Assembly: GCF_000516515.1 (NCBI RefSeq)
Contig: NZ_KI911784.1
Coordinates: forward strand, 4,006,633 to 4,070,632
Origin: Chloroflexus sp. Y-396-1
GTDB lineage: Bacteria > Chloroflexota > Chloroflexia > Chloroflexales > Chloroflexaceae
DNA: 64,000 nucleotides
Direction of reading: 5' to 3'
Shown: positions 1 through 64,000 of the stretch, piece by piece
How positions within the stretch are numbered: position 1 is the first letter of the stretch
How the letters are laid out: every line of letters starts with the position of its first letter
Notes under the pieces: generated by a model
What the model saw: only the letters and a program-made list of their open reading frames with translations
Told to the model about the DNA's origin: nothing
The model's database searches: none
Program-made: the position numbers and the translations under genes

Positions 1-665
1 CCGTACTGTTCGGGTGCGCTGTAGCCAGGAGTACCAAATGCCTGGGTATCACGCTCTTTTCCCGGTTTGAAAAGGCGGGCAATCCCAAAATCGACCAGTT
101 TGATCTTGCCTTCCGGTGTGATCATGACATTGGTTGGCTTCAGATCACGGAAGATGATCGGCGGTTGTTGGGCGTGCAAGTAGGCTAAAACCTCACAGAT
201 TTGCGTCGTCCAACGTAGAACCTCATGCAGTGGGCGGGGTAGACCTACTCGGTTTACATAATCCCGCAGATTTTCACCAGGCACGAACTCCATGACCAGG
301 TAATGACGCCCGTTCTCTTCAAAGTGATCGGTTACTCGCGGCAAGGCTGGGTGATTCAGCTTTGCCAGCAATTCGGCCTCTTGCTGAAATGCCATTTGCG
401 CCTGCTGCCGTTCAATCGGTGAGGTAATCGCGGCATCGCTCATCTCTTTGACCGCCCATAGGGCAGTACTGAGACGCCGATCGGTTGCAAGATAGACCGA
501 TCCCATACCCCCAGCGCCGAGTCGTCTGCGCAGTTCGTAGCGTCCTTGTAAGACCATCAGCGGTGGTGTGTCTGTTGCTGATGTCTGACTACGAAGCCGG
601 GTACCACATTCTGGGCAGAAGATGATTTCGTCATGTACATTAGCGCCACATTGTGGACATCTCAT
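1..665 (-). CDS. Zinc-ribbon Ser/Thr protein kinase (C-terminus outside window)
   Basis: A eukaryotic-like Ser/Thr kinase whose first 221 residues are in the window. It opens with a zinc ribbon of two CxxC pairs (CPQCG and CPECG) within 25 residues. The kinase core follows: a glycine-rich loop (RLGAGGMGSVYLA), the ATP lysine in WAVKEM, the catalytic loop FRDLKPTN (F in place of the usual H of HRD), the metal-binding DFG in LVDFGIAR, and the activation-segment end GYSAPEQYG. The start at 663-665 overlaps the stop of the upstream phosphatase gene as ATGA, so translation is probably coupled. The family phosphorylates Ser or Thr on target proteins, and the two neighbouring PP2C enzymes are natural antagonists. 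Substrates cannot be read from the sequence. Kinase assignment is firm; the full domain layout is unknown because the gene leaves the window. Confidence 0.93.
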   Translation of the reverse strand, partial: MRCPQCGANVHDEIIFCPECGTRLRSQTSATDTPPLMVLQGRYELRRRLGAGGMGSVYLATDRRLSTALWAVKEMSDAAITSPIERQQAQMAFQQEAELLAKLNHPALPRVTDHFEENGRHYLVMEFVPGENLRDYVNRVGLPRPLHEVLRWTTQICEVLAYLHAQQPPIIFRDLKPTNVMITPEGKIKLVDFGIARLFKPGKERDTQAFGTPGYSAPEQY

Positions 666-2386
666 AGACTCAGTCTCACCAGAATCACTGCAATATTGTC
701 TTCACCACCAGCCTGGTTTGCCGCTTCTACCAAAGCCTTACTCGCCTGTTGGGGATCGGCTTCTTCGGCAATGATTCGTTCCATCAGCGGATCACGAGTC
801 ATTTCCCATTGACCATCCGAACAAAGTAACAGGGCGTCGCCAGGGCGCAGCCGTAAGCTAAAGAGATCGACTTGTAGTTCTTTGCGATCACCAAGTGATC
901 GCAAAACAGCGTTTCGCTGTGGATGGGTGTAGATGTCATCTTCTTGTAGATGCCCTAGCTCAACTAACCGCATCACCAGTGAGTGATCCCTCGTGATCCG
1001 TTGTAGTTTCCCATCCCGATACAGATACGTTCGGCTATCACCAACATTGGCAATGACTGCTCGATCACCTATCACCAGTGCCATCGTGATCGTTGATCCC
1101 ATATCGTTGGCCTGGGCGCGTCCTTCACCGGCAATTGCCGCGTTTGCCTCCAGCACAGCCTGCTGTACCAGCGAACGCATTTCTGCCTCGTGATACAGAC
1201 GCTGACCGCTCAACATTTGTTGCAGATACGAATCGATAATCGTGCGGGCTGCATGGCGTATTGCCAGACCACTGGCCACCTCACCCGCAGCGTGTCCACC
1301 CATGCCATCGGCAACAACATACAACCCCCAGCTCTGTCGTTGACCATTGTTCTCCAGACAAAGAGTGAGTTTAAACAGGCTGTCTTCGTTGTGATCGCGT
1401 ACCAGGCCAGTATCAGTATATGAGCCGGCCAGTTGCAGCAATGGTACGGGATGCATCCGTTCATCACGCAGTGCACTCAAACGATGCGCTACAGCAGTTG
1501 CGTCGGGAAGTTCCCCGGTACGGATCTGACGGAGGATGGTTCCTAGGCTCTCGCCTGGTTGGTCATTGTCGATGGGAGTAATCTCGTCTAGGCGTTGGGT
1601 TATTCGTGGTGTCTCTGTTAGGCGTTCAAGTACGTCAGCCAGTGTCCGCAAATCGGCCTGGAATGCGGTTGTCCGTTCGTTATCGCTTACCAGTCTGAGC
1701 TGATGGGCATGTCTGAGCGCAATCTGATCGACGCTGTTCAGACCGAGATCATCGATCGTCAATGTCCCCAGGCTGATCCCGACGCTGTGAAGACTGACCA
1801 GCAATTGTGCCAGGGCAGTGCCGAACGCGAGAGCTGTCGTCTCATCAACGGGAACAGGTAGTGGTTTGAGTTCAGGATCGATAAGAACCGTTAATTGCAT
1901 CTCGTCGATATCGCACTGCTCCAATACATCGGGCAACATAGCGCGGGCCAGCGGATCGGCCAGGCGCGGGATCAAGGCTGGCCCTCTGGGATCAGCACGA
2001 GTTGACAGGAAAGCCGGATAAGTACGGACTTCGAGCGCAGCACCACAATCAATGCAGTACGACTCATTGGCTTCGTTAGCAGTTGATCCACAAGCCCAGC
2101 ACTGTTGCCACGGTGCCAGATCACGTACCTCTAGCGGGCCAACCGGCCAGGGGTCGCTCAACGGATAGGTAGGCGAAAAACGATCAGCAAAGCGTGGAAG
2201 TTGCGCTTCCATATGATCCTCCTCACCGGTAGACGGTGATACAGCGGGTTCAATCGTCTGAGTTACCAACGTGTACAACCAACCTTCGGTAACCGGTAAT
2301 GGGTGATGGCCCGGTAAAGGTTGACCGCAACCCGCACAACAGCGAGCATGTGAGCGATTTTCTCTACCACAGATTGAACAACGCAT
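662..2386 (-). CDS. PP2C-family phosphatase with two zinc ribbons and a kinase-like middle region
   Basis: A 574-residue protein. Residues 3-23 form a zinc ribbon (CSICG, CAGCG) and residues 95-115 a second one (CWACG, CIDCG). Residues about 130-310 resemble a degenerate kinase lobe: LHSVGISLGTLTIDDLGL aligns by eye with the kinase LH..G..HRDLKP.N region but lacks the catalytic H, R and D. The C-terminal PP2C domain (about 320-574) has the metal-binding motifs RDHNED, DGMGG, GDSR, CSDG and GEDNIAV, so it should dephosphorylate phospho-Ser/Thr with Mn or Mg. Ordinary bacterial PP2Cs are about 240 residues, so more than half of this protein is extra. It lies 9 bases after the preceding phosphatase gene and overlaps the kinase start. 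PP2C activity is near certain; the pseudokinase reading is inference. Confidence 0.92.
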   Translation of the reverse strand: MRCSICGRENRSHARCCAGCGQPLPGHHPLPVTEGWLYTLVTQTIEPAVSPSTGEEDHMEAQLPRFADRFSPTYPLSDPWPVGPLEVRDLAPWQQCWACGSTANEANESYCIDCGAALEVRTYPAFLSTRADPRGPALIPRLADPLARAMLPDVLEQCDIDEMQLTVLIDPELKPLPVPVDETTALAFGTALAQLLVSLHSVGISLGTLTIDDLGLNSVDQIALRHAHQLRLVSDNERTTAFQADLRTLADVLERLTETPRITQRLDEITPIDNDQPGESLGTILRQIRTGELPDATAVAHRLSALRDERMHPVPLLQLAGSYTDTGLVRDHNEDSLFKLTLCLENNGQRQSWGLYVVADGMGGHAAGEVASGLAIRHAARTIIDSYLQQMLSGQRLYHEAEMRSLVQQAVLEANAAIAGEGRAQANDMGSTITMALVIGDRAVIANVGDSRTYLYRDGKLQRITRDHSLVMRLVELGHLQEDDIYTHPQRNAVLRSLGDRKELQVDLFSLRLRPGDALLLCSDGQWEMTRDPLMERIIAEEADPQQASKALVEAANQAGGEDNIAVILVRLSL

Positions 2387-2395
2387 ACTTTTGAC

Positions 2396-3658
2396 CTACA
2401 TTGTTGGCGCAGTCTCGATGCGTGCCAGGGCAACTGAGATGTTATCGTGTCCACCACGTTGATTGGCTAAGTCGATCAACGCACTTGCCGCCTGGATCGG
2501 CTCGTCGGCAAGGGCCAGTCGCGCCAATTCTTCGTCGGTTACGTGGTTGTACAAGCCATCAGAGCAAATCAATAAGACATCACCCGCAGCCAGTGGTTGG
2601 ACACGGGTATCGATTACCAGCGGTTGATCGGCACCTAGTGAACGGTAAAGGATGTGTCGTTGCAGATGAGTACGCGCAGCTTCTGGACTAAGCTGCCCAA
2701 TATCGACCAGACGGGCAACAATGGTGTGGTCGGTGGTTAATTGGATATACACTGGTGCTTCATCGCCGGTGCCAGGTGTGATCAGGTATGCACGACTATC
2801 ACCAACGTGGGCAAGGTACGCATGGCGGTGTGTAATCAGCGCTAACGTCGCCGTTGTTCCCATCCCGGCCCGACGGGGATCGGCGCGAGCCGCAGCTACA
2901 ATGCGTTCGTGCGCCGCCTGAATCGCGCCTTGCAAGCATGCTAACCATTGTTCATCGGTGTCTGGCAAGGTTTCGTTGAGCGTTTGCTGCAAAAATATCT
3001 TAATCGTCTCGCTTGCCAGTTGTGATGCAACTTCACCAGCCGCAGCTCCTCCCATTCCGTCAGCCACTAGGAGTAAGGCTGCGAATGGCTGTTGCTCACC
3101 GAGACTGAACATCCCCGCGTAAACGGTATCTTCGTTGGTGCTTCGCACCTGACCAACATGACTGCGCACCGCAATTCTGGTTTTCAGCGGGGGGAGTGGT
3201 GAGCTTATCTGCCACGGAGCGGAAAGCGACGAACCACACGAGACACAAAAGCGGGCTCCTGCTCGATTCCCGCGTCCGCACAGTGGACACGCGAGCGGGT
3301 ATTGTCGTTGAGCTGGCAAACGAGTGGTAATGCGAATCGTTTCCCGTCCCTGACCGATCTGGTGGGCCAGACTGGCGAGAATCTGGGATAGTTCTCTTAA
3401 TGCTTGCCCAGCCTGTTCACGCGCTACACCGGTAGAGTCTTCGTACTGCCGACGCCAGAAAGCGATCCCGGCCTCGACAATAATCATCAGATCGCGAATG
3501 CTCATCGTGTCACCGGTGAGCGTTAGCTGTCGTTCACCGGTCACGATCACCTGTTCAGGCAACGGTATCAGAAGAGCGCCACAATACGGGCATACCTGCT
3601 GGGTTGCCCCAACCGTTTTTCCGCAAACCCTGCATTGCCCTTGAACGTGCGTTGTCAC
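2396..3658 (-). CDS. PP2C-family Ser/Thr phosphatase with zinc ribbons
   Basis: A 420-residue protein, first gene of the minus-strand signalling operon. A zinc ribbon starts at residue 10 (CRVCG, CPYCG) and a second follows near residue 124 (CPLCG, CVSCG), joined by a helical linker. The PP2C domain occupies about residues 160-418, with the motifs RSTNEDTVY, DGMGGAAAGE, GDSRAYL, CSDGLYNH and GGHDNISVAL, all the acidic metal ligands being present. It reverses Ser/Thr phosphorylation, probably by the kinase encoded two genes downstream. It shares domain plan with the next phosphatase but lacks the kinase-like insert, so the two are likely diverged paralogues. The 219-base gap upstream separates it from a divergent FHA-ABC gene and should hold both promoters; I saw no convincing consensus boxes there. 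Confidence 0.92.
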   Translation of the reverse strand: MTTHVQGQCRVCGKTVGATQQVCPYCGALLIPLPEQVIVTGERQLTLTGDTMSIRDLMIIVEAGIAFWRRQYEDSTGVAREQAGQALRELSQILASLAHQIGQGRETIRITTRLPAQRQYPLACPLCGRGNRAGARFCVSCGSSLSAPWQISSPLPPLKTRIAVRSHVGQVRSTNEDTVYAGMFSLGEQQPFAALLLVADGMGGAAAGEVASQLASETIKIFLQQTLNETLPDTDEQWLACLQGAIQAAHERIVAAARADPRRAGMGTTATLALITHRHAYLAHVGDSRAYLITPGTGDEAPVYIQLTTDHTIVARLVDIGQLSPEAARTHLQRHILYRSLGADQPLVIDTRVQPLAAGDVLLICSDGLYNHVTDEELARLALADEPIQAASALIDLANQRGGHDNISVALARIETAPTM

Positions 3659-3877
3659 CGGTTGTCCTTGTCGCTGCTGAAATGTCAGTCCTGCGCCTAT
3701 GCCGTATGACGTTGCACCGAACGTGTTGGATGCATCATCACCTACGTCTATCAGTGACCCAACTTATCAATTACGGGCATTTCCTGAATCTTGCCGGTCT
3801 TGCAAAGCGGGTTAATCTATGCTATCACAAGGTAGGAACTGTTTGACTGGAACGCCTCGCATTATAGCACAGGAGCT

Positions 3878-6472
3878 ATGCTTGTGGCGCCCGTAAAGCC
3901 CTCAATATGCCCGTTTTGTCAGACCCCTCTCGCTCGTATAGATGCTCGCTTTTGTCCATCTTGTGGTCGCTCACTCGCGACCTCAACCGCTTCGTCTACG
4001 ATGATGATAAACAGTGGCCCAGTGTTGCACATTACCGAGCCGAGCAGTACTCGCGATGTTGTGTTGGGAGCGCAACCACTTACGCTCGGTCGGGCGCCTG
4101 ATAACGATATTGTACTGCAATCTCGCTTCGTCAGCGGGCGTCACGCCCGTATTGAGCCTGTCGGCCATGGGCACCGTATCGTTGATGTCGGCAGCCGGAA
4201 TGGCTTACTATTTGCCGGGCGACGAATCACCGAGCGCGAACTGGCTGATGGTGACGTGTTACGCATCGGCGATCCGGCAACCGGTAATTTTGTCTCACTG
4301 ACCTATCATAATCCAGCGTTGGCAAAAACACCTGCCCTCCACGAGGCGCCGAGTCGGTTTCCACTCGATCCAAACGATCCTGAAATTACGATAGGTCGCG
4401 TGGGCTGTGACATCATTCTCGATAATCCGCAGGTCTCACGTTTCCATGCGCAGATTGATCGTGCCCCTGGTGGTACTGTCGTCTTGCGCGATATGGGCAG
4501 TACCAACGGCACGTTTGTCAACGGTCAGCGGGTTACTGCACCGGTTGTGCTCAAGCCGGGTGATGTAATACAGATTGGTGCCTTCAAGCTTGTATACAAC
4601 ATTACCAGTCTTGATCGCTACGATCAGCGCGGTGCGCTGCGGATCGATGCGCGCAACCTATCACGGGTTGTGGCACGCAATGGTGTGCAGCGCGTCATTC
4701 TGCATGATGTCTCGCTGTCGATAGCGCCACGGGAGTTTGTGGCAATTGTTGGTGGTTCAGGTACCGGCAAGAGTACGCTTATGAAGGCACTGTGCGGCTA
4801 TGCTCCGGCGGATCAGGGGCAAGTGCTGGTCAACGGCGACAATTTCTACCGCAATTTTGGCGCCTACCGCTCGGTATTGGGCTACGTGCCGCAAGATGAT
4901 ATTCTGCATCGCTCGCTACCGGTGCAACGGGCGCTTGAATATGCGGCGCGTCTCCGTTTACCGGCTGACACCACCGACCAGGAAGTCGCAGCCCGGATCG
5001 ACCGGGTGCTCGAAGATGTTGAGATGACCGCCCATCGTGACAAACCGATTGATGCACTATCGGGCGGGCAACGGAAACGGGTGAGTATTGGCGCCGAATT
5101 ACTGGCCGATCCGAGCCTCTTCTTCCTCGATGAACCAACTAGTGGACTCGACCCTGGGCTGGAAAAGAAGATGATGTATACCCTGCGCCGACTAGCCGAC
5201 AGCGGACGGACAGTGATCCTGGTTACCCATGCTACGGCAAACATCACTCAATGCGATCATGTCATCTTTATGGCCGGTAATGGGCGGATGGTCTTCTTCG
5301 GCCCGCCCGATGATGCACTCCGCTTTTTTCAGGTCACGAGTGGCGATTTTGCCGACATCTATACTAAAATCGAAGGGATTGCTTCACCTGAGCATCCGGT
5401 GGTGCGGCAGGATGTACGGGCTGAATATGAAGCCTGGCAGGCTGCCCATCCGCAGGCAGCTTCACCGCCGACACTGGCCGAGCTATGGGAAATACGTTAC
5501 CGTCAGTCGCCATTTTACCAACAGTATGTCGTAAATCGGCTTGCAGCCGCACCGGTTGGCCCGCACATCACGAGTAATAGTGCAGGCCAGACCAGGCAAC
5601 GCATTTCCGCATGGCGGCAATTTCGTCTGCTCAGCCAGCGCTACTTCGATCTAATGCTGCAAGATCGCCGCAATCTTATGATCTTATTGTTGCAGGCGCC
5701 TATCATCGCCTTGCTCCTTATGCTCGTAGCACGGAGTGATGCCCTCACCGGCGTACAGGCGCAAGACCTGATTCAGCGTGGCGAAGCGAAAAAGGTGCTC
5801 TTCATGCTGGCAATCGTGAGTGTCTGGTTTGGGATCATTAATGCCGCCCGTGAAATAACAAAGGAGCAGGCGGTCTATCGGCGTGAACGCCTGGTCAACT
5901 TGCAGATTGCACCGTATCTCCTCTCTAAGGTGGCCGTGCTCAGTCTGCTCATTTTGATCCAAACGATTGTGTTGTTGGGGATGGTCTTGCTGAAAGTGTC
6001 GTTCCCTGCGGAAACCGGTATCTTGCTACCGACACTCGTCGAAACCTTCATCACCCTACTTCTTTCGGCAGGGGCCGGGATGGCGCTCGGTCTGGCAATC
6101 AGTGCGGTATCGGCAACTCCTGATCGGGCGATCAGTCTGGTGCCCTTTGCCCTGATTCCCCAGATTCTGTTTGCCGGTTTGATCTTTACTATTGAGGGCC
6201 TTGCAACCCCACTCTCGTGGCTTACGATCAGTCGCTGGTCGATGGATGCACTCGGCGCCAGCCTTGATCTGAACCGTCTCTGTCATTTGCCCAACACCGA
6301 TGATAAGGGAAGCATTCCACCCGGTTGTACGCCTGGCTTTCTCGAAACCGAAGCTGCCTTTAGCCATGACCCACTCCATTTGGTGGGAAGGTGGGTTATC
6401 CTGGTGAGTTATGCCGTCGTCTGTTTGTTCATCGCCGGATGGATGTTACGGCGGCGTGATCGGCGGGTATAA
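3878..6472 (+). CDS. Zinc ribbon-FHA-FHA-ABC ATPase-ABC2 membrane fusion transporter
   Basis: An 864-residue half-transporter. A zinc ribbon (C11, C14, C26, C29) is followed by two FHA phosphothreonine-binding domains (about 47-140 and 157-240; GSRNG and GSTNG turns with nearby RFHAQ or SGRHAR). The ATPase has Walker A GGSGTGKST near 291, the signature LSGGQRKRVSIG near 394 and Walker B LFFLDEPTSGLDPG near 413, as in the ABCG/White class. The C-terminal 260 residues hold about six membrane helices of the ABC-2 type. FHA domains read phosphorylated Thr, so activity or assembly may depend on the divergent kinase and phosphatase genes. The substrate is unknown. The shared zinc-ribbon opening links it to its neighbours. 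Confidence 0.93.
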   Translation: MLVAPVKPSICPFCQTPLARIDARFCPSCGRSLATSTASSTMMINSGPVLHITEPSSTRDVVLGAQPLTLGRAPDNDIVLQSRFVSGRHARIEPVGHGHRIVDVGSRNGLLFAGRRITERELADGDVLRIGDPATGNFVSLTYHNPALAKTPALHEAPSRFPLDPNDPEITIGRVGCDIILDNPQVSRFHAQIDRAPGGTVVLRDMGSTNGTFVNGQRVTAPVVLKPGDVIQIGAFKLVYNITSLDRYDQRGALRIDARNLSRVVARNGVQRVILHDVSLSIAPREFVAIVGGSGTGKSTLMKALCGYAPADQGQVLVNGDNFYRNFGAYRSVLGYVPQDDILHRSLPVQRALEYAARLRLPADTTDQEVAARIDRVLEDVEMTAHRDKPIDALSGGQRKRVSIGAELLADPSLFFLDEPTSGLDPGLEKKMMYTLRRLADSGRTVILVTHATANITQCDHVIFMAGNGRMVFFGPPDDALRFFQVTSGDFADIYTKIEGIASPEHPVVRQDVRAEYEAWQAAHPQAASPPTLAELWEIRYRQSPFYQQYVVNRLAAAPVGPHITSNSAGQTRQRISAWRQFRLLSQRYFDLMLQDRRNLMILLLQAPIIALLLMLVARSDALTGVQAQDLIQRGEAKKVLFMLAIVSVWFGIINAAREITKEQAVYRRERLVNLQIAPYLLSKVAVLSLLILIQTIVLLGMVLLKVSFPAETGILLPTLVETFITLLLSAGAGMALGLAISAVSATPDRAISLVPFALIPQILFAGLIFTIEGLATPLSWLTISRWSMDALGASLDLNRLCHLPNTDDKGSIPPGCTPGFLETEAAFSHDPLHLVGRWVILVSYAVVCLFIAGWMLRRRDRRV

Positions 6473-6700
6473 GAGAGTGTGAATGATATGTCATGTTCAT
6501 AAATGACACCTGTACATTGTTTACGTCATTGTGCTTAGAGATAGGCTAAAATCGTCTTTTTATCCCTGTGCAAAACCTTGACGTTGAGCAGGTGGTAGCG
6601 TATAATCACAAGTGATAAACAGCAACCTTTGAGACAATGGTGAAATAGACGTAATATACCGTGATATGGTCGATTCTTTCGTATTACACAGAGTAGGCAT

Positions 6701-7246
6701 ATGTCACTCGGACAAAAAATAGGGCGGTTACGTCAGGAACGAGGATTGACCTTGCAAGAAGTGGCCGAGGGTTCTGGCCTGACACCATCGTTTCTGAGCC
6801 GTCTTGAACGCGATAAAGTGAATATCTCGGTAGCAAATCTGCGCAAGTTGGCGCAATTTTTTAGTGTCCAAATGACTCATTTCTTTGAGGGCGAAGATGA
6901 CCAGCAGGTCGGTCAAGTCGTGCGGGTAGCTGACCGGGTTCGCCTCTCGCTCGATGATGCACCGGTACAGGTCTTTTCGCTCTTACCTCCCAACAGCGAT
7001 CTCGATGCGCGCCTGATCGAAGCCTACCCTGGAAGTAGTCAACAAGGCTTTTCTTCACGGGGAAGCCAGATGGTTCATATTCTGAGCGGTCGTGTGCGCT
7101 ATACGCTTGGGGAAGAGCAGTATGAACTCGATGCCGGTGATACGCTCTTCTTTCGTGATGATACGGCGTATAGCTGGACAAATATCGGTCATTCAATTGC
7201 CACGATTCTCACGGTCAGTACCCTTAATTCACGGGATGATCGTTGA
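6701..7246 (+). CDS. XRE-family regulator with C-terminal cupin domain
   Basis: A 181-residue transcription factor. Residues 5-60 are a Cro/C1-type helix-turn-helix (IGRLRQERGLTLQEVAEGSG, then TPSFLSRLERDK). Residues 105-175 form a cupin barrel (RVRYTLGEEQYELDAGDTLF) that senses a small ligand in this family, as in PuuR and related regulators of amine or amino-acid metabolism. An inverted repeat TGTCAT-N8-ATGACA lies about 200 bases upstream (6489-6508) and could be an operator, though this is weak. A permease gene follows 26 bases downstream and may be co-transcribed. The ligand cannot be predicted. Confidence 0.88.
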   Translation: MSLGQKIGRLRQERGLTLQEVAEGSGLTPSFLSRLERDKVNISVANLRKLAQFFSVQMTHFFEGEDDQQVGQVVRVADRVRLSLDDAPVQVFSLLPPNSDLDARLIEAYPGSSQQGFSSRGSQMVHILSGRVRYTLGEEQYELDAGDTLFFRDDTAYSWTNIGHSIATILTVSTLNSRDDR

Positions 7247-7272
7247 TGATGGCATATATCTGTTGAGGTTCA

Positions 7273-8508
7273 ATGAATTTCTTGTCCCCTCGGTTGCTTC
7301 GTCAGATTGGTCGCTGGCTGTTAATCATCGTCTCACTCTATCTGATCGGCTGGTTAGTGATGAATGCCGGGTCGGCGGTGACACCATTTATTTTTGGTGG
7401 TGTCCTCGCCTATCTGTTTCTACCCCTGGTTAATTTTTTCAATCGCTGGCTGCCGCGCTGGCTGGCAATCCTGGCCGTCTACCTGCTGACCTTCGGGATT
7501 CTAGTGCTTGCGGTGGCATTGGTGATCCCACCCCTGATAGCTCAAATCGCCGATCTCATTCGCTCGCTGCCTGACATTGCGACCATTCAACGAGAAGCTA
7601 ACCGCTTGCTTGAAGAGTATGAGCAGTTGCTTGCCAGCCTGCCACCAGCAGTGCAGTCTGAAGTGCAGAACGCGATTGCTTCAGCAGCTTCGGAAGGCCT
7701 GAGCACACTACGGGCGAACTTTGTGAACTATTTGCAGAGTATCGGGCAATTTCTGGTCAATAGTGTGCTCTCGGTAGTAAATACCGTGACCTTTTTGCTC
7801 GGTTTTTTTCTGATCCCGTTCTGGCTGTTCTATGTGTTGATGGATCAGCGGGCCGGGCGTGATTACCTCGATCGAATGATCCATCCGCGATTACGGGCCG
7901 ATTTTTGGGCGATGATTACAATCATCGATCACGATTTGAGCGGATATCTGCGCGGACAGTTGATTCTCGGTACTTCTGTTGGCCTGGCTGCATGGATCGG
8001 TTTGACGGCCCTCAATATGGCGGGGATGAAGATACCCTATACGGTGCTTCTGGCAGTGGTAGCGGGGATTACCGAATTAGTCCCGGTAATCGGACCAATT
8101 ATCGGTGCAATTCCGGCAATCTTGCTCGGATTGTCCGACTCACCGACGACAGCGCTAGCTGTGACGATCCTGTACATTGCGATTCAGCAGCTTGAAAATC
8201 ATATCCTGGTACCACGCATTATCGGTGAAAGTGTGGGTGTGCATCCGGCTATCTTAATGGTCGTGTTAGTCGTCTGTTCTCAAGTTTTCGGTCTGTTGGG
8301 CGCTATTCTCTCGGCGCCGCTCAGCGCGATGGCCCGTGATCTGTTCCTCTACCTGTACGGACGCTTAAGTGATCCTCCCAGTCCCGCCGGTGTCTTACCT
8401 GAACGATTGCGTCCGTTGGTGATGCCAGTGCAGCCTGAAGCAACGAAAGCGGCTGAGCAGCCTTCTCCCCAATTACCTTCACAAACCGCCGACCGCTCAA
8501 CTGAATAG
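7273..8508 (+). CDS. AI-2E family transporter (PerM/YdiK-like permease)
   Basis: A 411-residue membrane protein of the AI-2E transporter superfamily. Several hydrophobic segments are visible: a pair near residues 10-60, one near 65-90, and a C-terminal group from about 195 to 345. A soluble helical region at 95-155 separates them. The family signature region near ITELVPVIGPIIGAIPA is clear. Members have been linked to autoinducer-2 export or to Na+(Li+)/H+ antiport, so the substrate is open. The last 45 residues are a proline-rich cytoplasmic tail. It probably shares a transcript with the cupin regulator 26 bases upstream. Confidence 0.88.
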   Translation: MNFLSPRLLRQIGRWLLIIVSLYLIGWLVMNAGSAVTPFIFGGVLAYLFLPLVNFFNRWLPRWLAILAVYLLTFGILVLAVALVIPPLIAQIADLIRSLPDIATIQREANRLLEEYEQLLASLPPAVQSEVQNAIASAASEGLSTLRANFVNYLQSIGQFLVNSVLSVVNTVTFLLGFFLIPFWLFYVLMDQRAGRDYLDRMIHPRLRADFWAMITIIDHDLSGYLRGQLILGTSVGLAAWIGLTALNMAGMKIPYTVLLAVVAGITELVPVIGPIIGAIPAILLGLSDSPTTALAVTILYIAIQQLENHILVPRIIGESVGVHPAILMVVLVVCSQVFGLLGAILSAPLSAMARDLFLYLYGRLSDPPSPAGVLPERLRPLVMPVQPEATKAAEQPSPQLPSQTADRSTE

Positions 8509-8561
8509 GAAGCGGTGGTCAGTTTCTTGCACAGCAGTCTCTGGAAAAATGGTATAACCCT

Positions 8562-9071
8562 ATGAACGCAGATGCGTTTCGTCAGCTCTACGATTATCAC
8601 TTTGCTGAAAACCGTAAAATTTGGCAACATGTTATCCACCTCCCCTATCAGCAATTTGTCCAGGAGGTGAATTACTCGCTAGGGTCGGTACGAAACCAGA
8701 TTGTGCATCTAATGAACGTCGATGAAGTCTGGTTCTGTGAGTTGTTAGGCATCGAACCGCCAGCACCGTATCAGCCTGCCGATATTGACGACCGCGCAGC
8801 AATTCGTGCTCGTTGGGATAGCGTTGAACAGATGATGCGAGGCTACCTTGCCGGGTTACGCGATAATATGTTGTTTGATCAGCCTATCCGGGAACCAGTG
8901 GAAGATAGAAATCTTATGGTCTGGCAGGTATTGATCCATGTTGTCAATCATGGAACCGATCATCGCGCCCAGATTTTGAGAATACTCTACGATTTTGGTC
9001 TCAAAACTACTTCGCAAGATTTTATATTCTACGTTTATGATCGCAGTTTGGGCTTAAACATGTCTGATTAG
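8562..9071 (+). CDS. DinB/YfiT-like four-helix metalloprotein
   Basis: A 169-residue DinB-fold protein. The three histidines that hold the divalent metal in this family are in place: one in NQIVHLMNVDEVW near residue 48, and two in the late helix NHGTDHRAQILRIL. Many family members are thiol-dependent S-transferases acting with bacillithiol, mycothiol or glutathione; the substrate here is unknown. No Shine-Dalgarno is evident. A TTGCAC box (8527-8532) and TATAAC (8553-8558) lie so close to the ATG that a leaderless transcript is possible, although the spacing of 20 is long. Confidence 0.85.
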   Translation: MNADAFRQLYDYHFAENRKIWQHVIHLPYQQFVQEVNYSLGSVRNQIVHLMNVDEVWFCELLGIEPPAPYQPADIDDRAAIRARWDSVEQMMRGYLAGLRDNMLFDQPIREPVEDRNLMVWQVLIHVVNHGTDHRAQILRILYDFGLKTTSQDFIFYVYDRSLGLNMSD

Positions 9072-9126
9072 CTGTCTCTGATGTACTTTGAACACGGTCA
9101 TCAGTTTTCTGGCACAGAATGGTTTT

Positions 9127-9155
9127 TTGGCAGTGCAGAATATCCAGTGTACAAT
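9127..9155 (+). promoter_or_regulatory. Sigma70-type promoter before the 9178-9834 gene
   Basis: TTGGCA at 9127-9132 and TACAAT at 9150-9155 are separated by exactly 17 bases, a good match to the housekeeping consensus. Transcription would start near 9162, just upstream of the proposed start of the next gene. The call rests on pattern only. Confidence 0.55.
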
Positions 9156-9177
9156 GTAGAGAAAAAATACATGGAAA

Positions 9178-9834
9178 TTGTTGAGATGTTTTCGAGGGGG
9201 TTATAAGCACTCCATCTCTGATGATATTAACCGCGTTCTGAATAGTCAATACGTACCCATGATTGAAAGCACCTATCTCGCCACTGCTTTCACAGTTGAA
9301 GACTACCGACGCCTGGAAAGAGAGCAGAACAAGCAAGAAATCATCCGTTTTATTCACAAGCGTTTTAAGGAGCGGTACATTACCCCCTTGCGAGGCGATC
9401 GCTCTAAAAAGCATGGGTTCTGCACCATGGCTATTTGCTGCCTAATGATAGAAACACTAGAGTCGTTTCGGCAAGGATGGGGTGATACCAGAGGTAAAAG
9501 TAAAAAGGCTTTTGATGGATTTTTCAAATGGTGTAAAGAGAATAAATTAGAATTGGGAGTTTTTGATCCAAAAGATTTTTACAAGGGCGTTCGCTGCGGG
9601 ATATTACACCAGGGCGAGACAACGAATGGCTGGCGGATACGTAGAAAAGGTCCTTTGTATGATCCGTCGGCAAAAATTATTAATGCTACTGCATTTCATA
9701 ATGAGCTTGAGAACGCACTCAAACGTTATTTAAGCGCCCTGGAAGAATCTGATTGGGAGTCGAAGATCTGGCAAAATCTGTGTAGAAAGATGAAACACGT
9801 AATCGCGAATTGTCAACGAGATGCTACACAATGA
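9178..9834 (+). CDS. Conserved-looking protein of unknown function
   Basis: An open frame of 218 codons that I do not recognise. From the TTG at 9178 it opens with MLRCFRGGYKHSISDD; an in-frame ATG at 9259 would give 192 residues. Neither has a good Shine-Dalgarno, and the strong promoter ending at 9155 supports the upstream start. The protein is basic, mostly helical, with no membrane segment. Conserved-looking patches are HGFCTMAICCLMIETLESFR and KDFYKGVRCGILHQGETTNG, the latter recalling HEPN-like or Apea-type helical proteins in which an RCGILHQ-like motif occurs, but that link is a guess. Base composition is AT-richer than the flanking housekeeping genes, in keeping with the accessory character of 9072-12968. 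Confidence 0.7.
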   Translation: MLRCFRGGYKHSISDDINRVLNSQYVPMIESTYLATAFTVEDYRRLEREQNKQEIIRFIHKRFKERYITPLRGDRSKKHGFCTMAICCLMIETLESFRQGWGDTRGKSKKAFDGFFKWCKENKLELGVFDPKDFYKGVRCGILHQGETTNGWRIRRKGPLYDPSAKIINATAFHNELENALKRYLSALEESDWESKIWQNLCRKMKHVIANCQRDATQ

Positions 9835-9843
9835 GTATAAAAT

Positions 9844-10281
9844 ATGGACACACTCTACTATTTTGCATACGGTTCAAACATGTCAGTTTCACGTCTTCAA
9901 TCAAGAATTACGATCGAGGAAGATGTGGGTGCAGCGTATCTGGAAGGTTGGCAAATGGTGTTTAATAAGCGTGGTCGTGATGGTTCTGGAAAGGCTAATC
10001 TGATCGCAAATCCAGATTTTGTGACCTGGGGAGTCTTATACCTGCTCGAAGGTTCTGAGCTAGATCGCTTAGATGTGATAGAGGAGGGTTATGAACGGAT
10101 GAATGTTCGTGTCCAGCAATGTGATGGAACAGTATATGATGCAGTGACGTATGTTTCGCAAGAATTAACTGATGATCCACGGCCTTCTTATGAATATAAA
10201 GAATATGTGCTTTCAGGAGCACGTGAACACCATTTGCCACCCGATTATCTTGCTTATCTGGAAGCCTTTCCGGTGAGATAG
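9844..10281 (+). CDS. Gamma-glutamylcyclotransferase-like (AIG2/GGCT fold) protein
   Basis: A 145-residue protein beginning with the GGCT signature YYFAYGSNMS, the loop that binds the gamma-glutamyl moiety. The expected acidic catalytic residue fits one of the glutamates in LDVIEEGYERMNV near residue 81. In this fold the enzymes release 5-oxoproline from gamma-glutamyl amines or peptides; bacterial members are diverse and the true substrate is unknown. The gene begins 9 bases after the previous stop, so the two are probably co-transcribed. Confidence 0.85.
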   Translation: MDTLYYFAYGSNMSVSRLQSRITIEEDVGAAYLEGWQMVFNKRGRDGSGKANLIANPDFVTWGVLYLLEGSELDRLDVIEEGYERMNVRVQQCDGTVYDAVTYVSQELTDDPRPSYEYKEYVLSGAREHHLPPDYLAYLEAFPVR

Positions 10282-10332
10282 GTATACGTCAAAATGATCT
10301 CATTCGTATTCAAAATTTGAGAGCGTAGGATT

Positions 10333-11127
10333 ATGGTGTCGCAATTGACTAAACGTATCTATGTCGCACTCTATTCACCGCATCCGTATCAGCGCTTACG
10401 TGATCTGATAATCAGTAATACCCTCTTCAGTCTTCCTATATCAGTACGTAAACAATTGTTTACCGGACAGAATCATTTCTGTCCGATCTGTGAAACATTT
10501 CTCAACCGATTCCTAATCTTGCATCGCCCCTATCATCGTTGGTGCCCGATCTGTCGCTCGCTTCAGCGGCATCGATTGGTATACCTCTTTTTGAAGCGGT
10601 ACAACGTCGTTAAACCGCACTCCAGAGTATTACATTTCGCTCCTGAACCGGCCATCAGGCAACATTTCCTTCAGTATCCTCATCTTCGCTACGTTACTAC
10701 TGATATTGATGTTGCAGGCTTAGGGATTGATGTATGTGCTGATATAACGAAGTTGCCTTTTTCTGATCATACGTTTGATCTCATTCTCTGCATGCACGTT
10801 CTTGAACATGTTCCTGATGACCGTCTGGCAATGTGTGAGTTACACCGCATACTTCAGCCTGCTGGTCTGGCGCTGATTATGGTACCAATCACTGTGGACA
10901 CCACCGTTGAAGACCCCACTATCACCGATCCGGTATTACGCGAACGTCTATTTGGTCAGTTTGATCATGTGCGTCGTTATGGTAATGACGTTGTCTCACG
11001 TCTGGCAGCGGCTGGGTTTACGGTGAAACCGGTGCAGGTGAACGATGTGGTTACCGATTTGATGGAAATTGACTATATGGGTTTGCCAGTTCAAGAGACT
11101 CTCTTTGTGTGTCGGAGAGCGGCGTAA
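10333..11127 (+). CDS. SAM-dependent methyltransferase with N-terminal zinc-binding cysteines
   Basis: A 264-residue class I methyltransferase. Residues 50-80 carry two CPIC motifs (FCPICETF and WCPICRSL) that probably bind one zinc. The Rossmann part follows: VLHFAPEP as motif I, TDID as the acidic end of strand 2, and FDLILCMHVLEHVPDD as the typical motif IV/post-IV of methyltransferase type 11. The motif-I loop is short and lacks the usual GxGxG. Similar proteins sit in cell-surface glycan loci, but no such genes are adjacent, so the substrate is open. Confidence 0.82.
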   Translation: MVSQLTKRIYVALYSPHPYQRLRDLIISNTLFSLPISVRKQLFTGQNHFCPICETFLNRFLILHRPYHRWCPICRSLQRHRLVYLFLKRYNVVKPHSRVLHFAPEPAIRQHFLQYPHLRYVTTDIDVAGLGIDVCADITKLPFSDHTFDLILCMHVLEHVPDDRLAMCELHRILQPAGLALIMVPITVDTTVEDPTITDPVLRERLFGQFDHVRRYGNDVVSRLAAAGFTVKPVQVNDVVTDLMEIDYMGLPVQETLFVCRRAA

Positions 11128-11163
11128 TGTAGGTCAGATCAGAATCAGCATCTTGCCGGTATG

Positions 11164-11568
11164 TCAGGCAAAGTACACCTCTACTGCTGCAACCACTTCC
11201 TCGGCGAGTTTGACGGCATTGTCAGCCAGATCTTGCTGATACACGTTGGCCGGAATATCACCAGGAAGGCCGTTCGGGTAACGGGTCGGAATATAGAAGC
11301 TGTCAAGAATGCCCCAGCGGGATACTGATTGCTGAAAAGTCGGCTGGTACGATCCGGCGCGGAGACATAACTGACGTACTGAGTGTCCGACAACAAGTTC
11401 TTCTCCCTGAGCATAGAGAAATGCTTTAAGCGCCTTTTCTGCTACCTGTTGAGCGAGGAAGCAGGCCAGATACCACGCCCCCTGGTCACGTAAATGACGA
11501 CACCAGTGGAGATCGATTTGCGCTTGTTGCAGCCAGCGCGCCCCTTCAGCTTTCGGATCGTTTCTCAT
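11164..11568 (-). CDS. HEPN-domain protein, partner of the nucleotidyltransferase
   Basis: A 134-residue all-helical HEPN protein with the typical core [20 protein letters not shown] followed by GHSVRQLC and the late [20 protein letters not shown] stretch. It overlaps the upstream MNT nucleotidyltransferase gene by 23 bases, the standard arrangement of HEPN/MNT toxin-antitoxin modules in bacteria and archaea. In characterised pairs the HEPN protein is an RNase or translation toxin that the MNT partner inactivates by AMPylation. I do not see a clear R-x4-6-H RNase motif, so it may belong to the type whose toxicity is unproven. Confidence 0.85.
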
Positions 11569-11899
11569 ATAGTACCTTTCCGGTTGCTAATGCGTGACGG
11601 AGGAAAGGACGATCGCGCATCGCTTGTAATTCCTCGGGAGTGTAAACGAGGAGATCGACTGGCGCTTCAATCGTGAGTTGTTGGAACAGTGTCACTGTGC
11701 GTGAAACGAAGTCTAATGGTGTATCCATTATAACCAGGATATCCAGATCGGTAAACAGATCGCGCCGACCGGCTGCGTAGGATCCAAATAAGATGATTTG
11801 GTGAACAGATGGTATTGTCCGCAGTTGCGCTACCAGATTGTGCAAAGTATGTTCTAACGATTCAACATGGCGCTTACGAGCATCTGACAGGTCAAACAT
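11546..11899 (-). CDS. MNT-type minimal nucleotidyltransferase (antitoxin of HEPN pair)
   Basis: A 117-residue protein when started at the ATG at 11897-11899 ([17 protein letters not shown]); a longer frame to 11959 exists but has no better start. The nucleotidyltransferase signature is complete: [10 protein letters not shown] followed by [10 protein letters not shown], giving the G-S loop and the two metal-binding aspartates. In known MNT/HEPN pairs this enzyme adds AMP to the HEPN partner and neutralises it. The 3' end overlaps the HEPN gene. The unit lies directly downstream of the dead restriction-modification operon, on the same strand. Confidence 0.85.
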
Positions 11900-11992
11900 A
11901 GAACTATCCCATACAAGAATGGTATATGGTTTCTGCCATGACCGACAAATATGTGACACTCCACAGGTATGCGAACCGATCTTTAACGATTT

Positions 11993-12556
11993 TTATGCGG
12001 TCACGCCGAGAATCAATACGGGTATATCTATATCAGCTACTCCACACTGCTCTAAATCACGGACAAACTGTTCAAAGTATGATACGCTAGTAGACGTTTC
12101 ATCAGCAAAGGATTTAACCGGCACGATCTCAATTCCAACATCGATACTACCTTGCTTGTGGAAGATGGTCATCTTTGCACAAACGTTGTAGAAGGCATAC
12201 TTGCCAAATTGCACTTCAACCCTTGCGCGATTTTTAACAAAATCCATTTCACGAAAAGCTCCTTGTAAGGGGTAGAAGGTTGAAATCCATTTACGTAGTA
12301 ATTTGTCGAGTAATTACATTGTACTCTGTGTGGTTGCCGTTCGCCGTTTGGTAAATTCCTTCGTAAAAGCTACGTCTAACAATCTTGGACTATATAAGAA
12401 TCTTCAAGAACTAGTTCTTTCTCGACTAACTTTATTCTTACATGCTTGGCTGTTCACAGTATTGATAATCTCCTCTACTTCTTTCAGTTGTTCTGCGAAT
12501 CATGACGAAACAATATGTTCGCCCCTATTGAAAGAATACTTTGCACGATTCTTCAT
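11993..12556 (-). pseudogene. Decayed BglII-family restriction endonuclease
   Basis: A single frame of 188 codons from ATG 12554-12556 (with an AGGAGG Shine-Dalgarno just before it) to 11993, broken by three in-frame stops: TGA at 12500-12502, TGA at 12404-12406 and TAA at 12314-12316. Reading through them gives MKNRAKYSFNRGEHIV at the start, FAEQLKEVEEIINTVNSQAC, then FLYSPRLLDVAFTKEFTKRR, and at the end FREMDFVKNRARVEVQFGKY, NVCAKMTIFHKQGSIDVGIE and SYFEQFVRDLEQCGVADIDI. These blocks match my memory of BglII-type type II endonucleases (BglII is 223 residues). No frameshift is needed, so the decay looks recent. The start overlaps the end of the methyltransferase remnant as ATGA. Confidence 0.75.
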
Positions 12557-12883
12557 ATATTCCTCCTGTTCTTCAATTCAATGAGTTGTTCTTGATACTG
12601 TTCTTACCACTTACGTAGCTTCATCCCGAGTTGCTTAAAAATAGTAGAGAATATCAAGCGGATACACTTCCCCATGCTCGACAAAGTTTCCCACTTGCCA
12701 ACAGATACTCCCTTGCTCATGCAGAATGCGATACGATTCGGCAATAATCTGACACTGTTCCTGCAAGTATTGATCTATCGAAACCCGATGTTCGTATGCT
12801 TTCCCCTGGTTATATGGCGGGGAGGTCATAATATAATGAGTTGTGAGTACTGAACGCGATTCATCGCGCTGTGTAATTTGCTC
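12553..12883 (-). pseudogene. Remnant of a type II DNA methyltransferase
   Basis: The frame from 12883 to about 12640 encodes the catalytic motif region HYIMTSPPYNQGKAYEH followed by QEQCQIIAESYRILHEQG and WQVGNFVEHGEVYPLDILYY, typical of N4-cytosine or N6-adenine methyltransferases (S/DPPY motif). At the T-run 12637-12641 the frame shifts; the next frame reads IFKQLGMKLRKW, again methyltransferase-like, then stops. A short tail reading EQYQEQLIELKNRRNI ends in TGA at 12553-12555, overlapping the endonuclease start. The N-terminus and a large internal part (including the SAM-binding region) are missing. With the adjacent endonuclease this was a two-gene restriction-modification operon and cannot now protect DNA. 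Confidence 0.75.
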
Positions 12884-12968
12884 TCATCTCAGTCTACCGC
12901 TCCATCAGTGCCCTTTCCTCGCCTGAGATTAGGCGAGGCAGGGATGCTACGGTATTTGCCGAGGCGCG

Positions 12969-14489
12969 CTACTTCAGAAACAAATGGTACGCGGGGTTGT
13001 CACTCTGTTCCTTATACGGATAGCCGAGCCGGGCCAGCGAAGCGTAGAAGCGGTCAAGGTCGGCATCAGGAACCTGTATTCCGGCTAGCACCCGACCGTG
13101 GGCGCTGCCGTGGTTGCGGTAATGGAAGAGACTAATATTCCATGAGGCATCCAGCGATTCGAGGAATTGCAAGAGAGCACCTGGCCGCTCTGGAAACTCG
13201 AAGCTGAAGAGACGCTCATCTGTCGCTTCTGGTGCTCGTCCACCGACCATATGTCGTAGATGAATGATTGCCAGTTCATCATTGGTCAGATCGAGGACGG
13301 TATAACCAGCGTTTCGCATGCGTTCGGCCAGTTCGTGGCGTTGATTTGCATGAGTCAGTTGCACACCTACAAAGACATTTGCATCGGGTCTTGGTGCATA
13401 GCGGTAGTTAAATTCAGTGATATTGTGCGGCCCAATGACCCGGCAAAATTGCTTGAATGAGCCAGGCCGTTCGGGAATAGTCACGGCAAACAGTGCTTCA
13501 CGCTGTTCGCCAATCTCGGCTCGTTCGGCAACGTGACGGAGCCGGTCGAAATTCATATTTGCACCGCAGGTCAGGGCAACCGCCGGTAGATCGGCAGCGC
13601 CACGCTCGGCGACATAACGCTTTAATCCGGCGACGGCCAGCGCACCGGCCGGTTCCATAATCGCGCGTGTATCCTCGAATACGTCTTTGATCGCGGCGCA
13701 GACCTCATCAGTCGTGACCCGCACAAAATCATCGACGTAACGCTGGACAATCGCAAAGGTGTGTTCACCGACCCGCCGCACTGCGACACCATCGACAAAG
13801 ATGCCAACTTGATCGAGTGTGACACGGTAGCCGGCCCGCATACTCTGATACATCGCATCTGAGTCATCGGGTTCGACGGCAATAATCTCGATGTTTGGAT
13901 TGATGCTTTTGAGGAAAATAGCGATACCGGCAATCAGCCCACCGCCACCAACCGGCACAAAGACCCGATACCGCTCGGCGCGCATCTGCTGAGAAATCTC
14001 AAGGCCGATAGTACCCTGACCGGCAATCACCAACGGATCATCGTAGGGATGAATGAAGGTTAATCCCAGTTCTCGCTGTAAGCGATAGGCATGCGCTTCA
14101 GCGTCGCTATAGCTGTCACCATAAAGCACGACTTCGGCATTCCGTCGGCGACAGGCGGCTACCTTTATTTCTGGGGTGGTTACCGGCATAACGATCAGCG
14201 TGCGCACACCGAGCTGTTGTCCGGAGTAGGCAACACCCTGGGCGTGATTACCAGCAGAAGCCGTGATCACGCCACGTTCTTTTTCTGCCGGACTGAGATG
14301 TGCCATCCGGTTGTATGCGCCACGGAGCTTAAACGAAAAGATGGGCAGAAGGTCTTCACGTTTAAAAAAGATCGGTATGCCAAGGCGGCTGCTCAGCAGG
14401 GGCGCCGGCTGTAGTGGCGTCTCTTTAACGACATCGTAGACACGACTGGTAAGAATGCGTTGAACGTAGGCGAAATCAGGATTCGGCAT
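12969..14489 (-). CDS. ilvA: Biosynthetic threonine ammonia-lyase (threonine dehydratase)
   Basis: A 506-residue PLP enzyme converting threonine to 2-oxobutanoate and ammonia, the first step to isoleucine. The PLP lysine lies in FSFKLRGAYNRM near residue 51, the phosphate-binding glycine loop is VGGGGLIAGI near 190, and the SAGNHAQGVAYS block is typical. Residues about 330-505 form two ACT-like regulatory domains (starting FAVTIPERPGSFKQF and FSFEFPERPGALLQF), which give isoleucine inhibition and valine activation in the biosynthetic form; catabolic enzymes lack both. Length matches the E. coli biosynthetic enzyme (514). The start overlaps the upstream GGDEF gene by 14 bases. Confidence 0.95.
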   Translation of the reverse strand: MPNPDFAYVQRILTSRVYDVVKETPLQPAPLLSSRLGIPIFFKREDLLPIFSFKLRGAYNRMAHLSPAEKERGVITASAGNHAQGVAYSGQQLGVRTLIVMPVTTPEIKVAACRRRNAEVVLYGDSYSDAEAHAYRLQRELGLTFIHPYDDPLVIAGQGTIGLEISQQMRAERYRVFVPVGGGGLIAGIAIFLKSINPNIEIIAVEPDDSDAMYQSMRAGYRVTLDQVGIFVDGVAVRRVGEHTFAIVQRYVDDFVRVTTDEVCAAIKDVFEDTRAIMEPAGALAVAGLKRYVAERGAADLPAVALTCGANMNFDRLRHVAERAEIGEQREALFAVTIPERPGSFKQFCRVIGPHNITEFNYRYAPRPDANVFVGVQLTHANQRHELAERMRNAGYTVLDLTNDELAIIHLRHMVGGRAPEATDERLFSFEFPERPGALLQFLESLDASWNISLFHYRNHGSAHGRVLAGIQVPDADLDRFYASLARLGYPYKEQSDNPAYHLFLK

Positions 14490-16233
14490 TGTTCGTCAGC
14501 TCCCGTACACCGCAGACCCGATTGCGTCCACGCTGTTTGGCCAGGTAGAGGGCGCGATCGGCGTCGGCAATGAATGAAGATGGATCAGGATGCAGTGTTG
14601 GATTAAATGCGGCTACACCGATGCTTAAGGTTATTTGTAGCGGTTTACTATCGAGCATAATGGGCATCGCAGCAATGGTGTTTCGGAGTCGTTCACTGGC
14701 CAGGATAGCCTGTTCGTAGTTTGTCTCTGGTAAAACTAGGCCAAACTCTTCGCCACCATAGCGGGCTAGAATATCAACATCACGTAGGTGTTGACGACAA
14801 CGCTGCGCTACTTCGCGCAAGACTTGGTCACCGATCAGATGGCCGTAGGTATCGTTGATCTGCTTGAAGTAGTCAATATCAATCATTGCAATGCTCACCG
14901 GCGTGTGATAACGCCGGGAACGCTCAATTTCGTGGTGTAGTACGTTAAGAAAGTGACGCCGATTCACTAGGCCGGTCAGGTTGTCGGTGATAGCTAACGA
15001 TTGAGCCTGGGCGAAGCGGAAAGCATTCTGCAAAGCCACCGCTGCTGTGGCTGCCAGGAGTTCGAGTGCATTCAGATCGGCTTTAGAATAGGCGTCATGC
15101 CGATTATTCCACACCACAAGCGCACCGATAATGCGGTCGCCTACAATCAGGGGCGTAGCCATAAGCGTGCCCTGGGCCGGATCGCCTTCAATGTCGGGCA
15201 GGAGTTGAATCGCTGGCTCAGGGATGGCATGGAGACCCGATAGGCGCAACGAGACACCAAAGCGCAACACATATCCGGCCAGACCGCAGTGTAACGGCAG
15301 TCGCTGTTGAGCCTGGCGCCCGTCGGGAGTGATGATATAGACATAATCTACGAGTCGCTGCTCGTTTAGCGTTGCAATCACGAAGCGCTGATGGTTCACC
15401 AAACGTGTCACTGCGCGATGGATTGCCTGATACAATTGTTCCAGATCAAGCGTGACTCCCAGCTCGATACTGGCCTGGTACAATGCAAAGCGTTCGTCAG
15501 CATTCCGAATGGCACGCTGGTACAGACGGGCGCTTTGCAAGGCAATGGCAGTTTGCTGCGCAATGGCCTGTAACAGCTCGCGATCGCTCTCGCGGAATGG
15601 CTCGTTGCGCAAGCGGTAGATCGCTAAAATGCCGAGGGGAGTCTGGCCGTACAGAATCGGTGTTGCCAGGAGTGAACGTACTCCGATATTCACCAGTTCT
15701 GGTAATGCCGCCGGATGATCGGCGTAATCGGCAATTAAGAGTGACGTTCGCTGATCAATGATTTGCCACATCAGCCCGCGACGTTTTCCGGTTATCGGTA
15801 CTATCAGATCAATCGGTAAATTGACCAGATGACCGGGTAACAGACGATCCATCTCTGCGTCGTAGATTGGTAGTGCACCGGCATCGGCATCGAGCAGTTC
15901 CATCGCGAAACGGACAACGTTTTCCAACACATGTTCGATTTCCAGCTTGCTAGAAAGCGTAAGAGCCATTTCACCGAGTCGTGCATCAGACTTTGTAGTG
16001 CGAAATGCGAGCATGATGCCGAAGACTTGCCCGTCTTCGCTCCATAGAACTTGCCGTTGCACGTTGTATATGCACCCGCTGAGTACGACCTCTGTATTCT
16101 CCCTCGATTGCACCAGATCGGCGAGTAGGGTAGAGACCTGCGCTTGCAAGGGACGCATCGCTTCACTAACGGCCAGAATCTGTCCGGTAGGTGTAGACAG
16201 GACGTACAAGTCAGAAGAAATGCCGCGATTCAT
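14476..16233 (-). CDS. GAF-domain diguanylate cyclase
   Basis: A 585-residue soluble signalling protein. An N-terminal PAS-like stretch (1-85) is followed by two GAF-like sensor domains (about 95-245 and 265-400), then a GGDEF domain (about 410-575). The GGDEF domain has DNLTGLVNRRHF and the active-site GGEEF, so it should make cyclic di-GMP from two GTP. No I-site RxxD is obvious ahead of GGEEF: the sequence there is LRDVDILARYGGEEF, so RDVD five residues upstream is a fair candidate for it. The start overlaps nothing upstream; the end overlaps ilvA by 14 bases, which looks like chance packing rather than a functional link. Confidence 0.9.
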   Translation of the reverse strand: MNRGISSDLYVLSTPTGQILAVSEAMRPLQAQVSTLLADLVQSRENTEVVLSGCIYNVQRQVLWSEDGQVFGIMLAFRTTKSDARLGEMALTLSSKLEIEHVLENVVRFAMELLDADAGALPIYDAEMDRLLPGHLVNLPIDLIVPITGKRRGLMWQIIDQRTSLLIADYADHPAALPELVNIGVRSLLATPILYGQTPLGILAIYRLRNEPFRESDRELLQAIAQQTAIALQSARLYQRAIRNADERFALYQASIELGVTLDLEQLYQAIHRAVTRLVNHQRFVIATLNEQRLVDYVYIITPDGRQAQQRLPLHCGLAGYVLRFGVSLRLSGLHAIPEPAIQLLPDIEGDPAQGTLMATPLIVGDRIIGALVVWNNRHDAYSKADLNALELLAATAAVALQNAFRFAQAQSLAITDNLTGLVNRRHFLNVLHHEIERSRRYHTPVSIAMIDIDYFKQINDTYGHLIGDQVLREVAQRCRQHLRDVDILARYGGEEFGLVLPETNYEQAILASERLRNTIAAMPIMLDSKPLQITLSIGVAAFNPTLHPDPSSFIADADRALYLAKQRGRNRVCGVRELTNNAES

Positions 16234-16402
16234 AACATCCCCAAAAGGAGGATAGTGGCTTTCGCCTACTGTTTAGCCAGTAATAATTTGGTGTTTATGG
16301 CTAGGCAAATAATATGGTCTTGCTGGCTCCACGTCATTACCCAGGTCCTGATCGCAAGTACGCCACGTGCTATGAGGATCACGTCTCTGCTCCATTTGCG
16401 GT

Positions 16403-17485
16403 TTACGCCAGAATCTCGGCTGCTACCGTGATAACCTGCTCAATGTGAGTTCGCTCAATTCCGTAGTGCGTAACTGCACGGACGCTCGTGGTGCTCAAAC
16501 TTCCCATCAAAATACCGCGTGAACGGAGTGCCGCCAGGAACTCAGCCACTCGCAGCCGCGGATGATTCAGGTGGAAGCGCACAATATTTGTTTGTACTTT
16601 ACTCAGATCAATTTGTACACCTGGTAATTCGGCCAGGCCGGCGGCCAGTAGTCTGGCGTTGGCATGGTCTTCGGCCAGGCGATCAATCATTTCGGTTAAT
16701 GCCACAATACCGGCGGCAGCAATAATACCGGCCTGTCGCATTCCGCCACCAAGCATTTTGCGTATCCGTCGTACACGGGCAATCACCTCAGCCGGCCCGG
16801 CAACCAGCGAGCCAACCGGTGCAGCGAGCCCTTTCGAGAGACAGAACATCACCGTGTCAACGTGGTTCGTCAGCTCGGTGACCGGTACGCCCAGGGCAAC
16901 GGCGGCGTTAAAGATACGCGCTCCATCAAGATGAACCGGTAATTCGTGGTTGTGGGCTATCGTTCGGACTTGTGCCAGATAATCGGGGGTCAAAACGACG
17001 CCACCGCAGCGGTTGTGGGTGTTTTCCAGACAAATGACACCGGGGGGCGAAAAATGGGGATCGTTGATCGTGGTTGCGGCTGCTTCCAGTGCGGATAGGT
17101 CGATACATCCATTCGGATCGGTAGGCAATGGATGGTAGATTAATCCTCCCAGGGCACTTGCGCCACCAGCTTCATAGTGATAAATGTGGCTTTCATTACC
17201 CAGAATAACGCGCTGACCACGCTGACAATGGGCTAGCAAGGCGGCTAGGTTCCCCATTGTGCCACTGACGACCAGTACTGCCGCTTCTTTACCTACGCGC
17301 TGAGCGGCCAGTTGTTCAAGCGCGTTCACCGTTGGATCTTCGCCGTAAACATCGTCGCCGAGGGCGGCTGCACTGATTGCGGCTCGCATCGCGGCACTGG
17401 GCAGAGTGACCGTATCGCTTCGCAGGTCGATCAGATCAGGCGTGCTATTCGATCCATCGTGACGGGGCAGCGTATAGCCTTCCAT
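16403..17485 (-). CDS. Low-specificity L-threonine aldolase
   Basis: A 360-residue PLP enzyme that splits L-threonine or L-allo-threonine to glycine and acetaldehyde. The start is the ATG at 17483-17485, with GGAGGC ten bases upstream; a longer frame to 17563 exists without such a site. Family blocks are LIDLRSDTVTLPSAAMR at the N-terminus, GDDVYGEDPTVNALE, LENTHNRCGG, HLDGARIFNAAVAL and the PLP-lysine segment FCLSKGLAAPVGSL. Length is normal. Together with threonine dehydratase nearby it gives two threonine-degrading activities in one neighbourhood, though not obviously one operon. Confidence 0.93.
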   Translation of the reverse strand: MEGYTLPRHDGSNSTPDLIDLRSDTVTLPSAAMRAAISAAALGDDVYGEDPTVNALEQLAAQRVGKEAAVLVVSGTMGNLAALLAHCQRGQRVILGNESHIYHYEAGGASALGGLIYHPLPTDPNGCIDLSALEAAATTINDPHFSPPGVICLENTHNRCGGVVLTPDYLAQVRTIAHNHELPVHLDGARIFNAAVALGVPVTELTNHVDTVMFCLSKGLAAPVGSLVAGPAEVIARVRRIRKMLGGGMRQAGIIAAAGIVALTEMIDRLAEDHANARLLAAGLAELPGVQIDLSKVQTNIVRFHLNHPRLRVAEFLAALRSRGILMGSLSTTSVRAVTHYGIERTHIEQVITVAAEILA

Positions 17486-18046
17486 CTTTGTAAGCCTCCA
17501 GTAGCAGCGTAAAACTCTGGCTACGCGGTAATCTGGCCCACCCCTACCATTCATACCGCACAATGTAAACCATCAACGGAAACGCAGCGCAGATAATGAT
17601 ATTCATCATTCAAAATTGATGCACCACCGTTCGGCTAACTGTGGCGCGTTGATTGGCCTGGCAGTCAATGTGGTGAAGCGATAGCATATTTCCGTTACTC
17701 AATTATAGCACGGGTCATGGTTCACCGCGTCAGTCGCGAACCGATGGCTATGCAACACCATTGCCCGTCCTATGAACATATTTCAAGGTTCAGATAATGG
17801 CTTTTTTGTGCATAACAACGCAATCATGAGCCGTTTGAATAAATCGCAAAGATTTTGCACAAACATTGTCTATATTCCATTTTGTTGACTCTCATGCTAC
17901 AATTTGTTTGAACATTCGTAGTTTTGATTCTGCACTACATCAGCAATTCACAGACTGGTCATACGATTCGAGTTGACTATACATTTCTGTTATTTGTGAA
18001 CGTAGTTCCAATTTTGGACTACATAGCTACCAGACAGGAGGTACAC
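17486..18046. other. 561-base intergenic region between threonine aldolase and bchM
   Basis: No gene is supported here. The part next to bchM is clearly AT-rich (from about 17780), fitting a regulatory region for the bch genes. The rest shows no long hairpin or repeat. An open frame continues upstream of the bchM start to 17924 but without a Shine-Dalgarno. Confidence 0.5.
17875..17903 (+). promoter_or_regulatory. Candidate extended -10 promoter for bchM-acsF-bchH
   Basis: TGCTACAAT ends at 17903, an extended -10 element (TG-N-TACAAT). The -35 position 17 bases before it reads TTCCAT, a weak match. Transcription would begin near 17910, leaving a leader of about 137 bases before the GTG of bchM. 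Pattern evidence only. Confidence 0.35.
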
Positions 18047-18727
18047 GTGCTCGAGCTATCTCGGCACAAAGCCCAATTACGGGAGTATTTCAACGGTCTG
18101 GGCTTTGAACGCTGGTCGGCAATTTACGGCAATGCCCCACTTTCCCTCGTTCGGCAAAGCATTCGTGATGGTCATAACCGGATGCTGGAAGTAGCCAATA
18201 CGTGGCTCGACGATCAACCGCCGCCAACCACAGCCCTTGATGTTGGTTGTGGGGTTGGCTTGTTTAGTCTGATGCTAGCCCGACGTGGCTATCGAGTGCG
18301 GGCTGCCGATATTGCACCGCAAATGGTCGCCGCCACCAGTCGGGCCGTTGCCGAAGCCGGTTTGTCTGATCGGGTTGAGTGTATCGAAGCTGATATTGAA
18401 TCGTTGCGTGAACCGGCTCAGCTTGTGGCCTGCTTCGATGTCTTAATCCATTATCCCCAACCGGCATTTACGCACCTTTGCCATCATCTAGCTAGTCTGA
18501 CCGAACACACACTGCTCCTTACCTATGCGCCGTACAGTACGTTGTTGGCCGCATTGCACCGAATTGGTGGCTGGTTTCCTCATAGCCAGCGTCGCACCGA
18601 GATTCAGATGATCCGTGACTGTGAAGTGGTGAGTATTCTAGCTCAGGCAGGTTTGCTCGTCCGACGGTTACAGCCCATCCGTAGTCGGTTCTATCACGTG
18701 ACGCTGATCGAGGCCAGAAGAGTCTAG
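18047..18727 (+). CDS. bchM: Magnesium-protoporphyrin IX O-methyltransferase BchM
   Basis: A 226-residue SAM-dependent enzyme that methylates the C13 propionate of Mg-protoporphyrin IX. I choose the GTG at 18047 because AGGAGG lies five bases ahead; the frame runs on to 17924 but has no site there. Motif I is ALDVGCGVGLFSL, motif II is the AADIAP acidic turn, and YFNGLGFERWSAIYG at the N-terminus is typical of BchM/ChlM. The C-terminal SRFYHVTLIEARR also fits. It precedes acsF and bchH, so three consecutive pathway steps (chelation, methylation, cyclisation) are coded together. Confidence 0.93.
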   Translation: MLELSRHKAQLREYFNGLGFERWSAIYGNAPLSLVRQSIRDGHNRMLEVANTWLDDQPPPTTALDVGCGVGLFSLMLARRGYRVRAADIAPQMVAATSRAVAEAGLSDRVECIEADIESLREPAQLVACFDVLIHYPQPAFTHLCHHLASLTEHTLLLTYAPYSTLLAALHRIGGWFPHSQRRTEIQMIRDCEVVSILAQAGLLVRRLQPIRSRFYHVTLIEARRV

Positions 18728-18771
18728 TTTGATAAGGTTGTAGTTCAGAAACAAGACTACAGGAGCACACT

Positions 18772-19107
18772 ATGCGGAAGTTACTGGTAATGACGATGTT
18801 AGGAGTAGCGGCGTTCTTGCTCCACAAGTGGTACAACCGTGAGGTGTTACTGGAGGGTGAAGGGTTTGTTCGCTTACAGAGTGAACATGAGCATTTTCAC
18901 TTCCACGTCGATCTGCCACCTGGGATGGAAATCCAACCAGGTGATACCCTTGAGATTATGCATCTCCCACCGACCGAAGATGGGCGTACCAATGGTGAAA
19001 TCTGCTATCGCAGCCCGATTCGCCTTTACAAGGCCAGTGCCCTGCGACGGTTTCTGACCAAGAAGAGCAGCCTGGTTGAGATCAACGAGCTGGTCGAGCA
19101 TCCGTAG
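18772..19107 (+). CDS. Small membrane-anchored protein of unknown function between bchM and acsF
   Basis: A 111-residue protein I do not recognise. Residues 3-19 form one hydrophobic segment (LLVMTMLGVAAFLLHKW), a membrane anchor or uncleaved signal. The remainder is soluble, with a histidine-rich strand EHEHFHFHVDLPPG, a GDTLEIMHLPPTEDG stretch suggestive of a small beta domain, and a basic-then-acidic C-terminus. A good Shine-Dalgarno (AGGAG) precedes the ATG. It starts 44 bases after bchM and ends 62 bases before acsF, so it is very likely in the same transcript. Some AcsF cyclases need a small helper (Ycf54 or BciE); position makes this a candidate helper, but I see no similarity to either. 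Confidence 0.8.
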   Translation: MRKLLVMTMLGVAAFLLHKWYNREVLLEGEGFVRLQSEHEHFHFHVDLPPGMEIQPGDTLEIMHLPPTEDGRTNGEICYRSPIRLYKASALRRFLTKKSSLVEINELVEHP

Positions 19108-19169
19108 TGTTGGTCGGGCATTAGGCCCGTGACAAGATAGGAATTACCAGATCGCAAAGGAGCGGAGGA

Positions 19170-20297
19170 ATGTTCTGGATTAATCCATTAATGATGGAAA
19201 TGCCCGGTGAGTTCAGTCGCACGACCCGCCATGCGTTGAAAGAGGCTATTCTTTCTCCTCGCTTTTACACGACCGATTTTAAGGCTATCGACAGGCTAGA
19301 GATTGATCGCAACGGGCTGCGCGACGAGTTTGACTGGATCCGTGACGAGTTTGCCTACGATTACAACCGCACCCACTTCCGGCGTACCGATGAGTTCTTG
19401 CAGAATTTTGATGATATGCCTGAGCGCGATGCCTTTATCGATTTTCTCGAGCGCTCGTGTACGGCGGAGTTCAGCGGTTGTCTGCTCTATGCCGAGATGG
19501 TAAAACATCTCCACGATCCGACGCTGAAAGCCATTTTCAAGTATATGAGCCGCGATGAAGGCCGTCACGCCGGCTTTCTCAATCGCACTATGGCCGATCT
19601 GAACGTTGCGCTTGATCTGACGGTGTTGCAGAAGCGTAAGAAGTACACTTACTTCCAGCCGAAGTTTATCTTCTATTCCGTCTATCTTTCAGAGAAGATC
19701 GGTTACTCGCGCTATATTCATATCTATCGCCACCTGGAACGGAATCCGCAGTACTGTATTCACCCCATTTTCAAGTGGTTTGAGCAGTGGTGCAACGACG
19801 AATATCGCCATGGTGAGTTTTTTGCCCTCTTGATGCGCTCGCAGCCTGAGATGCTTGAGGGTGTGAACCGGCGCTGGATCCGTTTCTTCTTGCTCGCTGT
19901 GTATGCAACGATGTATCTCAACGATGCCCGCCGATCTAATTTCTATGCTGCTCTTGGTCTCGATTGGCGCGACTACGATCAGCGGGTCATCCGCCTGTGC
20001 AACGATATTGCGACTCAGGTCTACCCTGAAACAATGAACCTCGACGATCCACGTTTCTTTGGGTACATGGATAAACTGGTTGAGTATGACCGCAAGCTAC
20101 GCGCCTTGGAAGGACGTAACGATCCAATTGCGCTGGCACAGTCAGCTCGCCTGAAGGCAGCTATCGCGCTCCGCTTACTGGCGATCTATCGGCTTCCTAC
20201 ACGAAAGACGACTGAAGCCATTCGCTGGAAAGGGCTACCTGGCTTTCCCAATTATCCTGGTCCGAACCGAACAAAGCGTGTGATAGCGGCCGATTAG
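19170..20297 (+). CDS. acsF: Aerobic Mg-protoporphyrin IX monomethyl ester oxidative cyclase AcsF
   Basis: A 375-residue di-iron enzyme that forms ring E of (bacterio)chlorophyll using O2, giving divinyl protochlorophyllide. Di-iron ligands are visible in TAEFSGCLLYAEMVKHL, MSRDEGRHAGFLN and WCNDEYRHGEFF, the paired E-x2-H motifs of the family. Length is close to plant and cyanobacterial homologues (about 350). A Shine-Dalgarno AAGGAGCGGAGG precedes the ATG. The reaction needs oxygen, unlike the radical-SAM enzyme BchE, so this gene implies synthesis during oxic or micro-oxic growth. The gene lies 122 bases before bchH. Confidence 0.96.
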   Translation: MFWINPLMMEMPGEFSRTTRHALKEAILSPRFYTTDFKAIDRLEIDRNGLRDEFDWIRDEFAYDYNRTHFRRTDEFLQNFDDMPERDAFIDFLERSCTAEFSGCLLYAEMVKHLHDPTLKAIFKYMSRDEGRHAGFLNRTMADLNVALDLTVLQKRKKYTYFQPKFIFYSVYLSEKIGYSRYIHIYRHLERNPQYCIHPIFKWFEQWCNDEYRHGEFFALLMRSQPEMLEGVNRRWIRFFLLAVYATMYLNDARRSNFYAALGLDWRDYDQRVIRLCNDIATQVYPETMNLDDPRFFGYMDKLVEYDRKLRALEGRNDPIALAQSARLKAAIALRLLAIYRLPTRKTTEAIRWKGLPGFPNYPGPNRTKRVIAAD

Positions 20298-20419
20298 CGA
20301 CGGTTGTCACATCTGTATCGCGTTGATTGTCTGCCTTGGTGGCAGGAATGCTCCTGCCGCCGAGGGTATCTTTTGGCCGTTATTCCGGTTTCGCCTGGTA
20401 CGAGATGAGGGAATTGCTC

Positions 20420-23400
20420 ATGCATATTGTGGTTTTAACCATCGACGGAAACCATCGTCCGGCGCTCCTGGCGGCTGCTGACCGTCTCCGGCGTGAGCAC
20501 AAGGTGGCGTTGAGTTTGGCGGTTTACGATGCAGCAACGTTACGCGATGGTGCAGGCTGGTCTCAGCTTGATCGAGACCTGGCGCGGGCCGATATAGTGT
20601 TTGGAGCGCGCCTGTTTAGCGAGGAACTGGTTCGGCCCCTGGTGGATCGGTTGGCACACTATGAAAAGCCAACGCTCATCATCACCTCGAATCCGGCTCT
20701 GATCCGATGTACGCGCATTGGTGGTTTTTCGCTCCGCCGTGAGAGTGAAAATGAGCCGGGGCCGTTGCGCAGTTGGGTGCAGAAGTTGCGCCCTCAAGGT
20801 GGCGCTGGTGAGGCCCGTCGCCAACTGGCGATTTTGCGCAATTTGAGTAAGGTATTGAAAGTTATTCCTGGTACGTCGCGTGATCTGTATACGTACATTA
20901 CCAGTCATCAGTATTGGCTCAACGCTTCACCAGAAAATCTCTATCGCCTGCTCTGTGTCTTGATCAGTCGTTACGGTCCTGCACCACGTCCAAAACTGCC
21001 TCAGCTTGATCCGCTCACCTACCCTGACACCGCTCTCTATCATCCTGATGCCCCTGACCTCTTTTCGTCGTTGAACGATTACCGACGCTGGCGAGGGAAG
21101 CGATTTGCTCCGCATGGTAAAGTGGGTATCCTCACCCTACGAACGGTGGTGTTGAGCGGGAATACTCCCCATATCGATGCACTGGCCCGTGCCATTGAGG
21201 CGCGTGGTCTTGAGGCGCGTGTCGCGTATGCAGCCGGTCTGGATATGCGTCCGCTGCTAGAGAAAGAGCTGGCTGATGTCGATCTGCTGGTCAACGCAAC
21301 CGGTTTTGCCCTGGTCGGTGGCCCAGCCGAGAGCCAGCCCCGTCAGGCGGCTGAGGCGCTGATCAGGTTTGATCGCCCGTACTTGGGATTGGTGCCGCTG
21401 GCGTTTCAGCGGATTGATGACTGGCGTACCGATGATAATGGTCTGGTTCCGGTGCAGCAGGCGTTAAGTGTAGCGATTCCTGAGCTGGAAGGTGCTGCCG
21501 AACCGCTGATTTTCGGTGGTCCCGCCGCCGATGGGCAACGCTTTGCGCCGGCACAAGCCGAGATCGAGCAGATCGCCGACCGGATTGTCCGTCGGGTTGC
21601 CCTGCGTCATCTGCCGAATGCGCAGAAGCGGCTGGCAGTGGTAATTTACAATTTCCCACCCGCTTTAGGTACAGTTGGGACGGCAGCGTATCTTGATGTC
21701 TTCGCCAGTCTGTTTCGCCTATTACAGGCATTGGCTGCCGATGGTTATCAGGTTGAGGTGCCACGCACTGTTGATGAATTGCGCCATTTGTTGCTAGATG
21801 GAGGGCCTGCCCAGGGCGCTGATGCACATATTGCCGACTGGTTGAGTGCCGATGAGTATCGTCGTCTCTTCCCTGCATATACCGAAATCGAACCGTATTG
21901 GGGACCGGCGCCGGGTGAATTGTTACGCGATAGTCGGGGAATCCGTATTCTGGGCCGTCAGTTCGGGAATATTTTCGTTGGTGTGCAACCCAGTTTTGGT
22001 TACGAGCGTGATCCGATGCGATTGTTGCTCGCCAAAGATGCTGCCCCAAACCACGCCTTTGCTGCGTTTTACACCTGGTTGATCCACAAATTCCGCGCCG
22101 ATGCAGTTATTCATCTTGGGACACACGGCGCAATGGAGTTTATGCCAGGGAAGCAGGTAGGTCTCAGTGCGCGCTGTTGGCCGTTGCGCCTGATCGGGCC
22201 GCTACCGAACTTCTATCTCTACAGCGTGAATAATCCGAGTGAGGCGGCAATTGCCAAACGACGCGGCGCAGCTACGCTGGTCAGTTATTTGGTGCCACCG
22301 GTTCAGCAAGCTGGGCTGTACAAAGGGTTGCGAGCGCTGCGTGATGCAATTGATCAGTACGAACGTCATCCCGATCCGGCGTTGGTCACCGATCTGCGTG
22401 AGCGGGCTGCGCAGCTCGGTATTCCTATGGCGACGAGTGGTGATGATTACGCCGATGTGTCGGGATTAGCCCATGAATTGCTACGGATCGAGCAGCGGAT
22501 GATTCCGGTTGGGTTACACGTGCTCGGTCAACCACCAGCACCGGCAGAGCTGGCCGATTTCTTGTGGCTCTACGCGAGTTTACAACCTGATGGTGGCTTG
22601 CCAGCATTGATCGCACGCGGGATGGGGATCAATTACGCTGATCTCTGTGCGCGCCTGGGCAGTGATCTGGCCGCTCAACATCAGATGCGTGAGATTGAAG
22701 CCCTAGGACGTTCAGCAATGTTGGCTTATGCCGAAGCGCCAGATACTGAAGCCGGAGCACGAGCCGCTACTGCGCGTCTGGCTCAGGTCGTCCCCGCAGC
22801 GCAGCTTAAGCCGTTCTGGCCCAAACTGGCCGAACTGCGCACCGGCCTGCTGACCAATCACGAACTGCAAAACTTATTGCACGGTTTGCGCGGTGGGTTC
22901 ATTCCACCTTCACCGAGTAATGATGCCGTGCGTAATCCCGCTGTATTGCCAACCGGACGGAACCTGTTTGCGCTTGATCCATACCGAGTGCCAACGCTAG
23001 CAGCAATGCAGCGTGGGGAAGCTCTGGCTACTGAGTTGCTTGCGCGCCTACGTACCGACCAGGGTGGTTGGCCAGAGAGTATCGCGGTTGTGTTATGGGG
23101 TACTGACAATCTCAAGAGCGACTGTGAAGGGGTGGCGCAGGTGCTGGCATTAATCGGCGCCCGTCCGGTTGTTGATGAGCTGGGGAACATTGCCGATGTA
23201 ACGCTTCGTCCGTTAAGCGAACTCGGTCGTCCACGGATTGACGTAGTGGTCACAGTCAGCGGTATTTTCCGTGATCTGCTCGGCAACCAGATGCGCTTGA
23301 TCGACCGTGCGGCATATCTGGCGGCAACTGCTGATGAGCCGTTGGAATGGAATTTCGTGCGCGCCCATGTGCTGGCGCAAGTCGCTGAACAACGCATCTC

Positions 23401-24157
23401 GCTCGAAGAAGCGGCGATTCGCGTCTTTGCCAACGCTCCTGGCAGTTATGGCGCAAATGTTAATTTCCTGGTTGAAAGTGGTACGTGGGAGAGTGATGAA
23501 CAACTGAGTGACGCATTCTTGTCGCGCAAGAGTTTTGTCCGCACGGCTGACGGGCAATGGCGTGAGGCGCGGCATCTACTTGAGGGGGCGTTGCGTCACG
23601 TGCAAGCGACCTTCCAGAACATTGACAGCTTTGAGGTGGGTCTTACCGACATCGACAACTACTACGAGAATCTCGGTGGTGTCGCGAAGAGTGTTGAACG
23701 ATTGCGTGGTCAAGCGCCACCAGTGTTGGTTGCCGATGCGATCAATACGGCTGGTGCCACCAGGGTAGCTTCGATTGAAACCATGCTGCGTCTCGAAACC
23801 CGCGCCAAGCTGCTCAATCCAAAGTGGCATGAAGCGATGCTTGCCCACGGCTTTGCCGGAGTACGTGAAATTGAAGCGCGCGTCGGGCATACGTATGGCT
23901 GGAGCGCGACCGCCAATGCGGTGGAAGATTGGGTATACGACGAGATCGCAGCAACGTATGCCCTCGATGACACCATGCGCGAGCGGATGGCGGCGCTCAA
24001 TCCCGCGGCGACTGCTGGTGTGGTTCGTCGATTGCTCGAAGCTGCCGGTCGTGGTTTCTGGGCGGCTGATGAAGCGACCCTCAACCGCTTACAGGAAATC
24101 TACCAGGACCTTGAAGATCGTCTTGAAGGGATTACGGAAGAGAGGAGTGTCAAATGA
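20420..24157 (+). CDS. bchH: Magnesium chelatase subunit H
   Basis: A 1245-residue porphyrin-binding catalytic subunit of Mg chelatase, which inserts Mg into protoporphyrin IX with subunits I and D (not in this window). I take the ATG at 20420 (MHIVVLTIDGNHRPALL), with GAGGGA nine bases upstream; frames to 20405 and 20327 are longer but fit the family less well. Recognisable blocks are HLGTHGAMEFMPGKQVGLSA near residue 570 and YSVNNPSEAAIAKRRGAAT. Length matches BchH/ChlH. Green bacteria carry several paralogues (BchH, BchS, BchT), and I cannot tell from sequence alone which one this is; the bchM-acsF context favours a main biosynthetic role. Its stop overlaps the next start as ATGA. Confidence 0.95.
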   Translation: MHIVVLTIDGNHRPALLAAADRLRREHKVALSLAVYDAATLRDGAGWSQLDRDLARADIVFGARLFSEELVRPLVDRLAHYEKPTLIITSNPALIRCTRIGGFSLRRESENEPGPLRSWVQKLRPQGGAGEARRQLAILRNLSKVLKVIPGTSRDLYTYITSHQYWLNASPENLYRLLCVLISRYGPAPRPKLPQLDPLTYPDTALYHPDAPDLFSSLNDYRRWRGKRFAPHGKVGILTLRTVVLSGNTPHIDALARAIEARGLEARVAYAAGLDMRPLLEKELADVDLLVNATGFALVGGPAESQPRQAAEALIRFDRPYLGLVPLAFQRIDDWRTDDNGLVPVQQALSVAIPELEGAAEPLIFGGPAADGQRFAPAQAEIEQIADRIVRRVALRHLPNAQKRLAVVIYNFPPALGTVGTAAYLDVFASLFRLLQALAADGYQVEVPRTVDELRHLLLDGGPAQGADAHIADWLSADEYRRLFPAYTEIEPYWGPAPGELLRDSRGIRILGRQFGNIFVGVQPSFGYERDPMRLLLAKDAAPNHAFAAFYTWLIHKFRADAVIHLGTHGAMEFMPGKQVGLSARCWPLRLIGPLPNFYLYSVNNPSEAAIAKRRGAATLVSYLVPPVQQAGLYKGLRALRDAIDQYERHPDPALVTDLRERAAQLGIPMATSGDDYADVSGLAHELLRIEQRMIPVGLHVLGQPPAPAELADFLWLYASLQPDGGLPALIARGMGINYADLCARLGSDLAAQHQMREIEALGRSAMLAYAEAPDTEAGARAATARLAQVVPAAQLKPFWPKLAELRTGLLTNHELQNLLHGLRGGFIPPSPSNDAVRNPAVLPTGRNLFALDPYRVPTLAAMQRGEALATELLARLRTDQGGWPESIAVVLWGTDNLKSDCEGVAQVLALIGARPVVDELGNIADVTLRPLSELGRPRIDVVVTVSGIFRDLLGNQMRLIDRAAYLAATADEPLEWNFVRAHVLAQVAEQRISLEEAAIRVFANAPGSYGANVNFLVESGTWESDEQLSDAFLSRKSFVRTADGQWREARHLLEGALRHVQATFQNIDSFEVGLTDIDNYYENLGGVAKSVERLRGQAPPVLVADAINTAGATRVASIETMLRLETRAKLLNPKWHEAMLAHGFAGVREIEARVGHTYGWSATANAVEDWVYDEIAATYALDDTMRERMAALNPAATAGVVRRLLEAAGRGFWAADEATLNRLQEIYQDLEDRLEGITEERSVK

Positions 24158-25452
24158 GCTGGTTTAAGATGATTCGACTTGGGATGTTGCACGTCGCCGT
24201 CGCGATCAGTCTGGTACCGATTACCGGTGTCCTCAATCGGATCATGATCCATGAGCTTGGGATCATGGCCAGTATTGTGGCAGCGCTTATCATTCTCCCT
24301 CATCTCTTTTCTCCAATCCAGGTCTTCATTGGTCAGTTCTCGGATCGGCATCCGTTCTGGGGCTATCGCCGTACACCTTACATCGCGTTAGGTATTCTCC
24401 TATGTGTCGGCGGTGCAGCCGTGACCCCCTTTGCAGCCTTTGCGATGGACGCTAATTTCTGGCCGGGTCTAATCTTTGCCCTCCTGGTCTTCGGCCTGTG
24501 GGGAGTAGGCTTCAACACCGCAGTCGTCTCCTACCTCTCACTAGCAAGCGATATATCGCCTGCCCAATATCGTTCGCGCACAATCGCCGTCATGTGGTTT
24601 ATGATGATTACAGCAGTTATCGGCACAGCGATTGGCACCGGACGTGCACTCGAACCCTATTCGCCGGAGCGTTTGATTGAGGTTTTTGCCATTTGTGCCG
24701 GTATTGCTTTGGCAATTGCTACACTCGGTTTAATTGGACTTGAGCCACGCAACGCGGTACCACTAAGCCATGAGGAGCGTTACAGTGCAACTGAGTCGGT
24801 GCGTAGCGTCATCCGCGATCCGCTTGCTCGCCGATTTTTCGTCTATTTGATGTTCATGCTGGCTGCGATCCTCGGTCAAGATGTACTGCTCGAACCGTAT
24901 GGCGCGCAGGCTTTTGGTATGGACGTGCGCTCAACGACGCAACTGACGGCAACATGGGGAGGAGCTACGCTCCTTGCACTCTTACTCCATGGTATCTTCT
25001 TTAGTCGCTGGCTCACAAACAAACGTGGAGCAATGCTCGGTGGGGCGATTGCAGCTAGCGGTCTCACCCTGATCGCACTCAGTGGAATCTTGCACATCGA
25101 GCCGCTCTTTGTACCGGCAGTTGCCTTACTCGGCTTTGGGACCGGTATTGCAACGGCAACGAATCTGGCGCTGATGCTCGATATGACCACGCCGCAGCAG
25201 GTGGGTCTTTTTATCGGGGCATGGGGCGTTGCTGATGCGGCTGCGCGCGGTTTGGGAAACTTACTGGCCGGGATCATCCGCGATCTGGCAGCACTGGTCG
25301 TTGGGCCAACCGGTGCGTATGCAACGGTCTTTCTGATCGAGGCAATCATCCTCTGTACCGCGCTGGTGATGCTACGGGCAATTGATGTCAGCGCCTTCCG
25401 CAGCCAGCGTCGCGATCTGGGTCAGTTGGTTGCCGTTATGAGTGATGCTTAG
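24154..25452 (+). CDS. PUCC/BCD-family major facilitator, photosynthesis-associated
   Basis: A 432-residue, about 12-helix membrane protein of the PUCC (bacteriochlorophyll delivery) branch of the major facilitator superfamily. Typical parts are VPITGVLNRIMIHELG near the N-terminus, the loop GQFSDRHPFWGYRRTPYI, and LEPYGAQAFGMDVRSTTQLT in the second half. Relatives (PucC, LhaA, Bch2) assist light-harvesting complex assembly and may move bacteriochlorophyll or intermediates. The ATGA overlap with bchH suggests translation in fixed ratio with Mg chelatase. The exact cargo is not known. Confidence 0.88.
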   Translation: MSWFKMIRLGMLHVAVAISLVPITGVLNRIMIHELGIMASIVAALIILPHLFSPIQVFIGQFSDRHPFWGYRRTPYIALGILLCVGGAAVTPFAAFAMDANFWPGLIFALLVFGLWGVGFNTAVVSYLSLASDISPAQYRSRTIAVMWFMMITAVIGTAIGTGRALEPYSPERLIEVFAICAGIALAIATLGLIGLEPRNAVPLSHEERYSATESVRSVIRDPLARRFFVYLMFMLAAILGQDVLLEPYGAQAFGMDVRSTTQLTATWGGATLLALLLHGIFFSRWLTNKRGAMLGGAIAASGLTLIALSGILHIEPLFVPAVALLGFGTGIATATNLALMLDMTTPQQVGLFIGAWGVADAAARGLGNLLAGIIRDLAALVVGPTGAYATVFLIEAIILCTALVMLRAIDVSAFRSQRRDLGQLVAVMSDA

Positions 25453-25491
25453 AAAAATATAGAAATATGTAGATTTTGAAACGATTGGCGG

Positions 25492-25633
25492 TATAATACA
25501 AAGGCCTGTGAGAGCGCAATGGTGCGCCGGGACGGGCAGGCCGGGCCTTCTATTGCCATGCGTCCGGTTGAATAAGGTGGCTTTCCGTTCAGAGTGGTAC
25601 CGTGAGTATTTTGCAACGCAGAGGATCAGGCGT
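25492..25633 (+). promoter_or_regulatory. Likely -10 box and structured leader of hemA
   Basis: A perfect TATAAT lies at 25492-25497; no good -35 is at the right spacing (TTGAAA is only 10 bases away). The leader then begins with AAGGCCTG at 25501-25508, which can pair with CAGGCC at 25537-25542, or its first six bases with GGCCTT at 25544-25549. A small GCGC hairpin lies inside (25514-25527). The two outer pairings exclude each other. AGGATCAGG at 25622-25630 is the probable ribosome binding region for the ATG at 25634. Confidence 0.4.
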
Positions 25634-26938
25634 ATGAATCTGTTCCTTGCCGGTCTCGATCACACTACGGCGCCGGTTGAGATTCGTGAACAGCTCGCGT
25701 TCAGTCAGACCGATTTGCCGTCAGCCTTGCTGCAACTAACCAAGCCTGAAACCGGCGCACCACCCCTCTTCAGTGAGGCCGTTATTCTCTCAACTTGCAA
25801 TCGAGTTGAGTTGTACGGAGTGACCAATCCAGGCACGACAGCCCAACACGTTGTGGAGTTTCTGTCTACTTTTCACCAGCGTCCAGCAGAGCGTTTTGCC
25901 CATACGCTTTATTTCTATCAGGGCGAAGCGGTGGCCCGTCATTTATGTGCAACGGCCTCCGGGCTGCGTTCGCTCGTGCTAGGTGAGGCGCAGATTCAAG
26001 GGCAAGTCCGTAGCGCCTACGAAGCTGCGCAACGAATCGGAAGTGTCGGTTCGATATTACACCGCTTGTTCCAGATTGCCCTGGTCGCCGGCAAGCGGGT
26101 TCGTCATGAAACGACGATTGGTAAAGGGGCCGCCAGTGTTTCCCAGGCCGGCGTTGAGCTGGCCCGTCGTCGGCTCGGTGATCTACGCGGTCGGGAAGTG
26201 CTGCTGATTGGTGGTGGTGAGGTCAGTGAATTGGCCGCCCAGAACCTGATTGCCAACGGTGCTGATCGGTTGACGATTGTCAATCGCACGTCGGCCCGTG
26301 CTGCTGCCCTGGCTGAGCGTTATGGCGCTGAGATGCTCGATTTTGGTGCGCTCCCCCAGGCATTGGCCCGCGCTGATATTGTGATCAGTTCGACAGCGGC
26401 GCCGGTGCCGATTATTTATCGTCACCATGTTGCCGAAGCAATTGCCCAGAAACAGCGGGCACGCGCTTGTGGCGATTGTGAACCACCTACGATGCTCCTG
26501 ATCGATCTGGCTGTACCACGTGATATTGCGGCTGATGTGGCACAGCTTCCCGGTGTTTCCCTCTTCACTGTTGACGATCTGCGTGAAGTGGTGAGTCACA
26601 CGATTGAGTTGCGAAGTACCGTGCTGGACATTGCCCAACAGATTGTTGAAGAGCAGGTACAAGAGTTTATGTCCTGGATGCGCACGCAAGAGGCGCTACC
26701 GGTACTGACGATGCTCCGACAGCGAGCGGAAGAGGTGCGGAATGAGGAGTTGACCCGTGCACTACGCCGCTTGCACGATCTCTCCCCCGAACAGCGGGCG
26801 GTGATCGAAGGAATGTCACGGAGTATTATCAATAAGCTGTTGCACCCACCAACTCGCTGTCTACGTGAAGCGGCGGCGCATGGTCAGGGTAAACGTTACG
26901 CTTCGATTCTGGCCGAACTCTTTAATCTGGAACATTGA
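25634..26938 (+). CDS. hemA: Glutamyl-tRNA reductase
   Basis: A 434-residue NADPH enzyme that reduces glutamyl-tRNA to glutamate-1-semialdehyde, the committed C5-pathway step. The ATG at 25634 gives the family N-terminus [20 protein letters not shown]; the frame extends to 25508 but that part is unlike the family. The catalytic cysteine is in [12 protein letters not shown], followed by [18 protein letters not shown] and the nucleotide-binding [17 protein letters not shown] helical dimerisation domain ends the protein. It is first in the hemACDBELF run, so its control probably sets flux for the whole cluster. Confidence 0.96.
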
Positions 26939-26947
26939 GAGGCGTTT

Positions 26948-27922
26948 ATGGCGCGTGTCTTGCTTGGTACTCGCGGTTCGGCGCTTGCCCGTGTCCAGTC
27001 AGAATGGGTTGCGCGTGCGCTCCGTACCGCTGTTCCCGATCTCGAGGTTGAGCTGCGGATCATCTCAACCACCGGCGATCGAGTGCTGGATGTCGCATTA
27101 TCGGCGGTTGGTGATAAGGGTCTGTTCGTGAAGGAGCTTGAGCAGGCCCTATTAGCCGGTGAAGTTGATCTTTGTGTCCACAGCGCGAAAGATATGCCGA
27201 CCGTGACGCCCGATGGATTGGTGCTCGCTGCATTTCCGGTTCGGGCCGATCCACGCGATGCCTTAGTCGTGAGGGATGCTGCAATCGGCGCCGATCTTAA
27301 AACATTACCGGCAGGGGCGCGGGTCGGAACGTCGAGCTTGCGACGCACCAGCCAGCTCCGCCATCATCGACCCGATTTGCAGCTTAGCGATGTGCGAGGG
27401 AACGTTGATACCCGCTTGCGCAAGTTGGCTTCTGGTCAGTACGATGCGCTGATTCTGGCTGCTGCTGGTTTGCGTCGGCTGGGGTTGTGGGATGGTACCC
27501 CCGGTGCGCAGATCGGCGACGCGGTTGTCTATCCTCTCGATCCGGAGGTGATGTTGCCGGCAGTGGCCCAGGGCATTCTGGCTATCGAGATTCGTGCTGA
27601 CGATGCCACAACCCGGTCGTTAGTGGTGACGCTTGACGATCCGGTTGCGCGTTCAGCAGCGCTGGCCGAGCGTGCGCTGTTACGGCGGTTGGAGGGTGGT
27701 TGCCAGATACCGGTTGCTGCGCATGCAGTGGTTACTGATGCTGGTCTGCACCTGCGTGGTATGATTGGTTCACTCGACGGGAGTACCCTTGTGTTTGCCG
27801 AACAAACTGGTGATCCAGCGCAGCCAGAAGCACTGGGGGTTGCAGTTGCCGAGTTATTGCTGGCCCGCGGTGGTGAGGCGATTCTGAAGACTATTCGTCA
27901 TCAACTGGAGGCTCGCCGATGA
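26948..27922 (+). CDS. hemC: Porphobilinogen deaminase (hydroxymethylbilane synthase)
   Basis: A 324-residue enzyme joining four porphobilinogens into hydroxymethylbilane. It starts LLGTRGSALARVQSEWVA, as in the family. The catalytic aspartate region VDLCVHSAKDMPT is present, with arginines in GTSSLRRTSQL and VRGNVDTRLRKL. The dipyrromethane cofactor cysteine is in LEGGCQIPVAAHAV near residue 248. Length is normal. The gene lies 9 bases after hemA and overlaps hemD by ATGA. Confidence 0.96.
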   Translation: MARVLLGTRGSALARVQSEWVARALRTAVPDLEVELRIISTTGDRVLDVALSAVGDKGLFVKELEQALLAGEVDLCVHSAKDMPTVTPDGLVLAAFPVRADPRDALVVRDAAIGADLKTLPAGARVGTSSLRRTSQLRHHRPDLQLSDVRGNVDTRLRKLASGQYDALILAAAGLRRLGLWDGTPGAQIGDAVVYPLDPEVMLPAVAQGILAIEIRADDATTRSLVVTLDDPVARSAALAERALLRRLEGGCQIPVAAHAVVTDAGLHLRGMIGSLDGSTLVFAEQTGDPAQPEALGVAVAELLLARGGEAILKTIRHQLEARR

Positions 27923-28671
27923 GTGGCCTTGTCGGTCGCCGGATAGCCATTACTCGTCCGCCTGGGCGCAGTGATACCCTAGCAGAACGGTTGCGGTCAC
28001 TTGGTGCTCTACCGTTATTAACGCCGTTGATCGCGTATGCGCCACCTGCCGATCAATATCCTCTGCAACAGGCCATCGCCCGTCTAGCTGCTGGTGCATA
28101 CCATTGGCTGGTTGTGACCAGTCGCCAGACGGTACAGGTGTTAGCTGAGGTGGTGATTCCTGCTGCTACCGCGATTGCTGCTGTTGGCAAAGCAACGGCG
28201 GCTGATTGTCGGCGCGTGTGGGGTCGTGAACCGGCGGTTGTCCCTGAGTTAGAACTGGGAGCAGCCTTACCGGCAGCGATGGGGAATCTGGCCGGGAAAC
28301 AGGTTCTGCTACCGTGTGCGGATATTGCCCCACCCACTCTTGCCGAGGCGCTGCGTGCGGCAGGCGCCGATGTCGAACGGGTGACCGCGTACTGTACGGT
28401 TGCCGGTGCGGGGGTGGATGAACTGCGGTCAGCGTTACAGGTCCAGGCAATTGATGCTATTGTGCTTGCCAGTGGTTCAGCAGTGCGCCAACTTCAGCCT
28501 CTGTGTCCGCCTGACCGGCTACCGCCATTGATCTGTATCGGTCCTAGCACGGCTGCTGTCTGCGCGGAACTCGGTATGTCGGTCGCAGCTATTGCCGACC
28601 GTCCACACGACGACGCGCTGATTGCTGCTTTGGAACAGGTCTTTATACCGAACTGTGAAACCAAGGAGTAA
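27919..28671 (+). CDS. hemD: Uroporphyrinogen-III synthase
   Basis: A 250-residue protein that closes hydroxymethylbilane with inversion of ring D. The family is poorly conserved, so the call rests on the start GLVGRRIAITRPPGRSDTLA, the two-domain alternating pattern, the VVTSRQTVQVLAE and VLASGSAVRQLQP blocks (serine-rich strand ends), and PLICIGPSTAAVCAELG near the C-terminus. Position between hemC and hemB is strong support. The ATG overlaps the hemC stop as ATGA. Confidence 0.93.
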   Translation: MSGLVGRRIAITRPPGRSDTLAERLRSLGALPLLTPLIAYAPPADQYPLQQAIARLAAGAYHWLVVTSRQTVQVLAEVVIPAATAIAAVGKATAADCRRVWGREPAVVPELELGAALPAAMGNLAGKQVLLPCADIAPPTLAEALRAAGADVERVTAYCTVAGAGVDELRSALQVQAIDAIVLASGSAVRQLQPLCPPDRLPPLICIGPSTAAVCAELGMSVAAIADRPHDDALIAALEQVFIPNCETKE

Positions 28672-28675
28672 AAAC

Positions 28676-29734
28676 GTGGACCTTCTCTCTCGTCATGGAT
28701 CAGTTGCCAATAGCACAACGACGAACATTCCAACACCGGTATACCGTCCGCGCCGGTTACGTATCAGCCCGGCCCTTCGTGATCTTGTGCGTGAAACGCG
28801 CCTGACGCCGGCCCAATTGATCGCGCCGATTTTTGTTCGTCATGGTCACAATGTACGAGTAGCTATTCGCTCAATGCCTGGTCAGTATCAGATGTCGCCC
28901 GATCAGGCTGCGCGAGAGGCAAAGGCACTGGCCGAACGTGGTATTCGAGCAGTTCTACTCTTTGGTATTCCAGCCCGTAAAGATGCCTGTGGTAGCGAGA
29001 ATTATGATCCTGAAGGTATCGTGCCACAAGCCATTCAGGCGATTAAGGCCGAAGTGTCGGGTATGGTAGTCATCAGCGATATGTGCTTCTGTGAGTATAC
29101 CGACCATGGCCACTGCGGTGTCCTCAATACCCCTGATCGGAATGATTATCAGCCGCAACTCGGCCAGGGCTATCTGCTTAACGATGCGACACTGGCCTTA
29201 CTTGCCGAAGCCTCAGTTGTTCACGCCAGGGCAGGTGCAGACATTATTGCGCCTTCGGGCATGATTGACGGGATGGTCGCCGCGATTCGAGCTGCGCTTG
29301 ATGCGGCCGGTCTACAGCATACTGCAATAATGAGTTATGCCGCCAAGTATGCAAGCGGCTTCTACGGCCCCTTCCGCGATGCAGCCGAAAGCCCACCCCA
29401 ATTTGGTGATCGGAGCCAGTACCAGATGAATCCTGCTAATGCTCGCGAAGCTCTCCGTGAAGTCGAGCTTGATGTCGCCGAAGGTGCTGATATTCTAATG
29501 GTTAAGCCGGCACTCGCCTACCTCGATATTATCCGTCAGGTACGTGACCGCTATACGTTGCCTCTGGCAGCCTATCAGGTCAGTGGTGAATACAGTATGG
29601 TGAAAGCTGCTGCCTTACAGGGCTGGCTCGATGAGCAGCGGATTGCACTAGAGACTCTTACCGCGATTCGGCGCGCTGGCGCCGATATGATCATCACGTA
29701 CTGGGCGCGAGAAGCTGCTGAGTGGTTGGGATAA
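28676..29734 (+). CDS. hemB: Delta-aminolevulinic acid dehydratase (porphobilinogen synthase)
   Basis: A 352-residue enzyme condensing two 5-aminolevulinates into porphobilinogen. I choose the GTG at 28676 because AAGGAG is seven bases ahead; the frame runs back into hemD (28622) without a site. The catalytic lysines are in [16 protein letters not shown] and [11 protein letters not shown]. The metal site reads [16 protein letters not shown], three cysteines as in the zinc-dependent type rather than the all-aspartate magnesium type. It starts 4 bases after hemD. Confidence 0.95.
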
Positions 29735-29759
29735 GGTTCTATACATTGAGAGGAAGGTC

Positions 29760-30830
29760 ATGCGTGATCGTTTTCTACGGGCCTGCCGTCGTCAACCGGT
29801 CGATCGTACACCGATCTGGTTGATGCGCCAGGCTGGGCGCTATATGCCTGAATACCGGGCTGTTCGCGAGCGGTATGGCTTTTTGCAGATGGTTAAAACG
29901 CCTGAAGTAGCGGCTGAAGTGACTTTACAGCCGATACAAGCATTTGGGGTAGATGCGGCAATTATTTTTGCTGACATTCTGCCGCCCCTTGAAGGGTTAG
30001 GGTTGCAGCTCACCTACGAAAAAGGCGAGGGACCGGTTATTCACAACCCCATTCGTCATCCGCGTGAGGTTGCGGCATTACGTTCTTGCGATCCACGTGA
30101 GACGGTCGCCTACACTCTGAAGGCGTTACAGTTGGTCAAACGTGAACTGAATGGTTTGCCGCTGATCGGCTTTAGTGGAGCACCCTTCACTCTGGCCAGC
30201 TATGCCATCGAAGGTGGGGGCTCGCGAGAATACCGGCTGACGAAACGTTTCATGTACGAACAACCGGCTGCCTGGCACGATCTGATGGAGCGGCTCAGCC
30301 AACTAGTTGCCGAATATCTGATTGCGCAGGTCGAAGCCGGAGCCGACGCAGTGCAAATCTTCGATAGCTGGGCCGGCGCACTGGCGCCTGCCGACTACCG
30401 CAGTTATGTGTTGCGGCATACGCAGGCAGTCGTACAAACTGTGCGCCAGCGATTAGGCGCGGCTGCACCGCCGATCATCTACTTCGGTACCGATATGGCC
30501 GGTCTGGCCGGTGAATTACGTCAGATCGGCGCTGATGTTCTTGGTGTAGACTGGCGGATCGATATTGATACTGCTTGGGCCCAGTACGGTTCTGAACACG
30601 CCGTTCAGGGTAATCTCGACCCGATGACCCTCTTTGCACCGCCATCGATCATTGCGGCCCGCGCTCGTGAGATTTTACAGCGGGTTGGTGGTCGTCCCGG
30701 CCATATCTTTAACCTCGGTCACGGCATTCTCACCGAAACACCAGTTGACCACGTTCGCTATTTGGTTGAGTTTGTGCAATCATTCCCGATTTCTGAGACA
30801 ATGCCTGCTCTTCAAGAGGTGACGCAATGA
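29760..30830 (+). CDS. hemE: Uroporphyrinogen decarboxylase
   Basis: A 356-residue cofactor-free enzyme turning uroporphyrinogen III into coproporphyrinogen III. The N-terminal signature [16 protein letters not shown] carries the substrate-binding arginines; the catalytic aspartate is in [13 protein letters not shown]. The second signature [17 protein letters not shown] is complete, and [16 protein letters not shown] ends the barrel. AGGAAGG precedes the ATG. The stop overlaps the hemL start as ATGA, which couples an intermediate-consuming step with the early aminotransferase. Confidence 0.96.
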
Positions 30831-32146
30831 GCATTGTTACCGAACGCTACAGCCGCTCACAAGCCGATTTTGCCGCAGCGCAAGAGGTGATTCCGGGTGG
30901 TGTCAATTCGCCGGTGCGTGCGTTTCGGGGGGTTGGTGGTACCCCCATATTCTTCGAGCGTGGGCAGGGTGCTTATGTTTGGGATGTCGATGGCAACCGT
31001 TACATCGACTATGTACTCTCGTGGGGGCCGTTGTTGCTCGGCCATGCTCATCCGGTGGTGGTAAACGCAATCGCCGAACAGGCTCAGCGTGGAACAAGCT
31101 TCGGCGCGCCAACTGAGCTAGAGACCGAACTTGCCCGCTTAGTGATTGACCTGGTACCGTCAATTGAGCAGATTCGATTTGTCAACAGTGGTACCGAGGC
31201 GACAATGAGTGCTCTGCGCCTGGCGCGGGCGGCAACCGGTCGGCGGCTGATTGTGAAGTTTAACGGCTGTTACCACGGTCACGCCGATATGCTGTTAGTG
31301 CAGGCTGGGAGCGGTGTCGCAACCCTTGGTCTTCCCGATAGTCCGGGGGTACCACCATCGGTTGCTGCCGAGACGATCACCGTCGAGTATAACGATCTTG
31401 ATGCAGTAGCAGCATTATTTGCCAGCCGTGGTGCCGAGATTGCTGCGGTCATTGTAGAGCCGATTGCCGCCAATATGGGCTTCGTGTTGCCCAAACCTGG
31501 CTTTCTGAGTGGTTTGCGCGAATTGACCAAGTCGCATGGTGCAATCTTCATTCTCGATGAGGTGATGACTGGTTTTCGAGTAGCGGCGGGTGGTGCGCAG
31601 GCATTGTGGGGTCTCGATCCCGATCTGACATGTCTGGGGAAGGTGATCGGTGGGGGCTTGCCGGTAGGGGCTTACGCCGGGAAGCGTCACCTGATGCAAC
31701 TAGTTGCTCCCGCCGGACCGATGTATCAGGCTGGTACGCTAAGCGGCAATCCACTGGCAATGGCGGCGGGTCTGGCAACCCTACGGACGGCATTCGCTGA
31801 TGATGGGGTGGCTTTCCGGCAAGCGGTGACGCTCACAACACAGCTCGCCAATGGTCTGCGGATGCTCGGTGAACGCTACCGAATCCCGTTGCAGGTAGGA
31901 AATGTCGGTACGATGTTCGGTTGTTACTTCCTCCGTCAAACTGACAGTCAAATTACCAATTACGCTGAAGCAAAAGCTTACGCCGACCCCCAACGCTATG
32001 CCCGGTTCTTCTGGGCAATGGCCGAACGTGGTGTCTACCTGGCTCCTTCCCAATTTGAGGCCGGCTTTGTCAGCACAGCACATACTGCCGCCGACATCGA
32101 TGCGACGCTCAATGCAGCGGAAGCAGCGTTTGCGACCCTTATGTAG
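30827..32146 (+). CDS. hemL: Glutamate-1-semialdehyde 2,1-aminomutase
   Basis: A 439-residue class III aminotransferase that makes 5-aminolevulinate from glutamate-1-semialdehyde. Family marks are the start [19 protein letters not shown], the [18 protein letters not shown] block, the aspartate in [13 protein letters not shown] and the PLP lysine in [17 protein letters not shown]. This is the direct partner of HemA, so the cluster encodes the entire C5 route (apart from glutamyl-tRNA synthetase). ATGA overlap with hemE. Confidence 0.96.
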
Positions 32147-32186
32147 CTGTTGAAAAACCTTAGATCAACAGGCAGGAGACAATAGT

Positions 32187-33104
32187 ATGACGGTCACCGA
32201 TACCCGCACCATCGTGTACGACTTGATGCGCGATGGTCAACGTCGGCTCTGTGCCGCTTTTGAGGAGATTGATAATCACGGCCATTTCGTAGCCGAGAGT
32301 TGGGAACGACCGGGTGGTGGCGGTGGCACAGCACGGGTAATGACCGAAGGTGCCGTGTTTGAGCGGGCCGGGGTTAACGTCTCGGCAGTATATGGCGCCG
32401 AAGTTCCACCCAGTATCTGGCAACACCGCCCTTCAACACGTGGTCAGCCGTACTTTGCGACCGGCATCTCGATGGTGCTTCACCCGCGCAATCCATATGT
32501 TCCTGCTTTCCACGCCAACTTTCGCTACTTTGAAGCAGGTGAGGACTGGTGGTTTGGCGGTGGTATGGATTTGACTCCCAACTATGGATTTGTTGAGGAT
32601 GCTCGTCACTTTCACGTAACGCTCCGTGACTACTGTGATCGTCATCCAATTGCCAGTTATGCCGAGATGAAGGCTGCCTGCGACAATTACTTCTTCCTCA
32701 AACATCGCAACGAAATGCGCGGTATTGGGGGCATCTTTTTCGACGATCTGCATCCTGGTGGAGAAGATGGTTTCGAGCGAGCCTTCGCCTTTGTACGCGA
32801 TGGGATTACGACCATTCTCGATGCCTACCTACCCATCGTGCGCCGCCGTATGAGCACGCCCTACGGTGAGCGTGAACGAATGTGGCAGCTCTACCGCCGT
32901 GGGCGCTACGTTGAATTCAATCTGATTTACGACCGGGGAACTCTCTTTGGTTTGCAAACCGGCGGGAACATCGAAGCGATTCTAATGTCTCTCCCTCCAG
33001 TAGCCCGCTGGCAATTCAAATACCAGCCTGAACCTGGTTCCCCTGAAGCTGCAATGGCCGAATTTCTCAAACCTCGCGATTGGGCTTCAGAGCCGTCATC
33101 ATGA
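32187..33104 (+). CDS. hemF: Oxygen-dependent coproporphyrinogen III oxidase
   Basis: A 305-residue cofactor-free enzyme using O2 to decarboxylate two propionates of coproporphyrinogen III, giving protoporphyrinogen IX. Family blocks are RPGGGGGTARVMTEGAVFE, FATGISMVLHPRNPYVPAFH, GGGMDLTPNYGFVEDARHFH and YVEFNLIYDRGTLFGLQTGG. Length is normal. It follows hemL by 40 bases and probably closes the operon, because a hairpin (33151-33173) and a convergent gene follow. As with AcsF, it implies an oxygen-using route; the radical-SAM alternative is not in this window. Confidence 0.95.
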   Translation: MTVTDTRTIVYDLMRDGQRRLCAAFEEIDNHGHFVAESWERPGGGGGTARVMTEGAVFERAGVNVSAVYGAEVPPSIWQHRPSTRGQPYFATGISMVLHPRNPYVPAFHANFRYFEAGEDWWFGGGMDLTPNYGFVEDARHFHVTLRDYCDRHPIASYAEMKAACDNYFFLKHRNEMRGIGGIFFDDLHPGGEDGFERAFAFVRDGITTILDAYLPIVRRRMSTPYGERERMWQLYRRGRYVEFNLIYDRGTLFGLQTGGNIEAILMSLPPVARWQFKYQPEPGSPEAAMAEFLKPRDWASEPSS

Positions 33105-33150
33105 TAACTGAAGCGATCGATGGTTCCCGTATGGGGTCATTGAAACAGAC

Positions 33151-33173
33151 AGGGCGGGTGCGTAACCCGCCCT
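33151..33173. terminator. GC-rich hairpin between convergent hemF and pepF
   Basis: AGGGCGGGT (33151-33159), a 5-base loop and ACCCGCCCT (33165-33173) form a perfect 9-bp stem. There is no clear T-run on either side, so it is a possible bidirectional terminator rather than a standard one. A sister hairpin with the same GGCGGGT/ACCCGCC core lies at 40366-40384, so it may be a dispersed repeat that also ends transcription. Confidence 0.45.
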
Positions 33174-33190
33174 CTGCTTACCCCAGTACA

Positions 33191-34999
33191 CTACACGACC
33201 AACTGCTCAAGCTGATCAACTAGCCCAGCAAAGGTATCCATCGCGGCCTGAATCGGTGCCGGTGATGTCATATCCACACCAGCCTCGCGCAGCAGCTCAA
33301 TCGAAGAACGCGACGATCCACTCCGCAAGAAGCGGAGATACCGATCAATAGCCGGTTGCCCCTCGCTGATAATCTGACGGCTCAGCGCCAGGGCTGCCGA
33401 AATACCGGTTGCGTACTGATAGACATAAAAATTATAGTAGAAATGCGGAATCCGCATCCACTCATACGCCAGCTCGTCATCAATCTGCAATTCGGGGCCA
33501 TGGTAGCGGGCAACCAGGTCACGATAATGCTGGCTCAGCACATCAGCCGTTAATGGTTGCCCACGTTCAGCGCGCTCGTGCATCCACAACTCAAACGCGG
33601 CAAACATCGTCTGACGGAAGATTGTCCCCCGAATCTCTTCAATCTGTTGAGACAGCAAGCGTCGGCGCAACGACTCATCAGGATTGTTCTGCAGCATGTA
33701 ATGCGTCAACAGTGCTTCATTGAGCGTAGAAGCAACCTCCGCGACAAAGATGGTGTAGTTGCCATACACGAATGGCTGATGCTTGCGCGTGAAGTAAGAA
33801 TGGAGCGAGTGTCCCAACTCGTGGGCCAGCGTGAAGACATCACGGAGACGATCCTGGTAGTTGAGCAAAATGTAGGGAGGCGTACCATACGAACCGCCAC
33901 TGTATGCCCCACTCCGTTTACCCACGTTCTCGTAGACATCGATCCAGCGTCGGCTGAACATCTGCTCGAGCGCTGCCCCGTACTCTTCTCCTAACGGACG
34001 AAACGCTGCTCGCATCAGATCGCACGCCTCTTGGTACGGTATTGTCAGCTCAACATCCGGTACGGGCTGCACGTATAGATCATAAAAGTGCAACTCATCG
34101 AGGCCAAGCAAGCGTCGGCGCACTGCCAGGTAACGATAGAAATGGGGCAAATTCGCCTCAACCGTTGCAATGAGATTATGGTACACCTCAACCGGGATCT
34201 CATTTGGCGCCAGTGCTGCCTCTAACGCCGATGAATAGTGACGCAATCGTGCCTCGATCACGTGCGCCCGAATCGCCGCACCGAGTGTCGTTGCAATGGT
34301 GTTTCGGAATGGCAGAAATGCGCTGTAATAACCCTTAAACGCATCACGGCGGACCCGTCGGTCTGGACTCTCAATGAGCCGACCGTAGCGGGCATGCGAC
34401 AACTGCACTGGCTGTCCATGTTCATCTTCGATGGTCGGGAATTGCAAATCCGAATCGGTCAGCATCGAAAAGGTTGTATAAGGAGCGCGTGCCAAATCGC
34501 TAAACTCTGCCATCACCTGCTCAACTTCAGCCGAGCGTATATGAGCACGTTGGCGGTTTAATTTCTCTAGTTCATAGCGATAGATGTGCAGGTCAGGGGT
34601 AGTATTCAACCATTCTTCAATTGTTGTGGCAGGAATGGCGAGTATCTCTGGCTCGATAAAGGCTAGTGCAGCCTGAACACGTGCGGCAAAACTTCCCACC
34701 CGTTCAGCCAATCCCTGACCAACCGGGTTGGTATTATCGCTATCTTTCAGATGCATAGCATAAACATACAGCGCGTATAGCCGTTGTCCCACCTCGTCAC
34801 GCAGCGTCAACGCGGCCAGCAACTGGGCAGGCCCTTGGGTCAGTGTTCCCTGTAGCGCTGCTAACTCTTGGGCACGTGCCTCAACGGCCTGCAACTCCTG
34901 CTCCCACGCGCTCACATCAGGAAAAATCTGGCTCAGATCCCAGGTATACTCTTCTGGGACTTCGGCACGGGTTGGAACTTTGTGAGTGATTGTTGTCAT
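33191..34999 (-). CDS. pepF: Oligoendopeptidase F
   Basis: A 602-residue cytosolic zinc metallopeptidase of family M3. The zinc site is TLAHELGHSLHSYF (HExxH) near residue 390, with the third ligand glutamate in VAEVASTLNEALLTHY 25-30 residues later. The N-terminus TRAEVPEEYTWDLSQIFPD and the late YNFYVYQYATGISAALALS are typical. It degrades peptides of about 7-17 residues in known cases. An AGGTCTTAT stretch precedes the ATG. It is convergent to hemF and shows no operon partner. Confidence 0.95.
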   Translation of the reverse strand: MTTITHKVPTRAEVPEEYTWDLSQIFPDVSAWEQELQAVEARAQELAALQGTLTQGPAQLLAALTLRDEVGQRLYALYVYAMHLKDSDNTNPVGQGLAERVGSFAARVQAALAFIEPEILAIPATTIEEWLNTTPDLHIYRYELEKLNRQRAHIRSAEVEQVMAEFSDLARAPYTTFSMLTDSDLQFPTIEDEHGQPVQLSHARYGRLIESPDRRVRRDAFKGYYSAFLPFRNTIATTLGAAIRAHVIEARLRHYSSALEAALAPNEIPVEVYHNLIATVEANLPHFYRYLAVRRRLLGLDELHFYDLYVQPVPDVELTIPYQEACDLMRAAFRPLGEEYGAALEQMFSRRWIDVYENVGKRSGAYSGGSYGTPPYILLNYQDRLRDVFTLAHELGHSLHSYFTRKHQPFVYGNYTIFVAEVASTLNEALLTHYMLQNNPDESLRRRLLSQQIEEIRGTIFRQTMFAAFELWMHERAERGQPLTADVLSQHYRDLVARYHGPELQIDDELAYEWMRIPHFYYNFYVYQYATGISAALALSRQIISEGQPAIDRYLRFLRSGSSRSSIELLREAGVDMTSPAPIQAAMDTFAGLVDQLEQLVV

Positions 35000-35037
35000 A
35001 AGACCTTCCTTTGGTTCGTGGACACTCCAATTTTATC

Positions 35038-35245
35038 ATTCACCACAGAGGGCACAGAGAACACAGAGAGTCTCAGTATACTCGGTGGCGCAATTCCTCT
35101 ACCGCGATTTTAGCATTCACCACAGAGGGCACAGAGAACACAGAGAGTCTCAGTATACTCGGTGGCGCAATTCCTCTACCGCGATTTTAGCATTCACCAC
35201 AGAGGGCACAGAGAACACAGAGAGTCTCGGTATACTCGGTGGTGC
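35038..35245. repeat. 77-bp tandem repeat, CACAGAG-rich (2.7 copies)
   Basis: Units begin with ATTCACCACAGAGGGCACAG at 35038, 35115 and 35192, so the period is exactly 77. The first two copies look identical; the third is cut short at about 35245, at the end of the GxxExxY gene, and has a few changes. The core of each unit is CACAGAG repeated with small spacers. There is no variable spacer, so it is not CRISPR. Confidence 0.9.
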
Positions 35246-35246
35246 A

Positions 35247-35630
35247 TTAAACAATAAATCGACGAATACCATCTTTGAGCAGGCGCACGTTGAAGTTGAT
35301 GAGCAATCCTACCCGGAATCCCGATAGTTTGAGATAGGAGATCAATTGTGCCTCGTGAATCGGGTGTAGTTCCTCTACCGCCTTGATTTCGATGATGATA
35401 GTATTTTCCACCAGTAGATCAAGCCGATAGCCGCAGTCTAGTCGCACGCTTTTATAGACGAGCGGTATAGGCTTTTGTTGCTCGACCTTCAATCCTCGCT
35501 GTGCTAATTCGTATACAAGGCAGGCCTCGTAAGCAGATTCCAGTAGACCGGGACCAAGCGCACGGTGGACTTCCATAGCCGCGCCGATGATCTTTTCAGT
35601 CAGGGGGGTGTAGGATTGAAGGTCTTTCAT
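35247..35630 (-). CDS. GxxExxY-family PD-(D/E)XK-like protein
   Basis: A 127-residue protein when started at ATG 35628-35630 (MKDLQSYTPLTEKIIG), with GGAG upstream; the frame to 35687 adds 19 unlikely residues. The naming motif appears as GPGLLESAYE. The C-terminal half shows a RecB-like nuclease pattern: RLDLLVEN (Asp), IIIEIKAV (Glu-x-Lys) and QLISYLKLSG (Gln-x3-Tyr). Function of this family has not been established as far as I know; nuclease activity is inferred from the motif set. The gene is bracketed by two tandem arrays with the same CACAGAG core, and its stop touches the left one. Confidence 0.88.
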   Translation of the reverse strand: MKDLQSYTPLTEKIIGAAMEVHRALGPGLLESAYEACLVYELAQRGLKVEQQKPIPLVYKSVRLDCGYRLDLLVENTIIIEIKAVEELHPIHEAQLISYLKLSGFRVGLLINFNVRLLKDGIRRFIV

Positions 35631-35704
35631 AAAGAACTCCTTGGAATTGTTACAACGTCCTCTGCGGTCTCTATCGTAAAAATACACCCATCACGGTAGG
35701 ATGT

Positions 35705-35946
35705 ACCACAGAGCGCACAGAGTACACAGAGGTTTATAAAATCCTCCGTGCCCTCTGTGGTCTCTGTGGTAAACCCCCCATCACAGTAGGATGCTACCAC
35801 AGAGCGCACAGAGTACACAGAGGTTTATAAAATCCTCCGTGCTCTCTGTGGTCTCTGTGGTAACCCTCCCCATCACAGCAGGATGCTACCACAGAGCGCA
35901 CAGAGTACACAGAAGTTTATGAAATCCTCCGTGCTCTCTGTGGTAA
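35705..35946. repeat. 91-92-bp tandem repeat, CACAGAG-rich, each unit an inverted repeat
   Basis: Units start ACCACAGAGCGCACAGAGTA at 35705, 35796 and 35888 (periods 91 and 92), the last partial and ending near 35946. Within a unit the left CACAGAG run can pair with the right CTCTGTGGT run, giving a long imperfect hairpin. The core matches the array at 35038-35245 on the other side of the GxxExxY gene. The stretch 35631-36035 holds no gene apart from this array. Confidence 0.9.
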
Positions 35947-36035
35947 AATCTTCATCCCTGCTTTCCCATTTCAGGGTTCGGCTTATCATACCATAATAAA
36001 AGTGGGTCAGACATTTGCTAAGAATCGCTACCCAC

Positions 36036-37241
36036 CTATCTTCCCGTCTCAGGCTGCAACCCGGCCCGAACTTCGGCAACAGCGGCTGGGCGTGTGCGAC
36101 CAGGGAGCGAAAATGCCAAAGCGGCTGCCGGCAAGCCTAATAATGTGACCCCAATCATCACCTGTTCAAGGCCAATCTGGTCGGCAATCATCCCACTCAG
36201 CCAGGTGCCAATGGCGCCGGATGCAAACGTAAAGCCTAGGATCAAGCCTGATGCCAGCCCCTGGCGTACCGGTAGGATACGTTGAGCATGCAAAACGAGA
36301 ATGCTGTGCTGCCCGCCGACCAACATTCCGGCTAGCCCGGCAGCGATGAAAATGGCCCATAGTGGTGTCGCCAGAAAACACGCTAACCCGGCAGGTACGC
36401 TCAGAATGAGCGGCCAGACTGTTGCTACACGCATACCTAAACGGTCGGCCATCCAGCCATTGAGAACATTTCCTATCGCACCACTGGCCATGAAAGTACC
36501 GGCCAGCGCCCCGTAGAGCGCTGGCTCCCAACCGCGATCGCTGAATAGCTTGGGTAAAAACGATTGATACACGGTCTGGATCGATGATCGAACAATAACC
36601 AGAATAATGAACGCAAGCAGCAATATCATTGCCAGCCGTGTCCAAGGACGACGCTGCGGGGTAGAGGTAGAATGTCCGCTACGTCGGCTACGGGCAGTCT
36701 GCTGCGCCAGGAGTAAAATTCCTGCCGGAATAAGTGCCATCAGCGCAATAGGGACGATCCCGGCTGTGCCGGCAATACTGAGCAGGACACCGGCGAGCAG
36801 GGGACCAACGGCTAACCCAATTTGCCCACCAAAGAAAAAGATCGACGTAGCACTAGCCGGTCTGTCAGGCACTGCCGTCGCCGCGCTAGCAGTACCGATC
36901 GGGTGAAAGAGACCACTGCCGAGCGCTGCTAGCATAAAACATGGAAGAAGGATCGTCCAGTTGGGTGCCAGAGCAACGCCCGTGTAGCAGAGAGCCATCC
37001 AGGCGACGCCAATTGCTGCCAGTTGGAGGGTGTGTCCGGCAAGCCGGTCGGCAATCCAGCCGAAAAGTGGTTGTGACAATGCTCCCAGTAGGGTATAAAC
37101 GGTCAACGCTAGCCCAATCTGTTGATTGCTCAGACCAAATGGTCCGGCCAGCACTGCCAGTAATACCGCTCCGATACTGTTTAAGACATCAACCATAAAA
37201 TGCCCACCGACTACGGCGGTGAAGACCCGATTGCGCAGCAT
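36036..37241 (-). CDS. MFS transporter, fosmidomycin-resistance (Fsr)-like
   Basis: A 401-residue major facilitator protein with about 12 membrane helices. The N-terminus VVGGHFMVDVLNSIGAVLLA and the loop GSGLFHPIGTASAA are typical of the Fsr branch, as is the motif-A-like FGWIADRLAG. Fsr exports fosmidomycin in E. coli when overproduced; natural substrates are not known, so resistance should not be assumed. It begins 23 bases after the amidohydrolase gene ends on the same strand and is probably co-transcribed with it. Confidence 0.87.
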   Translation of the reverse strand: MLRNRVFTAVVGGHFMVDVLNSIGAVLLAVLAGPFGLSNQQIGLALTVYTLLGALSQPLFGWIADRLAGHTLQLAAIGVAWMALCYTGVALAPNWTILLPCFMLAALGSGLFHPIGTASAATAVPDRPASATSIFFFGGQIGLAVGPLLAGVLLSIAGTAGIVPIALMALIPAGILLLAQQTARSRRSGHSTSTPQRRPWTRLAMILLLAFIILVIVRSSIQTVYQSFLPKLFSDRGWEPALYGALAGTFMASGAIGNVLNGWMADRLGMRVATVWPLILSVPAGLACFLATPLWAIFIAAGLAGMLVGGQHSILVLHAQRILPVRQGLASGLILGFTFASGAIGTWLSGMIADQIGLEQVMIGVTLLGLPAAALAFSLPGRTRPAAVAEVRAGLQPETGR

Positions 37242-37264
37242 ATTGGCAATCCCTTTCTTTTTGT

Positions 37265-38863
37265 TTAGCTACGGATAAAGACGATCTGACCCCCGACCAT
37301 AGTGAGTTCGGCGTGCAGAGTGTAGAGCTGGGATGCCGGTAGTTGGAAAGGATCGCCGTTAAGTACTGCCAGATCGGCGAGCATTCCGGGTCGCAGGCGT
37401 CCTCTGCGATCAGCATCGGCGCCGGCAATCGTCGGGCCAATACAGTACGCCGCTATCGCTTCAGAAAGAGTCAGTCGCTGTTCAGGATACCATCCACCTT
37501 CTGGTCTGCCATCGGTCGTTTGACGGGTTACTGCTGCGTGAATGCCTGCCCAAGGGTCGAGCGTCTCAACCGGTGCGTCAGAACCAAAGGCGAGCGTAGC
37601 GCCAGCCGAGAGCAGACTGCGCCAGGCATAGCTGGTGGCACAGCGCGAACCCCAGAGTCGGTCAGCCATCACCATGTCGGCAGTGCAATGGATCGGTTGC
37701 ATCGAGGCAATCACCCCCAATTCAGCGAAGCGTGGAATGTCGTTCGGGTCGAGGATCTGGCAATGTTCGATCCGATTAGGCAACGCCAGCGGTATTGCCG
37801 TAGCGCGAGCAGCAGCGATTGCATCAAGCACATTGCGATTAGCAGCGTCGCCAATGGCATGCACAACAACGCTGATGCCATGTGCGTTGGCGCGAGTAAT
37901 AATCTCTAGTAGCTCAGCGGGAGGAATAACCGCAATCCCGGTGTGATCCCGACCGTCATACGGCCTCAACATGTGTGCGCTCTCAGAACCGAGCGAACCA
38001 TCGGCGAAGAGTTTCAGCCCCCCGATTCGTAACCAATCGTCTCCCAAACCACTACGCAGGCCAAGAGCAATGGCATGATCGAGATGCGCACCGGCGAGAT
38101 GGGCCAGCACACGAATCTTGAGCTCGCCAGCAGTGTGCAGGGTCTGGAGATCGATGAGTGTCTCAGGGCCATCATTGGGATTCGTCGCCGGTGGCACGTG
38201 AAGAGCCGTTAGGCCATAGCTCAGCGCTTCGGTTATCGCCAGACGTAACGCTGCAATCCGTTCGGCATGACCCGGCGGAGGAACTATCGATCGGACCAAC
38301 TCCATCGCTGTTTCCAGCAAGATACCGGTCGGTTCACCGTTATCATCGCGTTGAATATGACCACCGTCTGGATCGGGAGTTGCAGCAGTGATGCCGGCCA
38401 GTGCAAGCGCCTGACCGTTCACCCATATTGAGTGACCATCTTTGCGAGTAAGGATGGCCGGACGATCTGGGCAGACCCGATCAAGATCATAGCGGGTCGG
38501 CCAGCGCCCCCCCCAACGTGTGTGATCCCAGCCATTCCCACGCAGCCAGGCCCTGGCCGGCAAATGTTGGACGGCGGCGGCAACGCGATCAAGGGCAGTG
38601 GATAGATCGGGACAGTCGCTTAACTGCACCTGCTGTTGGTTCAGACCATGCAGCACGATATGCACATGGGCATCGGTTAGTCCAGGCACAACCGCCCGTC
38701 CTTCCAGGTTTATCAACTCTACCTGGTCACCGGCGGCTTCCCGCACTGTCTTTTCATCACCAATCGCTACGATACGCTCACCGCGAACGGCCAAGGCGCG
38801 TACAACCGTTTGAGCGGGATCAAACGTGTAAATCGGACCGCCATAGAACATGATCGTCTTCAT
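37265..38863 (-). CDS. Metal-dependent amidohydrolase, YtcJ-like
   Basis: A 532-residue amidohydrolase-3 family protein. The composite beta-sandwich is formed by the N-terminus (FYGGPIYTFDPAQTVVRALA) and the C-terminal LRPGMLADLAVLNGDPFQLP. Barrel metal ligands are in PGLTDAHVHIVLHG, HAIGDAANRNVLDA, RIEHCQILDPNDI and GSDAPVETLDPWAG. It hydrolyses an amide or related bond; YtcJ-type substrates are mostly unknown. It lies just upstream of an MFS exporter gene on the same strand, which suggests linked handling of one compound. Confidence 0.9.
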   Translation of the reverse strand: MKTIMFYGGPIYTFDPAQTVVRALAVRGERIVAIGDEKTVREAAGDQVELINLEGRAVVPGLTDAHVHIVLHGLNQQQVQLSDCPDLSTALDRVAAAVQHLPARAWLRGNGWDHTRWGGRWPTRYDLDRVCPDRPAILTRKDGHSIWVNGQALALAGITAATPDPDGGHIQRDDNGEPTGILLETAMELVRSIVPPPGHAERIAALRLAITEALSYGLTALHVPPATNPNDGPETLIDLQTLHTAGELKIRVLAHLAGAHLDHAIALGLRSGLGDDWLRIGGLKLFADGSLGSESAHMLRPYDGRDHTGIAVIPPAELLEIITRANAHGISVVVHAIGDAANRNVLDAIAAARATAIPLALPNRIEHCQILDPNDIPRFAELGVIASMQPIHCTADMVMADRLWGSRCATSYAWRSLLSAGATLAFGSDAPVETLDPWAGIHAAVTRQTTDGRPEGGWYPEQRLTLSEAIAAYCIGPTIAGADADRRGRLRPGMLADLAVLNGDPFQLPASQLYTLHAELTMVGGQIVFIRS

Positions 38864-39067
38864 AAAGAGCCTCCCACAACGAGCATATTGCGTCGTATCC
38901 TACGCAGCTTACTCTATTCTGTCAAATCTGAGTAGTCAAATATTTACGTAATAGAGAGTATTCACAACTTGCTGATACTTCAACCTTCATGCACATTGCA
39001 ATCGTGGTATGATATGTCATAATTTTGCAAATATCGATACCAGCCTGTGCACAAAAGGAGGCCGACC

Positions 39068-40345
39068 GTGACCAATCCGCGCACAAATTACGCGCTAGCG
39101 GGGGCAGCTCTCTTCAACCCGATGGCGGCAATGTATTGGCTTGATGTCGCACGTGGTCAACGTCCCGGGATCGGTCTGGCATTTGTTGGTACGGCGGGTG
39201 CACTCTGTGCTGGATTAGCCGCCGGGCCACGTCAACATCCGTGGCGTGCGCTGGCAAGCGGCTTTGCAGCCGCCGCCGGTGCAGCGCTGGTTGGTTGGGC
39301 ATTACGGCGCTACGTTGATTGGGTAACAGAACAGATAGAAGCACCAGTTGCCTCAGTGGAAGGGCATGATCTCCTCTTACCGGCAGCCGCAGTCTGTGCT
39401 GGAGCGGTTGGAATATCGGCACTGGTAGGCCGGACACCCGAACAATACATTGAATACAGCGGTAAACCTGGCGATTATCGTTGGATTGCGGCAACGCCGC
39501 ATCCGGCTCAGCGCTGGCTGGCCTGGAGTGGGTATCTTGTGCATCAACTGGCAAGTTGGGGATGTATCTATGCTGCACAACGACAACAGTTGCGTTACAC
39601 CACTGCCCTACGTCGGCTTAACTGGATTACGCTGGCCGTGAATGCAGGTGGTGTGGCCTTACACTACTTGCAGTCGCACTATACCTACGATGGCCTCGCT
39701 CGTGATGTGCCAGAGGGTAGTGCACTCGGTTCGGTTGCGTTTATTCTGATGATGGCTCTGGCGCTGGAAGCACCGCGCCGCGGTCTCTTCTTCGGTAATC
39801 GCAAACTCTTGCCTCCGGCCGAGTTAGTCCGTTTTGCGCGCAAGTTCCATGGCTATATCTTCTCGTGGGCGGCAACTTACAATTTCTGGTATCACCCCAT
39901 CGATCCAAAGCCACTGCACTACACTGGTCTCTTCCATACCTTGCTGCTCTTCGTTCAGTCGGGGTTGATCTATACCAAAGCCCACCGCGATCCACGCTGG
40001 ACTCTGGCGCTTGAGCTGATGGTTTTACCGCATGCAGTGATTTCTACCCTTTACAAACGAAGTGGTCTTGGGGCTATGTTTACCTTCAGCCTGCTGGCAA
40101 TGTTTGTTGTCAACCAGATGCACGGTCTCGGCCTCTCACAGCGAGCACGGTGGACGATTGGTACCGGTTATGCAACGACGGTGCTAGCCTACTACGGTCT
40201 GCGCCGCGAGTGGCACCGTCTGCCCGACGTGCTGCGGGTGCCGATCCTTGAGTATGGTGTGCTGGGGGTGTTAGTGCTGTTGTCATTACTGATACGAGCG
40301 GTGCGTCAATTCGGTGATCGGCGGCGTGGAGACCGCACCGGTTAA
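39068..40345 (+). CDS. Polytopic membrane protein of unknown function
   Basis: A 425-residue protein I do not recognise. The GTG at 39068 has AAAAGGAGG six bases upstream and is preferred over an upstream frame to 39047. Hydrophobic segments lie near residues 8-30, 36-56, 60-82, 100-120, 150-172, 185-205, 220-240 and in four or five more to the C-terminus. Histidine- and tryptophan-rich patches such as RFARKFHGYIFSWAATYNFW and NFWYHPIDPKPLHYTG could bind a metal, haem or pigment, but that is a guess. A TGGTATGAT box near 39005 might be the promoter -10. Confidence 0.8.
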   Translation: MTNPRTNYALAGAALFNPMAAMYWLDVARGQRPGIGLAFVGTAGALCAGLAAGPRQHPWRALASGFAAAAGAALVGWALRRYVDWVTEQIEAPVASVEGHDLLLPAAAVCAGAVGISALVGRTPEQYIEYSGKPGDYRWIAATPHPAQRWLAWSGYLVHQLASWGCIYAAQRQQLRYTTALRRLNWITLAVNAGGVALHYLQSHYTYDGLARDVPEGSALGSVAFILMMALALEAPRRGLFFGNRKLLPPAELVRFARKFHGYIFSWAATYNFWYHPIDPKPLHYTGLFHTLLLFVQSGLIYTKAHRDPRWTLALELMVLPHAVISTLYKRSGLGAMFTFSLLAMFVVNQMHGLGLSQRARWTIGTGYATTVLAYYGLRREWHRLPDVLRVPILEYGVLGVLVLLSLLIRAVRQFGDRRRGDRTG

Positions 40346-40365
40346 GCGCTCTTTGCGTAGATGGG

Positions 40366-40384
40366 GGCGGGTTTTGCACCCGCC
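40366..40384. terminator. GC-rich hairpin after the 39068-40345 gene
   Basis: GGCGGGT (40366-40372), a 5-base loop and ACCCGCC (40378-40384) make a 7-bp stem between two convergent genes. There is no T-run. It shares its core with the hairpin at 33151-33173. Confidence 0.4.
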
Positions 40385-40452
40385 TCTCTATCTCGGCCAA
40401 ACGCTATCATCTACATGAGATGGCAGGGAATGCCGAAGGAATAGCTTCATCG

Positions 40453-41802
40453 TCAAGCTATGACCTGACTTGCCGCCCGCGCAGCCGTAAAGATCGTCTC
40501 GCTCAATGTTGGGTAGGCGGCAAAGACGGCTGCCAGATCGGCAAGAGTCGCATTAGTCTGGATCGCCAGTGCTACCGGGGCAAGCAAATCAGCAGCGTGA
40601 CTCCCAACGGCGACTCCGCCACGAACCTGACGGGTGATCGGGTCGAAGGTTAATTCAACCCAGCCGTCAGTGTCAGCGCTAAGAAAAGCCTTGAGCGACG
40701 TTGTATAGGATGCTCGAACCCGTTTCAGCTCCTCTTCGGCACCGGTCACAATTCCCACCTGTGCAATTTCGGGTACCGTATAGACCGCATGCACGATAGT
40801 GTGTGGGCAATACCCCGGCGCCGGTAGATCAGCGGCGGTACGTCCGGCAATCCAGGCTTGTGCCAGTGCCCGATTCGCCAGCATTGGGCCACCGGCTGCA
40901 TCACCGACGGCAAAGATATGATCAACCGCGGTACGACCGTGTTGATCAACCGTAAGTTGCCCGTTCGCATCCACGGTCAAACCGGCTGCTGCCAGATCAA
41001 GACGACTCAGATCAGGTAGCCGTCCAATGGCGAGAAACGCCATTGCCGCTTCATACACCGCACCATCGGTCGTCGTCACGCGCACCCCTGTTTCGCTGCG
41101 CTCAACTCGTTCGCCATCAACCTGTACAATGTTTACCCCCCGCGCAGTCATTGCCCGGTTTAGTGCTGCACCGGCAGCCGGGGCAAACATAGGTAACACT
41201 CCAGGACTCCCAACGATCCATGTGACACGAACGCCCAGACGACTGAAAAGGGAGGCAAATTCACTACCGGTCGGACCAGCCCCAATGACGATCATATCAG
41301 GCGGTAATGTATTGAGATGGCTGGCGAAGCGAGGAGCAATAATGCGTTGGCCGTCAGGTTTCATCGCAGGCGGGAAGCGTGGCACTGAACCGGTAGCAAT
41401 AATCACTGCATCGGCATGTAATGTCTGCTGGTTATCATCGTTGCGCACCGTCAGATGATGCGGACTGCTGAAAGTGGCGATACCGTGCACAACCTGTACC
41501 CCGGCAGCCTCTAAGCGTTGCGCTTCGTGCTCGCTCCATTGATGCGCGACCTGTTTGATGCGTTGGATGACCGTTGCCGGTTCGACACGTCCAGCAGTTC
41601 CTCCTTCAGATGAGGCATGAGCAACCATGTCGGCAACTTCCGCTGCGTGTAGCCAGACTTTACTCGGCAACAAACTATCCCAGCCGGTACGACCGCCTAT
41701 TGGCCCCTCGCTGATAAGGGTTACTTTTGTGTTTCCCTGGGCAGCGGCAATTGCTGCTTCAACGCCAGCCGGCCCGCCGCCGATCACAACAATCTCTTTC
41801 AT
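40453..41802 (-). CDS. FAD-dependent pyridine nucleotide oxidoreductase lacking the redox disulfide
   Basis: A 449-residue flavoprotein shaped like dihydrolipoamide dehydrogenase. The ATG at 41800-41802 (GGAGCG ahead) gives MKEIVVIGGGPAGVEAAIAA, the FAD-binding dinucleotide fold. The NAD(P) fold is MIVIGAGPTGSEFASLFSRL near residue 168 and the second FAD motif is HIFAVGDAAGGPML. Where the family has a redox CxxxxC pair, this one reads IGGRTGWDSLLPSKVWL, with no cysteine. It therefore cannot work by the usual dithiol route and may be a transhydrogenase-like or quinone or other NAD(P)H oxidoreductase. The C-terminal interface domain is present. Confidence 0.88.
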   Translation of the reverse strand: MKEIVVIGGGPAGVEAAIAAAQGNTKVTLISEGPIGGRTGWDSLLPSKVWLHAAEVADMVAHASSEGGTAGRVEPATVIQRIKQVAHQWSEHEAQRLEAAGVQVVHGIATFSSPHHLTVRNDDNQQTLHADAVIIATGSVPRFPPAMKPDGQRIIAPRFASHLNTLPPDMIVIGAGPTGSEFASLFSRLGVRVTWIVGSPGVLPMFAPAAGAALNRAMTARGVNIVQVDGERVERSETGVRVTTTDGAVYEAAMAFLAIGRLPDLSRLDLAAAGLTVDANGQLTVDQHGRTAVDHIFAVGDAAGGPMLANRALAQAWIAGRTAADLPAPGYCPHTIVHAVYTVPEIAQVGIVTGAEEELKRVRASYTTSLKAFLSADTDGWVELTFDPITRQVRGGVAVGSHAADLLAPVALAIQTNATLADLAAVFAAYPTLSETIFTAARAASQVIA

Positions 41803-41918
41803 TATCGCGCTCCAATTACTATCGGTTGGTCTGTAAGATACTCTACCATGAAAGATGATGCAATCAGCAGGCAAGAGGTTACATGATCGTTTGATATTTT
41901 CGTGAAGATACCATCGCG

Positions 41919-43500
41919 CTATTTCGCGGAATCATCTGTATAATAACAAACTCGATCAAGATAGCTTACTGCACCCGTTAAGGTTGTCAGTGCTCTGTAT
42001 TCCGATGAAAGGCTCTCACAATGGTATCCACGTTCAGCATTGAACGCATAGTCAAACCATTTTGCTTCAGGAAGAACAGCAACTTTAATATTTCTGCTAG
42101 AAATGTATGAATAAATATTGGCGACATAGCCTTCCATCACGTCTTTTAAGGTAGGACTGTGTTTCATAGCAAGTTCAATGTCACCAAGAGAAGATGCATG
42201 AAAATGGGTCTGTTCATTGATCATATACAAGAGATACGGTGATGTCGGAATGAACATTGGTCCTGCCAACGTTTGCAATGTGGCAAGAGTTCGATAGCCC
42301 GCTTCCCACGATGTTTTCGAAGGTATCTGATTTTGCACATTGTAAGATAAATTCAAGAACTGTAGTATAAGCGCCATCGTCGGTATGACTGAGAGGAGAT
42401 GATTGACTATTCGGTAGCACGTTGGCCTTAACGTCGTAGATATGATGTTGTTGTAGGATTCTGCTCCAATAATTGCAAGAGCTGCTACAATCGGCAAGAG
42501 ACCGTTCAGATAACCCCATTGTTTAGAGATTGTTACCATGCTCACGAGTGTCATCGGCAAGAAGAAAAACAGTAGAAACAACAAGAGATTAGAAATGCCA
42601 TCCATAGCTTCTCTGTAAAAACAGAATTAGTATTGAGAATATAGGAATGATAAGGAGCAAGCTAAATTTTGGAAGAATATATAACGTCCAAAAGTTGAAA
42701 AGTGTTTCCCAAAGTATGGGATGGGTAGCAGGTATGCTGAATGTGTATGTCCAGAACCATCCATCTGATGTTATGTTCATGAAGAAGACAAATCCAGTCC
42801 AGGCTACCAGAAAAGAGCAGCTTAGCCAGAGAGCCTTAAGCCAGCGTTTCTGCACTACCAGGTATCCTACGATAAATGGAGTTACTCCCAAAGCTGGTTG
42901 TTTGGTTGCAAATGACAGAAAAAGTGTCAAACCGGCCAGCATTCCATATAGACTGTCTGGCTTTGCTTGAGTAATGGTTAGAGCATAGCTAACCAATAAA
43001 AAGGCCAGAAAAAGAGTGTCTACTCTACCAATGTCAAACCAATATCCAACGACGCCGTAAGATGCTGCAAAGAGACCAATGGCGACGAAACTTGACTCAC
43101 GGCTCATTCCACGCTGACGACAAATCTTATAGATCATTACAAAGATTGTGATTGACGCCAGTAATGAAACGAATCGCATTGAAAACATGATTTGCTGAGT
43201 GAATTTTGCAAATAGAGCAACGATGTAGTAGTATAAAGGAGTATATATCGTTGGAATAAAATCAAAACTCGGATAAGTATAAATGGGTCTACCATTGAGA
43301 ATTTGAACCACCTGGATAAACGTATTGGACTCTACCCATTCAACGGCAAATGGGAAGGATATACGAGAAAGTGCTACGTAGAGATACGTACCAATCGCGA
43401 TACAGGATAGTGCTAGCAGAAGTATTTTGGCAATACAAAGAATAGTCTGGTCAGTGGTTGTTGTGGATGGGTTAGGTTGTGTTAGTTGCTCAGTTTGCAT
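41919..43500 (-). pseudogene. Frameshifted multi-pass glycosyltransferase (GT39/RgtA-like)
   Basis: Two frames together make one membrane glycosyltransferase. The first part, from ATG 43498-43500, runs to a stop at 42589-42591; the acidic loop FPFAVEWVESNTFIQVVQIL near residue 65 and many helices fit lipid-linked-sugar transferases. The second part, 42605 to 41919, continues with hydrophobic segments and the SKQWGYLNGLLPIVAALA block, in the +1 frame. The junction near 42600 is a simple one-base shift (QRSY versus MDGISNLLL). It may be a real pseudogene, a sequencing slip, or two coupled proteins. AT-richer than its neighbours, hinting at transfer. A 72-codon frame extension to 43716 has no recognised content. 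Confidence 0.7.
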
Positions 43501-43782
43501 GACTATATCTTCGGGATAGAACGTACCCTTGTTAGGATTTTGTCGATCTGTTGACCAAATCTGTACCTTCTTTAGCCGGTTAGCGGTTCCATCATTTGTG
43601 GAGGCAAGTATACGTGGATCTCCTCTGGAAAGTTTCAGAGTTCCCAGATTTCTGCCACTTGGAAGTACAAGCCTCTGGCCCGCATCTTTCAGTAGGTAGC
43701 TGGAAGCATTGTACACTACCTCACATGCTATCTGGGACAGATTGGGCGCCCGCCTCTCCCGCTACGCTGCACTCTTCTCACT

Positions 43783-46716
43783 TCACTCTGTATCCTCTGG
43801 GGTTGGAGCTACTTCAGGTCCAGGATCAGGCGCTCGAATCCCCAGGACGATTGTGGTATCTGGCAATATCCATTCTCCTGCTGCTGGCATCGAACTAAGC
43901 ACTACGTATGGTCCAAAGCGATAATAATCGTCGCCGGCACGGTCAGGTCCCTGATAATCGACATAAATGCGTCCGGGGTCAATCCCCAAGAGTGCCAGTA
44001 CCTCTTTGGCCTGGTTTTCACCTAGCTGTCGTAGATCAGGCATCAGAATTGCCCCGGCGACCGGTGGTACTGGAATCGGCGGTTGGAACATCTCGGCAGT
44101 ACATTCCGGTAACTCTTCGTACTTGAGCGAAACGGTCGCGTCTCCACCGCGCCATTTGTACTCAACCTGTTCATCAGGATCGGGTGGTGGCAGTTTCCAG
44201 AGATAGATTTCGCGTACCAGTTCAGGCGGGTAACTGGTGTCGGGCACAGGCCGACAATACGCTCCATCAGTTAGAGCACTCAAATCCTGGGCCGGTGGTG
44301 GAGCCTTGGGATCGGTAGGAGGCGGCGGTGGCGGATTTGGCCGCAGCTCACCGGTACTCGTCCACTCTTCCGGTGTTGGAATGCGGACAACGGTAACTTT
44401 CGTGTAGGCCGAGCAGAATCCTTCAGTCGGCACCACGTTGCCGGTCATGATGGCTGACGTTTGTTGTGATTCCTCTTCGAGACGCTTGATCATTGCAAGC
44501 GTGAACAGCTCTTCGCGATAACCGCCAAAGGGACCGGGTAGCTCACAGATTGGACGACGTACAACCTCTTCCGGGATTCTAAACTCAGTTTGGATTTCAC
44601 CATTAGGGAAAGGTGCTGCGAACAGTTGCCGGTAGCGTTCATCTTCGGTAATCAGGCGGAAGATGTTTTCCATCACGTTGCGCCAGATAATCCCTCCGCC
44701 GGTTAGACTCTCAACCCGTGCCGTTGGCTCATTGTTGTTATTACCCGTCCAGACACCAACTGTCACAAACGGCGTGTATCCTACCGCCCAGGCATCACGC
44801 CAGTCGTTGGTCGTACCGGTTTTGACCGCTGCGGGCAGGCTGAGTTTGAGCGGACTGTTCAAGCCCCAAATGGCCTGGCGGGCGCGATCATCGCTGAGCA
44901 TGTCGGTGATGATTGCAACCAGGTTTGGATCTACAACTTCTTCACCGTTGGTTTGGGTAAAGCGCTCTAGTGTCCGTCCTTGCGAGTCGGTGATTTCCAG
45001 AATAGCTACTGGCGCAAAGTAGCGTCCACCGCTGGCAAGCGTATTGTACGCCGTTGTTAGTTCGAGAGGTGAGACTTCGCCACCGCCGAGGGTGAGTGAT
45101 AGCCCATAGAAGCCGGCGCCGCGTTTCAAACCGGTACGAATCCCGACTCGTTCGAGCAAACGGAGCGTGTAGTCAATTCCGGCGAACTTGAGCGCACGTA
45201 CCGCTGGCATATTGAGTGAATTGGCTAACGCGGTACGGATACGTACTGGACCGTTCCACTGTCCATTATAGTTCTGTGGCGCGTACCAGTCGCCGGTACC
45301 TGTCGGAAAGCGAGTAGGCACATCCCACAAAACGGTTTCCGGCGTCATTCCCTGTTCCATGGCTGCCAGATAAGTAAACGGCTTGAGTGCCGAGCCGGGT
45401 TGTCGTTCGCGGGTCGCAACATTCACCTGCCCATCGAGTACATTCCCTGACTCGCCGGGGGTGCTGGTCGGTTTGACAGCTTTGTAATCAATGCTGCCGA
45501 CCATCGCCAGAATCTGGCCTGTGTTCGGCTGCATAATGACTACTGCCGCATTGTGGATATTTCGGGCTTCTAGCTCGGCAATCCGGGCAAAAGCCGTTGC
45601 CTGAGCCATCCGTTGCAGTTGCAGATCAAGGGTTGTTGTGATGCGCAACCCACCGCCATATACAATCTGCGCTCCGTAGCGTTGCAATAGCAAGTCACGT
45701 ACATAAAAGACAAAGTGTGGTGCATTGAGCGGTGCTTCTTGTGGAGCAAAGCGTAGTGGCGTCGCCAGTGCCCGACGGGCCTGAGCTTCAGTGATGTAAC
45801 CGTCTTCGACCATGCGGCGCAATACTGCTGCCTGACGAATCCGTGGTAATGGTGTGCCAGCAGGTAGGCGCGCATTCGGATCTAACCAGTCGTCACCAAC
45901 GAAGACCGGCGGCAGGTAGCCGCCTTGCTCATCGCGTTCAAGGTAGTTAATCGGATTGTACACCGATGGTAACTGAGGCAGTCCGGCAAGGAGTGAAGCT
46001 TGATTCAGATCGAGGTCGGCTGCGCTCACCCCGAAATAGACTTCACTGGCAGCTTGAATGCCGTAGGCCAGGTTGCCATAAAAATTCTCATTGAGGTACA
46101 GCTCAAGAATCTGGTCTTTGGTGTAGATACGATCAAGCTCTTGGGCAAGAATAATCTCTTTCAATTTCCGCTCGTAGCGTCGCTCAGGTAGGCGCTCTTC
46201 AGGCGTAAGCACACTGTTTTTAATCACCTGCTGAGTGATTGTCGAAGCACCGCCAGTCTCTTCGCCAGCACGCAGGCTGTCGATCAGGGTACGGATGATA
46301 CCGGCCAGATCAATACCCGGATTCGTGTAGAATGTCTTATCCTCGATGGCAATTGTAGCCTGAATGAGCAACGGACTGATCTCGTCAATCGTGACCTTCG
46401 TGCGCTTGCCGGTATCAAAGAACTCATAGAGTAGTTCACCATTCCGGTCAAAGATGCGCGAGTTTTCAAACAACTCACGCTTGTCAAGGAGAGCTAATCG
46501 TGGTTTCAAGCTCTCGGCGATCTGCGAGTATGCGTTGTAGGCTGCGCCAGCAAGGGCAAGCAGAACCACGACGCCAAATCCCAATGTTATCAGGATAATA
46601 TTCAAGATAACCTTACTGACCGCAGAGCGTGGGGTCGGTCGGCTACGAAGAAGGCGTGGTGGTATGTGGCGCCGACCACGGCGGCCATTCATAACGATAC
46701 GACGTGAGCGAATCAT
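43783..46716 (-). CDS. Bifunctional penicillin-binding protein 1A with PASTA domain
   Basis: A 977-residue class A PBP that polymerises and cross-links peptidoglycan. A basic cytoplasmic start and one membrane helix (about 36-60) are followed by the glycosyltransferase domain (80-270; catalytic EDKTFYTNPGIDLAGI and QQVIKNSVLTPEERLPE) and the transpeptidase domain with SxxK in GSALKPFTYLAA, SxN in LANSLNMPAV and KTG in AVKTGTTNDW. A proline-rich linker leads to one C-terminal PASTA domain (LRQLGENQAKEVLALLG) and an acidic tail. PASTA domains bind muropeptides. Length exceeds typical PBP1A (about 850) because of the tail. Confidence 0.94.
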   Translation of the reverse strand: MIRSRRIVMNGRRGRRHIPPRLLRSRPTPRSAVSKVILNIILITLGFGVVVLLALAGAAYNAYSQIAESLKPRLALLDKRELFENSRIFDRNGELLYEFFDTGKRTKVTIDEISPLLIQATIAIEDKTFYTNPGIDLAGIIRTLIDSLRAGEETGGASTITQQVIKNSVLTPEERLPERRYERKLKEIILAQELDRIYTKDQILELYLNENFYGNLAYGIQAASEVYFGVSAADLDLNQASLLAGLPQLPSVYNPINYLERDEQGGYLPPVFVGDDWLDPNARLPAGTPLPRIRQAAVLRRMVEDGYITEAQARRALATPLRFAPQEAPLNAPHFVFYVRDLLLQRYGAQIVYGGGLRITTTLDLQLQRMAQATAFARIAELEARNIHNAAVVIMQPNTGQILAMVGSIDYKAVKPTSTPGESGNVLDGQVNVATRERQPGSALKPFTYLAAMEQGMTPETVLWDVPTRFPTGTGDWYAPQNYNGQWNGPVRIRTALANSLNMPAVRALKFAGIDYTLRLLERVGIRTGLKRGAGFYGLSLTLGGGEVSPLELTTAYNTLASGGRYFAPVAILEITDSQGRTLERFTQTNGEEVVDPNLVAIITDMLSDDRARQAIWGLNSPLKLSLPAAVKTGTTNDWRDAWAVGYTPFVTVGVWTGNNNNEPTARVESLTGGGIIWRNVMENIFRLITEDERYRQLFAAPFPNGEIQTEFRIPEEVVRRPICELPGPFGGYREELFTLAMIKRLEEESQQTSAIMTGNVVPTEGFCSAYTKVTVVRIPTPEEWTSTGELRPNPPPPPPTDPKAPPPAQDLSALTDGAYCRPVPDTSYPPELVREIYLWKLPPPDPDEQVEYKWRGGDATVSLKYEELPECTAEMFQPPIPVPPVAGAILMPDLRQLGENQAKEVLALLGIDPGRIYVDYQGPDRAGDDYYRFGPYVVLSSMPAAGEWILPDTTIVLGIRAPDPGPEVAPTPEDTE

Positions 46717-47203
46717 AAAACCATCGAACCCTGGTTCTTTATCTGCATGCTTGCTCTGAACGCTGAGCGTCAGCGTCGCAGGTAGTATAGCACGTTATGA
46801 TCAAATGAAAGCTGATGAATGCCTGATCCGTGCGTCTCGTTCATCATTCCTCGTCACCAAACTAGACAGGACGGGTTCTCAGAGCCTGATCAAAAACGTT
46901 TCATCGGGTATCTACCCTGCCCGTGCGACTATTGCGTGAGAGGATTCCAGCATTCTTTCCTCAGCCCTACGTCCCCCTTTCCTCATTCCACACGGGGAGA
47001 GGAAGGGGGCTGAGGGGAAGGTGAGGTTCCACGACGTGCAATGGCTTTTCCCGCCATCACAGGTAAACGATGCGGATGAGAGATCGGGTACATACGGTTA
47101 CCGGCGTATATTTGTACGCCCTTGACGACTGAGGAACTCAATGTACCATGGAGCTACCCGCGTGTATTTCTCCACGAGGCCAGCGTAAAAACGGAGACAC
47201 AGA
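46717..47203. other. 487-base intergenic region with dispersed repeat
   Basis: No gene is supported. 46973-47026 carries a C-rich then G-rich inverted element around CACACGGGGAGAGGAAGGGG ending in GGGGAAGGTGAGG; a close copy lies at 59836-59885. The region should also contain the divergent promoters of PBP1A and the DUF4129 gene, but I saw no strong boxes. Confidence 0.5.
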
Positions 47204-48700
47204 ATGAACCAGCCTTCACTCGTAGGTCCGGCAATACTTATCGTTCTACTGATAACGCTTCCTATTGCTTCAATCAGCGATCTGATTTACGAAAAGATCG
47301 GCTGGCAGCCTGCCTGGTTGATCGGCGCCAGCGTGATTGTTGGTTTAGAGACCGTTGCGTTGCGGATGCGGATGGCAGCCGGATTGCACGAGGCAGCAGG
47401 AGGTACATTGCGGTATCTGGCTGCCGAGATTTTTGGCCTGGCCGTGTTGGCACGTATGGTTGCCACACTTGGCTTCGGGGTTGATGGCATTGTGGTGATG
47501 CAGGCGTGGATTGTCGATCCGTTGGCTTCCCTCGATGTGCCTTTTTTCCTTTGTCTCCTTACCCTGGCGACGGTTTCTGTGCTCAGCCGCAGTGGAATTG
47601 CTGCCATCGCTGTACTCGTCCCTAACCCACCACAAAAGGCACCACTCTATACGCTCGACGCTCTATTTTACGACAGTAATGCTCGACTTCGCCGTTGGAA
47701 TGCGGTGCAGTTTATTGGTAACGGTGTGGCCTGGGGTGGGCTATTTATGATTATTATGCAAAACTTGCGTAACCATGAGGGGGTGCTTGCATCTGGCTGG
47801 ATGGCCCTTTATCTGATCGGTGGTCTGAGCCTGCTTGCGCTTGCCCAGCAGCGGGCGCAGATTGCCGACTGGCAGAGTGATGGATCAGCGGTTGCCCCAG
47901 ATGTTGTTGTTCGTTGGCGTTTGCTGAGTATAGCAATCATTGGTTTGATAGTATTACTGGCTCTGCTGATGCCTGTTCGGATTTGGATACCGATCTCTGG
48001 AGAATGGCGTGATGTGATCTATGCAATCCTAAGTATTATTTTGCTTATAAATTTATTTTTCTCAACTTGTTTTATTGGTTTAATGAGTTTGATCATTCTA
48101 TTACCACTTCTTTTATACTTTTTGCTAACCTGGCTGCTTAATACGTCTTCAGAAACAGAACCGCTTTTGCCTCCTGAACCGGTGGCTATAGCTCATGCGG
48201 CGCGTGAATCGCAATTCTGGCCTGGCCTGATCTTCTGGTTGTGTATAGCACTGCTTGCACTGCTCGCGTTTTGGCAGATTCTCCGGCGTCAGACCTGGAT
48301 AAAGCATGTACTGAAACGAGTTATTGCCGGGGTTTTAGCCTGGTGGTCTGTTGCGCGGCAGCGCCGTTTCTGGCGTAAGCTGTCGCTGCGACCGCAACAC
48401 GGAAACGGTGCTATCAGGTTGGTACGTCGGCGTCGGATGAAGGTTCCATTAGTTGATACGGTCAATGCCTACTACCATGCTGCTCTGCGCCATGCTGCCG
48501 CTCGTGGCTATCCGCGCCGACCGTCTCAGACTCCGGCAGAGTATGCTACCTACGCTCTCACCCGATTGCCAGACGGAGTGACAGAGCTACAGGTATTAAC
48601 AGATACCTACCAGCGTGTGGTCTACGCCGGTAAAAGCATTGATCGGAAAGAGCAGCGATTCCTCAGACAGGTGCTGCGCCGCTTTCGGCAGAAGGTGTAA
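47204..48700 (+). CDS. Membrane protein with C-terminal DUF4129 domain
   Basis: A 498-residue protein. Ten or so hydrophobic segments fill residues 10-370, with a strongly hydrophobic stretch at about 270-315. After a basic linker (residues 380-410) the cytoplasmic C-terminus is a DUF4129-type helical domain (VNAYYHAALRHAAARGYPRR, then QTPAEYATYA and VVYAGKSIDRKEQRFLRQVL). Such domains usually follow transglutaminase domains; here the transglutaminase part is absent. Function is unknown. The ATG is preceded by GGAGACACAGA. Confidence 0.8.
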   Translation: MNQPSLVGPAILIVLLITLPIASISDLIYEKIGWQPAWLIGASVIVGLETVALRMRMAAGLHEAAGGTLRYLAAEIFGLAVLARMVATLGFGVDGIVVMQAWIVDPLASLDVPFFLCLLTLATVSVLSRSGIAAIAVLVPNPPQKAPLYTLDALFYDSNARLRRWNAVQFIGNGVAWGGLFMIIMQNLRNHEGVLASGWMALYLIGGLSLLALAQQRAQIADWQSDGSAVAPDVVVRWRLLSIAIIGLIVLLALLMPVRIWIPISGEWRDVIYAILSIILLINLFFSTCFIGLMSLIILLPLLLYFLLTWLLNTSSETEPLLPPEPVAIAHAARESQFWPGLIFWLCIALLALLAFWQILRRQTWIKHVLKRVIAGVLAWWSVARQRRFWRKLSLRPQHGNGAIRLVRRRRMKVPLVDTVNAYYHAALRHAAARGYPRRPSQTPAEYATYALTRLPDGVTELQVLTDTYQRVVYAGKSIDRKEQRFLRQVLRRFRQKV

Positions 48701-48802
48701 TCAGGATCGTACCACCGCATTGAGAATGCAATGAAGGAACGGCTTCATCGCATTGGAAACGATTGTAATCGGTCGTCGTTTCAGCAACTGCTCAAATGAG
48801 AT

Positions 48803-50884
48803 TTACCCGTTTTCGTGTTGCCACAGCGTTGTCGGCAAGTCAAGAACGAACGATGACGGCTGATCGGTAGTAGCACAAACCAGTAAAGCACGCATTGCTC
48901 GTGAGCAACCAACGTAGAACAAGCGGCGCTCCTGGTTTATCATCTCTGCGCGTTCTTCTTCTGGTAAATGATTAAAATCGTGTGGAAAGTGATTTTGTGC
49001 CAAACGCATCACTGCCACGAAGGGGAATTCCAGACCTTTTGCCGAATGGATAGTCAGTACTTTTACGACCGGCTTACGCAGATCAATCTGCTTCTTCTCC
49101 ATAAACTCAGCGGCATTCCAATTTGTTGTAATTGCGTACAAATCTGTTGTGCAACCTGCTTACTGTGGCAGAGCACTGCACCAGTGTGAGCAGGGAGACG
49201 CCATTGACGCGCAGCAGAGATGAAGAAGTTACGGATAGCTATTGCCTCTTCCTCGATATTGCGACAAAATCTTACTACCGGTAAGCTACCATGGTGCACA
49301 GCGTTCACTTCTTTGTCGGTATCGCCTAAAATTGCAGTGCAGGCTGCGGCAATTTCGGCTGTATTGCGGTAGTTTCGCCGCAAAGTGTAACTGCGACCCC
49401 GTACTTTTAACAAACTATCGATCTGTTGCCATGAAAACCCGCGCTGGTAAAGCGACTGACCAGCATCGGCAGTAAGGTAAACTGAACGCGGTGATTCAAC
49501 ACAAGCGAGCAAGTAACGCAGAGCGACCGGCGATAAGTCTTGCGCTTCATCAACCACAATCGCACGGTAGCAGGGATCGGGTTGTTGCAAAGCCAGCTCT
49601 AGCGCCTGCTGGCGAACTTGTCCCCAGGTTGTCCATCCCTGCTGATGCAGCATGCTCTTCCAGGTCTCATACACTGCCCAAATCGCCTTACGGATCGGTT
49701 CCCGTAGCGGCAGTCGACGCCCAATTCTCGGTCGATTCAAGTATTCTTCGCATTTCGTCAGCCCCCAGTGTTCGATCACGCTGGTAAACTCATCGAGCAG
49801 ATACGATTCGCCGAGTGACTGTAGTACTTCAGCACGGCGTTTTCGCTCACTATCATTACTGCCGGGAAGTGATGTTGTCTGGAGGGCCTGGCGAAGAATG
49901 CTAAGCAGCGTGTCTTCTGGTGCGAATCGTGGTTGATTATACGCCTGGGTGTATCTGCGAACAATCAGTGCATCTACCGTATTAACTTCGACCCCTTTGC
50001 TGGTTGGATGCTCGCCAAGTAAGCGCTCCAGAAGCTGCTCGGAATATTTTGTAAGGGTATTGGTGAAGGTCGTAAACAGAACCGGTGTCTGCCCTTCCTT
50101 AACAAGCTGCTGAACCCGATAGAGTGCAACAATCGATTTTCCGGTTCCCGATCCGCCTCTCACCAGTATTGGGCCTTCAAGAGGGGTTTCGACCAATCGT
50201 TGCTGTTCAGGGTCAAGCATGAGCAGGAATTCAGTCAGCTCGCCAGCCACAAACCGATCAAGATCTTCTGCTTCGCCGATCAGAAACTGGGGCTGTTGCA
50301 AAATCTCATCTATGCTTCGTGGGTAGAGAATATCGATCAGCCGATCAATGACATGTGGAGGAACAGGCGCATTGAGAAGATCGTCTTCCGTATAGACGCT
50401 CAACAATACTGACCAATATTGTTCTGGGATAAGCCATCGCTTGAGATCATCGATGGTTAATCGATGTGGTAATGGTTTGTCAGCGTTCAGGACTGATTGT
50501 GCACTGGCCTCTTTTTCAGGAAAAGATTTGCTTTCTACTGAATGTGTCGGCAATTCGACGCTTGTCTCAACAATATCAATGATAGAGATGTCAGGCACGT
50601 CAATATGACCGAAGTCTCTTTGATATGTTTGATCATCACGTTTACGAATGGAAATCAGTTTTACCCATCCTTTTCCAAAGGTATAGATTAAGCGATAGTC
50701 GCCGATTCTTATTTCGATAGAGTGGTTGCTCGGTATGTTTGAGCTTCTTGATATCTCCTTGCTCTGAAACTGGATTGCTTTCAAGAACTTTAATTTTTTG
50801 CATAACTGCTTTCTGGATTTTGCCTGGGGAGCCAAGCAGTTCGTTGAGAAATGTTGGTGGAGTAATGAGCTGATATTTGATCAT
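48803..50884 (-). pseudogene. ParE/RelE-like domain fused to a UvrD/Rep-type helicase, two frameshifts
   Basis: Three frame segments form one protein. From ATG 50882-50884, MIKYQLITPPTFLNELL and GDIKKLKHTEQPLYR are the N-terminal RelE/ParE-like fold; an extra A in the AAA run at 50712-50714 shifts the frame to RIGDYRLIYTFGKGWVKL, the natural end of that fold. The long middle part is a superfamily 1 helicase with Walker A LVRGGSGTGKSIVAL, DEAQD in AIVVDEAQDLSP and TADAGQSLYQRG. At about 49112 one base is missing; the next frame reads AAEFMEKKQIDLRKPVVKVL, TIHSAKGLEFPFVAVM and FYVGCSRAMRALLVC, the final helicase motifs. Frameshifts may be real decay or sequence errors; the domain order is clear. 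Confidence 0.78.
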
Positions 50885-51515
50885 CGAATAATCCCGTTTC
50901 TCTGACCTGATCGATAGCCTGAACGGCATTACCGTAGGGATTTTGAAGTTCTCAGTTTTTGATTATGTTCACCGATGAACGTCGTTCACACCGTCACACC
51001 GATCGCTGAAGTGGCGCCGTTGCCCTGATGCTCAGCCGTCGGCCCGCGTTCTGTATTGTCAGCGGCAACTCTGTGCCCGTCTCGGGAGCACACCAGATGG
51101 CCGGGTTGAGAAGCCATCCCAATAATGCTCGAACGTGCATCATCGGCGAGCGACCCTAGGGGTTTGAACCATCTCAGAATGGGCAGCAGCGCGCCTTTGT
51201 AGACGCTGCGGACATTCCGCTCACTTGTCACTCCTCTCTTTCCTTACGTCTGCCGGATCGCGAGAGAACGTTGAAAAGCCTTACATTACCGCTATTATCT
51301 ATAACAATTGCGTTTTGGTGCGTACTATATCATAACACGTTTGCCAGGCAATGGACAGGTATCAAGAACTGCATAGAACCAGATTGTTCTACATAGTTCC
51401 TTGTTATCATGTGGTGATAACGTTGCTAATATGTTGTTGCCCGAAAAATTTACCGGTGTACCATTGTCATCAGAGGTACACCGGTAAAAGGTTTTGTTAG
51501 CCCTCAGTAACTAAG
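50885..51515. other. 631-base intergenic region, one doubtful small ORF
   Basis: An 81-codon frame on the minus strand (50986-51231, GTG start directly after a GAGGAG) begins MTSERNVRSVYKGALLPILR; I recognise nothing in it and cannot separate it from chance or a remnant. The rest is AT-rich, with the BMP-gene terminator at 51445-51488. Confidence 0.35.
51445..51488 (-). terminator. Rho-independent terminator of the BMP lipoprotein gene
   Basis: On the minus strand, TTTACCGGTGTACC pairs perfectly with GGTACACCGGTAAA (arms at 51475-51488 and 51449-51462, 12-base loop), followed by a run of T (AAATTTTTCGG). It lies 27 bases after the stop of the BMP gene. Confidence 0.85.
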
Positions 51516-53654
51516 CTAGGGTTGGAACGGCTTGGGTTCGGGGATCGTGTTTGGATCAACATCGCCGCTCACCGGATCGACACCGGTTGTCAGTTTACCA
51601 TTCGTCAAGGCGGCGAGGATCTCCTCCATCCGGGCTTTCACGGCCGGCGGTACGTCGTCCGCAGTCTCGTGGTAATCGGCATAGCCGATGCCACCGTTGG
51701 CCGCTTCGTATATTGCAATGCCGTTGCCCTTGAAAGTGCCGTTCACCACTGCCTTGATCTGGTCGTAGACGGCCACGTCCACGCGCTTGATCGCCGAGGA
51801 GAGGATGCGGTCGGCGCCGGGGGCCGCACCGTTGGCGAAGGTGGTGACGTACTCGTCCTGGTCAACACCGATGACATAGACACCGCGTGCCGCCGCCTCT
51901 TTGATCGCACCGGAACCGGTCGGGCCACCGGCACCCATGATAACGTCAGCTCCCTCACCGATCATCTGCTGAGCCGTGCTGGCTCCCAGGGCCGGGTCGA
52001 TGAAGGTGGGTAAGTAGACGCCGAGCACATTGACATCTGGCTTGACGTAGCGGGCTCCATGTTCGAAGGCATTCCTGAAGCGCTTGACCGGTGGGATTTC
52101 GACTCCGGCGACGATCCCTACAGTGCCGGTCTTCGTCATCATTCCGGCCAGGGCACCAGCCAGGAAGCCAGCCTGGTCTTCGCGGAACTGCAAACCGACC
52201 AGGTTGTCGGTGACCGTCCCCGGCTCGTAGAACTGGTCGACGCCGATGAAGATGATGTCGGGATGCTCGGCGGCAAACTTCTTGGTGGCGTCTGCAATCA
52301 GGAAGCCGACGGTCACGATCACATCAAAGCCCTCATCGACGAAGGTTTGAAGGTTCTTCTCGTAATCGGCCTGCGCCTGGGTCTCGATGTACTTGTACTC
52401 TAGCCCGAACTCTTGCGCCGCCCGCAGCGCACCGAGGTGAGCAAACTCATTGAACGTTCCATCGTTGACCTTCCCTAGGTCGGTTACTAACGCGATCCGG
52501 GGTAATTTGACCTCTGATAAAACGAACGGCTTGGGTTCGGGGATCGTGTTTGGATCAACATCGCCGCTCACCGGATCAACACCGGTTGTCAGTTCACCCT
52601 TCGTCAAGGCGGCGAGGATCTCCTCCATCCGGGCTTTCACGGCCGGCGGTACGTCGTCCGCAGTCTCGTGGTAATCGGCATAGCCGATGCCACCGTTGGC
52701 CGCTTCGTATATTGCAATGCCGTTGCCCTTGAAAGTGCCGTTCACCACTGCCTTGATCTGGTCGTAGACGGCCACGTCCACGCGCTTGATCGCCGAGGAG
52801 AGGATGCGGTCGGCGCCGGGGGCCGCACCGTTGGCGAAGGTGGTGACGTACTCGTCCTGGTCAACACCGATGACATAGACACCGCGTGCCGCCGCCTCTT
52901 TGATCGCACCGGAACCGGTCGGGCCACCGGCGCCAAAGATGACATCGGCGCCATCACCGATCATCTGCTGAGCTGTGCTGGCTCCTAGGGCCGGGTCGAT
53001 GAAGGTGGGTAAGTAGACGCCGAGCAGGTTAATATCGGGCTTGACGTAACGGGCGCCGTTGTCGAAGGCGTTCTTGAACCGTTTGACCGGTGGGATCTCA
53101 ACACCAGCCACTACGCCGACAGTGCCGGTCTTCGTCATCATTCCGGCCAGGGCACCGGCCAGGAAGCCAGCCTGGTCTTCGCGGAACTGCAAACCGACCA
53201 GGTTGTCGGTGACCGTCCCCGGCTCGTAGAACTGGTCGACGCCGATGAAGATGATGTCGGGATGCTCGGCGGCAAACTTCTTGGTGGCGTCTGCAATCAG
53301 GAAGCCGACGGTCACGATCACATCAAAGCCCTCATCGACGAAGGTTTGGATGTTCTTCTCATAATCGGCCTGCGCCTGGGTCTCGATGTACTTGTACTCT
53401 AGCCCGAACTCTTGCGCCGCCCGCAGCGCACCGAGATGAGCAAACTCATTGAACGTTCCATCGTTGACCTTCCCTAGGTCGGTTACTAACGCGATCCGGG
53501 GCTTTGAAGAGTCTGTAGGAGCTGCGGTTGGTGCTGCCGGTGCAGTAGTTGGTACCGGTGTTGCTGTGGGTTGAGCTGCTGGCTGACCGCAGGCGGCCAG
53601 CAGGGGTACCAGCAGCGTGAAAAGTGCTACTAGCGTAATCAGAGTCTTGCGCAT
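51516..53654 (-). CDS. BMP-family substrate-binding lipoprotein with duplicated binding domain
   Basis: A 712-residue exported lipoprotein. The ATG at 53652-53654 follows AGGAGAA; residues 1-20 are a signal peptide with lipobox LLAAC, then a Pro/Ala/Thr linker (QPTATPVPTTAPAAPTAAPT). Two BMP (Med/PnrA-like) periplasmic-binding domains follow, each about 333 residues and each starting RIALVTDLGKVNDGTFNEFA. Relatives bind purine nucleosides for ABC uptake. Usual length is about 350, so this is a tandem fusion. DNA copies are offset by 999 bases. No permease or ATPase gene is adjacent. An extended -10 (TGATATAAT) lies about 120 bases upstream. Confidence 0.92.
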   Translation of the reverse strand: MRKTLITLVALFTLLVPLLAACGQPAAQPTATPVPTTAPAAPTAAPTDSSKPRIALVTDLGKVNDGTFNEFAHLGALRAAQEFGLEYKYIETQAQADYEKNIQTFVDEGFDVIVTVGFLIADATKKFAAEHPDIIFIGVDQFYEPGTVTDNLVGLQFREDQAGFLAGALAGMMTKTGTVGVVAGVEIPPVKRFKNAFDNGARYVKPDINLLGVYLPTFIDPALGASTAQQMIGDGADVIFGAGGPTGSGAIKEAAARGVYVIGVDQDEYVTTFANGAAPGADRILSSAIKRVDVAVYDQIKAVVNGTFKGNGIAIYEAANGGIGYADYHETADDVPPAVKARMEEILAALTKGELTTGVDPVSGDVDPNTIPEPKPFVLSEVKLPRIALVTDLGKVNDGTFNEFAHLGALRAAQEFGLEYKYIETQAQADYEKNLQTFVDEGFDVIVTVGFLIADATKKFAAEHPDIIFIGVDQFYEPGTVTDNLVGLQFREDQAGFLAGALAGMMTKTGTVGIVAGVEIPPVKRFRNAFEHGARYVKPDVNVLGVYLPTFIDPALGASTAQQMIGEGADVIMGAGGPTGSGAIKEAAARGVYVIGVDQDEYVTTFANGAAPGADRILSSAIKRVDVAVYDQIKAVVNGTFKGNGIAIYEAANGGIGYADYHETADDVPPAVKARMEEILAALTNGKLTTGVDPVSGDVDPNTIPEPKPFQP
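51528..53525. repeat. 999-bp direct tandem duplication inside the BMP gene
   Basis: The sequence beginning CGGCTTGGGTTCGGGGATCG occurs at 51528 and 52527. The copies look identical over about 51608-51930 versus 52607-52929, and again over most of 52120-52495 versus 53119-53494, but differ at many positions in 51931-52115 versus 52930-53114. Most of those differences do not change the amino acid. Confidence 0.92.
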
Positions 53655-53770
53655 GTCCCATTCTCCTGATCTACAAGAGTGCGGATCCAGGCAGAAGAGC
53701 CATACGGGCGGACATGGCCATTCTGCTGTTGGGGCATCCCTGATGCCCGCAATCATTCTGGATTGGCGCG

Positions 53771-53821
53771 ATTATATCACATGTAGCGCAACCTTTTCTT
53801 TGCGACTGCGTATGTTATACT
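53771..53821. promoter_or_regulatory. Divergent extended -10 promoters (BMP gene and SPFH operon)
   Basis: On the minus strand TGATATAAT (TATAAT complement at 53771-53776) faces the BMP gene. On the plus strand TGTTATACT (53813-53821) faces the SPFH genes. Both have the TG-N extension but poor -35 boxes. The region 53655-53965 holds no gene. Confidence 0.4.
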
Positions 53822-53900
53822 GAAAGACGAATGATGGAAAGGTGATTCGATGAATCTAGCACCGATCAGGATGATAGCTGTAGTACCAAGAACGTGACTT

Positions 53901-53928
53901 ACGTTCACGGCGTTTACGCCGTGAACGT
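53901..53928. other. Perfect 12-bp hairpin in the leader of the SPFH operon
   Basis: ACGTTCACGGCG, loop TTTA, CGCCGTGAACGT. It lies between the proposed plus-strand -10 (53816-53821) and the start at 53966, so it would be in the 5' leader. It is followed by TATTGTTTGG, a poor T-run, so it could be an attenuator, an operator or a weak terminator. Confidence 0.6.
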
Positions 53929-53965
53929 TATTGTTTGGTCGGCTCGAAGGAAGTAGGGAGGAAGT

Positions 53966-54955
53966 ATGTCCGTTCCATTAGGAATTGTACTGGGCTTACT
54001 GGCGTGGTTCATCGTTCGCTACATCGCTTTTAGTTTCTACACCGTCGATCAGAATGAGCGGGCAGTAAAGACCATCTTTGGGCGGGCTGAGCGATTACCT
54101 GGCCCTCCTATGGATGATCCATTCACCGAGTATCTCCGGCCTGAAGAGCGTGAACGTTATCGCTATCCACAAGTACGGGTTATCCCGCCTGGTGGGCCGT
54201 ATTTCAAGTGGCCGTGGGAAAAGATCTACAAGGTCTCGATTGCCACGCAGACCATTAACATGGCGCTTGATTTAGAAGACCCACGGGCCAACCAGGGTGG
54301 GACGGTGCTCGAGGCAGTAACGAAAGATCAGCTTAATGTTGGTTTAAAGGGCCAGATTCGCTACCGTGTCTCCGAGCGCCATTTGTACGCTTATCTGTTT
54401 GGGGTTAAAAATCCGGTTGTGCACGTGATGGGCTACTTTATCTCGATCTTGCGTGAACGGATTGCCAATTTTGCCGCACCGGCAACCGAAACCGGGCAAT
54501 TGAGCACAAGTGCAGGTGAGGGCGCCGAGATGAGTGGTGTCTCGATCAACGATCTACGTAAGAACCTACGCGATCTCAACGAACTCATGGATCGCGAGTG
54601 CCTCTCCTCGGCGGCGCGCTACGGAATCATTCTTGACGCATCGCTTATCACCGAAATCGATGCGCCGCCAGAAGTAGAGTCGGCAATGGCGGCGATCAAC
54701 ACGGCCCATAACCAGGTTTCATCAGACATTAGCCTGGCGCAAGCGGCAGCCGATCAAAAGATCGTCCAGTCGAAACGGGCGGTTGAAATTGAGACGCTCA
54801 AGGCACAGGCCGAAGTAGAGCCGCTACTGGCACTTGCCGAACAGCTCTACGCGCTTAAGAAGAGTGGCGCAGACGCCCTCAGTGCGTATCTGCGTAATGT
54901 GCGGCTTGGTCTCTACCAACAGGCTGAGCGAGTTATTATGGAGGTGGAGCAATGA
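53966..54955 (+). CDS. SPFH/Band 7 membrane protein, first of pair
   Basis: A 329-residue protein with one N-terminal membrane helix (residues 4-26), then a Band 7 (stomatin/prohibitin/flotillin) domain starting YTVDQNERAVKTIFGRAE and an alpha-helical, glutamate- and alanine-rich C-terminal part (SDISLAQAAADQKIVQSKRA) that usually drives oligomer formation. A 40-residue insertion between the first strand and the rest (DPFTEYLRPEERERYRYPQV) is unusual. The next gene, also SPFH, overlaps by ATGA, so the two likely form a mixed ring, by analogy with HflK/HflC. AGGGAGGAAG precedes the ATG. Confidence 0.88.
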   Translation: MSVPLGIVLGLLAWFIVRYIAFSFYTVDQNERAVKTIFGRAERLPGPPMDDPFTEYLRPEERERYRYPQVRVIPPGGPYFKWPWEKIYKVSIATQTINMALDLEDPRANQGGTVLEAVTKDQLNVGLKGQIRYRVSERHLYAYLFGVKNPVVHVMGYFISILRERIANFAAPATETGQLSTSAGEGAEMSGVSINDLRKNLRDLNELMDRECLSSAARYGIILDASLITEIDAPPEVESAMAAINTAHNQVSSDISLAQAAADQKIVQSKRAVEIETLKAQAEVEPLLALAEQLYALKKSGADALSAYLRNVRLGLYQQAERVIMEVEQ

Positions 54956-55863
54956 CACTCCTGATCTCTACGCTGTTTGTTGCCACGATTACGTTTATCG
55001 CTGCCTTCATTCTAGCGCCGACCTTCTTTGGCCTACTGCGGTTATTCGGCATTTACACCATCGTCCAGGAGGGTACCTGCCACGTGTATACCCTCTTCGG
55101 TAGCGTGGTCGGTGTCCTGCGTGAGCCAGGATTGGTCATTCTTCCCCTCCATCTGGGAGTGAATGCCTTTCTCATCAGCTTCTTTGGGCGTCGCTACGTG
55201 ATCGATATGCGTCTCGACCAGCGCTACCTGCGTAGCCAGCCCGTGAATTCGGAAGAGGGCGCTCCGATGGGTATTGGTGTCTGGTACGAGATGTCGATTA
55301 GTGATCCGGTGGCTTACCTGTTTAAGAATGCCGATCCGCAAGGCTCACTGGCGGCTAATGTCAGCAATGCAGTCGTGCGCACATTAAGCAATATGCCGTT
55401 GGCTCAGATGTTGGAAAACCGTCACGCGATGAGTCAGGCGGTGCGGGCGGAGGTGTCGCCAAAAGCCTCTGAGTGGGGATACCGGCTAGGATCGGTGTAC
55501 ATTCGGAAAGTGCATTTCCGTGATCGCAATATGATCCGCCAGATTGAGGCTAAGGTTGTGAACCGTTTGCGCCAGGTGACATCGGCAATCTTGCAAGACG
55601 GCGCCAACCGGGTAAGCGTTATCACCAGCACTGCCGAGCGCCAGGCTGCTATCGAGTTTGCCCGCGCAAAGGCCGTTCGTCCGAAGATTTTAGGTCAAGC
55701 CCTGGCTCGTATTGGAGCCGACCCTGAAGTGCGCGATGCCCTCTTTACGATCCTCGAAGTGCAGAACTTGACTGAGAGCAAAGCTAGAGTCACCCTCGTA
55801 CCAGCCCAAACCGACCAGCGTGTTATGTCAGCGCTCATGGCGGTGCAAAATAGCCGACAGTAG
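54952..55863 (+). CDS. SPFH/Band 7 membrane protein, second of pair
   Basis: A 303-residue partner of the preceding gene. A hydrophobic N-terminus (about residues 2-30, two short helices) is followed by a Band 7 domain (GTCHVYTLFGSVVGVLREPG, then RYVIDMRLDQRYLRSQPV and GIGVWYEMSISDPVAYLF) and a helical tail (STAERQAAIEFARAKAVRPK). HflK/HflC pairs bind and control FtsH; other pairs organise membrane domains. No protease gene is adjacent, so the partner is unknown. Confidence 0.88.
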   Translation: MTLLISTLFVATITFIAAFILAPTFFGLLRLFGIYTIVQEGTCHVYTLFGSVVGVLREPGLVILPLHLGVNAFLISFFGRRYVIDMRLDQRYLRSQPVNSEEGAPMGIGVWYEMSISDPVAYLFKNADPQGSLAANVSNAVVRTLSNMPLAQMLENRHAMSQAVRAEVSPKASEWGYRLGSVYIRKVHFRDRNMIRQIEAKVVNRLRQVTSAILQDGANRVSVITSTAERQAAIEFARAKAVRPKILGQALARIGADPEVRDALFTILEVQNLTESKARVTLVPAQTDQRVMSALMAVQNSRQ

Positions 55864-56009
55864 CTGTTAAAGTGGTTGATTACCGGTGCTGCCCGTCACG
55901 TGGCCAGATGGCGGGCAGCAACGATGAACCATCATAGTTTGTTGCCTCCAGTCTGGCTAGACAATCATCGTTCGACCCAGGATAACGTATGGCCCCGTGA
56001 ACCAACAGG

Positions 56010-56234
56010 TCACACCTCTTGTTGTTGCCTGCTTTGTTCTGCCTGCATTGCCAGTGCTCGTAATTGCTCAAATAGCTCGATATTCAAAAGGACGGCTGAC
56101 GGATACCCTTTCTGGGTGATCACGATCGGCTGACCGCTTACTTTTGCCCGTCGGATCAATGCGGCAAGACTGGCTGCTGCCTGCGAAATCGGTACCACAC
56201 CTCCCTGTAAGTCAATGTTGATTGCACGTGTCAT
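56010..56234 (-). CDS. Phd/YefM-type antitoxin, no toxin gene beside it
   Basis: A 74-residue protein with the antitoxin start VVPISQAAASLAALIRRAKV, the strand QPIVITQKGYPSAVLLNIEL and an acidic or glutamine-rich tail, matching Phd/YefM DNA-binding antitoxins. A typical RelE or Doc toxin gene should overlap downstream, but 55864-56009 contains none. It may be an orphan that acts as a repressor or neutralises a toxin coded elsewhere. Confidence 0.8.
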   Translation of the reverse strand: MTRAINIDLQGGVVPISQAAASLAALIRRAKVSGQPIVITQKGYPSAVLLNIELFEQLRALAMQAEQSRQQQEV

Positions 56235-56548
56235 GTTTGTACCCCTTTAAATAAGTGCCATTTACAGTGTGATTGCATTGTAGCACGCTGCACTCAACCT
56301 GCATAGATCAAAAATAAAGATTTGGTTGCCGATAGTAGTCTTTTTCAACGCTTATATTTCTGTCCGAATGATTTGCTGTGGTTGTTTGCCTCATACCTTA
56401 TGTCATTGAATCCGGTCTTCAAGGATTGTAGACAGAGCTTTAACAGTTTGCCAACGTCATTCTAACAATGATTTGCTAAGGTATAGCCAGGCTCGAATGA
56501 GAGCACGACCAGTAAATGAAAGAACACCAGGAGGTAAGGAGGACGGCT
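56235..56548. other. 314-base AT-rich gap before hsp20
   Basis: No gene. AATGATTTGCT occurs twice (about 56365 and 56467). I found no CIRCE element or strong sigma70 boxes, although heat-shock control of the next gene would be expected. Confidence 0.4.
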
Positions 56549-56980
56549 ATGACGAATCTGACCCGTTGGGATCCCTTCCGCGAGATGACGCAACTGCTCG
56601 ATGACACCTTCTTCACCGGTTTCACCGGTGTACTGCCCCGCACTGGGAGCCTGGTACCGGCACTCGATCTGAGCGAGACTGGCGATGCCTATTATGTTGA
56701 GATGGCGGTACCCGGTATGACGGCCGATCAACTGAACATTACGTTCGAGAACAATGTGCTGACGATCAGCGGTGAGATCTCGCAAAGCAACGATCGCAAG
56801 GATCGCCAATATCATGTCACTGAGCGCCGCTATGGCCGCTTCAGCCGCAGCATCCGCCTGCCCAATCAGATCCATCCGGATCGGATTGAGGCCCGACTCG
56901 AGAACGGCGTGTTGACGGTAACGGTACCGAAGGCTGAAGAGATCAAGCCACGCAAGATTGCTGTCAATGTTGCTCAATAG
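56549..56980 (+). CDS. Small heat-shock protein (Hsp20/alpha-crystallin)
   Basis: A 143-residue chaperone. The ATG at 56549 has AAGGAGG just ahead and gives MTNLTRWDPFREMTQLLDDT, a typical sHSP N-terminus; an earlier ATG at 56516 is not needed. The alpha-crystallin domain covers about residues 40-133, with VEMAVPGMTADQLNITFENN, the FSRSIRLP strand and the ENGVLTVTVPK motif. The C-terminal RKIAVNV resembles the I-x-I/V oligomer tail. It holds unfolded proteins without ATP. Confidence 0.94.
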   Translation: MTNLTRWDPFREMTQLLDDTFFTGFTGVLPRTGSLVPALDLSETGDAYYVEMAVPGMTADQLNITFENNVLTISGEISQSNDRKDRQYHVTERRYGRFSRSIRLPNQIHPDRIEARLENGVLTVTVPKAEEIKPRKIAVNVAQ

Positions 56981-57085
56981 TCGTTGTCTCGATGTTGTCA
57001 GTTGCGGACACAGCGCGTAGGAAATGACCTTCCTGCGCGCTGTTATGCTTTTTGCCCCCTCACCTTCCACTCCTACCAGGTAAAA

Positions 57086-57178
57086 GGAGGCGAGAGAAGA
57101 GATGGGAGGGAGTTCCTTCTATTATGCCTTTTTTCTGTTTCCTATCTTCTCGATTCTCTTTTCTCGCCTTCCTCTCCC
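57086..57178. repeat. Imperfect long hairpin upstream of the E1 genes
   Basis: GGAGGCGAGAGAAGAGA (57086-57102) faces TCTCTTTTCTCGCCTTCC (57155-57172), an inverted repeat of about 17 bp with a 52-base loop. It is close in style to other dispersed purine/pyrimidine repeats in the window and may end hsp20 transcription or be a non-coding repeat. Confidence 0.55.
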
Positions 57179-57273
57179 ATTCACGTAATCGGGTACAATA
57201 ACGATATACCCACGGTTCAATGATAAAGATGGCAATGGATGCCCGATTGTATGTGTAGCGAGAGGGAGATGGC

Positions 57274-58239
57274 ATGAACGAAATTGATGACGATCTGTTG
57301 CAACGAGCACACTACTGGATGCGCCTCACTCGTGCGCTCGATGACCGAGGTACCTTCTTACATAAGCAAAGCAAGATTGTTGGCGGTTATTTTTCACAAA
57401 TCGGGCATGAAGCGATCAGTGTCGCTGCCGCGCTCAGCCTCGGACCGCACGATATTATTGCCCCAATGCACCGTGATCTGGGTGCGTATCTGGTGCGGGG
57501 GTTGACTCCACGGCGTATCCTGGCTCAGTGGCTAGGACGTGAGACTGGGGTGACCCGCGGGCGCGATGCGAATCTCCACGGCATGGGTGATTTGAGTCTA
57601 GGCATTATTGGCTTTATCAGCCATTTACCGGCTTCTACCGGTGTGATTGCTGGCGTCGCGCATGCGATAAAACTGAAGGGCGAACCACGGGTTGCGATGT
57701 GCTTTTTCGGTGATGGTAGTGCCTCGCAAGGGTTAGCTCACGAGGCAATGAACTGGGCCAGTGTTTTTAAGTTACCGATGGTAATTATTTGTGAAAACAA
57801 TCAGTACGCATATTCAACGCCGTTGCGTCGTCAGATGGCAATTGAACATATTGCACAGCGGGCAGCCGGCTATGGGATGCCAGGAGTAATCGTTGATGGG
57901 AATGACTTTGTTGCCGTCTATCGTGCAGCACGTGAGGCGGTAGAACGGGCGCGGGCCGGTGGCGGGCCAACATTTATCGAATGCAAAACGATGCGTATGC
58001 GCGGTCATGCGATTCACGATAATATGGCTTACGTTCCCAAAGAACTTCTTGCTGAATGGGAAGCACGTGATCCCATTGCCCGAATCGAAGAGGTGTTGCG
58101 GGCACGTGGATTACTTGATGATGCAACATTAGCCGCACTCCTGGCGCGGATCGAAGCCGAACTTGATGAAGCCCAGACTTTTGCCGAAGCATCACCGTAC
58201 CCCGATCCGGCAACTCTTACTGATGGTGTCTACGCTTAA
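57274..58239 (+). CDS. Thiamine-PP dehydrogenase E1 alpha subunit (pyruvate or 2-oxoacid)
   Basis: A 321-residue E1 alpha subunit. The TPP-binding motif runs from FFGDGSASQGLAHEAMNWAS to ICENNQYAYS (GDG...N). Other family parts are KIVGGYFSQIGHEAISVAAA, MHRDLGAYLVRG and the phosphorylation-loop-like MRMRGHAIHDN. It decarboxylates a 2-oxoacid and passes the acyl group to an E2 lipoamide. Whether the substrate is pyruvate, branched-chain oxoacid or acetoin cannot be settled. GAGGGAGA precedes the ATG. The beta subunit gene follows 18 bases later, but no E2 or E3 gene is present. Confidence 0.92.
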   Translation: MNEIDDDLLQRAHYWMRLTRALDDRGTFLHKQSKIVGGYFSQIGHEAISVAAALSLGPHDIIAPMHRDLGAYLVRGLTPRRILAQWLGRETGVTRGRDANLHGMGDLSLGIIGFISHLPASTGVIAGVAHAIKLKGEPRVAMCFFGDGSASQGLAHEAMNWASVFKLPMVIICENNQYAYSTPLRRQMAIEHIAQRAAGYGMPGVIVDGNDFVAVYRAAREAVERARAGGGPTFIECKTMRMRGHAIHDNMAYVPKELLAEWEARDPIARIEEVLRARGLLDDATLAALLARIEAELDEAQTFAEASPYPDPATLTDGVYA

Positions 58240-58257
58240 GCTGTGCACAGGAGAAAG

Positions 58258-59292
58258 ATGATGACCTGGGATCAAGGCTTACACAGAACAACGACCGTGC
58301 TCAATGGCGAACGGGGTACACGCGAATTGACCTACCTGGAAGCGATCCGAGCTGCGCTTCGCTTTGAGATGCAACGCGATGCGCGAGTGTTGGTGATGGG
58401 AGAGGATATTGGTGTGTACGGGGGTGCGTTTAAGGTGACGCAGGGGCTGATCGAGGAATTTGGCGAGGATCGGGTTATTGATACCCCGATGACTGAACTG
58501 GCTATGCTGTATGCAGCGATTGGCATGTCGTTTGAAGGTTTTCGTCCAGTCGTAGAGATGCAGTTTGCCGATTTTATCTCGACCGGTTTTGATGCAATAG
58601 TACAGTTTGCGGCGACCAATCATTTCCGTTGGCGTCAACCGGTGCCGATTACTGTGCGTGCTCCTGGAGGTGGTGGTTTACGCGCTGGCCCGTTTCATTC
58701 CCAATCAAATGAGGCATGGTTTGTGCATACGCCCGGTCTGAAAGTCGTCGCACCGGCTACCCCTGCCGATGCCTATGGCCTGTTACTGAGTGCGATCCGC
58801 GACCCGAATCCGGTCATCTATTATGAGACAAAGTATCTTTACCGTTCGCTCAAGGGTCTGGTGCCCGACGGTGATGCACCTGTTCCAATCGGCCAGGCTG
58901 TGGTACGCCGCAGTGGTGAAGAACTTAGTATTATCGCCTATGGTGCGATGGTACAAGAGGCATTAAGTGCAGCAACTGTGCTCGAACAGGAGGGTCATAG
59001 CATCGAGGTGATTGATCTGCGCACGCTGAAACCGCTCGATGAAGTGGCGATCCTGGCAACGGCACGTAAAACCGGTAAGGTCTTGATTGTTCACGAAGCC
59101 AATCGCACCTGTGGTGTAGGTGGCGAGGTTGCGGCAATTATTGCTGAACAGGCCTTTGAGTATCTTGATGCGCCGATCACCCGCTTGGCCGCCCCCGATA
59201 CACCGGTACCCTACAGTCCACCACTCGAAGATGCGTATCGGCCAAATGCGGCCAAAATTCTGGCCGCAGCACGCGAGTTGCTGGCGTATTAA
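58258..59292 (+). CDS. Thiamine-PP dehydrogenase E1 beta subunit
   Basis: A 344-residue E1 beta subunit. The ATG at 58258 (a second ATG follows at once) has AGGAG four bases ahead. Family blocks are LTYLEAIRAALRFEMQRDAR, VLVMGEDIGVYGGAFKVTQG, VIDTPMTELA, EMQFADFISTGFDAIVQFAA and the C-terminal VHEANRTCGVGGEVAAIIAE. It forms the alpha2beta2 E1 with the upstream gene product. Partner E2 must be coded elsewhere. Confidence 0.93.
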   Translation: MMTWDQGLHRTTTVLNGERGTRELTYLEAIRAALRFEMQRDARVLVMGEDIGVYGGAFKVTQGLIEEFGEDRVIDTPMTELAMLYAAIGMSFEGFRPVVEMQFADFISTGFDAIVQFAATNHFRWRQPVPITVRAPGGGGLRAGPFHSQSNEAWFVHTPGLKVVAPATPADAYGLLLSAIRDPNPVIYYETKYLYRSLKGLVPDGDAPVPIGQAVVRRSGEELSIIAYGAMVQEALSAATVLEQEGHSIEVIDLRTLKPLDEVAILATARKTGKVLIVHEANRTCGVGGEVAAIIAEQAFEYLDAPITRLAAPDTPVPYSPPLEDAYRPNAAKILAAARELLAY

Positions 59293-59890
59293 GAGCATAT
59301 CCGAAATATCTCATTCCAGAACATGACGGTCAGCGTCGGTCATCCCTCGCCGTCCTGATGTGACCGCTGTGGCGTCGAGGGGCCGATGGCCAATCCGCCG
59401 ATGAAGGAGAGGCGGTTCGCGAATCGCCCTTACAGGACGATGAACACAGGATGCGCCTGATGACAGTGATGCAGGGTAGGCTGCGCGGTGCTGCACCCTT
59501 AGATGTTTCTCAGCAATGATGGTTGATACTGTATGGGGTGGGTTTCCAACCTATCTACGGTGATGGTTCGTCACGACGATGACCATAGTCAGGATTCATA
59601 ACGATGCAGCCTTACACGGTTTTCGGCAATTCATGACCGTCATCACACTGGTCGTTAGTGAAGCGGGCTTCCAACCAGCGCGGCCCTCACCCTTTCTCGC
59701 GCTGTGGAGGATGTGTTTGCCTTCCACCTTTTGCTCGCAGAGGCTGGGGGGAAGGTGAGGGATCCGGGCGCACACTCATGTGAAAGGAACAGTATTGTCA
59801 TCGCATTTCTGTCCTGGGTTGTGATCCTTTCTCACCCTTCCTTTCCCACACGGGGAGCGGAAGGGGGTTAGGGGGAAGGTGAGGGTCCTT
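59293..59890. repeat. Gene-free stretch with several palindromic dispersed repeats
   Basis: No gene is supported over about 600 bases. Visible elements: a GGCGGTTCGCGAATCGCC hairpin at 59411-59428; a C-rich/G-rich inverted element at about 59687-59765 ending GGGGAAGGTGAGG; and a second at 59836-59885 around CACACGGGGAGCGGAAGGGG, near-identical to 46973-47026. These look like mobile-type non-coding repeats. Confidence 0.6.
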
Positions 59891-59914
59891 TTACTATTGT
59901 TGAGGTGCTTCTTG

Positions 59915-59943
59915 TTGGCAGTTGGAACCGAGTCGGCTATAAT
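59915..59943 (+). promoter_or_regulatory. bioY: Sigma70-type promoter of bioY
   Basis: TTGGCA (59915-59920) and TATAAT (59938-59943) are separated by exactly 17 bases. Transcription would start near 59950, about 35 bases before the ATG. No BirA operator is recognisable. Confidence 0.7.
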
Positions 59944-59984
59944 CTATCCTATCCTGGTACATGCTTGTATCTGATGGAGGTGTC

Positions 59985-60596
59985 ATGAATCGGACATTAA
60001 CCACCAACGAGACATTAGCACAGACCGTTCTACCACGAAGGGGTTGGCTGGCTTATCCCCTCGTCGCCGACACATTACTTGTTGTCCTGGGGAGTCTGTT
60101 TGTCGCCTTAACTGCGCAGATCCGCATTTCACTCTTACCGTTCTCACCGGTACCGATTACCGGTCAAACATTGGGGGTCGTTCTGGTCGGAAGTCTCCTC
60201 GGTCCACGCCTGGGATTAATGGCGCTCCTCTTGTATCTGTTGGAAGGCGCAATCGGACTTCCCTTCTTTGCCGGTGGTGCTGGTGGCTACAAGCATCTCT
60301 TTGAGGCAACCGGAGGTTACTTAATCTCGTTTCCAATCGCAGCGACACTCACCGGTTGGCTGGCAGCACGTGGTTGGGATCGTCGTTTTCTGAGTGCAGT
60401 GGCCTCAATGGTATTGGCCAATCTTGTGATCTACCTGATCGGCGCAACCTGGCTGGCTTTCTTCATCGGCGCCGAGAATGCCCTGACAAAGGGTGTTCTT
60501 CCCTTCTTGATCGGTGACGCAATCAAGATTATGCTGGCTGCCGCTGTCTTGCCCGGTGGCTGGCAGGTGTTAAAGTGGCTACGTGGCCGAGCGTGA
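59985..60596 (+). CDS. bioY: Biotin transporter BioY (ECF substrate-binding component)
   Basis: A 203-residue membrane protein with six helices. The ATG at 59985 has GGAGG six bases ahead; a longer frame from 59961 is not needed. Family blocks are AQIRISLLPFSPVPITGQTL near residue 45, LLYLLEGAIGLPFFAGGAGG and the late GVLPFLIGDAIKIMLAA. BioY takes up biotin alone or with the ECF energy module (EcfA/EcfT), which is not here. The gene has its own promoter and terminator, so it is a single-gene unit. Confidence 0.95.
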   Translation: MNRTLTTNETLAQTVLPRRGWLAYPLVADTLLVVLGSLFVALTAQIRISLLPFSPVPITGQTLGVVLVGSLLGPRLGLMALLLYLLEGAIGLPFFAGGAGGYKHLFEATGGYLISFPIAATLTGWLAARGWDRRFLSAVASMVLANLVIYLIGATWLAFFIGAENALTKGVLPFLIGDAIKIMLAAAVLPGGWQVLKWLRGRA

Positions 60597-60620
60597 ATGT
60601 GAAAGCAAAGAGGATAAATA

Positions 60621-60649
60621 AGGGGTAGGTACCAACCTACCCCTTTTTA
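60621..60649 (+). terminator. Rho-independent terminator of bioY
   Basis: AGGGGTAGGT (60621-60630), loop ACCA, ACCTACCCCT (60635-60644), then TTTTT. It begins 25 bases after the bioY stop. Confidence 0.9.
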
Positions 60650-60946
60650 CTAATAGCATATCTGAACCAGTAACTGTCGCTGCACCGAGCGAGTTAGGTT
60701 TTCCATCCCCATGCCTGGCGTACGGCCATGGCAGGTGTTTCCACGCGGTGAATAAAATGACCCATTGCCCTTAGCGGTGGTCATCGGGACACTTCGCGTG
60801 GAGTATGACAATGCGACGCACTGTCTCAACCCACCATGTGACTCCCACCACAATATGCCGGTCACATCGTGTCCTGCCCAGCACCGGGTATCACTTGTCG
60901 CGACATAACGACTCAGTATTCGGATAGGCTCTGTTTCGGAATGACC
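60650..60946. other. Gene-free stretch between bioY and the next operon
   Basis: A 71-codon minus-strand frame (60650-60865) is present, but it has no recognised motif or ribosome site and I do not call it. I see nothing else here. Confidence 0.4.
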
Positions 60947-61246
60947 CTATTCCTCCGGGAGACACTGTGTACACACCCGAAACGGAATACCGTTCTCGCT
61001 CACAACCCGTACATTGTCGCGTGCCCCACAGTATCGACACACCGATAAATTCTCGATCTCATCAGCTCGCCATAACTGTGGTGTTTGACTCAGCTCCATC
61101 GGTGTTTCGGTAGACAGAACACCGATCCGAACACAGACTGCGGCGGGAAAAATGTCAGCGACCCGAGCAGCCAGATGGTAATGGTATGAGTAGACCTCAT
61201 CGCCGATCATGACGCCGCGTAAACGGGGATGCGATTGAATCTTCAT
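60947..61246 (-). CDS. Small protein with C-terminal zinc ribbon, unknown function
   Basis: A 99-residue protein. The C-terminal third carries CRYCGARDNVRVV and FRVCTQCLPEE, two CxxC pairs that should hold one zinc. The N-terminal part (GVMIGDEVYSYHYHLAARVA) has no known match. The ATG overlaps the stop of the upstream 83-residue gene as ATGA, so the two are translated together. Confidence 0.75.
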   Translation of the reverse strand: MKIQSHPRLRGVMIGDEVYSYHYHLAARVADIFPAAVCVRIGVLSTETPMELSQTPQLWRADEIENLSVCRYCGARDNVRVVSENGIPFRVCTQCLPEE

Positions 61247-61494
61247 AGTTGTGCCAATCGATCCATCAAGCGTTGGAGCTCTTCGGCTGTTAATGCAAAC
61301 GCTTCATCATCCGCAAACATCAGTTCGTCGAGAACCTCGCGAATGACCTCCTCTTCATCGGCTGGGACGATTAGTTCTTCCTGTTCGAGGCTGTAGAAAC
61401 GGTCGAATGCCCAATCAGCCAGTTGCGCAATTGACAACCGTCCGGCCAGATGTTCGGCAATAACTGCGATTAGATCATCACTGGTGAACTGCAT
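61243..61494 (-). CDS. Small acidic helical protein, unknown function
   Basis: An 83-residue protein starting at ATG 61492-61494 (MQFTSDDLIAVIAEHLAGRL); a TTG at 61509 would add five residues. It is rich in Glu, Asp and Leu, wholly helical by eye, with no membrane segment (LADWAFDRFYSLEQEELIVP, then LTAEELQRLMDRLAQL). The layout recalls small immunity-like or adaptor proteins, but nothing specific is seen. Paired with the zinc-ribbon gene by ATGA overlap. Confidence 0.72.
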   Translation of the reverse strand: MQFTSDDLIAVIAEHLAGRLSIAQLADWAFDRFYSLEQEELIVPADEEEVIREVLDELMFADDEAFALTAEELQRLMDRLAQL

Positions 61495-61587
61495 ACAATC
61501 TCTCGCCAACGATATGCACGATGGGTCTGCATCTAAACTTCATGGTAGCACAATATATCTGGCAAACATTGTCTATTTACCCTTGTA

Positions 61588-62100
61588 TTAACTCAATGCA
61601 TCTTCACACTGATCGCGAAAACCACATTTACGGCAGCGAGCAGCATCTTCGTGATTACGAGCAACATCAGTTGCCTGTAAAAGGTCACGCATTTCGCTCA
61701 GGGTCGTCAGCACCTCGGCACGCACGGCTGCTGTATAAGGTAATCGAAATGTCGTTTCAGCATAGCGAAGCAGACCATACGGAGGTGCCATACCGGTAGT
61801 TTCCTCCACCAAGACGAGGTAGGCAGCCAGTTGCATCAGGTCAGACTGGTACGGCTGCTGAGCATGTCGATTGGGTTTCACTTCAACCGGAATCAGGTGT
61901 GACCCGCGTTGCAAAACATAATCTGGTTTACCGGTCAAACCCAGACGTGAACTGAAGAGTGGGCGAGTCAGCGTGCGAGCTTCACTAACATCCTGGCTCA
62001 CCACGCGGGCCCATGGCAAACCGCTGCGTTGCCGTAACACGAAAGCCAACACAAATACCCCAATCGCACTCAGAATCAGCGCAATACCTAACGCTATCAT
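61588..62100 (-). CDS. Membrane-anchored Cas4/Dna2-like nuclease, C-terminal part
   Basis: A 170-residue protein. Residues 1-23 form one membrane helix (MIALGIALILSAIGVFVLAF). The soluble part carries the RecB-family nuclease core: LTGKPDYVLQ (Asp), LIPVEVKPNR (Glu-x-Lys) and QLAAYLVLVEE (Gln-x3-Tyr), then YGLLRYAETTF. The last segment CRKCGFRDQCEDAL supplies three cysteines like the C-terminal iron-sulfur ligands of Cas4. The fourth cysteine and the N-terminal histidine are in the next gene upstream, joined by a TGATG stop/start overlap. No cas1, cas2 or repeat array is near. Confidence 0.82.
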   Translation of the reverse strand: MIALGIALILSAIGVFVLAFVLRQRSGLPWARVVSQDVSEARTLTRPLFSSRLGLTGKPDYVLQRGSHLIPVEVKPNRHAQQPYQSDLMQLAAYLVLVEETTGMAPPYGLLRYAETTFRLPYTAAVRAEVLTTLSEMRDLLQATDVARNHEDAARCRKCGFRDQCEDALS

Positions 62101-62324
62101 CAGCTTGCCCAGATAAGCAGGCTAACGCCGCCGATCAGCAAGCCCAATCCGATCCAGAGGAGACGTTGGCTCGTTGCTACTAACCATCCATGCCGGATGT
62201 GAGCGATTGTGCCGAGTTCACGACGCTCGACACCGGTCGGCTTGAGGCCAACGACCCGGCGTAGCCACCACGACCGCGCACAATAGTAGTACTCACCCAA
62301 TTCACTGGCTCGAATGACATCCAT
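62100..62324 (-). CDS. Membrane-anchored Cas4-like N-terminal part
   Basis: A 74-residue protein starting MDVIRASELGEYYYCARSWW, the exact kind of opening seen in Cas4 (a lone cysteine after a YYY/YC block), followed by LGTIAHIRHGWLV, which supplies the motif-I histidine. Residues 54-72 are one membrane helix. Both halves carry a helix at the facing ends, so a single ancestral protein may have had a two-helix hairpin between the Cas4 halves, now broken by the TGATG overlap at 62098-62102. It overlaps rseP in the same way. Confidence 0.8.
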   Translation of the reverse strand: MDVIRASELGEYYYCARSWWLRRVVGLKPTGVERRELGTIAHIRHGWLVATSQRLLWIGLGLLIGGVSLLIWAS

Positions 62325-63490
62325 CAGCGACCAAAGATTGGTGTTCCCTGTACCGCGTTCAACACGTCATTGACCGTCAATAGCACCATCAAACCCATCA
62401 GGGCCATAAACCCGAAAGCGTGTACCAGTGCCTCTTTTTCAGGCGGCAGTTTCTTACCACGTACCCATTCAATCAGTGCAAAGAGAATGTGACTCCCATC
62501 AAGGGCCGGAATAGGTAACAGGTTCAAAATAAAGAGATTAAGACTCAGCACTGCCGTCAGCGACCAAAATGAAATAAAGCCATCAGGTTGTCGGATCACC
62601 TCACCAGTTGCCCGCGCAATCCCAACTGGGCCAAGTGGTTCGCCAGTTGGAGGTGGTGTAGGGCTGAACAGACCAGCCAAAGCAGCCGGTAGATCGGCCA
62701 GCATCATCACCATGCGTCCGGTCAGTTCGACGCTGTGCATAAAGCCGACGCCGATCGCAGCAAACGGGTTAACCCGCTGATTAACAACCGCAGCACCATA
62801 ACTGAAACCAAAACCGGCGCTGAACTCACGGCCATCAGGAGCTGTCCAGGGGCCTGGGGTTACCGTTAACGTTACTTCAACACCATCACGAATGACTACT
62901 GCTTCGATAGCACTTCCTACGCGGCGCTGAGCTATCTCACGAATGGTGTTTTCATTGCTAATGGGCTGACCATCAAGCCGGATCAGCTCATCACCAGCTT
63001 GAAACCCGGCAATTGCTGCCGGAGTGCCGGGATACACATTACTGATCTGCATGCGACCGGTTGGAGTAGGTACACCGACGGTCGCAAAGAGCACAGAAAA
63101 AATCGCTACTGCCAGAATAAAATTCATCAACGGCCCGGCCAGCATCACCGGAATTTTGCGCCAGGGTGGTGCGGCGGCCAAACTTCCGGTACCGTAAACT
63201 GCGTCTTTCTCGCCATCCATTCCGGCAAAGCGAACAAATCCACCCAGCGGGAGCCAGTTGAGCGTGTACTTAATCCCGTTTCGCTCGAAGAGAACCAGCG
63301 CCCGTGGGGGAAAGCCAATCCCGAACTCTTCGACCTTGATACCCATTCGTAATCCTACCCATAGATGGCCCAGCTCATGAACGAACACGAGCAAGCTGAG
63401 CATCAGTAGGAAGACGAGAACAGTCAATAACGGATCAAAAATGGTGATTGTAATCTGTTGCCAGACGTTATTTGCAGTTGTCATGAGCAT
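62324..63490 (-). CDS. rseP: Site-2 intramembrane zinc protease RseP (M50)
   Basis: A 388-residue membrane protease. The ATG at 63488-63490 follows GGAG; an upstream TTG at 63502 is possible. The zinc motif is VFVHELGHLWVGLRMGIKVE and the third ligand is in LLPIPALDGSHILFALIEWV (LDG). A PDZ domain (about residues 125-205, VYPGTPAAIAGFQAGDELIR) lies between the first and later helices. It cuts anti-sigma factors or signal remnants within the membrane. It heads a chain with the two Cas4-like genes by TGATG overlap, which is unusual: rseP normally neighbours dxr, cdsA or bamA. Confidence 0.94.
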   Translation of the reverse strand: MLMTTANNVWQQITITIFDPLLTVLVFLLMLSLLVFVHELGHLWVGLRMGIKVEEFGIGFPPRALVLFERNGIKYTLNWLPLGGFVRFAGMDGEKDAVYGTGSLAAAPPWRKIPVMLAGPLMNFILAVAIFSVLFATVGVPTPTGRMQISNVYPGTPAAIAGFQAGDELIRLDGQPISNENTIREIAQRRVGSAIEAVVIRDGVEVTLTVTPGPWTAPDGREFSAGFGFSYGAAVVNQRVNPFAAIGVGFMHSVELTGRMVMMLADLPAALAGLFSPTPPPTGEPLGPVGIARATGEVIRQPDGFISFWSLTAVLSLNLFILNLLPIPALDGSHILFALIEWVRGKKLPPEKEALVHAFGFMALMGLMVLLTVNDVLNAVQGTPIFGR

Positions 63491-63780
63491 AGCACGCTCC
63501 AAAGAGGACGAGTAGAGTAATGAAGGCGACGAGCAGGTAGCTCGTCGCCGCTCGTATTCAAGAGTAGTGTACCGGATTGAAGCGGCTGAGTCAAGGGAAA
63601 TTACCGTAGCCTGGGAATTTTCAAAGGTTTCACCCTCCTTAGCAGAGGTGAGGAGAAAGAGAGAAGAAACAGGTTCCTTACCTAATCCGCAATGTATGCC
63701 GAGTGATGCGGCTTCCCGTCCCGCCGTTGGTCTGTAGCACGCTCCCGTGATACTGTTGATCTGGTTCGTTACATCGCACG
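63491..63780. other. Upstream region of the rseP operon
   Basis: No gene. It should contain the rseP promoter; no strong match was found. It leads into the tandem repeat that starts at 63781. Confidence 0.4.
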
Positions 63781-64000
63781 ATGCGGGCCGGGGGCCCGCG
63801 CATCCATCGTCTCAGGACGAATACGTCCTGAGACCGACGTTAAAGAATGGACATTGCGCGATGCGGGCCGGAGGGCCGCGCATCCATCGTCTTAGGACGA
63901 ATACGTCCTGAGACCGACGTTAAAGAAGGGACATTGTAGGATGCGGGCCGGGGGCCCGCGCATCCACCGTCTCAGGACGACTACGTCCTGAGACCGACGT
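63781..64000. repeat. 80-bp tandem repeat with two hairpins per unit (runs off window)
   Basis: Units begin ATGCGGGCCGG at 63781, 63861 and 63941, so the period is exactly 80; the third is cut by the window end. Each unit has a GC hairpin (GCGGGCC against GGCCCGC) and a second perfect one, GTCTCAGGACG loop AATA CGTCCTGAGAC. Changes between copies are few, and in unit 2 the second stem has one change. There are no unique spacers, so it is not a CRISPR array. Confidence 0.92.

Follow-up and report, generated by a model that had tools for sequence, protein, structure and literature searches.

Chloroflexota carry the signature of a Cas4 nuclease divided between two small proteins, and this division is old and conserved. 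We consider it likely that the two genes encode two obligate subunits of one membrane-tethered, Cas4-type PD-(D/E)XK nuclease; as judged from sequence and modelled structure, two separate membrane proteins probably share one active site. The initial annotation of the locus had proposed a membrane-tethered nuclease assembled from two chains, and this predicted enzyme is now backed by conservation, by the retention of both halves where they are unlinked, by the concerted loss of residues and by the predicted fold.

A Cas4 signature divided between two genes

The window (the whole stretch of 64,000 nucleotides that was analysed) comes from a single-contig Chloroflexus genome of 4.89 Mb. The two genes, hereafter the N-half and the C-half, and their neighbours have the following features.

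62324..63484, minus strand: rseP, 386 aa, site-2-type intramembrane metalloprotease (M50 + PDZ, from domain matches)
62322..62326, minus strand: overlap of rseP stop and N-half start, TGATG
62100..62324, minus strand: N-half, 74 aa, Cas4 N-terminal segment and one C-terminal membrane helix
62280..62282, minus strand: Cys15 codon of the N-half, predicted first Fe-S ligand (codon check)
62199..62201, minus strand: His42 codon of N-half motif I, predicted metal ligand (codon check)
62162-62109, minus strand: membrane helix of the N-half, residues about 55-72
62098..62102, minus strand: overlap of N-half stop and C-half start, TGATG
61588..62100, minus strand: C-half, 170 aa, N-terminal membrane helix, then RecB-like nuclease core
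62094-62038, minus strand: membrane helix of the C-half, residues about 3-21
61876..61923, minus strand: Asp60 to Lys75 block of the C-half
61921-61923, minus strand: predicted catalytic Asp60 of the C-half (codon check)
61882-61884, minus strand: predicted catalytic Glu73 of the C-half (codon check)
61876-61878, minus strand: predicted catalytic Lys75 of the C-half (codon check)
61606..61635, minus strand: Cys156, Cys159 and Cys165 of the C-half, predicted remaining Fe-S ligands (codon check)
61243..61509, minus strand: small acidic protein, 88 aa, downstream of the C-half
60947..61246, minus strand: small protein with zinc-ribbon-like CxxC pairs, 99 aa, downstream

The PD-(D/E)XK motifs (His, Asp, Glu-x-Lys and Gln-x3-Tyr) are all present, divided over the two proteins, and the set of four cysteines is complete for the pair (Cys15 with Cys156/159/165) and incomplete in either protein alone. 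Because motifs and cysteines add up over both chains, the N-half and the C-half jointly make up one Cas4. This division of the Cas4 cysteines and RecB motifs between a 74-residue and a 170-residue protein had been described in the initial annotation, and each residue named there was verified in the DNA, the codons of the C-half confirming Asp60, Glu73-x-Lys75, Gln90-x3-Tyr94 and Cys156/159/165. One hydrophobic helix was found in each half, at the facing end as had been claimed, and the two junctions by which rseP, the N-half and the C-half were said to be joined both read TGATG, a junction peculiar to close relatives. In profile searches, the C-half matches Pfam Cas_Cas4 (E 2.2e-11) and NCBIfam cas4 (TIGR00372; 70.2 bits, cut-off 65), and the N-half alone gives a weak match to the first ~40 positions of the Pfam and NCBIfam Cas4 families. 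The window gave no Rfam match, and an RNA element at the junction was accordingly rejected.

The two small genes 3' of the C-half (60947-61509) are conserved in many Chloroflexales. A gene related to that of the 88-aa acidic protein, for which Pfam, NCBIfam and PADLOC searches gave no match, follows in 28 loci, and one related to that of the 99-aa zinc-ribbon-like protein in 22. At the other side of the locus, an 80-bp unit is repeated in tandem over positions 63771-64000, giving 2.9 copies up to the end of the window; palindromic GC-rich and AGGACGAATACGTCCT segments occur inside the array.

Conservation of the split across Chloroflexota

Within the window's family, the C-half gave some match in 40 of 41 genomes, 37 of them close (E 1e-48 or better), and the N-half was a separate ORF adjoining the C-half wherever the locus was read far enough. 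At family junctions the two ORFs may overlap slightly or be separated by gaps exceeding 150 bases, and the relative frame varies. The halves overlap or abut in relatives from the genus and often do not elsewhere; the TGATG junction itself is confined to close relatives, and overlaps, gaps or unlinked genes are found in others. At the level of the order, the N-half was present in 68 of 82 genomes. Loci from the rest of the phylum and from a named genome collection comprised 90 split, one fused and seven without an N-half; two of these seven are ordinary one-piece Cas4 genes, and some others stop near a contig end. Separate N and C ORFs were accordingly present, with varied junctions and frames, in 90 of the 91 extra Chloroflexota loci in which both halves were detected.

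A genome scan with a single sequence gave no match; a profile scan succeeded and matched 531 candidate loci, of which the best 80 were read. When profiles of each half were run over 400 genomes of the phylum, the N-half was found in 96 and the C-half in 126, the C profile being present in 94 of the 96 genomes having the N profile. The two genes are adjacent on the same strand in 75 of these 94 genomes, separated by at least one gene in seven, and on different contigs or far apart in 12. In two of these 12 (G130 and G035), one half lies at the end of a contig, so that an assembly break may account for the separation. G270 is one complete chromosome with the N-half at 3.05 Mb and the C-half at 0.24 Mb, 2.8 Mb apart, and in G335 the distance is 0.9 Mb; local reading of both genomes gave a lone N-half and a lone C-half, so that the pair persists there as two free-standing genes. 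For the one pair of Chloroflexus species with unsaturated synonymous sites (most other comparisons were saturated), dN/dS was 0.16 for the N-half and 0.06 for the C-half, the latter near saturation, which indicates purifying selection on both halves in that pair.

These observations bear directly on the possibility that a recent frameshift or stop broke a single cas4 gene in the Chloroflexus genome and that its pieces are now decaying. Such an accident would agree with the TGATG overlap and with the two pieces adding up to one Cas4. It is refuted, and can for practical purposes be dismissed, by the presence of the split in all eight members of the genus and phylum-wide with differing frames and gaps, by the unlinked copies and by purifying selection. 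Programmed frameshifting or stop read-through was likewise rejected as a general rule, since the frame varies between loci, the halves can be hundreds of bases apart and some are not linked at all. As evidence that would speak against a split, the initial annotation had named fused genes in close relatives or orthologues without the catalytic residues. Fusions are confined to a single distant family, in which they are nested among split forms, and frequent loss of the active site is likewise seen nowhere else, an outcome that favours the split. The single polypeptide typical of the Cas4 family is thus replaced phylum-wide by two genes, with three inactive-looking natural fusions as exceptions.

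Residues kept and lost in concert

Residue conservation was assessed in an alignment of 110 N-halves and 117 C-halves. Cys156, Cys159 and Cys165 are invariant in all 117 C-halves, in which Asp, Glu, Lys, Gln and Tyr are nearly invariant, and Cys15 is kept in every N-half row covering that position. Conservation of this degree, which includes near-invariance of the catalytic residues over both sets, lies far beyond chance. Over all relatives, positive residues flank both helices on the catalytic side, a positive-inside pattern as expected if both globular parts are located in the cytoplasm.

A distant family with a long N-half, from genomes of 3-14 Mb, allows the fate of the N-half His to be set against that of the C-half Asp/Glu: 16 loci keep both, 10 have lost both, and three are discordant (L087, L100 and L243; Fisher p about 3e-5 in a test that ignores relatedness). 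Residue loss was scored by eye from the motifs, with L100, L233 and L091 ambiguous, and the result is the same without them. Placed on the tree, these double losses belong to about five separate lineages. Such concerted loss is expected if one active site is built by both chains. Apparent His-to-Glu changes in this family were discounted as partly an alignment artefact, the His sitting after an insertion. Three natural fusions (L100, L217 and L218) join exactly these two halves, and the catalytic residues are lost in all three. More generally in this distant family, His, Asp or Glu is lost and the C-half cysteines are kept in L092, L100, L217-L220, L239, L244, L246 and L248, which look like pseudo-nuclease versions. 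Since catalytic residues have been lost in some relatives, selection does not keep nuclease activity everywhere.

One may ask whether the pair serves as an Fe-S protein in structure, redox sensing or DNA binding, its nuclease activity being absent or secondary. Cysteines that are invariant in 117 of 117 C-halves, even where Asp or Glu has been lost, would be in line with this. However, catalytic loss is limited to a few lineages. In Chloroflexales, to which the window belongs, and in Anaerolineae-type relatives, there is almost no variation at Asp, Glu, Lys, Gln, Tyr and His, a constancy that would be difficult to account for if the pair were not catalytic; we find such a role unlikely. It is highly improbable that the C-half is a nuclease by itself and the N-half a separate partner or regulator merely resembling the Cas4 N-terminus: the C-half alone does exceed the NCBIfam Cas4 cut-off, but it has neither the fourth cysteine nor the motif-I His, and co-occurrence, concerted loss and natural fusions bind the halves together.

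Predicted fold of the pair

In several loci both halves are in one frame with a single stop between them. The Roseiflexus pair was modelled from 79 aligned sequences as one read-through chain, with the stop taken as a residue; the model reached a pLDDT of 95.5 and a pTM of 0.90, values to be read in the knowledge that read-through imposes the pairing and that AlphaFold may recall the Cas4 fold. One 40-residue helix bears the motif-I His and continues into the first membrane-spanning stretch; the second such stretch leads to the nuclease core. The best matches in a PDB fold search were the Cas4 chains of Cas4-Cas1-Cas2 complexes (Z 18.8, 181 residues within model residues 1-249, spanning both halves), followed by AdnA, SSO0001, Exo5, ACE1 and Dna2. 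A model of a natural fusion has a similar order of elements (pLDDT 86.8). Modelling predicts with high confidence that such a pair, joined into one chain, forms a whole Cas4 fold with a membrane hairpin; as the join between the chains is artificial, the model supports, and does not prove, the pairing of free chains.

Genomic neighbourhood

The neighbours of the pair differ by clade and include rseP, a translin-like protein, NAD kinase with RecN, and a DinG/XPD-like helicase (on the B. subtilis plasmid described below). Throughout Chloroflexales, rseP precedes the pair (47 of the loci read there). None of the other Chloroflexota loci with enough upstream sequence, the Anaerolineae-type ones among them, has rseP upstream of the pair. 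The coupling to rseP that had been suggested from the window therefore holds within Chloroflexales and fails as a general feature, and for the further suggestion of control by intramembrane proteolysis we found nothing beyond gene order in this one order. In its explicit form, this suggestion would have RseP cut the helix of the N-half or the C-half and so release or inactivate the nuclease on envelope stress. A single N-in helix with a very short outer tail, which is what the N-half has, is a shape compatible with RseP substrates, and rseP overlaps or adjoins the pair throughout Chloroflexales. Yet the other Chloroflexota loci have no such link, and in Chloroflexales rseP often lies within a longer same-strand run with uppS-, pyrH-, frr- and cdsA-like genes (named by sequence inspection), so that its link with the pair may be an accident of operon order. 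We regard control by RseP as quite unlikely.

In several Anaerolineae-type loci (L157, L163, L168, L171, L174, L178 and others), the N-half is immediately preceded by a translin-like gene (PF01997). A functional link was rejected, leaving a weak lead only, as this gene is located elsewhere in other genomes and also occurs in genomes without the pair. Some loci have an L,D-transpeptidase gene between the N-half and the C-half.

The absence of CRISPR genes near the locus, noted from the window, was upheld: to reach another Cas4 gene or a CRISPR array, one has to go about 285 or 395 kb from the pair. In this respect the pair is a solo-Cas4, defined as a cas4 gene outside CRISPR loci. As the genome does have CRISPR arrays, the pair could in principle be an adaptation Cas4 acting in trans for arrays elsewhere. 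Against this, each array read has its own one-piece Cas4 alongside, the window's genome having two such genes, each beside an array; the recurrent neighbours of the split loci include no cas gene; and in the tree the split C-halves (40 rows) lie on one side of a branch and one-piece Cas4s (24) on the other, with moderate support (85/69). A trans-acting CRISPR role is, in our opinion, very unlikely. The arrays beside one-piece Cas4 at L186:7950-13001 and L187:6663-13001 are large, with 75 and 87 repeat copies, respectively, within the stretches read. Neither a phage origin nor membership of a defence system was retained: a C-half profile scan of viral contigs gave no relative and the B. subtilis C-half no phage match, and the PADLOC hits were limited to Cas4 models and weak matches to DruK.

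Pairs outside Chloroflexota

A plasmid search revealed the same two-gene, two-helix pair in Paludisphaera and Singulisphaera (Planctomycetota) and in B. subtilis, at the following positions.

L226:2145-2926: split pair on Paludisphaera plasmid PALBO2
L227:2166-2938: split pair on Singulisphaera plasmid pSINAC03
L228:2176-2914: split pair on B. subtilis plasmid NRS6116_2

On all three plasmids, the N-half bears the annotation 'hypothetical protein'. In B. subtilis, a single small gene separates the pair from a DinG/XPD-type helicase gene upstream of it, and toprim and SNase genes are nearby.

Relationship to known Cas4 proteins

The pair resembles the Cas4 family (PF01930/COG1468; 7mi4, 8d3l, 4ic1, 4r5q) in modelled fold (Z 18.8), catalytic motifs and the four cysteines over both chains. 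It differs in consisting of two genes and two chains, in having two membrane helices between motifs I and II, and in having no cas1/cas2 or CRISPR array nearby. Passages of earlier reports describe known Cas4 proteins as Fe-S nucleases (PMC3466216, PMC4176176). Those of Hudaiberdiev et al. (2017; PMC5704561) describe four cysteines in all members of the Cas4 family, and solo-Cas4 outside CRISPR loci that are monophyletic in many Chloroflexi and mainly vertically inherited. These solo-Cas4 of Chloroflexi are very likely the C-halves of the present study. As far as these passages go, the two agree in being Cas4 outside CRISPR loci and differ in that the C-half has three of the four cysteines, the fourth residing in a neighbouring or distant small gene. 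The word 'split' is absent from the main text of that article, and the passages concerned mention neither a split nor membrane helices (PMC5704561).

The Argonaute-associated Cas4 family protein ACE1 (9iac, 9iab) also has a Cas4 fold outside CRISPR (Z 12.0, 11.3), but was solved as one chain, and no Argonaute link was seen for the split pair. The Fe-S nuclease domains of AdnA, AddB and Dna2 share the RecB-type nuclease fold (Z 9-15); in contrast to the split pair, to which no helicase is fused, they are domains of large helicase-nucleases. A literature search, which covered few subscription papers and bioRxiv preprints, returned no description of the split or of the membrane helices. We read the split, two-chain membrane form as a new architecture of a known family.

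A proposed two-subunit membrane nuclease and its possible role

In the two-subunit nuclease that we favour, the N-half would supply the motif-I His and one Fe-S cysteine, and the C-half Asp, Glu, Lys, Gln and Tyr with three cysteines. Sequence and model suggest that the helices of the two halves pair as a hairpin in the membrane, that both globular parts lie on the cytoplasmic side, and that the two chains together may build one Fe-S cluster and one active site. The putative nuclease would work independently of CRISPR at the inner membrane face, where it would trim DNA ends or single strands. From this location and from the family, we tentatively guess at a role in the handling of incoming or membrane-attached DNA; the next candidate would be recombination or repair of chromosomal ends. 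It is more speculative, and we hold it as rather doubtful, that the pair represents an unrecognised class of membrane nucleases across phyla and plasmids, in which the Cas4 site and the Fe-S cluster would exist only upon helix pairing, so that assembly would serve as a switch restricting or controlling cleavage where DNA enters.

A catalytic domain that is divided in the middle of its active site and Fe-S site, and kept so across a phylum, is unusual, and its assembly is a possible control point. Because the C-half alone scores above the TIGR00372 cut-off, it will probably be labelled a CRISPR-associated Cas4 by automatic annotation; genomes are thus likely credited with a CRISPR protein that is actually half of something else, while the N-half passes as a hypothetical protein. 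The little-understood, CRISPR-free Cas4 proteins of Chloroflexota become accessible to biochemical testing, and B. subtilis plasmids offer a tractable version of the pair.
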